From: Mugil cephalus
Taxonomy: Eukaryota; Chordata; Actinopteri; Mugiliformes; Mugilidae
Direction of reading: 5' to 3'
Length of the DNA stretch: 64,000 bases
Assembly: GCF_022458985.1 (NCBI RefSeq)
Contig: NC_061786.1
Location: 23,003,974 to 23,067,973, forward strand
A program made the position numbers and the translations under genes. This document shows, piece by piece, positions 1 to 64,000 of the stretch (positions are counted from its first letter, which is position 1; every line of letters starts with the position of its first letter). The notes under the pieces were generated by a model, which was not told where the DNA came from, did no database searches, and saw nothing but the letters and a program-made list of their open reading frames with translations.

Positions 1-95
1 TAAGCATTGAAAGTATATAAATAAAACAGGCATGTGAGAGTATAACGTGTGGGTCAAACTAAACTATGCCAGACGCCACTTCATTCAACATACGG

Positions 96-215
96 AGGCG
101 GCGGTCGGATCGGTCAGACAGCCAAGAGAAGAAGTGACATCACAAGACATCATCAGCTCGTTAGGCGAAACCGTTTCTCAGCATCATCACTCCTCCCCGA
201 CAGCCAATCACAGCC
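96..215. repeat. Dispersed repeat A, diverged copy 4
   Basis: ggtcagacagccaagagaag ... gacatcaca ... gcgaaaccgttt preserves the order of repeat A with many changes. In arid4a intronic sequence. Confidence 0.6.
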
Positions 216-1471
216 GCCTCAGTCGTCCTGTCAGCGACCAGAGGAAACTACCACACGCTAACATCGTAGCTGCTAACATTTAAACAGATTCATGTGAAAC
301 TAGACGATCTTTCAGTTGTATTTACCTTTTGGAACAATGGACAGAAATCAGTTGCTGGTCATTTCAGTCTCTGATTGGTTGGAGGACGACTTAGCGACGC
401 CTCCTAATGAACTTCAGAGTCCGTCTACGCCGTCACTACAACACTGGTACAAAGCCTCAAACTTCTCTCAGATATTTTTCCTTTCTATATTTAGCATTAA
501 GCATCACAGTTGCCTTTTTCTGTCATATGTGACAGGGTCAGAAAGTGGATGGGTTCACATGGAGCCACATATTCCAATTAGAACCGGTTTAGAAGCACAA
601 ACTGAATAAAAATGCTCTATATAAACACCTCAGTCAGAATAAACAGGCCCAAACCAAATGAGATGTCATTGGGCTTCAGAGGAGCAGAATATTACCGGCT
701 CCGTTCTGTCTGAGCATCTGTCCCGACATGAATGTACGGTGACGTTCAAGTGACGTTTCCTCAACTGGAGAGCTTGTTATTAATAACAACTCTGAAAGAA
801 CGAGACATTATCTCACGCTTACACAGCGGAAAAAACAGAAATATTGAACTATTTAAAAAGGTCATCAAAAATTCACAGGAGTCGGGACGGACTGAAGCTG
901 GAAGCCATGAGGAGCGGCTACTACGAGGCTCAAAAACACAACAGTAAAAGTGGATGAACCCACAAACTTCACAAACCAAAAGTGTAAAAACAATAGCAAC
1001 TGCTGCAGATGAGCTGTCCATCTTTGATCAGTCACACGTCTGATTAAAAGCAGTGGTTCATGTAAACATCAGACAGGAATAAATCTTGGCCTGAAACCTT
1101 GTAACTCCATGTAAACTCGATGTAAACTCGGCTACCGTCTCCGCTAACGTCGGCTGCTCTTTAAGCCGGTGTTTGCGTCCCATCTGCTACTCGGCTTCCT
1201 CTGCTGGAGATGCTAACACAAAGTGTTTGCTGCCATTAGTCGCAGCAGCTTTTAAACAAACCCGGTTGTGTTTGAGGTCTGACGACGAAAGAAATTGAAG
1301 CAAATTGAACTGTTGAAAGGACTCTCCTGTGGTGTCTGTGGGAAGTAAATGCCCAGTGAGGCCCAGTATGAACCAGAGCCAAAGAGGAGGGGAGGCAGAG
1401 GAAGTTAAAGCTCTGCTTCCAGCTCTGACTCCTGAGCTCCACAGAAGATCAGTGGTTTAACGAGGACTCAC

Positions 1472-4400
1472 CCACGGTGTAGAGGCTGGCGTCCGTCAGC
1501 TTACTGATGACGGCCTCGCTGCATAAACCCTCGTTGGTCTTCACCTCCACAGTGGATCCCACCTGAAAGACAAGACACAACACAGCGACTTATTCATCAG
1601 ACTTTAAGAAGGTTCCCGCCCGTTTAAAGAGCAGTTTCAGTCTAAAGAAAACAAACCAAACTAGATCTTACCCTCAGAGGTCCTTTCACCTGGTCATCCT
1701 GAACCACCTGGGACGTACTTTCACCTTTTAGAGTCACCTGGAGACAGAGAGGCAGATAAAGGGCTGTTGATTACTTTTCCACAGAGACAGGAGGTGGCAG
1801 AAGACAAACAGGGATAAACATGGACATAGAAACCAGACAAACAGGCAGCGAAAAAACTCTGAAGGCCGAGGAAGGATCAGCGCGACAGTTTGAGCCGGTT
1901 ATAGTTAACAATGTCGTTTGTGGTTTCAGCTGCAAAACGCACTTTAGACAAAAAAAAAGAGGAAGACACAGCTGGATGTGTTTGTCTCAATCCTCAGCAA
2001 GATCAATTACACACTGGACTTTAATTCTTCCACCAGTCCAAGGTGACATCTTCTCACGTTTCTGCAGGTTTAAAATACTCGTTTTTATAGTTTTACCTGA
2101 AACAAATCTCCACTTTGTAATAATCACAGAGGTCTTAGTCTGTGTGAGTCAAACCACCTGAACCATAATTCTGGTAACACAGAGGTTCTGATAAAACTAA
2201 TTCATGTGGTTTAGGATTTTTACTTTTTCAAAACTTTTGTTTGATTTGCTTTTTTTCTGCCTCTTGCCACTTAAGAATTATGAAGGATGTGCTATAATTC
2301 AAGGTTTGGACAGATGTTCGAGCTCCAAGTCGAGATGTCGTTGAACTATTTTCCCGTTTAGACCAGGGATGAAATAATTAAATCAACCATTAATGTGTTC
2401 ATCTGTAAAGGTGGAGCTGATTTAAATACTGACGGGTCATTGGGACAAATAGCATCAAAAATATATTTTTATCATCCATTATAATTCTCAAAGTAATTAA
2501 AACTGTCTGTGACACAGAGTGGAGTGAAACGGAAAGTAGCAGAGCCATAACAACGGATCATAAACCTGTGTAAAACGCAGAGTTTGTTTATCTTGTGTGA
2601 ATGAACCACATGAAACTCAGACACATGAATCACAGAACGTCCTCAGGTAAAACTAGTCCCGTGCGAATAGAGCTTTAGTCTGTAACTTCTCCTGCTGTGG
2701 AGGCAGGAGAACCAATATACTTAGAAACTAAAGCCCGGGGGTTTGGGTGTAGGTGTCTCCTTTAAGTCATTTTAAAACCACACAGAATAAAAAATCCACA
2801 TCATAATCAACACTGCAAAAGCATCAGAAGTAGGTTGATTGAGTTGATTTAATCATACATTTATTTTGTCGAACATTTACAGGCTACAAAGCTCATCTGC
2901 AAGATATTAAAAGGTCACAACTTCTGAGTTCAGTCTGAAAACTGATGTAAAACCTTCTCAGGCTCAGACTAGTAGGATCAGAAAGTAAAGACAGATTTCT
3001 TTTAGATTAGACAACTTTTGACCTAAAAGGGTTCCACATTTAAATGAATGGGAAAGTGAGGAACATGTTTCTGTGAAACAGTCCAGTTCACCACCACCTG
3101 CATCCACAGCAGCTTTAGAAAGATCAGAATTAATGGAGGAGCTTTTAAACTGCACAGGTGTTTCTAATAAAGCGCTCATCACCCATCATTATTTAGATTA
3201 GAATGACTTCACCAGTAATTAACCTAATTAATAAATAATGAACAGACAAGGAAAACAAAACCAGAAGAAGAAGAAACAGTAAACGTCATGCTGGCTGACC
3301 TTTAAGAGAGAAAACCGACAGAAAGCTCCGGGATATTTTTCTCTATTATCTCGACTGGGAAAACAGCAATTATTCTTTCATGTCTGGCATCAGCCACGTT
3401 TCATGTTTCATGCTCTGACTCTAATTCACAGAGCAACAACCACCGCACACAAATCTGTTCCTCTCTAGAAACTAACAGCTGAGCAGTCATGTGAATTAAA
3501 ACGCCGACTACGTCAGAACTTCTCTCGTTAACTCTTTATGAAAACAAGACAAAGCGAGTGCACAGCTGAGGATGTTAAATTCCTGTGACGCTTCCAGACG
3601 GTGTAAATGTGAGGCAGTGAGTGGATCTGAAGCGAGTCCTCACCTTGACCTTCACCATGCGTTTAACCGTCTTGATCTTGGCCTCGCAGAAGGCTCCTCT
3701 GTACTTGGCGCTGACATCCGTCCCCACTGTCAGGTAGGCAGGCTCGTCCGCTGCCTGAAACACACAAACACACAAACACACACACACAAACGTTAGCGTG
3801 CAAACTCCCAGCATGCACTGCAGCAAGTCCACGCGCCAGATTAATCCAGATTCAGGGGTGGGAGGAGATGCTACATCCTTATTCTCTTATGAGAAAAACC
3901 TGAGGTCCAGTTCCTGATTTTTCATCACCTCAAGTCTGAAACCACTTCACAGATAAATGTCAACGGAGTTTAAGTTTGATTTTACTGACTCAAATGTGGG
4001 TTAGATGGTCAAAGAAAATAGTTTTCTAAGGAGGGACGTCCTGATCAGTATCAGGCCACATACAAGCATTTTAAAATCATGACAACTGATGTGTTGTAGT
4101 TATTTTTAAAGTCCCTGAAGTATCAAAACAACTCGTTCTTATTCTGTTTGAATGGTGATGAACTAGCGTCAAAGATCCTAGAAGAAGAAGAAGGTGATGA
4201 GGAAGGTGAAGACGAAGAAGACGACTGAACGCTGCAACGTTTCAAAGAAGAGAAAAGTTTCCTGGAGACAAATCTTGCAGAGAGGGTTGTGGAGTTTATG
4301 GCAGCGTATCTCGACCTTATGGAACAGAATCATGAAACCAGTGTTGACACCAGACCTGGTTTCAGATCACACTGTTACTGAAGTGTTATTGTGGTTAGTG

Positions 4401-7320
4401 TGTGTGTTGTTACAGCTCTACACACACCAAATGGAAAATCATTTAATCTGGAAATAAAAGAGTGTGTGTGGTAACTTGATTTTAGTTTTTATCTGTTGAG
4501 TTTCAGCTGGATTTGTAGCATCTATTCGTCTCAGGTGTCATTCGTAGAAAAGTTTGGTTGTTTCTTTGCATCATATATTATTACTGACAGGAACGGACTG
4601 AGCTTCTTATTAACAGCGTTATTAGAGAACTGATCAGTCTGATAATGAGACAGAGGAAACTAACAGACTTTGCACGGAAATCAAAAAATATTAAGGGAAC
4701 AAATTATGTTCCCTCAGCGTTCCAAGATTAATACATTTAATGTTTCTTCATTAGGATGATTTACTTTAACCCCGGAGACCGATTTAAGATTTGCAACCTT
4801 AAGAAATGGAGTTTCCTCAACTTCCAGAGTTCACCATGCGTTGGTTTCAGTTTTAGTCAGACTGAGAGGAAATAATGTCATAATAAAAGCATCTTTTCTG
4901 GTTGAGGCCACCTTTAGCTCTGGTGGCGATGGGTTTCTTTACCCTGCAGACGCCTCACGGTGAGACAACTCTTAAAACCACAAGTAAAAGGCGTCCCTGT
5001 AAAGTTGAGCTCTGACAGACTTCACAAAATATTCAAATTAACAGACGTCTGGAAACCCTGCCTGAGGGTTGGGGTTTGGTTATGTCACAATTCTGGTCAA
5101 CGGATTCTTCTGATCATTTCTGCTGAAGCCAGAACGAACACGTTCACGTGTTAATACACACTTACTTGCCAGATCATTAGGTGCAATACTAATTTCATTC
5201 TAATCTGAATGTGGTGATTCAGACACGTGATTATTTTGCAGGATGGAGTTTGTGGTGCTGTTAAACTGGGTTGTGTTATTTAGCCTAGATTAAAATGTCA
5301 AAATAATAGAACAGATTAAAGAAACAAGATGGGAGGTTTTACTGCAAGATTGTTGAATTAAAATGCAAAACTGTAAGACTGTGAAATGGTGCTACTCCTT
5401 TCAGGAAGCACTGCCGATTTTAACACGTGTCTGTGTTGATGTTCCTGTTGTCTTTTTAACTTAGCACTGCATATTTTGTTACATATCTTTTTGCGGTGAC
5501 AATAAAGACATTCTGGTTCTGCATTCACTTGTGCACTTAATGTTCTGGTAGTTTAACTTGTAAATGATGTGTTTCACCAGTCGGACGTTCTCGTATTTAA
5601 GGCTCTTTACTGCGGGACCAAGATGCAGGAGCCTAAAGTTTTTTGTGGTGATGCTGTGTGCTACTGTGACGCTGCCACCACACTTATTTTTAATTAACAT
5701 CTGTATCCATGGTAACATTAGACAAAGGTGGTGACAGCTTGTAGCCTCACTTACTCTTGGAGCACATGAAAATTAAAAACACAAAAAGGTATTTTGTGAC
5801 TAAACTGAACAAAATTCTAATTTGTCTAAATCAGGATTAGGGGCCAAAATCAACAGTGAAGTCGTGACATTGTGCTCACTCTAATAGAATTTAGGGGCCA
5901 CGTCTTCTTCTGGTGGGAAAATTATTTCATTGAAAGCGACTCTTGTCTTTATAGACTCAGCATTAACAGCAGGGCTTTATGTGAAAAGAAATGTGGTAAA
6001 CGTTCAGCAAATGTGAGAAGACAACCACTCGCAGCGGTTTGGTTTTGTAAAGAGTCTATGAGCAACAGTGACAGAAACAATCAAATTTCCGCCCTCACAT
6101 TATTCAAACAGCCAGCATGAACAGGTATCACGGTTTAAATGAAGTCTGGACTGTTTCAGAAACCTGTTAATGAAATGAAGGTGAATCCTTTAGTTCCTGA
6201 AGAGGATTCTGACCCTTTCACTTGCTGTTTTGGGTGATGTTTGTGCACCTAAATGCATTTAGGGATCATAAAATAAAATTAACTTTGAATATGATGAGCA
6301 GATAGCAGCACAAAACTGAAGCCTTCTCTTCAGCTTCTACTTCCTAGGGTACAGATCATAGATATGCAAAATAAAAATGGTTTACTGAACATGACTGCGA
6401 GCGGAAAAGAGTAACAACTGGAGTTCTGCTTTCAGACAAAACAGTGGAAACTAAACATCAGTCTGCTTCTACAGATGTGGGTTTCCTCAGGTAACACTGA
6501 CAGATAGCTAATTATTTTAACATTTATTACCATTTGCTGCCCGTCTGCTGAACAGAAACAGAAGTTAACACTTTGAGGAAGCCCTTGTTCCTCTGCTCTA
6601 TGGTGAAGAGAAAATTTAATTAACAAGCTTTTGTTTACAGTCGCCTAAACATATTTGGTTTTGGTCCCGGGATGGAGACGCATCATTATAAATCATTATT
6701 TATCTAAGGAGCTTGTTTTTCCTTAAAACCTTACTCTCCACCGGCAAAACAAAACTTATGTTAAGAAAAAAAACAAGCGAGCGAGTATGGGAGACTACTG
6801 TCCTGCTTCATCTAGAGGATTTTGTGCTGATTCTGCTCAAAGGTAAAGACAAATTTTAAATAACAGGCTTTCCTTTACAGCTGCTTCATTTGTTTTTGGT
6901 CCTAGGTTTGAGAAGCAGTATTAGAAATATTTATGGTGTATATGAAATTGTTTGTTTAATTACTCTAAAACTCACAGCATCAGATCCTGGACCTGGTAAC
7001 AGCATGTGTTGATTGAAAGCTGTTAAAAAAACTATGACTCTGTAATCAGTAAACCACTAATAAATGCTATGACATGTGCTCCAGGCTATAGGTATAATGT
7101 ACCTCCATGTGCAGTAATGTAAACAGCAGCTCAACACTGAGACCAAAGCTGATAAACTGGACCCAGATGGAGTCTTGGAACTAGGAAAGCACCAGACCCA
7201 GACAATCAGTTTAAAGTGAGGACAGCTCCAGGTTGGACGTGTACGAGTGTGTGGACACGGGGAGTCCAGACCGAGGACACCGTCTTCAGCTTGTGTCGGA
7301 GGTCAAACACTCACCTTCAT
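1472..7320 (-). CDS. arid4a: ARID4A (retinoblastoma-binding protein 1), N-terminal part only
   Basis: This is the 5' end of a chromatin-associated nuclear protein that in vertebrates binds RB and recruits the SIN3-HDAC complex. Four coding exons are visible: 7315-7320 (ATG AAG), 3644-3754, 1672-1737 and 1472-1562, all with GT/AG borders and matching phase. Together they give about 91 residues, beginning [10 protein letters not shown] and covering the N-terminal Tudor region ([43 protein letters not shown]). [13 protein letters not shown] fits ARID4A; ARID4B reads VQDDHIKGPLKVG. The start is fixed by exon 2, where ATG AAG directly precedes the donor. The gene continues past the left edge: the next expected segment (VFDDGDE-like), RBB1NT, ARID and chromobarrel regions are absent. 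Y-T-V is preceded by L, where the human protein has W. psma3 lies upstream on the same strand, as in human. Confidence 0.92.
3755..7314. other. arid4a intron 2, no further gene seen
   Basis: Ordinary AT-rich intronic DNA. A tgacaataaagacattctgg block at about 5498-5518 resembles a LINE 3' end. No exon-like conserved frame was recognised. Confidence 0.4.
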
Positions 7321-7843
7321 CTCTCCGGCTATTTGAGGAAGTCCAGCTCGAAGGATTTCAGATCACTGGGGAGACACAAAACAGATGGGGGGGAGACGGG
7401 GTTTTAGTTGGTGGAGGCACAGAGGACAAACGTGGTGCAGAAAAGTTGTAAATCACAAAACTGTATTTAGCCGTTTTCACGCACAACAACAATAATGTCT
7501 TACTCTTATATTATTCTTAAAACGGTACCGTGGGTCCTTCTTCCCCTTTCCTGTCAGACTCTACAATCAGACCAACAACAACATATGTGCACTATTCTTT
7601 TACATGTGCAATACTCTCTTATTCACAATTGCACATATACTCATATAGTACATGTATATATCTATATCAGCATTTTTGCACTGTGTGCATCCTAAAATCT
7701 GTGTGTATATATATATATAGGAAGGAATTTACATTTAACGCACAAATCCAACAATACAGTATGTTCATAGTACCTCAGTCAGTCAGTGTGTATATTTTGC
7801 TCACTCATCTGTACATAGGGTTCCATCTGTAAATACTAAATGC

Positions 7844-8083
7844 AGTTTAGCATCTAAACAGACATGCAGCAAACAGTAAGTGCGTGTAGCATAAATAGTG
7901 TGGAAGATAAGCAGTTTGGTATAGGTTGGTTTTACAGCATATGGACAATAGTTACATATTTAAATCTATGTACAGGTGAGACCATACGCTATAAAAAATA
8001 ACCTGTACCATGGCATTTATATACCACACTGTTTATGCTACATGTACTTAGTGTTTACTGAACTCCGGGTTAGATGCTAAACT
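7844..8083. repeat. Imperfect palindrome of two inverted LINE-tail copies
   Basis: Arms 7844-7944 and 7982-8083 (agtttagcatctaa ... gcatatgg against its reverse complement), with a spacer of about 37 bp. The right arm continues into gtggaatgacaataaagttg (8105-8125), a LINE-like 3' end. Confidence 0.7.
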
Positions 8084-8164
8084 ATATTTTGTTGCTGTAC
8101 ATGTGGAATGACAATAAAGTTGAATCTACATTTAGTTGTATTCTGCCTCGTTTGTAATATATCT

Positions 8165-8270
8165 TTCATATATGTTTTTTCTGAGTGTTTCTGTACGCCT
8201 CTAAGCTAACAAGGTGAATTTCCCCATTGTGGGATAAAATAAAGGCATATTTCATCTCAAAATACTGCTA
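8165..8270 (+). mobile_element. LINE 3' terminus fragment
   Basis: gtgaatttccccattgtggg followed by ataaaataaagg is a common 3' end of teleost L2-like elements. Only the tail is present. Confidence 0.5.
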
Positions 8271-9149
8271 AGCTAACCCAACTAGCCGCTGAGTTGTGTT
8301 AGCTCAGACATTCTCGGTGTCGCCGTCCCTCCCTCCCTCCCTCCCTCTCTCAGTCCGGATCAAATATGTGGCACAAACAGCCCACACTAACTTAGCTTAG
8401 AGCAGGTTACTTCCACCGAAGTAGCCGATTTCAGAGAGCCGGGGTCGGGGGGGCTGAGGTCGGGTTGTGGAGGGGGGTGGTCCGGAGTCCTCCTTCCCGC
8501 TCCGCTCCCAGCTCCACTGAGTCACGTCGCCATCACAGCCCGTCATGTCAGCTAGCTGGGCTAACTTTACCACCGCCACCGCCACCCTCACCAAAAAAAC
8601 AACAAAATACACCCCCTAGCGAACAGCTGCTGGGGGGTAGGGGTGGTATTAGCTACACAACCCAACCAGAGTCCCAACAATACTAGAACCGAGGGGGTGT
8701 TTCACTTGGACTCCCCGGTCCGGAGCTAAATTTAGCTACTTGGCTAACTAGCTCGCCAGTTTGTGGAACGTACGGGTGATTTAAACCGTCGGCTCGCGAC
8801 CGTGGCGTCCGTCCTGTTTGGCTCCCGAGGACGAATTAAAGAAGGAAGTTTCCCATCCGACCAAAACCGAATCCGTGACATTCGACGGATCATTTGATTA
8901 TTTAATTATATATTTATTTATTTATTTAATAAGCTCCGTCCACAAAGGCGCAGGAGCTTCACATTTCTTCACTGCAAAAACAAGCCGACGACTGCCATTC
9001 AATTCACAGCCAGCGCCGCACAAGCCGAGCTCACTCTCCGGCCCTCTTCAGTGACATTCGCCCGGTTCTCTGCCGCCGGATAGCCGGTACTAGTACCCGG
9101 TCAAAGTTTTAGTTCGGTTCCGGGGTGAATATGAAGGTTTTATACTTAC

Positions 9150-9500
9150 ATTCGTGGCTGCTTCTTCCCCTCTCTATCTGGCTGCGAAGCGATACACGAA
9201 CAACAAGCTGTTGAGCCCCGAGCTGTGTTTCCTGGCACCTGATTGGCTGCTGCGACAGCGGAAGTCGCAACGGAGAAATCTGATTGGCGGAGCGATTCCG
9301 CGATTTCGATAGGACACTGCTGATTGCAGCGTCACCACTGGCCGATACGAACGCGGCGCCACGAGGGAAATGACGGCAACTGCTGCGTGGCTGTCCAATA
9401 GGAAGCAAGTTTTTGAGAAAAAAGGTCCACGAAAATACCACAATTGGCCATGTGCGATTTGTTCCCAGTAGCCGCGCCTTCCTATTGGCTGAACGAACTT
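9150..9500 (-). promoter_or_regulatory. arid4a promoter region with clustered CCAAT boxes
   Basis: This is CpG-rich sequence just upstream of the proposed arid4a exon 1. CCAAT pentamers (either strand) occur at 9242-9246, 9283-9287, 9395-9399, 9443-9447 and 9484-9488. NF-Y-bound CCAAT arrays are typical of TATA-less housekeeping or bidirectional promoters. No TATA box is evident. The CpG-rich character continues to about 10250. Confidence 0.5.
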
Positions 9501-11051
9501 CCTTGTCTGCGCCGACATCACACGAAGTCCCGCCCCCTGATACGTGCTGGAGAGCTACGCACTAAATTCCATTCAAAAATCTTCAGAGTGAACATTACCC
9601 CACAGACGAGGCTACACAAGCGGTGGAAAACAGCTAAACGTCGATGTTTGTACGCGATGCTCAAGATAATTTACACATATACTCAAATCCAATCGTGCTG
9701 TTCCCCTCTCGCTTTACACTGCCAGTGCTATTCAACTGAAGCCACCGGAAAAGCGGTTTACTGGTTAAGTTCTATGCATATACTTAATTTTTGTTTCATG
9801 ACACGTATGCCGAAATCAAGCTGGGCTTTCACCCTTGTATTAACTCTCTTTATTTTTGTTCCTCCGCGGCAATAACGCACATATGACAGTAGTGAACATT
9901 CAGTGGACATTTTCTTCAACGGAGCGTGGTGCTGCGGTTTTCATCTGCGAGTCGACGTCACGTATCAGGGACCGTCACAACAAACCATTCCGCAGTGATT
10001 TTTAACACAAACAAAAAAACGTATGGGGAACGATCTGGACCAGAGGAGACGGGACGGGACCGGAGGAGACGTCGGGACGGGTACACATAGAGAATCACCG
10101 GAATAAACGGTGGTTTGTTTTTTACGATGACATGGACGCCGTTTGTGGCGCCGTTTACAGTGGGCGGAGCGAACGTTTGGCGTAATAGTGACGCACCAGG
10201 AAGTGAGTAGCGACAGCGCCAAATAAGGCACGTTTATTTCCGGGAGGTTATTTCTAAACAACCAATGTTGAGTTGTGGCTGACCTTTACATTTTAGATCT
10301 TTTACTTCCGCTTATTTCTATTTCTAGTTTATTAATTATTTTCACAGTTAATAATATTGTATTGAGTAAAACACCTAATAATTGTCTTGGCAAGTTTTCA
10401 TTAAAGCAATTATTTAAGTTGTTGAATAAATCAATTACCTAATTAACCATCCTTAGAAAGAGTTTCAAAGCTATAGATGCCTGAATGCAGGTAATCTTTA
10501 ACCCTTCTTCTCAGAGCTGTATCTAAGGGCTGTTTTCTCCAGTGATTAATCTGCCGATTGTTTTGTGGGGGAATGAGTTGATTGGTTTGCAAATAAAATA
10601 ACAGTACATAGTCTAACCCTCAGAGAGCACAGTAAAATACTCAGAGGTCCTTGAAGGAGCTATAGGGATCATTGAATGCTCCAAGGCACCTTTGCGGAGG
10701 TGTGTTAGGTTTCGCCATTACTCCCAAGAGTTTCTAGGAAAAATCTCGACTTCAACGGTAAGTTTTATAGTTTCCAAATATGAGAATGTTCTGCTCGCTT
10801 TCAGGTTGGAAAAGATAAAACAGCTGATATTTCTAATTAATCTGGACTTTTATATTCACACTTCAACATCATGAGAAAACACAGCCTGTAAAATTTTCTT
10901 TGTTTTTTGTTGTTTTTTTCTTTTTAATTTCCAAAGCTGAAATTCATCCAACCAAAAAGAAAAACAACCGACATGAACGTTTATGAACTATAAAAAAAAC
11001 AATGTGTGTGAGCGCTGTCAGCAGAAGTGGAGTCGATGGATGGGGCAAAGT
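9501..11051. other. arid4a-psma3 intergenic region
   Basis: CpG-rich up to about 10260 (GC-box-like ggcggagc and gggacgggac tracts near 10050-10175), then ordinary AT-rich DNA. The short open frames here resemble nothing I know. A plus-strand donor-like caacggtaagt near 10755 has no exon that I can support. Confidence 0.4.
10923..10928 (-). terminator. Candidate psma3 poly(A) signal (ATTAAA)
   Basis: An ATTAAA hexamer on the minus strand, about 125 nt downstream of the psma3 stop. No AATAAA lies closer. Confidence 0.4.
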
Positions 11052-18231
<7,180 letters not shown>

Positions 18232-18330
18232 TTTAACAGACTAAGAGAGTCCAGTGAATCGCTCTGAACTCAACTCCCCGCTTCCTGTTCTTCACTTCCT
18301 GCTTCCCATGTGAACCTTCACAATAAAAGC
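18232..18330 (-). promoter_or_regulatory. psma3 5' flank
   Basis: This stretch lies immediately upstream of the psma3 ATG, whose context TTAAAATGAG is good. No TATA box was recognised. GC content is only moderate compared with the other promoters in the window. Confidence 0.35.
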
Positions 18331-19940
18331 TTCGGCACAACTTTAATCCAACATTAAAAGACTAAAGGGCGTTTTTAAAAAAGCAACAAACAACCTTGAG
18401 TTTCTTCAGTTCAGACGGCCAGATCAGGGGGGTTAAACTCAGATTTGTTCCATTTGTTCTAGTGCAAAGAAGAACCCGTAATATTATTGATTAAAAAAAA
18501 AAAAAAAATGAAATTTCTCGTGAAAAATAAGTGCAGTTTGAGCAAGTTGCTGTCTGCTGTTTAGACCTGAGTCTCAGTGCTGTGTCCTTTGTGGTGTCAC
18601 TCTTAAGAGCCACAAGTAAAAAGAAATTCATGTGTATATTTTTGTATTTTTGGAAGGACACGAATTCAGGTCAAGTCTTTTATTTATTTATTGTAGCACA
18701 TTTAAAAACAACAGAAGTTCGCCTTAAATTCTTTCCAGTCAGAGCAGATAAAAACATCTGCCTCCATACAAGTAAAACCAAGCTTCAATATTTCCATGTT
18801 TCAAGGGCCACGTTAAAAGAAAATCTGATAAATATTCCAGATGTTTGAATGAGAAAGGAAGTTTATTCCATCACTTATGGGAACGTTCAAAGATCCAAAA
18901 CTTCTCGAAGGATGTGATACGATGTCTGTCAGAAATGTTTAGTGCCAGAGTTCCTCAAATGCTCGACTGTGAGTTTGGAATAAACCCAAAGAACTTTCTA
19001 CAAACACAGAAACAGGTCTAGACTTTGGATTTCTTGAAGCCAGGAGAGTTATTGAACTATTACACTCCTTCAGTCTCTCCTTCATACGTACATTTATTCC
19101 CAGTAACCACCTCAGCATAGATACAACCTGCACTATTATTTATTTGTTTACTGTTTAAATGCTGTTTTTTTCCTCCTCATCGTACCAGTTCCATTGTGTT
19201 ACTATGCTCTTATTGTGTTTTATTGTGTATAGCTTTTATCTTTATGCTGCCGTAGTTTATATTTTTATCATTTACTTAGTTGCAAGATTTACCTGAAGGT
19301 AATTTGCAAATACTGTGGGACATACATTTATTTCTTATTTATTTTATTTAGTTTATTTTAACATGTTAAGAGTAATTATGCCTCCTTATTTGATTTGATT
19401 CAGGTCTGTCAGGTTTTATTCAAGTTTACTTTTTTATGTTTGACTTGGAAGAAGCAGAACTGTGTCGGGTTAATTAACGCCGAGATGAAGCCCTGATCTT
19501 TACTGACATGAGCCGCCATAACATTAAGAACACTTAGAGGCTGGTACAGTAGGTACGAGGCTTCATCTGATCCCCCATCACTCTGGACTGGGTCAGTCTG
19601 GACTCCTCAGACCTCATGACCTCCCCCCATGTCTCCAGAGTCTTTGTGCTGCTCCCTAGCAGACTGGAGCCTTTTTTCCCAGTTGTCCTCCTTGCTTAGT
19701 GGTTTTCTGTTCAGTCCCTTGAGTTCCCTTCACATTATCTGAGTTTCCAGCTGACAGATAATCAGCATGAACTAATTATCCACCAGGAGGCTTTGATGTA
19801 AACACATGTGATGGAAACCGTTTGTCTCTGATCTCACTCACACCCAGAAGAAACCGGTTTAGGTTTTATTCATTTATTCATGATTTCCCGCTCTCGTCCA
19901 ATCAGACGGCCTCTCTGCAGTAAAGCGTTGACACGGACGA
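18331..19940. other. psma3-snx6 intergenic region
   Basis: A poly(A) run lies at 18494-18508. The stretch 18520-19480 resembles old transposon-derived DNA without an intact frame. At 19495-19560 a cataacattaagaacac block resembles a repeat common in teleost genomes. No gene was supported. Confidence 0.35.
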
Positions 19941-19965
19941 TTTGTAAGAAAAGTGTCTGTAAAGT

Positions 19966-19971
19966 TTTATT
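19966..19971 (-). terminator. snx6 poly(A) signal (AATAAA)
   Basis: An AATAAA hexamer on the minus strand about 1.35 kb after the snx6 stop. It implies a 3' UTR of roughly 19945-21315. That UTR contains a long A/GAAA tract (20158-20215, U-rich in the transcript), a (GGA)n run at 20521-20548 and a (GAA)n run near 21092-21110. Confidence 0.6.
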
Positions 19972-21315
19972 GAGTCTCAGTATGACCAGGGCCGATTACA
20001 GACCTGCTGAAGTTTAAACAACTAAAAATGTTGTGAATTTCATAATCATCTGTTTTATTCTCCTTCTTTTCTCCCCCGTTCATCGCGTCTCCATCTTCAA
20101 TCAGTAATGGAAGCTTTGGTCACATAAGAGTGAAAAACATTCGTATACAGTGCACTTTAAAAAAAAAAAAAAAAAAAAGAAAGAAAGAAAGAAAAAAGAA
20201 AATGGGAACAAAAAGAAAAAATAACAGTTTTCATTGTGTGATTTGAACTTTTTCTTTACATTAAATCAAAGGAGCGACTGATCGACGTTAAGGCAAAACA
20301 GACTGAAGCTCCACCATCGACTGGAATGACAGAAAACAAGAAGCTACAGTTAGTGACGATGAAGAGGAGGATGATTAGCGTTCATTAGTTTAACTAATAC
20401 AAACATATACAAGGCTTTTTTTTTTTTTTTAATTATTATTATCATCATTATTTAGTGAAATGACACTTGAATAAGAACAGGAGCCGGGAGACTGGACTCC
20501 GTCACACGGGAGCAGCAGAGGAGGAGGAGGAGGAGGAGGAGGAGGAGGTTCAGCGTCACATTAAAACGACCTCCAGACAAACAAGAAGAGGAGGAAGATG
20601 AGATGACGACAGCCGCAGATTCATTTAAAACGAGACGGGAAAAGACGCAGCTCGTCTGTGAACATCTGGATTAAATTATGAGAGAAAGACAAATACCTCT
20701 GGACACATGTGGACACAGTCGTCCAACCAATCAGAGACATTTAAAGGAGTAAATCAGAGGTCGACAGGAAGTTTATCTGGAGCCGAGGATCAGATGGTTT
20801 GGTTTAATGTGGAAATGGACAGAAGAGTCAAAGCACATCATCTAAAATCATTTAAAAGTCTCTGATTGGTTGATTCTGAGGTTGTTTTTTTTTTTCTCGC
20901 CATCAGCTGAAACGAGACCGATAATGAAACCCAGATGTTTACGTCTCAGCTGAGGACAAAACGTCCCGATCACGTGGAGGTTTAACGGAGACAAAGCGTC
21001 TTCTCCTCCGAGACACGTTCACGTCTTTGCTCTGATCGATAAAAACACAGGTGCTGAATTTATGGTTTTCATATGAGCGTCACAAACAGAAGAAGAAGAA
21101 GAAGAAGAAGCTGCGAGGGACAGAGAGGGGGAGAAGATGAGGAAGAGGAGGAGGATGAGGAGGGTGTTTGAATAGTGATGAAGACGACAGACTTCCTGTC
21201 ATTGTAACTCTCTCTCTCTCTCTCTCTGTCTGGTCCAGTTGTGAGTGTCGTTCGTCCTCCAGGCTCCGCCCTCTGACGGTCTCGTCCAGCTGGAAGCGGC
21301 CGAGGTTCGGACCGG

Positions 21316-23516
21316 TTAAGTGTTTCCTTTCAGGACGCCCATGCAGCTCTGCAGCAGCTGGAGGTTCCCCTGCAGGACAGAGGAGGACAGAGGAGGACAG
21401 AGGAGGACAGAGGAGGACAGAGGAGGACGCTCCGTTATTTCAGGGTAAAAACTCAACGTTACATGAAGCTGATGGAGCAAATAAGAACGAAACAAGTTCA
21501 ATAACAGGGTGTCAACAAGTGAAACTTAAGACCCTTTTATGGGTTAAATTTAAGACGAGGTACCACGTCTCATTTGTAGTTTTATAAAGAACCACACGGA
21601 TCTAAATGAATGCACTGAACAAAAACTAAATGAAGGAGTAAGGATCTGCCTAAATGCAATTGGAATCATATTGAAGACTTTTTAAGGCCTTAAATTCTCC
21701 TCCTGGACACGTCTCCAGTCCATCAGGACCGACACTGAGACACAGACAATCATTCAATCAATGAACCTAACGATGTCTGTGGACGGTGGGAGGACACAAG
21801 GTCTTAAAACGTGAGACCTTTTAACAGACCCCCTGAATAAAAACATGTGAGTGGAGGTTAAACCGGGATCTGGACTCTGGTTTCAGTACCTTGGCGTGTT
21901 TGAGCTCCAGCTCCGCCAGCTCCACCAGGTTCTTCCTGAACGCTGCCACTCGTCTCGTCTTGAAATCTATGAGCTCTGTGTTTGGGGGGAAAGTTTGGGG
22001 TTAGATACGAGGCCTGGACTCCAAACACTGAGCAGAAAACAGGGGACGTTTAAAACGTGGCACCTTGCTTCGCGGACTCAGAGATCTTCTCGAACTTGTG
22101 GCAGCAGAGCTGCTGGCTGGTCTCGGCCTGCAGGACGTCTCTGTTTTTGGCCCGAGCTTTGTCCAGAGCCTTGTTAGCGTTCTCGTAGTCGACCAGAGCC
22201 CGGCTCCTCCGGTACAGGAGGTCCTGCAGGAGGCGAAATCACCAAACATTTACGTTTGAACCAAACCAGATTCCTGAGCACTGACGTGAACGGGCGGCGT
22301 CGGACCGAGCGTCGGACCTTTGCAGCCTGAGACTCCCTCAGGTAATATTTGAGAAGGTCGGCCAGCTTCAGGTCTTCGTCTGCCGCGACTCGAGCTTCGA
22401 TTTTCTGGAAAAACAAAATGAGCAGAAAGAAAACGGTGCTGAGGATAATAGAGACGAAGAAGACGTCAATAAAAGAAACGAAAAAAGAAGAGAAACTCAC
22501 CCTAGTTTTCTCAAACAGCTCCGACACTTTCAGGAAGAATCTGAAAAAAAGAAGAAACGGGATATTTTAAACAACAGAGCGACGTCCGTCACTTATTATT
22601 CATTTACTGAAGTAAAGCAGCCGACTGATGAATCCAGACTCAACAACAACATCCAACACCAGCCTGAGTCAACAATAACTCAGCTGTTTGTTTTAGCGAG
22701 ATTCATTTTGCACAATAATCTGCTTTTTCACCACTTTATTACATTTTTAATTCCACACACACAGAACGTCCTTCTGTTTCTATTTGCTGTTATTTGTTTT
22801 GAATATTCCATCAAATGTGACACTGTGTTTTATTGTTTCTTGTCTAATTCTACTAATTCTACTGTGACAAGGACATTTTCCACACGTGGGACAAATAAAC
22901 AGCGTCTTGTGTCTTAAAGTGGGCGGACGGAGACGTACTTGCAGAGGTCTGTGGAGTCCTGTGTTCCTAATGTGTAGAGAGACGAGGCGATTCTGTTGAT
23001 GTCGTCAGCAGCATCTAAACAAACAAACAAACAAACAAACAAACAAACAAACAAACGTCTGACTCCCTCGTTCTCCTCCGTGAATCAGCTACAAGTATAA
23101 ACAAGTTTAAAATAATTCCTCAGAGGTTTTTAGCTCAAAATGTTGAAGATTCACACACACGTCGGTCGTATGTGCAGGACATTTCCCATCATGCACCTGG
23201 CTACTCCCTGGCCTCTTACTTTTGTGCGAGCGGATCATTCTGTCAGATTTGGCCGAGGCGTCTTTGACTCTGTTGTGATATTCCAGCAGAAACGTTTTCT
23301 CGTGCTCGAAGAAGTCGTCCACGTCCTGGAACCAGAAAACGGACAAAAACAGCGATAAACAAAGACGATGAAACTGAGCTGAAGCTGTTTTTGTAATTTT
23401 TATTTTTGTTGTTCTTTCACCTTGACACCGGCCACCAGGACACCATCAGCCGACTTCACCACATTCTTGAAGAAATCCTCCAGTTTCTCCTTCTTGTTCT
23501 TCCCTCGTACGCTCAG
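21316..23516 (-). other. snx6: snx6 BAR-domain exons 7-14
   Basis: Helical BAR region for dimerisation and membrane curvature: [20 protein letters not shown] through [17 protein letters not shown]. Exon 9 begins after a (TTTG)n acceptor tract; exon 14 begins after a repeat-derived pyrimidine tract. Confidence 0.85.
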
Positions 23517-26500
23517 CTGTCGCAAACAAAACGCAGACGATCAAACACAACAACACAACATCCTCCTTTCATCCGCGACTTCAGTGGAGCACCCCAGGGT
23601 TCAACACTGGGTCCTCTTTAATTGAGTTCTTTTGGTGAGAAAATATCAGACTCAAGAGTCTTTAAAGACGTCCAGCTTGTGTCGGATAATTTTTAGTGCA
23701 GAGCAGCTCATAAATACAGTAGGAGGAGCTGCTATTAGCTGGGAGGAGCTATGAATTCGTTAGATTTCCTACATTTTTACGTCTTGTTTCAATCTTGAAC
23801 GCTGCAGCAGCACATTATTCTCGTGACATCAGAGGAAAATGGCCAAAATCTGCAACTCCTCATCTTAACCTGGAGGTTTGTGTCTGAAAGAGTTATAATA
23901 AAGCAGCGTGACTGAGCTGCCACCAGGTCTGGGTCTGGTTCAGGTACTTTAGAAACGGTGTCGGTGCTTAAAGAATGAAAAACATACAGACTTCGTCCAA
24001 AAAACAGAGCCTTTTTATTTTTAAGGCACTTTGTGACGTGCAAGTTAAACTAATAATATAAATATAACTAAGACTAAGAAATAAATGAACCAATATAAAA
24101 TAAATAATGAACCAGTGTCGTGGGGTCTGTCAGGCATCAGAGATGCTACATCTCTGGTCCTTTAATAAAATGCTAATGCTAATGCTAATGCTATGTGTGG
24201 TCAGATGTTGAATCTAATTCCAGGTGTTTCCTCCTTGTTGCATCTTTAGAGGTGAAGTCCAGTCAAACTTTAGACAAACGTTTGGTCTCAGACATGTTGA
24301 AGCTTCACTTCCATCCATGCAGCTATAGAGCTAAGGAGGCTAAGCTAATTAAACACTCACTGGAACCAGATGAAGCACCCAGATGAGTCTGGTTACTACC
24401 GTTAGCATCAGCACCGTTAGCATTATGGTAGCCGGTATAAGCTCCGCTTATATCGAACGGATACTCACGTCCTGGTTGTACTCGAGGAAAACGTGGAAGT
24501 TGAGGTCTTTTCTGAGGACGGGATGCGCCGCCACGCGACACAGGAAGACCTCGTGCATAGCGACGGTCTTCTTAAAGATGGCCAGGTACTCTCTGAGGGA
24601 CGACACACGGCACGGAGGTCAAAACAGGTAGAGATGTGAGTGGGGGGGGGTTTAAATGTTTGATGTGACTCACGCCTCCAGCTCCTGCTTCATCTTAGTG
24701 AACTCCTCCTTGGTCATGGATCCTTCTCCCTCCCCGAGCTTCTGCAGCTTCTCTCTGGACGCATCGAAGTCCGGTCTGGGTGGAGCTGGAGGGATCTAAG
24801 CAGGAATAAAACAAGACTTATATTCCTCCTAAACACGCCGCCTGGTCAAAAAGAAACGTCGCATGCTCTAATATTTTGCAGGACGGCCTTCAGCTTTGAT
24901 CCAGCAGCATTTTCTGTGGCATCGAGACTTTTATTTTTGACCTATAACGACTGATCACATGACTCAAATATCAGCGGACTCACGATGTATCCGGCGTACT
25001 CTTCGTTTTCCACGAACGAGTCGTGCAGCCAGATGAACTCTTCGTGCTGTCGGACCACGGAGAACTCGTTCTGCTTGAAGTTTGGGAGTGTGCTCTGAGG
25101 AGACAGGAAGCGGACGCTGGTCAAACCGAGCGGAGCTGGTTCTGATCCTGATCCGGATCAGAGTCAGAGTCTAAAAACCATCGGCTCGGACTCTCACCTT
25201 TGTGTGGACGGTGAACTTGACCTTGTCTCTCTCGCTCAGGGCGTCGGAGATGTCCACCTGCAGCGTGGCGTCCGTCTGCAGGTCCACATTCACGGCCCGC
25301 GGCTGCAGGAGGACACACAACAACAGCAACAACGTATCCCACAATGCACCAGGACCAGAGACAAAACATTAAATAAATGAAGAGAAAGACATGGATTACT
25401 CTACAGGTTTTAAAAGTCAGGGGTTACATGAATTATTATATGTCACAGTAGCTGCGTTTCCAAAATAAAAGTGATATTTCTGAATTTTGGATGAAGTCCA
25501 GTTGCTTTTTGTACGTGTTTCCTTTGAAAAGTGTTTTGCAAACGAGCTGCAACTCTGGTAAAAAACTCATCTGGTGAAACATGAAACACAGCAACTGTCA
25601 GAAAACAACCCTCCTTCCTTTGATTGTGTCTGGATCCAGCTTCTCAGCATCAGTTCGAACAAATAATAACTGAGGAATAGATTAATTATTTAAACCTATT
25701 TAAACCTACGAAGCTGGCTGATTTAACTTTGCAGGGATGTCTCACTCCGACGTGTTTTTCTCTGAACGTTAGAAGTCTGACTTCATCCGGATGGTCAGGG
25801 ATTAACTAATTAACGTCAGAGTGTGCAGAGGGAGCGTCATGTGATGCTGGACTTGTGCAGGCCAAATAGCTCATTAGCATCATGCTAACGGATCCGTTAG
25901 CCTCTTAAATGCCACTGAACTCTACTCACGCAGCTGCTTTTTTAAATAATGCTGTAAATCATCTGCCTGCATATAAACGAACACTTCAAGTCGACAGCTT
26001 ATGTTTTACTTCATTATATTTTGAGATGTTGCCTCAATTAGTTGCATCCGTTTGTGGTTGATTACAAGTCAGTCGAGTTTCTGATGGTTTTACCACAGAG
26101 TTTCCTTTTCAAACCTCAAATTTCCCTTTTAGTCTCTTAAGTCCGAAGAAGCTTCTCGAAAGAAACATCCTCTCAAAACTTAACAATGTTCTTTTTTATG
26201 CTTTTTGGATATTTTTTTCTCAGTTATATACCTGTATTTATATTTTTACGTTGTGCACTATGTGTAATTATTACTTTACTGTCGTACTGTTTTTTTTCTA
26301 ACCACTGGCTTCAGGCTAGTGAATCAGTTAGAACAATGTAAACAGAAATGTGCAAGAACGGGACATGTGCACTTCCTACCCGGCATGAATGTCTGTTTGA
26401 TGAGAGACTGTTGTATTTATTCAACTTTGAGTTATTTCATTTTACAGCTACTTTTTTTTTACTTTCATGCACCGTTTGTATGTAGCACCGACGGGTCTAA

Positions 26501-27475
26501 CTTGGCCATTTAATTGTTTTCCACAACAATAACAATAAAGAGGATTCTATACTATTCTATTTCCCAGTTTTACATTTTATTCACACAGCTGCTTTAAACT
26601 ATACGTTTACAGTTAATATTACAGTTAATATGATTATTGTAGCACTTTTTTGTACCATTGGCTGCACATATATATTTCACTGTGCACTGTAGTTGATGTA
26701 ACTGTTAATCTTATCTTATTCTTATCTTTTACACCTCGATTAGTTTTACCCGACACACTATGTGTAATTATTATCGTCTTTACTGTGGCACCTTTTTTAA
26801 CTACTGGCTGCAGATATAAAAACACATTTCACTGTGCATTGTATTTAACTATGTCTTGTATCTTGTATCTTGGGTGCTATTTGTTATTATTGCTGTTTCT
26901 ATTGTGGTACTTTTGTTTGACTTCTGGCTGCAGCTACAACGACACATTCCGCTCTGCATAACTGTGCATGTGACGAATAAAACCTTATCTTATCGCATCT
27001 TATCTCGTTTATCTTATCTCATCTCATCTCCCTCAGTCAGGATGGAGCAGTCTGACCACAGCTAGCATTAGCACGGAGCTAACATTAGCCAGGACGGCTA
27101 ATCTGGAGGAAAATACAACGAACTGAGGGTCAGGAGCCGCTTTAGCTAATCTGAACGGAACCGGGAGCTGGACCCGGACACTCAGGGGACCGGAGAGGGA
27201 GACAGAGACAGGTAAACACGGACAGAGACAGAGAGAGGCGGAGGGAGAGCACTCACTCCCCGGTCCTCCTCGGAGAGGAAGTCGGGTCCGTCGTCCAGCC
27301 CTTCCTGCTGCGGACACACAGAGCGGAGACACCCGTTAACTTTCAGACACGACAACCGGGAGACACAGAAGAAGAACAACAACAACAACTCGACCGCTCG
27401 GAGCAGGAAAAAAAATCAAAAAAGGACGAGGAAAACAGCAGAAGGAAAAGAGAAAAGACGGAAACCCACCATCAT
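21316..27475 (-). CDS. snx6: Sorting nexin 6 (PX-BAR, ESCPE-1 / retromer-associated)
   Basis: PX-BAR sorting nexin of early endosomes. With SNX1/SNX2 it forms tubule coats for endosome-to-TGN retrieval. Fourteen exons: 27470-27475, 27257-27307, 25198-25302, 24984-25094, 24674-24795, 24469-24592, 23421-23516, 23220-23325, 22939-23014, 22501-22540, 22318-22404, 22064-22223, 21890-21975, 21316-21369. They total 1224 nt, or 407 residues (human SNX6 406). The start is M-M, then [16 protein letters not shown], diagnostic of SNX6 rather than SNX5. PX region (about residues 20-170): [51 protein letters not shown] region (about 200-407): [58 protein letters not shown]; the protein ends VLKGNT. Exon 2 may start at 27304 instead (CAGCAG acceptor), removing one Gln. 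The last intron's pyrimidine tract is a 10-bp tandem repeat. Confidence 0.97.
21372..21428. repeat. 10-bp tandem repeat forming the snx6 last-intron pyrimidine tract
   Basis: Five-plus copies of aggaggacag. On the transcribed strand this is ctgtcctcct repeated up to the ctgcag acceptor of exon 14 (21369). Confidence 0.9.
23583..23618 (+). pseudogene. Reverse-transcriptase motif fragment
   Basis: The frame encodes [12 protein letters not shown], matching the non-LTR RT block GVPQGSxLGPLLF, then a stop at 23619. It lies in snx6 intron 6 and no other RT block is nearby. Confidence 0.5.
24469..25302 (-). other. snx6: snx6 PX-domain exons 3-6
   Basis: These exons encode the phox-homology fold with the long helical insertion typical of SNX5/SNX6 ([19 protein letters not shown], then [20 protein letters not shown]). 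In this subfamily the insertion binds cargo tails such as CI-MPR rather than PI3P; that is family knowledge. Confidence 0.85.
25661..25905. repeat. Dispersed repeat C, paired with 31586-31790
   Basis: Shared blocks: tatttaaacctacgaagctg, gtgtttttctctgaac, attaactaattaac, cgtcatgtgatgctgg and gatccgttagcctc. One copy is in snx6 intron 2 and the other in cfl2 intron 3. Confidence 0.8.
26245..27030. repeat. Diverged tandem LINE-tail-like copies
   Basis: Four related blocks (about 26255, 26630, 26755, 26885) share cactatgtgtaattatta and ttactggctgcag with cactgtgca. The array ends in acgaataaaaccttatctta with a (ttatc)n tail near 26970-27030. In snx6 intron 2. Confidence 0.55.
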
Positions 27476-27540
27476 GGCTGCGAACGGGTGGAGGCAGGAA
27501 GAAGCGGAGTGACGTCACCGCGGCCGAGCGGATTTCACAG
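27476..27540 (-). promoter_or_regulatory. snx6 promoter / 5' UTR
   Basis: A short GC-rich stretch upstream of the snx6 ATG contains tgacgtca near 27511, a perfect CRE palindrome. Beyond 27540 the sequence becomes extremely AT-rich. Confidence 0.45.
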
Positions 27541-27569
27541 ATTAGAAAAATAAATAAAGATAATGAGAA

Positions 27570-28030
27570 ATAAAAATAAACAAACGTGAAACCGAGTTTA
27601 AAAATGAGATAAAATCTGTTTTAAATGTTTCCGTAACAAATTAAATTAAAAATTAAAAACAAAGACGAATTAAAAATAAACAAATGTGAAACGTGTTTAA
27701 AATAAATAGATAAAAAGGGTTTTAAATATTTTTTTTAAATAAAAATGTAAATAAAAAAATGACAGGCTCAAACCATAGAAAATAAAAACTGTTTAACATT
27801 TTTTAAAAATAAACATTGTTTTTATAATAAATAATTAAAAATAATAATAAACGAACGTGAAACCGAGTTTAAAATGAGATAAAACGTGTTTTTTTAATGT
27901 TTTTATAATAAAAACATAACAAGCAAATATAAAACAAATAAATAAAGATTAAAACGAGTTTCAAAAATGAAATAAAAACTGTTCTAAAATTTTATAATAA
28001 AGAATCTCATATTATAAAATAAAAAAATTA
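27570..28030. repeat. AT-rich degenerate tandem repeat
   Basis: At least four diverged copies of a block containing aaacgtgaaaccgagttt followed by gagataaaa...gtttt, at about 27578, 27678, 27850 and 27940. Confidence 0.6.
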
Positions 28031-28390
28031 AAATTAAATCATTCAAAATGACACCAGGTTTAAAAACAAACAAAACAAAAAAAACAATAACAAATATAAA
28101 CTTACATAGATTAATAAAGATTAACAAACTGAGGTGTAGAAGGTGTAAATCAGGTGTAAAAGCAAAATAAACTCAGAAAAAAAAGAACAAAAACAAAACT
28201 TTAGACTTTAGATTTAGATTCCTACTCTGTGTTGTGATAAATTCATTTACTACACATGTTAAATCCAAGATAAATCTAATAAAGTCTAATTTTAATTATT
28301 TAATTTAGCTCTATGTGTTGACGATTAAACGCACCTGTAGATCCATCCAGTGACCAGGAGGTGGAGACAGAGTTCCATGAGCAGAGCGAT

Positions 28391-28410
28391 GCAGTCTGGG
28401 AAATGTAGTC
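28391..28410 (-). promoter_or_regulatory. ZNF143/THAP11-type motif
   Basis: On the minus strand the site reads GACTACATTTCCCAGACTGC, close to the ACTACAATTCCCA...TGC consensus. It is isolated in the snx6-cfl2 intergenic region, about 0.9 kb upstream of snx6. Confidence 0.45.
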
Positions 28411-28922
28411 TCCGATCTTTATCCGCCTCATTTAAACTCGCTTTGATTTATTTACTTTATGCACTGAAATAACAAGTTTTTAATTAGTTTAATTTAATGA
28501 ACCGTAACATAATTTGTTGTCTTATTTTATAACGCTAATATTTATGTAAGATTTAAATACTTCACCAGAAATAATTACATGAATGTTGCCACTTATTTTT
28601 TTATTAGTACTGTATAAAATATGAACCTTGCAATTATAAGATGAAGTAAAACAGACTTCACTTGACTTTGGACAAACATTGAAACTTTCATTATGAGGGT
28701 TTTATGCTACAGCATATTTATACTGTAGATTTCATAGACACTCGTTGATTTTATTATCTACTTTTTAAATATATATATTTTTTAGATATATTTATCATCT
28801 TTACAATCAATTTTGCTGCCAAAGAAAAATGCTGATGTAACTTGTGTGCAATGACACCAAAGCTGTTCTTCTGTGAGTGGAGTGAAACCTCTGCACACAT
28901 CAGGATTTCATGTTTTCCTGCA

Positions 28923-29053
28923 GGTCTCTGGGTCTCTCTGGGTTTCTGCTGGGTTTGTCTGGGTCTCTCTGGGTTTGTCTGGGTCTCTCTGGGTCTGTCT
29001 GGGTCTCTCTGGGTTTCTCTGGGTCTCTCTGGGTGTCTCTGGGTCTCTGCAGG
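28923..29053. repeat. 10-bp minisatellite (ctctctgggt)n
   Basis: About 13 copies alternating ctctctgggt, ttgtctgggt and ttctctgggt. Open frames across it are repeat artefacts. Confidence 0.85.
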
Positions 29054-30199
29054 TCCTGGTTGGATTGTTGAAGTCAGTTCAGGGTGGAGCTCCCGGTCGT
29101 CTCTGGTGTTTGTGCTAAAGTTTTGAAGCTGTGGTGGAGCAGAGCTCTCCGGGTATTACCTTTTGTGGACAGTTGTAGCGGTGTGTCTTTTGTGTGTATG
29201 TGTATGTGTGTGTGTGTGTGTGTGTGTTGCCTTTTGTGGCCGTGCTGACAGCAGCAGGCGTCGTCGATTCCAGAAATAGCAGCAGGATCAGATTCTCTGA
29301 TCAGAACGTCAGCGGCTTCTTCTTTCTGGTTTCTTCTTTAAACACAAAGCGACTCTGACTCTGAGCTGGAGCTGAACCCAGAACCTAGACCCGGTCCCGG
29401 GTTCAGCCCGGACCTGGTTCCTCACTGCAGCAGCTTCCACAAGAGAAAACCTTTTAAGGTCAGGAATTTACAGCCCAGATGAGGACTCGGTCAGGAAATC
29501 AGGAATAAATCAGAGCAGAAATCAGGAGTCTTGTCGTCTGTCAGCATCAAACACTGATCCATGAAAAGTGACATATTTGTTCTCAAATACAAAGTTCAAA
29601 TAGTCTCATCTAAGTACTACGAAGTTAAAAAATAGTCTCCTCTCAGTACTAGTCTAGTCTAGATATGTAAACAGTGGAGCTTTTAAATGTCTTCATTGAA
29701 GACGACGCATTAACTCGTCATCGCCTCGTGTTCATGTGTGAAGTCATTCTGGGTAAAATCCTTCGTTTTTTTATATTTTAACGTGGAAACATGGAGGTTC
29801 GTCTCCTCTCAGCGCACATGTTGCTCATGGTTTGTTCCAAAAATAAGAACAGAACTGGGAAAGAAAGCTTTTAAGTGCACGGCTCCAGGCTTCGATCCAG
29901 GCTGCATGTAAACCTCATAGCTGAGAGTCCAGACTTTCTGCAGGCGGCTGCTTTAATGAAGAACCTTCTAATATATTCGTTGTTTTGATTCTGTAAATGT
30001 GCTGCTGCTATCGTGGATCTGAATCTGACTAACATGATTAAATAAACGCTAAAATAACAACAACAACAACAAAAAAAAAGAATTAAAAGTCGACAAGAAT
30101 GCAATGATTTTTAAAGGTACAGACAGGAAGTGGCGCCCGGAGGGCGAGCTCTGTGATTGGTTGGAAGCAGAGACGAGGCGTCAGGTCGGCCACAGGCTT

Positions 30200-30205
30200 T
30201 TTATT
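30200..30205 (-). terminator. cfl2 poly(A) signal (AATAAA)
   Basis: AATAAA on the minus strand in CTTTGCAATAAAAAGCC, with a 3' UTR of about 0.94 kb (30180-31120). The UTR contains a (CCACCATCATC)-type triplet-rich tract at about 31035-31095 just after the stop, a poly(A) run in the transcript near 30711-30727, and U-rich stretches. Confidence 0.6.
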
Positions 30206-31120
30206 GCAAAGTGGCTTCCTGTGATCTCAGAAACAACGTTCCACTTTTAAGGCTCCAGATGTCGTCGTGTTGTTGTTGTTGTTGTCGTTGTTGTTGTTGT
30301 GGGGTCGTCTCTCGCTGCTGGGGTCAAATCTGCTTCCTGTAGTGTTTCTTTACAAAATAAAAGTGCACTCTAAACTCTGGCGTGACGGTTACATTCAAAA
30401 ACCGAAAGTAAGGCTGACGACCAAACGGCTAGAATGACTGAGTGAGTCCGACAGGAATGAGAAACACAACACAAAAAAAAAAACAAAATGAAAAAAATAA
30501 CAAAAAAACAACAACAACGCTTTAGCTCGGTGACGTTTAAACTTCTGTCTCAACTTGTAGTGTTTCAACAAAAAGTGCTGGGTAATAAAAATCTTCCTCC
30601 TTCCTCTCAATGCATAGTCTAACATGTGTCTGCCTGGTTTGGAGTTTACAACAATAAATAAAAAGCGTCGTGAGTGCGACACATGCGGCTGCTTCCTTCA
30701 CATCCACTTTTTTTTTTTTTTTTTTTTGGCAAATCTCTGGCTGTGAGAGAGAAAGAGACAGAGAGAGAGAGACAAACCTGGTTTCTTCCTGGGGTTCCTG
30801 TTTGGTTTCTACCCGCTGGACAGAAAAGTCATGTGGCAACAAACTGGGAGGTGTTTGCATATCATTATGTTAATGAGATCTCCTTCATGTTGGAAAAAAC
30901 AAAACAAAACAAAAAAAAAAAATAGAAGAAAAACAAAAGAGGCCTAAAGAGTCTAACTCCTTCAGGACATGGATACAGACAGAGTGAGCTGCTGGGTGAA
31001 GCGGCGGCGGTGTCGGGGCGGGGGCTTCAGTCCGGGTGGCGGCGGTGGCGTTGATGATGATGATGGTGGTGGTGGTGGAGGTGGTGGTGGTGGCACGGCG
31101 GTTGTATCGGCGCCGTCTCG

Positions 31121-34100
31121 TCACAGCGGCTTCCCCTCGAGAGACACCACCACGTTACCGCCCAGCTTCTCCGCCAGCGTGGTGCGGTCCTGGATGTCGT
31201 CCAGGCCGTTCACCTGCCACTCGTGTTTGATACCTGGGGGAGATGGGGGGGGGCAGAGACAGCGTCAGCGAGGGGGCGGGACTCACCTGACAGACACCTG
31301 AGACACAAGCAGCGTCTCCGTTACAGCTCAACGCAAAATAAAAGAACTTTCACTAAAGTACAACTGAGCTTAGTTTCCATTAAAAGACGTTTAGTGGATG
31401 AACTGGTCACATGACGGAGAAACGAGAAGGAAGTGTTTCCATTGCACTTATGATAAACTTTTATATCTTTACGTCTGAAAAACCACCGCATGAGAGAGTT
31501 AAAGTGTTCTGGCTTTAGATATTTGAGAGGTTTTTAGAAATGCAGGTGTTTTATTGAGATGTTTAAGTTTTGCTCATTTCTGGGGGACAAATAATTACTG
31601 AAGAATAAATTATTTTCCTATTTAAACCTACGAAGCTGATTGATTCAACTTAGCAGCGATGTCTCACTCTGATGTGTTTTTCTCTGAACTTTAAACATCT
31701 GGTCAGAGATTAACTAATTAACATCAGAGTGCGTCATGTGATGCTGGTCTAACAGCTCGTTAGTATCATGCTAATAGATCCGTTAGCCTCGTTTCCAGTG
31801 TCTGAGGACAAAGACTGAGATGCTGAAGAAGAGTTTTTATCCCCATCCATCCACCTGCTCAACTCTGAACTTAAATAACACTGAACTTTATTCACACGGC
31901 TGTTTTTTTGTTTTTGTTTTAGGATATTTGAGAGGTTTTTGAAATGACGGCGTTAACACAAATTAATCCGTCATCCTGATGAATGTGATTAATGAAGCAT
32001 CTGCAGCAGAACGACTGTGAACGTGTCTCAGTTTGTCCAAGTAGCGTTAGCGTTAGCACCAGCTGATCCGGTAGTGACAGACAGCAGAACCAACCCATAA
32101 AGATGGAAGACGCTAAACAGCACGTTGGTCCTCTCCATGTTGGGATTAATCGAAGTTAATCCACCCTGAGATTAATCTGAGCACTAATATAAACTCACCT
32201 GTAAACTTCTTTTTGATGGCATCTTTAGAGCTGGCGTAGATCATCTTACTCTTCAGTGGAGCGCTTTCTGGAGCCCTGAGAGGAAACAACACCTGGATGA
32301 TGGTGATGCTAAAGCTCATGTTAACACAAAGCTAACACCAATGCTAATTACTATGCTAATGGAAAAACACTAGAGGCAGACGCTAATGGCAACTTTAATG
32401 GCAAAGCTAACAACCTTTAACAGCGCTATTAGCATCTTTGTCAGCTTTTCCATTAGTGTCACCTTTATCATCTTCGTTAGCTTTGTCAGTGAAGCTAGTA
32501 CTGAAGCTAAAGGTGACACAAATGGTAATGCTAACTTTAATAACAAAGCTAATGCTGAAGCTAGATGCAAAAGGTGACACTAATGGTAATGCTAATGGTA
32601 ACTTTAATGACAAAGCTAACATTGAAGCTAGTAGTGATGCTTAAGGTGACACCAATAGTGATGCTAATGGTAACTTCAATGACAAAGCTAACGATGAAGC
32701 TAGTAGTGAAGCTAAAGGCTAAACTAATGGTAATGCTAATGGTAACTTTAATGACAAATCAACTTTGAAGCTAGTAGTGATGCTAAAGGTGACACTAATG
32801 GTGATGCTAATGGTAACTTCAATGACAAAGCTAACGATGAAGCTAGTAGTGAAGCTAAAAGCTACACTAATGGTAATGCTAATGGTAACTTTAATGACAT
32901 AGCTAACTTTGAAGCTAGTAGTGATGGTAAAGGTGACACTAATAGTGATGCTAATGGTATCAAAGCTAACACCCGTGCTAAAGGTGACACTAATGCAAAC
33001 GCTAACCTTGATGCTAATGCTAACTTTAATGCTAAAGGCGGGGCGTCCCGTACCAGAAGATGAAGACCAGGTCCTCCTTCTTGGACTCCTTGGTCTCGTA
33101 GGTGGCGTCGTAGAGGCCGTATCGGCAGTCGTTGAGGGGGAGGAGCTTAACGAAGCAGGCGTAGGGGTCGTCCACGGTTTCTCCGATGTCTCCCACCAGG
33201 ATCTGCTTCCCCTCCTCCACGATGATCTTCTTCCTGTCCTCGCTCAGGCAGAACAGCACCGCCTTCTTCCTCTTCTTCACGTCCTCCTGGGAAGACGACT
33301 TCCTCACCTTCATGTCGTTGAACACTCGGATGACCTCATCGTTCACGGTGACACCTGACGCCTGCGGCGACACACAGGAAGTCAACGCAACGCACTTCCT
33401 ACACTACTTCCTTCCTTCCTTCCTTCCTTCCTTCCTTCCTTCAGTCTCGGATGGTTTTACTGTTTGTCTCCTCAGTCGACTGAAAAACACTTTGACGTTT
33501 AAAATACTACGGAGCAGAAGAAGAGTTCAACTCATTCATTCATCCACTGGTAGAAATGAACCTGTTAATTAGTGATGAGACTTTTAAACTAAACTAGAAA
33601 CTAATCTGAACTAGAATCAGCTGAGAGACATGAAAAACATGGACCATCTCCTCAAGTCATAACTCAGACACAAATAACAGCTGACGTCACTCTGAGGACG
33701 GAAGCTTCCTTCCTTCCTTTTCTGTTTGTTTCCTTATTTCCTTCCTTCCTTCCTTCCTTCCTTCCTTCCTTCCTTCCTTCCTTCCTTCCTTCCCTCCTTC
33801 CTCAGTGACCTGGTTCCTCTGAGGATTGAAGCTTCCAGGGTTCAGGTCTAATCTGAGTCTTTGACTCTAAAATAAATTAGAACGTTAACGTGTCAGAGTC
33901 TTTTCCATCTGGTTCCTAAATCTGGATCATGTCTCCAAGTCACCAACCATGTGTCCCTGGTTCTGGTTCTGGTTCTGGTTCTGGTCCAGTGGTAGGTAGA
34001 GATCCATCAGAGGAAGCAGCTGATACATTATTCTACTGACCACATGGTGGCGCTAATTATTTACACACACACATAAAACTTAAGTCAGCGAAGGAAACAC

Positions 34101-36368
34101 AACATGGAGGGAACGTTTGAGGATGAACTTCAGGATCAGTTTCCTCTGAGTTTAACTACACGTACAAATATTTCTGGAATTTGTAAACGAATAAAGAAGA
34201 AACGTCTCGTCTGTTTTTTTTTTAAGAGCGTTGTCAGTGAACTTTTCTCGTGTTGTTCCACTTTCATTCCTTCAGGCTCCAGCTTCACATCAAACCGATC
34301 AGCTGACTCATGCCGGACTAACAGTGCTCAGCTGATCCGTTAAAGAACCTCAGTCTGATCTGATCCTCGGCTGCAGATGTTTCCCCGACTCGTCTGGACT
34401 CAGGAAAAACCTCCTCAAAGCTTCGCCTGGTCTCAGACTTCTCTCGTTTGTCTCATTGATTTTAGTAAAACGTCACTTTGGACTCTGAGAAACTGTTTCC
34501 TGACATTTTGTAGACGAACAGCTGATTACAGGTCTGAAGATGAAACCAGCAGCTGATTCATTTCCTTTCTGTCTGTTTTTCGCCCTTAAGCTGCACTTAG
34601 TGATTCATGTTTTTAGAAGTTTGACTAATAAAGTGTCTGAAAATGTCAAAAAGCCGAGAGAAACCTCCATGTTAAAAGGTTTTAATCAGTAAATGCCACA
34701 AATATTTAAAAAAAAAAAAATATATATATGCTTATATTTATGGTTCCTAACATGTCTAATATTCTCAAAGTAATTTCAATAAACTATATTAATTCATTTT
34801 AGGTAAATGGCAAAGAAGAAGTGGCTCAAACCTACGACTGATCTAGTTTTATCTACGAAAAAAGTTAAAAAACCATCGTCCAACGACAGGAAACACGTCC
34901 AGATATGTTTCTATTCTATTGTCATTCTAATGTTTTTAATTAAAGGATCAGACCAGCCAATAAAACACATATTTAACTTGTAGCTGAGCTGTTTTTGTTG
35001 TAATTTTCAAGTGAATAGAATAAACAACCAGCTCTGTTTCCATTATCTGTCAAATATAACTGTTCACTACATATTTGCAGATGTTTAAAGGTCAATACTG
35101 TGTTTTACTGCGGTTCTGTTTAGATTCAGTTCATTGTTTCCTTATTAAATCCAGATTTCAGCCTCTCAAACGGTTTTATTTCTATGTTGTAATCCAATAT
35201 AAACTGAATTTGTAGTTTTTTTTGACTTATAGCGCCATTTCTGGACGTTTTAGGGAACGAATAGTCAATGAATGGAGGAAATAATCAGCAGAATAGCTAA
35301 CAATGCTTAAATCAGTGCTGGTTCATTCATATTGATGAGTTACATTGATTTTTTGAGGCAGTGATCACTGATCGATCGAGGAACTGCTGACGAAAAACCT
35401 GCAGCTACATTAATAAATCTGATACAGGACATAAAACACTAATAAACCAACAATATCTCAACTTCATAATAAGTTATTAGCAAAGAATCCAACTAAAATA
35501 GAAAAACGTAAATAACCAGTTACATGACTTTATACTTATTTCAGTTAATTTTCAACGAGATATCATGAAAAAATAAAAAAATATATACTTGCAGATTTCT
35601 GTAGCAATAAAAAGAACAACTCAGATCAATGATTAACTATATTGACTGTGAGCCGGATACTTGTAGTAATAAAATAAAATAAAATAAAATAAAATAAATA
35701 TGAGTAGTGGGACGAATACGTGTGAACTGGAGGAATCGGCGCTTCCTCTTAAATTAGACTAAATTTACATGGACTCTGGTTGGTGGCCTGCGGTGAACTG
35801 GTTCGCCGGTGACCGGGGAGCGGAGCCTGGAGGCCTCCGCACGGACTGCACCGTCACCGCCTGACTCACCAGCCCGGACCAGGACCGCCGCGGACCGGAC
35901 TGTTCCTCCGAAACCCCCACACACCGGGACACCGTGTGGCCTGGTTCAAGTCCGGTCCCGTTTCATTTCCACCGGCTCGCTGCGGAGTCTGGTCCGAACT
36001 GGAGGACCGCAACCAGAATAAGATGGCCGCCCCGGGCCACACGGCCTGAGGGCAGGCCCGGCCCGGCTCAGTCCGGCCCCGAAAACGGCCCCCAACGTGG
36101 GCCTTTAAATAGGATAAAAGTCTTAAAAAACTCCTCTAACATCGCTGAGATAAACCGCAGGACCGAAGCCGATTCTCGGCCACGTAAAGACCGACTAACG
36201 ATGCGGGTATGTAACGGGAGCGGCAGCCATGCTAGCTAACATCACGCCGCGGGCCGAGCCGCATAACGGTCCGCCGGAGACCCCCAGGATCCGGGCCGCG
36301 GCCGAGCCGACCCCCCCCGGGGAACTTCCATCCAACCCGCGGGGGCGTCTCCGGACGGTTCTTACCAT
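31121..36368 (-). CDS. cfl2: Cofilin-2 (muscle ADF/cofilin)
   Basis: Actin-severing and depolymerising protein of the ADF/cofilin family. Four exons: 36366-36368 (only the ATG), 33054-33361, 32199-32275 and 31121-31233. They total 501 nt, or 166 residues, the same as human CFL2. The ATG-only first coding exon followed by [10 protein letters not shown] is the classic cofilin arrangement; Ser3 is the LIMK phosphorylation site. Other landmarks are the nuclear localisation motif KKRKK, the phosphoinositide/actin segment [35 protein letters not shown], the actin-binding long helix [20 protein letters not shown] and the terminus [14 protein letters not shown]2 rather than CFL1 is favoured by sequence and by position between snx6 and baz1a, as in human. 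Intron 2 is filled by a minisatellite and intron 1 is about 3 kb. Confidence 0.97.
32385..33045. repeat. 72-bp minisatellite filling cfl2 intron 2
   Basis: Units built from gctaatggtaactttaatg, acaaagctaac, gaagctagtagtgatgc and aaaggtgacactaatg. The basic period is about 72 bp, with a higher-order period of about 143 bp (gctaatggtaact at 32591, 32663, 32734, 32805 and 32878). It ends about 10 bp from the exon 2 donor. Confidence 0.9.
33411..33800. repeat. Two (TTCC)n microsatellites in cfl2 intron 1
   Basis: (ttcc)n at 33411-33442 and about 33738-33796. Confidence 0.9.
33510..34066. repeat. Dispersed repeat B, paired with 13440-13665
   Basis: Shared blocks: cattcatccactggtagaaa, ctggttcctaaatctggatc, and ccagtggtaggtagagatcc with ctgaccacatggtggcgct. 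In this copy a (TTCC)n expansion interrupts the element. Confidence 0.7.
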
Positions 36369-36600
36369 GTTGTCCCGGAGTTTGTCCGCGCTGCTTCGCC
36401 GTCAGATCGGGGTTTCTCAGGGGTGAAAGGTAGCGGGGAATGTGGCCGGCCGACCGGAGGAGGAGGAGGAGGAGGAGGAGGAGGAGGGGGATTCCGGGAG
36501 GGGAGGGGGGAGAGAGGCGGGGCCAGACCGGGATCAGGAGGCCTGAGTCCGGGGACACAGTCCGATTTCAGCCCGGTAAAACTGAGTCACCGTGGAAGTC
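36369..36600 (-). promoter_or_regulatory. cfl2 CpG-island promoter
   Basis: CpG-dense DNA runs from about 35780 to 36600 around the ATG exon. It includes a (GGA)n run at 36460-36487, purine on the plus strand. No TATA box was seen. The island ends abruptly at about 36610 in AT-rich DNA. Confidence 0.55.
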
Positions 36601-36639
36601 CGGCCGACAAAATAAAATACCAAAAAAAATAAAATAAAT

Positions 36640-37575
36640 AATAATTAGCAAGTAAAATCCAAATATTGAAGGCAAAATCTGTGATAAATAATATTCTCAT
36701 AAAGAATAAAAAATATTAAAAGTTTGAGGTAAAGTATAAATATCAAAAGTTTTTTTTGAAAAAAGTAAAAAGATTTAAAAAAAAAAAAAATCGAATTACT
36801 GAAGAAAAAATTTACAATAAACAATATATTAAAAAAATATAAATTATACAGTTAAAATTTGCTTAAACTAGATCTAAGAATGAATATTGTTCATTACAAC
36901 AATGTAATGAAAATAAATTAATTCTATAGTTTCATTTCATTGCTTAAATTAATCCTAAGAATGAAAAATATTCACATAAGAGAAAAAAATATATAAAAAA
37001 TCTGCGGTAAAATATGAATTTACAGTGAGTTTTTTTTAACATGAACAACATAAAATATCACAAAAAGTATAAAATAAAAATTAAATCAAAGCTATAAAAA
37101 TATAAATGATAGTTAAAATGTGCTTGAGATAAGTAAAATTTACAATAAAGGTTAAAAGTTGGAATCTATGAATAAGAAGAACATAAGTAAAAAAAAATAC
37201 TAAATAAATCTAAATGTGGGCTTTATAAATTGTTCTTGAAATGTTAAAATGTATGATGTAAAACTGCTCATTAGAATTTAATAAGTAAATAAGATGAGAT
37301 AAAAACTAATTTTTTAGGTAAAAAATACGATTTATTATCCAATTTATGCCCAAAAAATTAATAACTTGGTCATTAATTTTATGTTTTCTCTCGTTATAAT
37401 AAAATAATGAAAGTCAAGGAGATAATTACTTTGAACTTGAACTGCCAATCAGAGAGACTCAGATATTTTACTATAAAACTTCATATTATTACGTAATTAA
37501 AGGATCCATCTCGGGTTCGAGCACAGATTTGACTTAAACCTGCAGAAAGGAAAACTAAAAGTAGATGATGAGACG
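36640..37575. other. cfl2-baz1a intergenic AT-rich region
   Basis: Degenerate repeats of aaaatttacaataaa and ataaaa character, with no open frame or promoter signal. Its composition is much like 27540-28110. Confidence 0.45.
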
Positions 37576-37597
37576 TCAGCTGCTTATAAAAAGTCAA

Positions 37598-37603
37598 TTT
37601 ATT
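37598..37603 (-). terminator. baz1a poly(A) signal (AATAAA)
   Basis: AATAAA on the minus strand about 1.8 kb after the stop. Implied 3' UTR is 37580-39407. The UTR has runs of A and T (for example 37988-37998, 38199-38219, 38349-38370) and three units of a 34-bp repeat at its 5' edge. Confidence 0.55.
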
Positions 37604-39331
37604 TTTACATTAGAACAAACAAACAGGTGAGAGAACATCTGGAGGGAAGACGGCGGCTAGCGGTCATAAATAAAGAACGCAGAGGCTTCAGCTAAATAAA
37701 TACACAGCGGGACGGAGGGTAGTGTCTACAGCCGACCTCCATCCACGTCAACACATCTTCGTCAGGAAGCAACAACAAACCAAACAAAACAAAACTAAAG
37801 CAGGAAAAGTCGCAGTAGTCAAAAAGAAATGAGAACAAAATACAAAAACTACAAATCCACAGAGGCCTCTGAGGCGCGAGGTCTTAAAGGAACAGATCCA
37901 GATGTCGAACTGTTCCCTTTACAGATGATTCTGCTCCACATTAAATCTGTTTTATTTTGTGTCCTGAGATCTTTACGGTTTTATTTTAAAGACAAAAAAA
38001 AAGCACCATTTGAATTTTCTGTTTCCGTCACATGGCGGCGGAAAGAGGAGGAGCAGCAGCGAAGACATGGAAGTCTGTGGATGGCAAAATTAAAATAGAC
38101 AAAATGTATCGGCTAACATTTAAAAATTAATACTTTCTTTGGATATTTGAAAATACATCAGCAGCTTCTGCACATTTTTTTCTTTTTAAATATAAATTTC
38201 ATTAGATTTTTTTTTTGTTGTTGTCTGGATAAACACAAAATCCTTGCCAACATTTTATTTAGGTTTTTATCGTCGTTTCATCTACTTTTTTTGTTGTTGT
38301 TGTTAAAAAAAATAATTTTTTTTATGAACGGTTTAAATTCTGCTGTCAAAAAAAACCAAAAAAAAAAAACAGGAATTGAATCAAAACACAGGTCACCAGT
38401 TCATGCTATGTTTACGCTAGCAGCATTAGCACAAACTAACTCACTTTCTTGACAGGATAATTGATTTCTGGGTTGTTCTATTTCAACGCGAGTCCTTATT
38501 TCATCTGTTTTTTTGTTTGTTTGTTTGTTTTCTGAGAGTAAAATTTAACCCGTTAATCGAGAGAACTCGGAAATTAAATCCAAAAGTCCAGTTTTGTAGC
38601 ATTTTAACGACAAAAATGTTAGCTTGCTAAGCTAACTATGCAGGGACCTGGTCCAGAGACAACAGGTGGTTTTTGTTGTATAAATTCAGCTGAAGGCACA
38701 AGAAATAATCTTTTAAATGACGTAAGAAAAAATATATACTTTTTAAAAATTTATTTAATTCTCTCAAATGTGTTTGGCTTTTTTCCCAATATTATTTAAA
38801 TTAAACATTATGAATAATTTATTAAATGTCGCTTCACTAATTTTGTCCTCCTCAGACTTCCATACAAACCTCGACTGCTTCAGTAAAAATCAGCTGCACT
38901 GTAACAAAATTATTTCTATTCAAATTTTTTTTTTTGTCCCTGAGCAATTTTAATGTCCTGATCTGAGTTTGATCTCCAGTGCAAAGCCTTAGTGGTTTTT
39001 TTTTTTTGTTTGTTTCTGGATTTAAAACAAAAACATGAGAAGAATTTGTCCGGGACGCTACTGTCTCTACTGTCCTACAGCACCAGGAATGTGTCCAACG
39101 TCCGTCCTCTCAGACGGGACAGAAAAAATGCCCTCGACGTCAGCAGGAAGTCTACGTTTCTATCGACTCGACTCTTCTCCGGGAGATTTTATTTAAAGGG
39201 TGGAGATCAGGGGAGAGGGGGCGGAGCTTTGACCTGTGACCCCTGCGGTCCGTGACTGGTTGATGGGGGGTCAGAGGTCAAGGAGGAAGTGACACTAAGA
39301 GTCTGTTGGCTTCTAAATCCCACCCCTCTCA

Positions 39332-39418
39332 CGCTTGGTTCAGTGTCGGGATGGAGACGAGGGGGCGCTTGGTTCAGTGTCGGGATGGAGACGAGGGGGC
39401 GCTTGGTTCAGTGTCGGG
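39332..39418. repeat. 34-bp tandem repeat spanning the baz1a stop codon
   Basis: Units start at 39332, 39366 and 39400 (cgcttggttcagtgtcggg...). The unit at 39400 contains the stop codon (39408-39410) and the codons before it; the other two lie in the 3' UTR. Confidence 0.9.
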
Positions 39419-42400
39419 TGCGCTTGGCAGGCGGGGTGGAGCCGCGCTCCGACAGGCCGAGTCTAACGAGCTCCGAGTGGAAGAACTGCTGCAGGCGGAG
39501 GCCGGCTTTGGCCTCGTTAGTGTGACGAGGATTATACTGAAGACAGTTAGAGAACATGAGCTCCACGTCTGAGATGTACTCACCTGGAGGAGGGAGGAGG
39601 AGACGGGGGAAGGAGACGAGGAAGAGAGGGAGGAAGGAGAGGAGGAAGAGCAGTTAGACTTGGAAGTTCAGACTGTGACCAGGAAACAGGAAGTGATGAC
39701 CTCACCTGCCGTCTGATATTCACAGTTGTTGACTTTCTCTCTGACGGTGCTGAGGGCGATCGGCTTCTTGATGATGTCATAGTAGTCAGGAACCTGGACA
39801 GGTGATCACACACATTAATACTATTATTATTAGTACTATTATAATTATTACTACTGTTATTACTGTTGTTACTATTTACTCTTGTTGTTGTTGTTGTTAC
39901 TCTTGAGTTTTGGGATTGATTTGCTGTGTTTCTGGTCGTCAGACGTCAGATGCAGTGAAACCTGAGTTCGTACCTGAGTCCTGGACACCAGCTTCATGAA
40001 GGGCCAGCTGTCCTCATGTCGCACCAGCTCCACCGTCAGCTGCTCGCAGGCCGACAGCTCGTGGACTCCCTGGTTCCTCCCGGAGGAGCGACGGCTGGAC
40101 GAGGACGAGGAGGACGAGGAGGACGAGGAGGACGGGGGGAGGACAGGTTTGGATGGTTTGGGAGGGGGGGCAGGGTCTGGGGAGGAGCACACGGGGTTCC
40201 CCCATACAACATTAATACTAATTTACTCATAACACATGAGGTAATAATAATAATATATGAGAAAGAGCCTTCTTAAAAAGTAAAAATGTCTTGAATGATC
40301 CATTTTTCATTGAGTTTCGTTCTTAGTAAACTTAAAACCTTCTTCTTTTAGGTGGTGAGTTTGATCTACTGGTTGTGTTACCGCCCTCTGCAGGAAAAAC
40401 GTGTTCACTACAACAAGCGTCTGTTCAGTGAATTTGGATTCAGGCTTTTATTTGTTAACATTGTGACATGATGTGTTTACGACGTCATCAGTGACTAATA
40501 ATAATTAAAAATAATAATATATCGACTATTAATCAACAGAGCTGCAACAACTCGTCAGATTCCCACAATAATTTGCAGATTTTATGAGACTAATCTGAAG
40601 ACACAAAGTATCTGGATGATGATTGTTTAACCGACTGGTTGTTTAACTGACTGGTTGTTTCACCGACTGGTTGTTTAACCGACTGGTTGTTGTTTGACTG
40701 ACTGGTTGTTTGACTGACTGGTTGTTTGACTGACTGGTTGTTTACTGACTGACTGGTTGTTGTTTGACTGACTGGTTGTTGTTTGACTGACTGGTTGTTT
40801 AACCGACTGGTTGTTGTTTAACCGGCTGGTCGTTTTACTGGCTGGTTGCTCACCTGTTGCCGCCCTCTTGCGGGACTCGCTCTGACCTGAGGAGGTTTTG
40901 CCGTTGCTGTTTGGCGCCAGGATCTCTTGGCTCAGACGGGCACTGTTCCGAGTCCCGGCGCGGGGCGGGGCTTTACCGCTGGACGCCGCGTTAGCCTTCG
41001 ACGTCGGAGGCGTGGTCTTTTTCCCTGAGGACCTGTGATTGGACAGAGTCAGTAAGTCAGTGAATGTGGGAGCAGTAAAGTGACATCAGGGTGACGGGAG
41101 ATACCGACTTGGAGGCTGATGAGTTTTTCCCTGATGAAGAAGTGCTGTTCTTGGGCGTGGCCTGTTGGGATTTGGGCGTGGCCTGTTGAGATTTGGATGT
41201 GCCCTGTTGAGATTTGGGCGTGGCCTGTTGGCTCTTCCCTCTGGGAGGCGGAGCCTGGCTTTTCTTAGTGCTGCAGCCATTAAATAGAAGGAGAAATTTG
41301 TTACAGACTCATTTCAGAGATGAAGCAGGTTTGAAGAATCCAACACTTACCTCACGACGACTTCTTCCTCCTCCTCCTCTTCTGATTCCTCCTCTTCTTC
41401 AGACTCCTCCTCCTCAGACTCCTCTTCTTCCTCTTCCTCGTCGTCGTCCTCCTCCTCTTCCTCCTCCTCCTCATCGATGGAGGAGCGCTGGCGGGACGGG
41501 ACGCGACTTGACCTTTGTTTGGGTCGACAGTCTGGACAGAACCAGTCGCCTTCTGGAATCGACTGAGACAAAGAGACAAACGGGTTCATCCACTGAAACT
41601 TTTAGCCTTCCAGTTTAGCATTAGCATGATGCTAATACAGACACTTTCTGAAGCTCCAGGTGAATCTATCGTTGTCACTAAGTTGTTAAATCGACGCTGG
41701 TTCTTTAGTGTTTTTAAGTTTGTGGAAAACTGAGTGGAAGTTGAGCAACTAATCAATTAGTCGACAGTCGTCAAATACTTTCAGAACAGCCTCCACATGT
41801 TGTCCTGTATGAGAAATCCCAAAAGAGAAAATGTACATAGACTTGATTTTTAAACAAGTGACGCTTTCCAGAGTTTGAGACAGTTCAAAGAATTTATCAA
41901 TGTATCCGAGATCAAAATACACTTTTTGTGTGACGTTTTATCTTGAGGTGTGGCCTAAGATTGTGATTAAATCAGCTAAAGATAGAGCTCAAGAAGAGTG
42001 GGTGTGGTCTATCTACCTCAAGGCGGGGCCTGAGGCAGTGGGTGTGGTCTATTTATCTTAAGACAATGGGTGTGGTGTATCTACCTTAAGGCGGGGCCTG
42101 AGACAGTGGGTGTGGTGTATCTACCTTAAGGCGGGGCCTGAGACAGTGGGTGTGGTGTATCTACCTTAAGGCGGGGCCTGAGACAGTGGGTGTGGTGTAT
42201 CTACCTTAAGGCGGGGCCTGAGGCAGTGGGTGTGGTGTATTTACCTTAAGGCGGGGCCTGAGACAGTGGGTGTGGTGTATCTACCTTAAGGCGGGGCCTG
42301 AGGCAGTGGGTGTGGTGTATCTACCTTAAGGCGGGGCCTGAGGCAGTGGGTGTGGTGTATCTACCTTAAGGCGGGGCCTGAGACAGTGGGTGTGGTCTAT

Positions 42401-45400
42401 CTACCTTAAGGCGGGGCCTGAGGCAGTGGGTGTGGTCTATTTACCTTAAGGCGGGGCCTGAGACAGTGGGCGTGGTGTATCTACCTTAAGGCGGGGCCTG
42501 AGACAGTGGGTGTGGTCTGTTTACCTTGAGGCGGGGCCTGAGACAGTGGGTGTGGTCTGTTTACCTTAAGGCGGGGCCTGAGGCAGTGGGTGTGGTCTAT
42601 TTACCTTAAGGCGGGGCCTGAGACAGTGGGTGTGGTGTATTTACCTTAAGGCGGGGCCTGAGACAGTGGGCGTGGTGTATCTACCTTAAGGCGGGGCCTG
42701 AGACAGTGGGCGTGGTCTGTTTACCTTAAGGCGGGGCCTGAGACAGTGGGTGTGGTGTCCCCGGTCACAGCTGTCACACAGCAGCATGTTGTCTGCGTCT
42801 CCTTTGCGTCTGCAGATGCGGCAGCGAGCGTTGAGGACGGACCGAGACCAGAGGATGCTCCGCTCCAGACTGGACAGGTGGACAAACACCTGGAGACAAA
42901 CATTTAAAAAAAAAAGATTAAAATTCATCCATGAGTGTGGCGACACCTGAGAGTCTGAGTTTACCATCACCGGGGACGTTGTGGAGAAGGGATGGTGTCT
43001 TACTAGCTTTTTTCTTTAGCTTTTGATACAGCTCCCAAAAACACCATTTTTTATTCAGTGTTTATTTCACATTAGAAAAATTCTGCAGCACATCACCAAA
43101 TTATCCTGTTGTTTAATGGCAGCAGGTTAATTTCCTAACTTCTAGTGGAAGAGGATTAGTCGTATAAATTGGCACAGATGAAGGAAAACTAATTACATGC
43201 AGTAAATAAATAATAATTTTCTGACCAATTAAGTGAAATTTCCTGCAGCACCGTGGTATAATATTATTAACTATTATTATTTTATTACAAACATGTAGCC
43301 TTGGATCTGTTGTTATTCGGCTGGTTCTTATGATGAACTTATTGGTCAGAGCTTAATAATAAAGAATAATAATAAATGAGTTCTGACCTGGGACAAGCTG
43401 GAGCAGGACTGCAGAGACTCCCTCCATCTCTCCAACACCGTCTTAATGACTCGGCCGCTGTCGCTGCCGTCTGACACAAACACAGTAAAGTCAGATTTCA
43501 AACAGTAAAGTAAAAATCAATTCAAGAGACAGAAACAGAAAGACAGAGTAAAAACAAAGACGTGTAGATTATTTAGTTCATACCATCACTGGCCTGGTCT
43601 TCATCCTTCTTCTTGTTCTTCTTCGTCTTCTGGTCTTTCTTCGAGTCATCATCACCTGAAGGAGGAAGGATGAAGTTAAACCTGTGTCTTTACTACATTT
43701 CTGATGTAAATGTGTCTTAGTTTCAGGGAGGGAGACTCACCCAGCGGAGCTTTCAGGAAGCGTCTCTCGATGCCTTGCTCGATGTGGATCAGGGCCTGAG
43801 CCAGGATTCGCACCGAGCTGCTGACGACCTGAGGAGTCCCGCTGCCGCTGGTCCCGCACGGCGCCGACCCGTCGGACTTCAGCTCCTGCAGCCTGACGCA
43901 CAAATAAAACGACCATGTAGCCGACGAAGCTAAAAGAAGCTAAACATTAATGCTAACATGGTGACAACAGTCGCTACCTGTCTCTGCCTCTCAGGTGGGG
44001 AGAGTCCACCTCCATGGCCTCCACTCGTCCGTTCATCCCCGAGTTCTCTCTGCCCTCAGAGCCCAGGAACTCGTAGTTTCCTGCTTCCAGCGCCGAGCGC
44101 CACACCTGTCGGTCCATCACCTGGACACAGAGTGAGGGGGAGGGGGGGGACAGGTGAATGCTGGGTCAGCTCTGTCTGAGGCGACCTGTCACCTGTGCTC
44201 ACTGGGCAGGTGTACACACCTTTAGAGTTCCCAGAGTTCCCTGGTGGATCCGGTCCTCGATGTCCAGCAGCAGGTCCCTCAGTCTCACCTCCATCAGAGT
44301 CTCAGCTGCAGAGGTGCATTCTGGGACAGATCGGGACGACTCTGGGTCATCTGTGAAAACAGGACAGACATATGTTTGTTTTCCTGTGTTTACCCGTGTG
44401 TTTATTTGTGTGTTTATCTGTGTATAATACCCGTGTGTTTACCTATGTTTACCTGGGTGTTTACCCGTGTGTTTACCTATGTTTACCTGTGTGTTTACCT
44501 GTGTGTTTACCTGTGTTTACCCGTGTTTTACCTATGTTTACCTGTGTGTTTACCTGTGTGTTTACCTGTGTTTACCTGTGTGTTTACCTATGTTTACCTG
44601 TGTGTTTACCTATGTTTACCTGTGTGTTTACCTATGTTTACCTGTGTGTTTACCTGTGTGTTTACCCGTGTGTTTACCCGTGTGTTTACCTATGTTTACC
44701 CGTGTGTTTACCTGTGTATTTACCTGTGTTTACCTGTGTATTTACCTGTGTTTACCTGTGTATTTACCTGTGTTTACCCGTGTGTTTACCTATGTTTACC
44801 CGTGTGTTTACCTGTGTGTTTACCTGTTTGTTTACCCGTGTGTTTACCTGTTTGTTTACCTGTTTGTTTACCTGGGTGTTTACCTGGGTGTTTACCTGTG
44901 TGTGTGTTTACCTGGGTGTTTACCTGTTTGTTTACCCGTGTTTACCTGTGTGTGTGTTTACCTGTGTGTTTACCTGTGTGTTTACCTGTTTGTTTACCTG
45001 TGTGTGTGTTTACCTGGGTGTCTGTATTTGTTGTCGTCGCAGTTCTCCAGCAGCTGTTGAAGTCGTTCTCTCTCCTGCTGCAGCGCCTCCTTCAGGCTGC
45101 TCTCTCTGTGTCCTCGAGGGTTCAGGGCCTCGATCAGCTGATCCACCTCCTCCATCGAGCTGTAGAATGACCACTGGTTGGGACGTTTGACTGGCGGGCC
45201 ACAGCTGTGCACGGGGGCGGGGCTTGTGCCGGCGCTGTCAGGGTAACGAGAGGGTCAGTCGTGCGAACGCCACGCGAACAAGATCCACGTCTGGTCTGAG
45301 CGACCTACCTTCCCTCGGCCGGCTCGTCCTTGATGACGTCCTGATCCTCCATCTTGGTCGCGGCCTCCTGGGCCGGTTTGGGCCGAGGCTGCAGCATGTC

Positions 45401-48400
45401 CTCGGTCAGACCGAAGCAGTCCTCCTCCACGAACAGAGCGGACGCCGAGGGGAGGAGCCAGTACCGGCGGTACAGACGGTCTCGGCCCAGAGGCAGGAGG
45501 CAGGTGCAGGCGGCCGCCTTCTGGATCCTCTCCTGCAGCTCACGAACCTGCAGCAATGAAAACACGTTTCTACGATCACAACACAAACAGGCGAACGTGT
45601 GACACCGACAGGAGCTAAAGTGTCTGAAACCGTAGATTCATGTTTTCTAGGCGTAGTAAGCTTCAGTCTAAACCTTTCCAGGCTCGTTTTGTTTTTTGTT
45701 TTTATGTGATGCAATAGTGGCATAAACTTTGTTTATTTCCTCATTTATTTCTTTTGTATCTGAATATGAATAAATAAATAAATTTAACTAAAGAAAAGCA
45801 TAAACCTCAAACATAAGCAACATAAGAAGGAACAGAGTTCAGAAAGATTCAGACTCACTCATGAAATTCTGGAGAGAGATAATTATATTTGTTGTTTCAT
45901 CTAAAAAATATCTGTGACACTCAACATTCACACACTAGTTTATATGTTAATTTAGTGTCATGAAAACTATGTCCCTGTAGAGTTAAAACTTCTTCTTCTC
46001 CTGTTTTAATGGCGCTGGTGTGATTCTAAACAGAATCTATAGACTCCACTTAGTGACACAACCAGAAACCTTAAGGACTCGACTTTCACCTTCTCCTGCT
46101 CTTTCTCCAGCTCCTCTGGACTCAGGCTGGAGGGGGGGCAGGACGAGGGTTTGGGGTCAGAGGTCGTCTGCTGCTGCTGTTTTTCTTTGTGGTCGACTTT
46201 TCCTGGAGGAGAAACCACATGAATGAACATTTTTATACAGAATCCGCACATCCAGCTCCAGGTCAGTTAGTTAATGAATAAAATAATCATTTTTTTTTTA
46301 CCTTTCTTCATCTTCTTATTATTGGATGAAGAGTTTGGCTCCTCCTCATCCTCAGTGTGATGCTCAGTGGGAGCGTCGCTGCAGACGGAGACGACGTTCA
46401 ACATGTTAATATGACACCGTTTCACCATTAACAAGTCAAAGATGTTTATTAACGTTCTTCCTCACCCGTTGGTTTGCAGTCTCGCCTTCACCTCCTGTTC
46501 TTTCAGTTTCTCCTCCCTCTCCTTCATCCTCTGCTCCTGCTCCCGCAGCTTCTCCTCCTTACGGAGACGGACTCTAAAAACGAGACGAGAACAACAAGAG
46601 GTCTCAATACAGGTCAAGTTTATGATTAGTGCTGTCAAGCTATTTAATCAGATTCATCTCAGAGTTTCTGTGGATGAACTGAGTCATTCTGCTGCAGATG
46701 CTTCATCGAGTTAAAATATTTACTCAGATTAATTTTGGCTGCCCTAATTTTCAGTGTTTCTAGTTACTCACTAACTGCAGCTTTCATCCCTTGTACATGT
46801 GAATGTGTGAATGTGTGAACTGTCTCTTTGTGTTGTGTATGTACCTGTGTGCAGCCTCCTCTCTCTCCCGGCGATGTTGTTCAGCCCTGATCTCTCTCAG
46901 TTCTTGTCTGGCTGCTTTCTGCTCCTCCACACAGTCTTCGATCAGATCTCTGCTGGACGACAGCGTCAGCAGCTTCCCCAGCAGAGCGTGAAGGATCCTC
47001 AGCTTCTCGCCTGCAGAAACACATCACGTCTCATCAACACACTCTCAGACCCCAGACGGGGAATTCCCCAAATCCTGTGCATGTGATTGGTTCGGTCGCT
47101 GACCTGGCGTGAGGTCGTACACCGACGTGGACGACAGTTTCTTCAGAAGCGCCGGCTCGGCCAATCGCAGCTCCAAGCACGGGTCGTCCATGAGGGTGAA
47201 GCCGCCCTGCTTCTGGTAGCGGAGCTTGGCGTTGCCGTGGTTACAGTCGGCGCCGGACGCCAGGATGTGCAGGCGCAGGATCTCCGACAGCGTGCAGCTG
47301 TCCAGGTCCAGCTGCTTCAGGCTGCAGCCCTGATGCAGCTGAGGCCACGCGGCCGCCAGCGAGGCGACGGCGCTCAGAGCCGACCTCGTGGCGTCGGAGT
47401 CGTCGTCCAGAGCCTCCGACAGGTCTGAGGGGACGCAAACGGGGATGAGTTATCATGAAACGACACGACGAACGAAGTTGCATGACTGGTAAATAACCTG
47501 TGTGTCATAGACACGACCACCTGGATTTAAATCAATTACAGTAAAGTAGGTAGGAGCCTCCTATTGGATAATTAGTGCACGGGTGATCATCTCCCATCAG
47601 GTCCAGGTTCAGCCCAAAGAATGAGGTCAGCTGAACCTGAGCAAACCAAATGACCAGGTGAGTCCATCTAGGGGTCAGTTTTTTTTGGCCAGGCTGTGTT
47701 ATATGTGTTATGATGGCAATGCAGGCTAAAGAAGATACTAGTGGAGGTAATTTGAGATTAGTTGGACTTTAGAGGAGAAACCTACAAAAACATAAAACTT
47801 AATTTATTGTCGTGGAAGACGATGGCCTTGGTACAATCCTTGTTTTATCACGTTTGACCACAGGTTTCTCTAAATGTTTTGACTCTGAGTAGCAGCTTGT
47901 TAACTTTTAACTGAACTCTGACACAGTAAGACGACATTTTGACTACGTTGGCGTGTGGTAGCTTCCTGTTCTGCTCTGTGGGGGTTCGTATTTTCCTCCA
48001 GCTCAACACAAAGATTTAGGACTTTACAGACAAATCAAACAGCATCAGGTTCACTTCACTTACGGCTCCTTTTTTCCTACGATTCATTTTATCATTTAAT
48101 GCCAGTCAGTCTCCTGAAATCCTTAAAAAACAAAGTGTGTCTCACCCTCAGCCTGGTCTTTGGCCACCTCCTCCTGCTCCTCGTCCAGAGCCTGAAAAAT
48201 GGCCGACAGGAAGAAGAAGAGCAGCTCGCACAGAGGACCTTCAGGATCAGAACCAACCAGAGCCTCCTCCAGAACCTCTGAAGAGAAAACATCCGTCAGA
48301 ACCACAGTTCAGTCAAGGTTCTGTCTCCTGAGACGCTATTTTTTATCTTACGACTAAATGTCATGTGACTCTTATCGTCCGATCACCTGCAGTGAATCTC

Positions 48401-51400
48401 AGGTTCGTTTCCTCAAGTCAAATATTTTGATAATATCAACCCTTAAAGCAGTTCCTGCATGTTGCACAGCACTGAACTGCAGTTTATTAAAGCTGTTATA
48501 ACAAAATTATTGGTCCGACTTTATCAGAAATATATGAGAATATAAGAATATGGACGAGTTTCACAAAAGAAACGTGTAAAATGCCAGAAAGTTAAGAGAC
48601 GCCTGAAGCAGAACCAGTGTTCTCACCCAGAGAGATGCCTTCAGGGAACTCGTCCTTCAGGTCGAACGCTTCGCCGAACGTCCGCAGGAACTCCAGCACC
48701 ATCAGAGCTTCTCCAAAGAGCTCAGCTGGGAGACGGGTTCTCACCGGAACCGGACTGGGCAGCTCCTGGAGGAACCAACGGATTGAGGGTCAGGAAACGT
48801 TCAGTCCACGAGGTTAAGGAGGACGTTCCTGTGTTTTTTTTTTTTGCTCGGTGCGTTTAAGGTCAGACGTGGTGCATTCACTGACCTTCAGGTCTTCACA
48901 CTCCATGTCCTCTCTGGGTTTGTTCCACAGCTTCAGCCGCTCTGCGTATTTCCTCTTCTCCTCCTTCAGCTTCTCTCGTTCCTGTGAATCAGAAACGTCT
49001 CGATGGTTGAGATCTTCTGATGAACACAATTTAATCGACAACGAGAATTTGCCATCTCACAATAAATGTGATAAAAGCAAGTTGATGTCGGCGGCTAACG
49101 GCTAACGTGATGAGAGGGAGTTATAGTGACCCCTTGGGACACATTTTGGTATTACACGTAATACCCCAATCACATGGTGTATGTAGAAGCATGTTAGCAT
49201 GTTAGCATGTATATGTGCATGTACATTGATATTATTATACATCCACTTTCTTCTGCACCTGCTGCCTTATTTTTTCTATGTTCATAAGACAAAAATAAGT
49301 TGAGTCCGTCACCAAGTTCATCGTCTACTATTTGTATCTGTACGGAGGAACAAGCTAAGTTTGCCAAACCAACCAAACCTGTGAAAAACTGTCAAAACTA
49401 CGACTAATGTGTATGTTTCTGTTAAACGCTGCACTGTTTGTTGTTGTTGTTGTTGTTGTTACTAATTTCTGTCTATTTCTTGTTTTGTGTTAACATCAAC
49501 CTGCCACCAGATGGAAACTAACCTCTTCTGGCACATTTACATGTTGATGTTCATTAACATAAACTGTCCCAATACAGAAAGTAAAGAAAGTAAAGATTCC
49601 ACACGTTTGCTTGAGTCAGATGTTTGTACCTGTGATAGATTTCACTATAAATAAATTTTTATCAGATGATTATTATAGTAGTAGTGACTCACTCTCTCCT
49701 TCTCCAGCTTCCTGCTCTCCTTCTCCTCCCTCCTCCTCTGCTTCTCCTCCTCAAACCGCCGCCTCTGCTCCTCCTTCAGCTTCTCCTTGTCCTCCCTCTC
49801 CCTCCTCTTGGCCTCCTGCGCCTCCTCCTTCTCCCTTTTCAGCCGAGCCTTGTCCTTACTCGCCGCCACCATCTCGTCTCTCTGCTGCAGCAGCTTCAGT
49901 TTCTCCTCCGCCGCCTTCAGCAGAGACGAACTCGCCTGGAGACACAGAAAGATTCACGTCAAAAACTGGACAAAATAAACCACGTTTCTCTGAAGATAAT
50001 TACAACAATTTCTTCTTTTACATTTAAACTAATGAGACGCGGCGTCAAAGCTGGAGCCTGAACAGACGAACAATAACTGGATCAGAAAACTAAGAAGGTA
50101 GAAGAAGAAGGTAGCTGGTTGGTTACCTGTCCAGGTGATGCGCGGCCTCCACCTTTAGAGCCGGGGCTGAAGGGGAACAGGGGCGGCTCATCGGGGAAGA
50201 ACTGAGAGAACTTGTGGTCGCCGAGTCTGTACTTGGTCACTGTGGAGGGCTGAGAGACAGGAAGTGGTTAATGTCACACACCTGTACAGGTATCAGGTAT
50301 CAGGTATCAGGTATGGGAGGGGTCGTGGGGGCGGGGCTGTTCTCACCTTGAGAGCGATGAACCCGTTGTGAGGCTCACAGTGTTGCTTGAAGAGCAGCTT
50401 CAGTCGTTCTCTGGACAGAGTCGTTTTCCTTCGGCTGAAAGATAAAAATTAACACAACGTTCATCAATAAGCGACTGATTTAGGACGTGATCCGGCGCCG
50501 CTGACGTACGTCTGATTAGTTTATGTTTGGATGGACAGATGATGCACTGATCAATAGTCTGGAGTTCGTGTAGTTGGTAGTTGGGACTTGGGACTTGACA
50601 AGTTCCTCTTCTGTCTCAACAATTGATCAAATCCAAACACAAATGAGTTTAATATTGTTTTTATGACTTTCTATGGTCATTTTGAGCCTGTTCACATCAC
50701 CTACGGACCCGACAGTTCTGGAATTACTCCTGAATTATTTTGTCTTTTATGAGTTTGATTCCAGCTCCACAGACAAAGACCTCACCTGATCTGATTCGAT
50801 TTGACGGTGAAGGGCTCGTTGTGTCCGTCCTTCATCATCCTCACGGTGTATTTAAACACGGACGGACTCAGAGGCTTCTTCTTCTTCTTGCTGACATGAA
50901 CAAACACAGACATTTCCTTGTTACTCCAGAGGACGGGACATTGACTGACACCCACTCCTTCCACCCTTCGACCCGTTACCGACCCGTTGATCTTTGCTGT
51001 GGGACTCTGGAAGGCGTTGCTCTCGTCGTCGCTGTCGCTGATGACGATGGCGTCGCCGTCGGCCGACTTCGCGTGGCCGTTAGCGGCTGGAGCTCCGCTA
51101 GCGCTGGAATGAGGCGAGTGAACCTGGAGGATCTCACACATGTGTCTGAAACACACACAGATTAGATTTAACTTCATCGTCACTCCACATGTAGAGGTGC
51201 AGTGCACGGAAATGCAGTTTAGCATCTAACCAGAAGTGCAGTAAGTGCATGTAGCATAAATACAGGGTACATACAAGAATCTTGAAGTTAACTTCAATAG
51301 CTTTTTAAGACTTTTTCAAGACCTTCTCGATATCTTTTTAATACCTCATGCCGTCAGTGACACCTTTAACTTAACAGTTTTAGTTTACGATGAAAACTAT

Positions 51401-54400
51401 AAGACCACTATCATACAACACAATGCAAACAGTCTGGGAGAACAAATCAGAGGCAAAGTTTGAACACATGTTTAGTGTATAAACAGCTGTATAAACTCAG
51501 TGTAAACAGTTTTGTCAGTAGTGCTGTCAATTATTCCATCGATTTAACGAGTAATCGGATAAGAAACACTTTTGCTTTGTTGAAGAGCAAAACAAACACA
51601 GAAGAAAAAAGTCCTAAATTAACAACTATCTCCTTTCCTTGTTAAAATTCACATTTTTATTGCACTTGTAGTGTTTAAAATTAACAAAAATGTACCAACA
51701 AATAAATTTTAATACATAAAATAAAAGAAAAGCCTCAGATAGATTTGATCGTGACATGATCATAACAATATGCACTGAGAGCAGCAGGACGTACGCGCGC
51801 GCTCTCTGATTTTTTTGTGCAGTTTGTGCCTCTGAATTTCCGTCTGCGTTAGTTCTGGTGTCAGAGACGATTTACCAACGCACCTATAATATAATAGTCT
51901 AGTTTTTATGTCGGACTATTTTTGTTTTTTTAAACTTTTTCAATGTTTTTGGACTCAAACTCAAACTTTATCTCAAAAATACCTTCTAATTTGAAGACCT
52001 CATAAAGTCGGATAAGATTTTTTAAAACCTTTTAAGGGTCTTAATTTCCCCAAATTTTAATTATCAACTTTTAAAACTTTTCAAGACCCTGCAGACCCTG
52101 AAATAGTGTGATTTATATAAGACGTATGGCACAGGTTGTTTTTATACATATGGGCAATAGATAGAATTAAAATAAAGGAAACAGGCAGATGGTAAATTAG
52201 TTGACAAATACAGAAAACGTGAGCATTAAACATAATAAACAGCCTGAGCTCACGCATATGAAGCATAAACTTCCTAATGTTACAAAACTAGTACAATATT
52301 CGGTACATAGCACATTCAGCATATTTCAAATCGTGTTCCTGGTTCCTCTCAGTGAGGTTTAGTGTCATGTGGTTTTCATTGAGCCAATCAGAGAAGATCC
52401 AGGAAACATCCTCAGGTCTAATCAGGGTCTAATGTGGTCTACAAGGTCCCCCCTCTGAACTGGTTTATTAGGAACCATGAAGAAGAACAAGTGTCCTGAT
52501 GTTTCTAATGTGATGATGTTGATGATGTTCTAATGTGACAAATGCATGTTTACATTAGTTTAAGGACCAGGAACCAGATATGAGACCAGGAACCAGATAT
52601 GAGACCAGAACCAGATATGAGACCAGGAACCAGATATGAGACGTTCATTTATCTGGATTTTCAGAGTGCAGAGGTGAGGGTTTAAGCGTCCTCAGAGAGG
52701 GAACGAGGAGTCGAGGGGTGTGAGTGAATCGGTGTGTAGGGGTCAGAGTTCATTAAGGTCACAGCTCTGAGGAAAAGAAACTATTCTGGACGAACAGTTT
52801 ATCAACGTGCTCCATACCTGGCTCCATTGTGTCCCGTGACGTCCACCGTCTCCCCGGGGAAGAATCTGTCTTTGACGAAGGTGTAGACGTCCTCGCAGAG
52901 CTCGGTGAGCCGGCAGCGCTGGCTCTGGGCGGCGAGGTGGAGCAGGGGCACCACCAGCGCCTGAGGGAAACTCTGGAGGCTCTGCTTCGCCCGCCGCTCG
53001 CTCTCCACCGCCTCCAGGTAGGTGAGGCCGGCTCGTCCCGTCAGAGCACAGCTCCACACCAAACTGTTACAGAGGATGGTCCTCTCAAAGAAGTCACTGA
53101 GGAGGAGGAGGAGGAGGAGGAGGAAGATCATCACCAATAAAGACCAAACTATCAGTCATCTCTTCAACTCTGACTCCCTAGTTCGTCTAGAAAACAATAC
53201 TGTGAGTATCTGCTGTTGTTCCAGTATTAAAGTTTCTACTGTAGTACTTTTTTACTAATACAAAACCTTTCACTGTATTTCATGCTCTCTTATCTCCCTT
53301 CTCACATGTCTTCATTTGGAGAGCGTTGCATAAAGTCATTAAAGGATCATCACCAGCTTATTTCAGCCCGACTCTATTTCTAATTAACGTCACTTTACAC
53401 ATCTGCAGCAGATCCAAGGAAAGAGGAAGATCAGAGTAAAAACCTCAGACTGAGGAAGAAAAATGGCCGTTTGAAGTGATTAATGTCTGTGTTTATATTC
53501 AGTCAGAATCAAAACAAACATTTAAAAAAGGTAGAAAATCACTGGACTCTACTTTTTCTTGAATTCAACACAAATCCGTTTCAATAAATTAATAAAGAAC
53601 ACTTCAAGGACGACATCTAACTGAACAACACATGGACTGGAGGGACAACAGTGACGCTGTGGACAGAAAGGACATGTGTAGAAGCTCAGGTCTTTTAATG
53701 TATTCTGGGATCTACTGTAGCTTTTCTACCCGTCTGCACTTTGCTGTGGTTTGATCAGGGAGCAGAACCAGCAGAAAACACATGAGTCAGATCAACACAC
53801 TGATCTGAAAAACGGGTAGTTGGAGACGTTTGTCTCAGTGAGGGACAGAGGGACTCTGGACAAACTGCTGTCCACTATGGACAATCATTTCATCCACTAC
53901 ACCAAACATCTCCACTCCCACACTGAACGCTACAAAACTTCTTTCATACTAAACTTTATCCAACTTAACAACAACTCACTTTTCTCTAACTCCATGTTAT
54001 TAATGTTAATGGAGACTAATGCACCTTAACATCGTCCCTGTGTATATAAACGTGTATTCTTGCATCTCACATTTTTTTGCTTACACTATTTTATTCTTTT
54101 TATTTTACTAGATTTTACTTATATTTTATTTTTTAATTTAATCTTATGTATATTTCTTTTTACTTGTAGTTCTTAGGGTTGTCTCTTATGTGCAACTAAG
54201 TTAAGCTACTTTGACCAAACAGTGTTCTTTATGGATCATTTAAGTCTAAATCTTAATCTAAGTTCACGGTTTTCTGCGTGTTTGGGGTGAGAAAACTGTC
54301 CCGGTTCCTTTTGGAAAAGTGTACGTTTCCTTTAACTGGACCGAAGCGGGTCAGTGTGGGCTTAAAGCGCGGCCTACTAGCACCGAGCTAGCACCGAGCC

Positions 54401-56256
54401 GGCGGATAAAGCTAGCCGAGCTAACCGCGGCCCACTTTATCCCACCTTAGCTCCGTTGGCTAACATTAGATAGCTCCGTTAGCGGCTAACGTTAGCTAGC
54501 TCCGTTATCTCTAGTACCGTTGGCTAACGCTTAGTTTAGGGTGACCAGACGTTCACGGTATCTGGGGACACATTCGTTTTGGATGACCTGTCCTCCGGCT
54601 TAGGTTGTCCCCGATTTTAGCGGTTTATAAATGAGAAAAAAAAACGTTGCATGTAGACGTTAGAACAACGGTTATTACGGTAGCCAGATACGACGCGCCA
54701 GGGAGCATGTTGCGCGTAGACTAGTTATTACGGTAGCGCCGGTCGCGCTACTGTTGACATTACAGACGTAGCAGTTTAAATAAGTTTAAACATGAATAAA
54801 TGTCAAAATAAATGAAATGGGAATTGTCCCCGTTTCTTCATTTCATTTTGATAACATTTAATTTTTTTTTTTATCTCCAAGCTGCAAATGTTGCTGGATT
54901 TCGTTTCAGAAATATATATATATATAAAAGTTATAATTTTATATATATGAGTGTGTATATTTCATTCAAATTTCATATTTCATTTAATTTCATTTATTTT
55001 ATTTGTATTTTTCAGGGAAATTCCTGACAATAAAGTCTTTTCTGATTATGCTTTTTGCTGTCATATTTGACAAAGGTGTGTTTATTTATTTACAAACTCA
55101 AATCCCACAATAATTTTACCATCATGTTGTTTTTTTTGTTGTTTTTTTGTTTGTTTGATTTTTGTAAAAACTAAAAAAAAAGACATATTTTCAATAATCT
55201 AAATGCAAAGTGGAATTGTCATCACTGGAGCTTCGGTCATGTGAAAGATTAGTAGCAACAATGATTTTTCACGTTATCTAACTTAGGATTTTATCTAATG
55301 AAATGAAGAAACAGGCAGAATGACGATTTCATTCATTTTGAAATATTTCAACATAAAGTGCTGCGTCTGTCAATCAGCACGACCAGCTACCGTAATAACT
55401 GTTGTTGTAGTCTGCGCGCAAGCTTTTTTTTCTCATTTATAAAAGGGCTAAAATCCGAGATATCTTCAGGGACAGCTGTAATCGGAGAGTAGGTCATCCA
55501 AAATAGGGACTGTGTTTACTTTATTTTGACATATTTATTCTTATTTAAACATATTTAAACTGCTGTGTCTGTAATCTCAACCGGCTACCGTAATGATTTT
55601 AGTCCGAGCGCAACATACTATCTGGCGCTTCCCATCCAGCTACCGTAATAGCCGTTGCTGTAGTCTACGCGCAACATTATTTATTTATTATTATTATTTA
55701 TAAAACACTAAAATCGAGGACATTTTCGGGGACCGCTTTACCCGGGGCACGGGTCATCCAAAACGAGGACTGTCCCCAGAAATCGGGGACGTCCGGTCCC
55801 CTTAATTCACCTCCATTAGCTCAAGTACTGTTAGCCATTAGCTAAGAGTACACCTGCCCCCCCGGACCCGTCCGGTCCACTTCCAGCACCTGCTACCGGC
55901 TTTAACTCGCTCCTACCCGGTGGGAAAGAGTTCCAACACAACGAGGAGACAAATAAAGTTTTCACCTCTAAACTGAGTAAAAGTAGTTTTTGTTTATCTT
56001 GTGTGGAAGTTTGCCAAACCGACCAACTGTCAGTCTCGCATCAGTCAAAGTTTAGCGGCGCTTTAAAGCCGGCCACAGGTGAGGCGAGCCGGGCCGGAGA
56101 GGGCACCGGGGGGGGGACCACGGGGGCCGGGGGGGGTACTCACTCGTAGGTCCGGAAGATTTCGTGGGTGATTTTACAGAGAAACACCTCCTCGTCCGGG
56201 CGCAGGTCCGCGGGAGGTTTCTGTCGGATGAAGGCTTTCCTGTGGAGAAGCGGCAT
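39408..56256 (-). CDS. baz1a: BAZ1A / ACF1, bromodomain protein adjacent to zinc finger 1A
   Basis: Non-catalytic subunit of ACF and CHRAC, partner of the ISWI ATPase SMARCA5 in nucleosome spacing. Coding exons: 56144-56256, 52818-53096, 50984-51145, 50786-50890, 50347-50434, 50127-50249, 49693-49935, 48886-48981, 48627-48765, 48146-48277, 47104-47424, 46845-47010, 46466-46573, 46302-46378, 46090-46202, 45309-45547, 45014-45234, 44220-44350, 43978-44120, 43741-43892, 43584-43655, 43388-43470, 42725-42889, 41351-41562, 41109-41270, 40854-41032, 39974-40176, 39706-39793, 39408-39583. The sum is 4491 nt, or 1496 residues, with no frame break (human 1556). Order: WAC, charged coiled coil, DDT, WHIM motifs, PHD, long acidic tract, bromodomain. 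Start MPLLHRKAFIRQKPPADLRP; end PPAKRTRH. Two donors (50984 and 41109) must be GTCGGT to keep frame. Several introns hold minisatellites that abut donors. Confidence 0.96.
39450..40066 (-). other. baz1a: baz1a bromodomain exons 27-29
   Basis: Acetyl-lysine-binding bromodomain: VHELSACEQLTVELVRHEDS, WPFMKLVSRTQ, then VPDYYDIIKKPIAL, and the conserved Asn in LMFSNCLQYNP. It is preceded by 13 consecutive Ser residues and RRSSGRNQG. Confidence 0.92.
40622..40850. repeat. Minisatellite (ctggttgtttgactga-type) abutting baz1a exon 26 donor
   Basis: About twelve units of ctggttgttt plus gactga, aactga or aaccga, 16-23 bp each. They end in ggctggttgctcacctg, where ctcac is the donor (exon end 40854). 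Confidence 0.9.
41150..41233 (-). repeat. baz1a: Coding minisatellite, four 21-bp units (SQQATPK)
   Basis: Exon 25 encodes SQQATPK, SQQGTSK, SQQATPK, SQQATPK in frame. The human protein has one related SQQSTPK, from memory, so this looks like a local expansion in the disordered linker between the acidic tract and the bromodomain. Confidence 0.85.
41351..41515 (-). other. baz1a: baz1a acidic low-complexity tract
   Basis: Exon 24 after the PHD finger encodes about 40 residues of mostly Glu/Asp with scattered Ser (SEEEESEEEE type, CK2-like sites), from GAG/GAA/GAC codons (ctcctcctc on the plus strand). Acidic tracts at this place are known in BAZ1A; length variation is likely. Confidence 0.85.
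41527..42823 (-). other. baz1a: baz1a PHD finger split across exons 23 and 24
   Basis: C4-H-C3 ligands are visible: C-R-I-C, C-D-S-C, H/C in HHTHC, and C-P-D-C in exon 24 (about residues 1125-1169). The exon 23 end, coding HTHCLRPRLK and its donor, is the last unit of a 40-bp tandem array lying in the following intron. Confidence 0.9.
42011..42760. repeat. 40-bp minisatellite made from the baz1a PHD exon end and its splice donor
   Basis: Sixteen head-to-tail 40-bp units in exact register run from 42081 to 42720. Two degenerate or shortened units precede them (42011-42080), and the exon 23 end at 42721-42760 is the terminal unit. Each unit on the minus strand has CACTGTCTCAGGCCCCGCCT, then TTAAG and a GTAAAC, GTAAAT or GTAGAT donor-like hexamer. 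Units differ at a few positions (agaca/aggca, tgtat/tctat/tctgt). Confidence 0.95.
44383..45013. repeat. Minisatellite of GTAAACACAG units abutting baz1a exon 17 donor
   Basis: About 50 copies of tttacc (GGTAAA on the transcribed strand), spaced 10-16 bp (tttacctgtg, tttacctatg, tttacccgtgtg variants). The last one is the true donor CAG|GTAAAC of exon 17. It fills most of intron 17. Confidence 0.95.
45309..47424 (-). other. baz1a: baz1a WHIM / WSTF-type helical region exons 11-16
   Basis: Exon 11 carries a WHIM1-like segment, CTLSEILRLHILASGADCN. Exon 16 carries LLPLGRDRLYRRYWLLPSAS and EEDCFGLTEDMLQPRP, the WHIM2/3 signature of BAZ and DDT remodeling proteins. Exons 12-15 are charged linkers. 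Confidence 0.8.
48146..49935 (-). other. baz1a: baz1a charged coiled coil and DDT domain exons 7-10
   Basis: Exon 7 (49693-49935) and exon 8 encode Lys/Arg/Glu-rich helix (REREDKEKLKEEQRRRFEEE) ending KPREDMECEDLK. Exons 9-10 encode the DDT fold, about residues 404-493: ALMVLEFLRTFGEAFDLKDE and LCELLFFFLSAIFQALDEEQ. DDT contacts the ISWI subunit in this family. Confidence 0.85.
51170..52165 (-). mobile_element. LINE-tail copy interrupted by a nested TIR element
   Basis: The flanks 51195-51262 and 52101-52165 align with the continuous copy at 7844-7950 (gcatgtagcataaata | aaatagtgtg). They are split by the element at 51263-52100. Confidence 0.7.
51263..52100. mobile_element. 838-bp non-autonomous DNA transposon with 5-bp target duplication
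   Basis: It begins cagggtacatacaag and ends cagaccctg, with subterminal inverted similarity (ttttaagactttttcaagacc against acttttcaagaccctg). It is flanked by aaata on both sides (51258-51262 and 52101-52105). It carries no transposase frame. A related sequence lies at 21500-21700. Confidence 0.65.
52566..52642. repeat. 19-20 bp tandem repeat
   Basis: Four copies of accaggaaccagatatgag in baz1a intron 2. Confidence 0.85.
53820..54260 (+). mobile_element. Degenerate LINE 3' end
   Basis: The frame at 53820-54029 (DKLLSTMDNHF... HTERYKTSFI) resembles the C-terminal tail of non-LTR retrotransposon proteins, followed by a T-rich tail ending near 54245. The similarity is judged by eye. Confidence 0.35.
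54537..55806. mobile_element. 1.27-kb TIR element (non-autonomous, hAT-like guess)
   Basis: Long imperfect terminal inverted repeats of about 85 bp: ttagggtgaccagacgttc... left, ...ggggacgtccggtcccctta right, each with an inner ttttggatgacc block. Five subterminal copies of TATTACGGTAGC-like motif, two direct (54672, 54726) and three inverted (55389, 55586, 55641). No coding capacity. It sits in baz1a intron 1. Confidence 0.7.
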
Positions 56257-56282
56257 CTCTCGGTTCTGCTTCCACCGGCCGC

Positions 56283-56720
56283 ACTTTGAAAGAAAAAGAA
56301 GAGGGAAAGAGAGTCACTAAAACAAAACAAAACAAAAAAAAAAAATATCGCGCAAACTCGTCAAAGTGAATCCTCGGAAGAGGAAGAAGAACGGGAGTCA
56401 CGGGCTGATCGTGGCGGCGGTGGTGGAGGAGGAGAGCGGGTCTTTTGTTACAGACGCGGGGATAATCTGCCCACATGGAAGTGTGCTCCGTCCTCACGGT
56501 GTTAGCGGCTGCTCTCCACCCTGACACACTCACACAAAAACCCGCTCAGACCCTCCGCCGACGCTCGGCCGGACTCCGGGAACCGGTTTCTGGTCGGTCT
56601 TTACCGAGTTGTCCAGCGATGAGGCGATAATCCGCGGTCCAAAGTGAGGAAGAAGTCCCGGGCTGAGAGCGGCTTGTTGACCAAGTTTTCATCTACTTCA
56701 GGGACACGCGCCGAGCTCGG
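56283..56720 (-). promoter_or_regulatory. baz1a promoter and noncoding exon 1
   Basis: The start-codon exon begins at acceptor 56283 (tttctttcaaag). A donor CTCG|GTAAAG at 56605 on the minus strand marks a probable noncoding exon 1 reaching toward 56700. The region is CpG-rich (56060-56700) and then turns sharply AT-rich. No TATA box was recognised. Confidence 0.5.
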
Positions 56721-56729
56721 ACATTTCAG

Positions 56730-59140
56730 TGTTACACCTTCGCCTGTTTTATCTCACTTCATTTAATTCTCTTACTTTTCAGCAATAAAAGCTAGTTTTT
56801 ATAACGAATGAAATGAGAAAATTTAAAATAAATGAATGTCAAATGTGTTTTTATCATAATGCTACTTGGTTTGTATAAATAAATGTGTGAAAATAAGCCA
56901 GACACTGCCAGCTTTTAAAATATTACATTTCTTTTGTTGTTTAATCCTCATAAGACATAAGACAATGTTTATTTATCCAATGTATGGAAATTTGTCAGAG
57001 TAGCTCGGAATTAGACAGGAATATATTCAAAAAATTAAAAAAAATGGAAAGAATATACAAAATATTTAAAAAAAACACACACACAGTGAACAATGTATAG
57101 AGGAAAACATAAAGATTCAAGATTCAAGATTTCTTTATTGTCAATTTCCCTGTATGTTTCAGCATTCAGAAAAATCTAAAAACCTTTCTCTCACACTAAA
57201 TGAACAAACTGTAAATGAATAAAACAACAGAGAAAAATAAATATGAACAGTGAACAAACAAAAACAAATAAACAAGAAAAGACAAATATCTTAAGATATG
57301 CACAAAAACGAGGCAGGGTATATGAAAACAGTCAGGACTTTGAGACAAACATGGACAGTTTTTGAGCTTTTCTATTCAGATTATTAATTTATTTGAGGAA
57401 ATTTTAAAAAACAAACAAAAAGAAAATGTTGCAAAAGAGTTTGTACTAGAATACTCGACGATAAACTAATGTCTGATTCTGATTATGCTTTTTTCTGTCA
57501 TATTTGGCAAAGGAGTGAATTTTTTTTCTTTTTAGCAGATTGTGTAACCTAAATAGTTTTGTTGTTACCAATAACGGACAAAAGTGTCCTTTTTCAAAAA
57601 CGCCATGGAAATAGCATATGATAATATTTTTTCTACTTTTAAACATAATTTAAAATATATATATATATGTAAATACCACATTTTGATTCATTTCTGTATT
57701 TCTACCCCCTAAACCAATGTTTTTGATGTACGTTGCTGACATCGTCGTTTTCCGAGTTGATGTGTGTCACCTGAACGCATCGCACGAGCCAGTAAGTGGG
57801 CAGGGCCAGACTGTCCTCCATAGCGCTGATTGGCCAGCCATTCTGCCACTCCTCTGCCGCCAGCCAATGGTTGACCTGGAAACCTCGGTTGAAACCGCGA
57901 TAGGAAGCGGTGGCCGCGGTGAGGTGACGTCATAAGGTAAGGACGCGTTGATGACGCATGGTGCGTCATCAATGAGTCAACCGCTCGGAAAAGTACCAAA
58001 CAAGTAAATAAATAATAATAAAAGAAAGAAAGAAAAGAAAAATATAATATTGATATAAATATATGAAAATAAACATTTATAAAAATGTGGCCACTGACAT
58101 TTTGTTGGAATAATCACGTTCAAATATCAGAATAAAATCTTAAAATCTAAAATTTTATAAATGTAAACCAATAATTAAACAGCTTCCATCTGAAAAAAAG
58201 GTTTAGGCTTTTGTAGGTTTGTCACAGTAGCTTAGTTGCTCTTAAAAACCATGAGTAAAAATAAAGTTTAAATTAAAATAAAATACAATATCTATTGGAA
58301 TAAAATAGAAAATAATGCAATAATTTTTTTACAGAATTAGCATATCAACAAATGTACAAGAAATAATAATTATTATAATATTTTTTATTAATACAATTAC
58401 TCTAATTTTACTTGAAAACTTTTATTTACACAATAAGATGTAGTCGTCAGCAATAAGAACATTTATGGATTGTTTCCTAAAATACAGTAAAGGTCAGAGA
58501 TGACGTCAGTATCTGTAATTACTTTATTATTATATTTTTATAAAGTTCTGTGTGAAAAAATGACAAACCATAAATATGCTTAGTGGCTTCTCTACAAAAT
58601 GACTTTTATGCAAATTTAAATCAATTTCTTAGACATATTTATAAATATTTTTAAAAACAGGTTTAAAAAAGTGGAGATGAGCAGATGAAGCTTCTCTACG
58701 ACTGAACCGAAGCTCCAAAGTCTTAAAGACGCTACCGGTGACGTCCAGCGAACACATCAAGTTCATTCCCGTTCCAACAACAGAAACAACAGTGAAGTCT
58801 GAAGCAGCCGTGTCTTTATCCTGAGAGTCATCGCCCACATTTGAAAGTGCTGCAACATTCTGAAATGTCATTTTTGCTGTGGAGTGAGATCACAGATATT
58901 TCAGCGTCAGTGTTTTGGACGTATGACTGAAGAAGAAGTTGTTAAGCAACGACCTATTCTATCTCTTATCATGAATGAAGCAGCAAAAATGGTTTGAATC
59001 AGTTGATGTTGCATTGTGACATCATCAGTCATGTGATCACAGAGTTGATCGGAGCCTTGAACTAGTTGCTTCAATAGAACGAAAGAGGCTTCAGAGCCTC
59101 AGTGTAAAATGTCCAGTCTCTGTCAAAAAGGAAAAGAGTA
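56730..59140. other. baz1a to methyltransferase intergenic region
   Basis: AT-rich, with a LINE-tail-like gattcaagatttctttattg at about 57114-57140, a block at 57474-57530 shared with the interior of the 54537 element, and the bZIP/CCAAT island at 57720-57980. No protein gene was supported. Confidence 0.4.
57720..57980. promoter_or_regulatory. Orphan promoter-like island with CCAAT and bZIP sites
   Basis: A GC- and CpG-rich island in AT-rich surroundings, between the baz1a promoter and the methyltransferase 3' end. It has attgg near 57829, ccaat near 57864, a CRE tgacgtca at 57925-57932, an 11-bp perfect inverted repeat with 3-bp spacer (57948-57972) and an AP-1 site tgagtca at 57973-57979. 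A donor-like ATAAG|GTAAGG follows the CRE on the plus strand. I cannot support an exon or protein. Confidence 0.5.
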
Positions 59141-59182
<42 letters not shown>

Positions 59183-59183
59183 C

Positions 59184-59189
59184 TTTATT
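59184..59189 (-). terminator. Methyltransferase-gene poly(A) signal (AATAAA)
   Basis: AATAAA on the minus strand only about 35 nt after the stop, followed by an (ATA)n run at 59144-59180 (TTA-type in the transcript sense). It suggests a very short 3' UTR. Confidence 0.5.
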
Positions 59190-59223
59190 GACAAAATATA
59201 CACAGATCTGTACAAGTCTGAGG

Positions 59224-61862
59224 TCACATGACCCTGTACAGGTGGATCTGTCTCAGAGCGTCAGGGTCCATGTCTCTGCCCAGGTAAACGTTATAGTCCA
59301 CAGGAAGTTCCTCCACCCAACCAGAGGGCAGCGCCTCCTGCTGGACACAAACAGGAAACACTGAGTCCAGAAGTGTTGTTACCTTCGCCCGAGTTAGTTT
59401 AGTCTCTGAAAACAGGATCTCACCTGCAGAGCGTTCAGACTTTCCTGAAGACTGGGGACAGTGACGAGCAGAGATCCTCTCCTCCTGAAGGTCCTCATGA
59501 TGAAGCTCCACGCTCTGGACACAGACACAGCGACACAGCGTTTACGCTGCAAACTACTAGAGCCGTCAAACAACTCAAATGTTTATTCAGGTTAATCTCA
59601 GGGCGGCTTCGGATTCATTTCAATTAATCACAATTAACTCTCATTCATGTTTAATCTCAACTTTTTGTGTCCCTGTTGCTACGGAGACAAACTAACTTGT
59701 GGACATTGTCCAACCAGAGGAGAGCTGACGCTTCTTATTGAGAACAGTGTCTCCCAGTGAACAGTGGCTGCAGGAGTGGACACATATTAGCAGCAGCATT
59801 GGCAGCTTGTCTTTGTCTTGGTTTGTCTTGGTTTGTCTCCAGCTGTTAGCCGCGTTAGCCCAAGTGCTAGCAGAATCCCCGGCTAACGTATGCTTGGCTT
59901 GGTTCATGTGCTGTTTGAAGCTGGAAAGAAAACTCCTTCCTGCAGAGTGTGATGATACTTTATGTGTCTCCACTGGTCCCTCTTGGTGTCTTTGTCCTCA
60001 AATGTCCCATGGAGAGGACCAACGTGCTGTTTAGCGTCTTCAGTCTTTATGGGTTGGTTCTGCTGCCTGTCACTACTACTAACGCGTTCATTTTAACAGC
60101 CCTAATTATTCCTACTGTGTGTTTTACCTGATCTGCTCGCTGGGCTCCATGAAATACTCAAAGACGTTGTTCATGACCAGAACGTCTGCGTTTTGCAGCA
60201 GTTCGTCCTGCGTGCAGACGTCAGCGTGAAGAACCTGCAGAGACGAGAACCTGTTTGTACCGAGTCAACTGAGTCGCACGGAGACGTTTAAAAAACACCG
60301 ACCTGAACTCGGTCCGTCAGACGGTATTTGAGCAGGATGTCGTTCTGAAGTCGGACGAACTCCTCGTTGAGCTCCAGGCCGAGCAGCCGAGAGGCCGAGC
60401 TGTAGACGTGACCCTGAACGCAACACACACGAAGCACATTCAACAAGTCAGTGTTTCTGTGGCTCAGAATCTTTAAATTAGTAGGAAAACAGGTGAAGAC
60501 AGATAAATACTATAATATTATCATTTATTTGTTGAGGTGAGTGAGATGATTCATCCTCGGTGGAATCAGGTCCCACGGTAACTGACTCAACTTCATTTAA
60601 GGAACAAGAGTAAAAACCCAGCCGTCTGTGGTTAGTTTCAGTTTCTGGTTATAAAAAGTCAACAGGAAATTCATGAAAGTCAATATCATGTCCCCGGAAA
60701 ATATGAAAACACGACTGACTGTGTGTGGTAAGAAAAGACTTTATCGATTCTAAGAGGAAACTCAGGCAGGTTAGATTAAAAAAAGGAATAAAACTAAGCA
60801 ACAAATCTATATGAAAGTAATAATAATAATACATTTCATGTGTATAGCGCTTTTCAAAACTCAAAGACACTTCACAGACAGAAAAACACACAAAAAAAAG
60901 AAAACTTTATACACATTAAATAAACAATGAATGGAAAAGAGAACACACTACACGTTTAAAGCAGTTTTAAAGTTTATAAAGTGATTTAAATGTGTTGGGT
61001 CGGAGCAGGATCTTATGGGGATGACGGGGATAAATATGAATAATTAAATAATAATGAACTCAAGTCACAACTTGTCGTTGCCGTAACAACGTAAATTAAA
61101 TGTGAAGGAAACTGGTGGAAGCTGAATGAAACACGTCAAACCCGTTTTCTCTATTATCTTTTTATTGAGGTATATAAACATGGACGCCTCCACTTCCTCT
61201 CACCGCTCCAAACTGACGCTACTTTCCCATCTTGTGAGTTTGGAGCCAGAGTCTGATCAGGGCGGAGCCATGATAACGAGGCCCCGCCCACTCTTCCTCC
61301 AGACTCACTGGCGTTTTGGTTTAATTACGTCTACGCTCTGTTTCACCTCCACCAGCTACAAGGAGACGTTGGATGATAAACTGAACTCATTTATAAAAAT
61401 TGTGTCTTTATGGAGCGTTGTCATGGCAACTGGTGACAAACTTAAACAAAATTAACATTAAAAAAATCACACTTATGAACCACCTAAAATGGCATAAACT
61501 ATCTGTGAATTATTATTATTTTTTTTTTCTGTGTATTTTAGTATTTTAGTTTGGCCCAAGTCCCGCCCACTAACATGGAGGGGGTGGAGCTTATGACCTG
61601 TACTGCAGCCTCCAGCCACCAGGGGGAGCTCTACTAGCTTTGGCTTCACTTTAGACTTTAGAGGAGCTGTTCCATCTGAATATTTATATACAGTCCATGG
61701 TTACAACCTATGGTTACTATGGTTACAACCTATGGTTACTATGGTTACAACCTATGGTTACTATGGTTACACTACTATTACTGTTACACGATCACAACTT
61801 CTACCACACACTGAAAAACGATTTGTTGCCATTTCTACACACACACTTATGTCTTTAGGTTA

Positions 61863-61937
<75 letters not shown>

Positions 61938-63437
61938 GACCTCTGACCCCATAGAGAACGGCTCCCAGTCTGGACCCGACGTCCACCAGCGTCCGGCCGC
62001 TCAGGTCTGGGAGAACGTTCTGGAACAGGAACTGAAGCTCGGACACAGAGAACGAGTGAGAGACAAAATCTGAGGACAAAAGAGGACGAAGAGTCACTGT
62101 GATGAATTACTCTAATAATATTATTATTATTATTATTGTCTCCTCTGGTGTCTGTGTCACGGCTGCCGTCTCTATTAAACCCAGCGACTGTTAATTATCT
62201 GTGACTCAGGCCTGTTTGACACCCGTGCTCTAAACTAATCAGACACGAATGGACCGAGCGTCTCCGGAGACGTGTCCCCACCCAGAGGAGCCGTCCGCTG
62301 GGATCCACAGCTGAGGCAGTAGCTCCGGCTCATGGCTCCTTCCTCACACAAAGCGTCCACGTGTTCGTCGTCGTACAGGAAACCGTCCACGTGAACCGTC
62401 GGCCTGGAACGCTGCTGTATCTGGAGACGACGGGCGAAACGGGCGAGACAGAAATAACTACACATGCTTCACTTCAATGATCTGAAACTGTAAAAAAATA
62501 ATAAAGTGATAAAAAAGATCAGAAATAAAAAGTATAAATAAAGATATAAATGGAATTAAATGAAGCAGAAGCAAGTGAACGTATATATTCTCTGGTACTC
62601 TGTAATAGTCTGTGTAACCAGTACCAGTACCGGTACCGGTGTGGCGGTACCTTGAGCTGAGTGCTGGTCTCTGAAGGCATCATGGCGTCCAGGGGGAGTC
62701 TGACCCTCAGATCGTCTGCGATGCTCTGCAGCATCACCCTCCTGTTATCGAGCAGCGCGTCCTCCAGCTCCTCTATTCAGCCGTAAACACACTCACATTT
62801 AAACGTTTTACTCTTCAGGCATCGCTGGATTACTTTAATATTCTTTTATAACCTTTTTAAATGTATAACATTCAGATAAAATACTTTTTTTTTCATGTTT
62901 TCATCAAATGTGTGTAATTGTATTAGTGTGCAGCATAAATAACCTTTTAATAAGTAACTCAACATGCTTTAATACGGGCTTAAAGATTTATTATCATAAC
63001 TTTTATCATCATTGTGATGTGCTGATAAGGGAAACAATAAATGCTTAACCCTTTAATGAAGCCGAATTGACTATTAAAAGTTCATTTTTTGCTTTATGCT
63101 ATAAAAGCGCTGATAAATGTTACAGAACTGTTTTAATATTTATGAAAACTTTAAAACAGACACATTTCTCGGGCATTTCTCGGGTCTCCATCCTCTGCTC
63201 CATCCGCCGGGTTCACGTTGTGTCTACACGGTGGATGAACCATGATCCCGCTGACAGTCACTTTGTTGATGATATTGATGAGAAAGTAGAGGAGTTGTTG
63301 TTGACAGGTGTCCGGCAGGACCACGTGTAGGTGTGTTTACCTGAGTTTCTCATCCAGTCCAGCAGCTTCGGGAGCTCAGACGGACTCACTCCGCTCAGCA
63401 GCTGCTGCAGCTGCAGCTTCGCCTCAGAGAAATCCAT
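59224..63437 (-). CDS. Uncharacterised class I SAM-dependent methyltransferase-fold protein
   Basis: Eight exons: 63341-63437, 62651-62772, 62282-62420, 61948-62069, 60303-60413, 60128-60234, 59424-59514, 59224-59337. They sum to 903 nt, or 300 residues, with every junction in phase. N terminus M-D-F-S-E-A-K-L-Q-L-Q-Q-L-L, all helical. Residues about 74-120 contain a Cys-containing patch (ALCEEG then SYCLSCGSQ). Motif I is TLVDVGSRLGAVLYG (about 146-160), then the acidic ribose-binding-like GLELNEEF, a motif IV-like NADVLVMNNVFEYF, and GSLLVTVPSLQESL. This order matches a Rossmann methyltransferase. I do not recognise a named family or substrate. VMNNVFEYF in place of a D/NPPY motif argues against a classical N6-adenine or glutamine methyltransferase. 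The acceptor of exon 8 could also be 59340 (CAGCAG). The function is inferred from motifs only. Confidence 0.8.
59553..60112. mobile_element. MITE-like element in methyltransferase intron 6
   Basis: Left end agagccgtcaaacaactcaa and right end cgttcattttaacagcccta form a short inverted pair (agggctgttaaaa type). Interior has attaatcacaattaa. Related fragments occur near 31935-32165 and 46628-46745. Confidence 0.5.
61699..61770. repeat. 22-bp tandem repeat
   Basis: About 3.3 copies of ggttacaacctatggttact at. Intronic in the methyltransferase gene. Confidence 0.9.
61865..61936. repeat. (GT)36 microsatellite next to a splice donor
   Basis: 72 bp of uninterrupted GT, beginning 11 bp from the donor of methyltransferase exon 4 (exon end 61948); it is (CA)36 in the pre-mRNA. 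Confidence 0.98.
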
Positions 63438-64000
63438 AAAAATCCACTGAGAGTTCAACAAGACCGATAAACAACTAGAGAATCAGTCAGAGAGCGCTGG
63501 CTTCCTTCTTCTTCTTCGTCTACTTCTTCTTCTTCTTCGTTTTCTACTGGTTGCTGCGTCCGCGCCCCCTGCTGGACAACAGCGGTATGTGTTCAATCTC
63601 TACAAAGAGATAGATAAATAATAATCTCACAAACGATAATTCTACGTCCAATGTAATCCAATATAATCCAATGTAAAACCAGAAATATGTTATTTTATCA
63701 TAAAATTCTTTATTTTATTTTAAAAATATATGTATGACCATGCTAGCAAATGCTAAAGCTAATGTTAGAGTCCAAGTAGAAGCCTGTTTAATTTGAAATT
63801 ATTTGCAAAAGTCAGGTGACGCAACTGCAAGGAACGTCACAATACAACATAAATAATGTTATTTAAAGCTCCACTTTTCTAAAATGTTAATAAGCCTTAA
63901 GGTAAAGATGTTATACACTTTAAAGTCTTTTCATGATTGTGTTTTTTAACAATTTTAGATGCATTTGTCAAGTGAAGAGAAATCAGCAGGACACAGGGAA
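63438..64000. other. 5' flank of the methyltransferase gene
   Basis: A (CTT)n-rich stretch lies at 63504-63540 directly upstream of the ATG exon, then AT-rich DNA to the window edge. No further exon was recognised. The promoter is presumably within 63440-63580. Confidence 0.35.

Follow-up and report, generated by a model that had tools for sequence, protein, structure and literature searches.

Introduction

The closest described counterpart of the locus reported here is a VNTR in intron 18 of human ABCA7, which we take to be the subject of De Roeck et al. 2018. According to the available text of that paper, the array starts at the donor of exon 18, has a unit of 25 bp and counts 23.7 units in the reference (PMC5954066). 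Retention of one 25-bp unit causes a frameshift and a premature stop; the two frameshift isoforms are given in the same text as 14 ± 6 and 2 ± 1%, "respectively", of which we take the 2% to be unit retention, a steady-state level that decay may have lowered. Unit retention is unchanged by the size of the VNTR, whereas skipping of exon 19 does change with it (PMC5954066, available text). In human IFI6 (6-16), a minisatellite serves as a source of several splice donors (Turri et al. 1995, as cited in the accessible portion of PMC4526556). Minisatellites are also found in introns of fish genes, as in the growth hormone gene of the gilthead sea bream, where they are polymorphic with a variable copy number; the accessible part of the corresponding paper does not report on any exon-end or donor content of their units (PMC3045353). 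Finally, tandem genomic duplication has been linked to intron gain (PMC4974935, available part).

Among open-licence papers, ABCA7 was the sole match for a VNTR at a splice donor, and no fish case of a donor-spanning array stood out among the matches listed. Here we describe a 40-bp tandem array at a donor of baz1a in Mugil cephalus. We would classify it as a new donor-spanning intronic minisatellite, set apart from the others by the large share of coding exon in its unit; should its alleles vary, the VNTR of ABCA7 would have a fish counterpart in a gene for a chromatin remodeller.

Results and discussion

The PHD-finger exon of baz1a

The 3' half of baz1a occupies the minus strand of the window, that is, of the whole 64,000-nt stretch of DNA analysed here, between about 46.6 and 39.4 kb, and all baz1a features given below lie on that strand. 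A model of 17 exons was positioned from splice signals and reading frame. The boundary between its exons m and n is out of frame, and the conceptual protein was scanned for domains as two stretches divided at this boundary. Exon k (42725..42889, 165 nt, placed from splice signals, frame and domain scan) codes for the first part of the PHD finger and ends in phase 0 with ...CTTAAG, and exon l (41351..41562, 212 nt), starting with SIPEGDWFCPDC..., codes for the remainder of the PHD finger and for the acidic tract. Exon k is a genuine exon, since joined to its neighbour it gives a full match to the PHD family PF00628 (47/47 positions, E 5.3e-12), with the WSD domain ahead of it and the bromodomain after it in the scan of the two stretches. 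The length of exon l is not a multiple of three, and skipping it in silico leads to an immediate stop.

Anatomy of the array

Exon k terminates at 42725 with ...DRGHHTHCLRPRLK|gtaaac. Its last 34 nt (42725..42758), coding for HHTHCLRPRLK, are followed by the true donor hexamer GTAAAC (42719..42724), in agreement with the first-pass annotation of this DNA, which had read HTHCLRPRLK and GTAAAC at this place. These 34 nt of exon end together with 6 nt of intron start compose the 40-bp unit of the array. Past the exon, 16 complete units follow in exact register down to 42085 (42085..42724), each with a donor-like start (GTAAAC, GTAAAT or GTAGAT) and an exon-derived remainder, which bears out the earlier count of at least 16 further units in register. 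The distal edge (41997..42084) is decayed: a 28-nt shortened copy (42084-42057) precedes a 40-nt copy that carries AT for GT (42056-42017), after which a partial copy holds the last donor-like site of the array, a GTAGAT at 42016. Seventeen donor-like sites are thus found past the true donor, 16 of which keep an exact spacing of 40 nt, apart from the one extra copy with AT. TRF delimits the array at 41997-42758 (19.4 copies, score 1216), adjoining the exon and containing the donor at 42724; the span first proposed, 42011..42760, captured the array and fell short of its distal end. Two regularities that had been ascribed to every unit need correction as well, in that the donor-like hexamer follows CTTAAG in 15/16 full units and CTCAAG in the other, and that the acceptor-like string is as claimed except in 5/16 full units, where it reads TGCCTCAG.

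The 16 full units fall into 10 distinct sequences, with units 2 and 7, units 4 and 8, units 10 and 11, and units 12, 14, 15 and 16 being identical. Five exact copies of the last 34 nt of exon k are present in the intron; in the other 15 exon/intron pairs of baz1a the longest recurring exon suffix measures 2-9 nt.

The layout resembles that of ABCA7 as described in the available text of PMC5954066: in both cases the array flanks an exon and includes its donor, the unit contains the donor GT, and retention of one unit leads to a stop, which for baz1a is a prediction. On the other hand, the 25-bp ABCA7 unit begins at the GT and is described there without exon sequence, whereas 34 of the 40 bp of the baz1a unit are coding exon; moreover, polymorphism and splicing were measured in ABCA7, whereas the baz1a array was read in the sequence of one assembly.

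Origin of the array

The genome (635 Mb in 24 contigs, the window lying on contig C17) was searched with a 31-mer of the unit. Allowing ≤3 mismatches, 18 places were retrieved over the 635 Mb, corresponding to the exon and 17 intronic copies, all within the array, vs. 0 matches for the reversed 31-mer under the same conditions. A 750-bp query likewise found nothing but itself in the genome. With 18/18 places within the array at ≤3 mismatches, no related units of a dispersed minisatellite family were detected elsewhere, and this confinement of the unit indicates that the array most likely arose locally from the exon end. A spread from the exon into the intron is the more economical reading, as the exon copy codes for part of a full PHD finger and is constrained by it. 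Which way a minisatellite was born is usually hard to tell; here the constraint on the coding founder copy points to it. The identical units shared across the array suggest that blocks were duplicated and that the distal part was homogenised. We infer from this visible pattern that the array is a minisatellite that has grown in place.

In the AGGT model of intron gain, the acceptor comes from the second copy, and the exon that follows therefore opens with GT. Exon l starts with TCG, and an origin of the intron itself by AGGT duplication was therefore rejected. The likeness with intron gain by tandem duplication lies in the duplication of exon sequence around AG|GT. The paralogous PHD exons at L060-L062, which represent 3 of the 12 other matches, are unsplit at the corresponding place.

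Predicted splicing

The 17 decoy donors comprise 11 GTAGAT, 4 GTAAAT and 2 GTAAAC, the last form being that of the true donor, and the predicted U1 pairing energies of all 18 sites, true donor included, range from -6.5 to -6.8 kcal/mol. Donor scores were calculated with a weight matrix, which gives 8.66 for the GTAAAT decoys, 7.38 for the true donor, 6.09 for the GTAGAT decoys and 5.22 for the last GTAGAT; on this matrix 4/17 decoys score above the true donor, 2/17 equal it and 11/17 score below. With the same matrix, the true donor ranks tenth among 15 confidently placed baz1a donors, in a ranking that leaves out one ambiguous baz1a donor and a misindexed cofilin site. The array represents a natural competition test for a row of nearly identical 5' splice sites. 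Their surroundings are largely the same and the sites differ from each other at one or two known positions, so that RNA-seq could show how the choice of the exon-proximal site works.

In silico, all 17 longer exons tested yield a peptide ending in ...RPRLKVNRPRPLSQAPP*, their shared ending being VNRPRPLSQAPP followed by TAA. This stop (42688-42686) belongs to the in-frame string GCC CCG CCT TAA (42686..42697) of the first extra unit, where the first-pass annotation had placed it; its further statement that use of a distal donor adds 40n nt is valid for the 16 in-register donors. Retention of one unit adds 40 nt, with the TAA finishing 1 nt ahead of the new exon end, and leads to a premature stop. 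The reading frame stays open from 0/17 later donors, and since 17/17 meet one and the same stop, none of them lengthens the protein. IFI6 is alike in that minisatellite units serve as alternative donors, but its downstream units give alternative protein isoforms (accessible portion of PMC4526556), whereas in baz1a the 17/17 longer forms stop at once. The acceptor-like CTCAG|G within the units, as read off the sequence, would also give GCC CCG CCT TAA and hence the same stop. All array inclusions examined are therefore predicted to be unproductive, and nonsense-mediated decay is expected for them because exon junctions still follow downstream of the array stop.

The string CCUUAAGG at the unit junctions is self-complementary, and neighbouring donors pair with each other when the exon end and the first units are folded to minimum energy. 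Mutual masking of the donors was nevertheless rejected, the accessibility of the true donor being ordinary among 16 donors in the folding calculations. In three folding windows, this accessibility is 0.047, 0.027 and 0.023 with 0 units and 0.048, 0.018 and 0.007, respectively, with 16 units, and in silico deletion of units shows it to be flat beyond the first few. Shuffled unit cores were as closed as the real array in 13/100 cases.

Possible roles of the array

We consider it likely that the array is a local minisatellite which is tolerated rather than selected, and from which minor leakage occurs into transcripts subject to nonsense-mediated decay. The founder 40 bp, with its 34 exon and 6 intron nucleotides, would have come from a tandem duplication straddling the 3' boundary of the baz1a exon, and growth within the intron would have proceeded by block duplication and homogenisation. 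The pre-mRNA would then offer 17 decoys nearly as strong as an authentic donor; splicing would nearly always take the exon-proximal site and occasionally one of the first few decoys. Every decoy product tested in silico meets the TAA in the first unit added, and nonsense-mediated decay should eliminate it. The resulting effect on the BAZ1A level would amount to a few per cent at most and would depend little on copy number. Comparable repeats occur in humans, and mis-splicing is probably slight at most. Leakage could exceed the level supposed here, since the four GTAAAT decoys outscore the true donor (8.66 vs. 7.38 on the weight matrix). Decoy use, nonsense-mediated decay and copy-number variation at the array are inferred. 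The first-pass annotation had offered two outcomes, tuning of productive splicing by copy number or a neutral array; the first, though possible, gains no support from the present analysis, and the second is closer to the reading favoured here.

It seems unlikely that the array is regulatory, with its copy number acting as a heritable dial on productive BAZ1A splicing, either through the choice of decoys, i.e. a poison extension, or by causing exon l to be skipped. The proposal is in line with the 6/17 decoys that equal or beat the true donor on the weight matrix, with the unproductive nature predicted for 17/17 longer forms and with the immediate stop that skipping of exon l also produces. In ABCA7, skipping of exon 19 changes with the length of the VNTR (PMC5954066, available text), and by analogy a route from VNTR length to skipping of the following exon would be open in baz1a too. 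Against such a dial, the same text describes one-unit retention as minor and independent of length. Furthermore, the predicted accessibility of the true donor is constant past the first few units, and the donor bases show no sign of selection, given that few sites vary at all.

A fully inert array, for which the choice of the exon-proximal donor would be absolute and the decoys would never be used, appears rather improbable. Vertebrates disfavour long exons, and this counts for inertness together with the 11/17 decoys that are weaker than the true donor on the weight matrix and with the weak GTAGAT form of the nearest decoy. The similarly laid-out ABCA7 array, by contrast, leaks at about 2% (PMC5954066, available text), which argues against full inertness.

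We likewise hold as rather doubtful a broader proposal, according to which the splice junctions of baz1a would seed minisatellites, so that two exon-donor junctions would have given rise to poison-donor arrays (17 decoys after 42724 and about 50 after 45013) and the copy number of an individual would set BAZ1A output through mis-splicing and nonsense-mediated decay. The second of these arrays (44373..45005), with a unit of about CAG|GTAAACACA, follows exon e (donor 45013) and nearly fills a 663-nt intron. From the true donor at 45013 through the first 650 nt, 52 GGT[AG] sites are counted, true donor included; the last 8 nt of exon e with the donor recur four times in the array, and 50/50 later donors tested in silico lead to a stop. 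A third array (40623..40848) begins 5 nt past the baz1a donor at 40853, and the exon end is not clearly contained in its unit, the longest recurring exon suffix being 5 nt. Altogether, 3/16 baz1a introns carry a donor-side array, one spanning the donor and two beginning ≤8 nt from it.

An action of the units as DNA rather than RNA, possibly as an intragenic element bound by SP/KLF factors, is very improbable: CCACACCC/CCACGCCC, which we take to be a CACCC-type box, and GGCCCCGCC, presumably a GC box, are present in 16/16 full units, but the coding exon copy already has them both and accounts for their presence. Equally improbable is an assembly artefact in which copies were multiplied or lost, for although tandem arrays are liable to be assembled with a wrong copy number, the contig is chromosome-sized (24.3 Mb) and the 10 distinct sequences among 16 full units, together with the decayed edge, make a simple duplication error unlikely.

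Arrays in the neighbourhood and in the genome

Triple clusters of MAGGTAAAC occur at at least 145 overlapping places in the genome vs. 0 in the reversed control, and those of MAGGTAAGT at 2 vs. 18, the latter control being probably inflated by tetranucleotide repeats. Inspection by eye of five array loci among the matches listed located the donor string in sense in L005 and in antisense or on the acceptor side in L004, L018, L024 and L029. The idea that splicing drives the presence of donor strings in arrays throughout the genome was rejected on these grounds, there being no bias to the sense strand in the five loci and MAGGTAAGT clusters not being common.

At L005, near ctc1, the apparent end of an exon, 18 nt long and composed for the most part of CA repeats, recurs twice with its GT in the sequence that follows. 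The peptide of the apparent exon itself has no CTC1 match in the PDB, which makes L005 a weak case for a second exon-end array; the next peptide matches CTC1.

Kinesin genes served as a further sample, in which 150 of 157 matches were grouped into 55 regions and 20 regions with 56 exon matches were examined for arrays of period ≥7 and span ≥40 within 300 nt of an exon. Arrays were found on the donor side of 1/56 exons and on the acceptor side of 2/56, only 20/56 of these exons having a well-scored donor placement. Arrays flush with the donor as a general rule were rejected on the basis of this 1/56. A combined placement test on four long arrays, three from baz1a and one from a cofilin-like gene, gave a p of 0.0004 when run on donor edges and of 1.0 on acceptor edges, in a post hoc design with the cofilin donor indexed one base off. 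Arrays with period ≥10 and span ≥60 cover 24% of the 40-48 kb bin vs. 4.7% of the whole window, and cover is 2.3% in a 119-kb sample around the 20 kinesin regions; the locus is therefore a minisatellite-rich spot.

Repeat arrays at other baz1a donors

Analysis of the baz1a intron lying 3' of exon e (exon letters are our own labels) reveals that nearly its whole length is made up of CAG|GTAAACACA-type repeats (44373–45005), which provide about 50 donor-like sites; from all 50 of the 50 later donors tested, a stop is met. A further array, with a unit of about 16 bp (TTGTTTAACTGACTGG), occupies positions 40623–40848 and starts 5 nt past the donor of baz1a exon n.

Repeats are also found in the coding sequence and at the 3' end of baz1a, namely a 21-bp in-frame coding repeat of approximately four QQATPKS-like copies (41151–41230) and, at the end of the gene, a 34-bp repeat of 2.6 copies (39332–39418). 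The latter takes in the final codons together with the stop codon and extends into the 3' UTR.

Genomic placement of GTAAAC-type arrays

Among the matches listed in the genome-wide search for triple MAGGTAAAC clusters, several arrays lie close to contig ends (C8, 0.23 Mb; C9, 0.10 Mb; C13, 0.10 Mb; C14, 25.40–25.43 Mb), and those listed on C1 (28.04–29.28 Mb) are found near the middle of the contig. C1 measures 54 Mb, approximately twice the length of most other contigs seen, and its mid-contig arrays might be the trace of an old chromosome fusion.

Arrays in other genes

An intron of a cofilin-like gene in the window contains two arrays (32490–33035), one with a 72-bp unit and one with a shorter unit, which begin approximately 17 nt past the exon donor and occupy most of the intron. 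At L005, an array locus elsewhere in the genome, an apparent exon end of 18 nt, consisting mostly of CA repeats, adjoins a ctc1 exon; this putative exon end recurs twice, GT included, in the sequence downstream (repeat region 1406–1651 in the coordinates of that locus).
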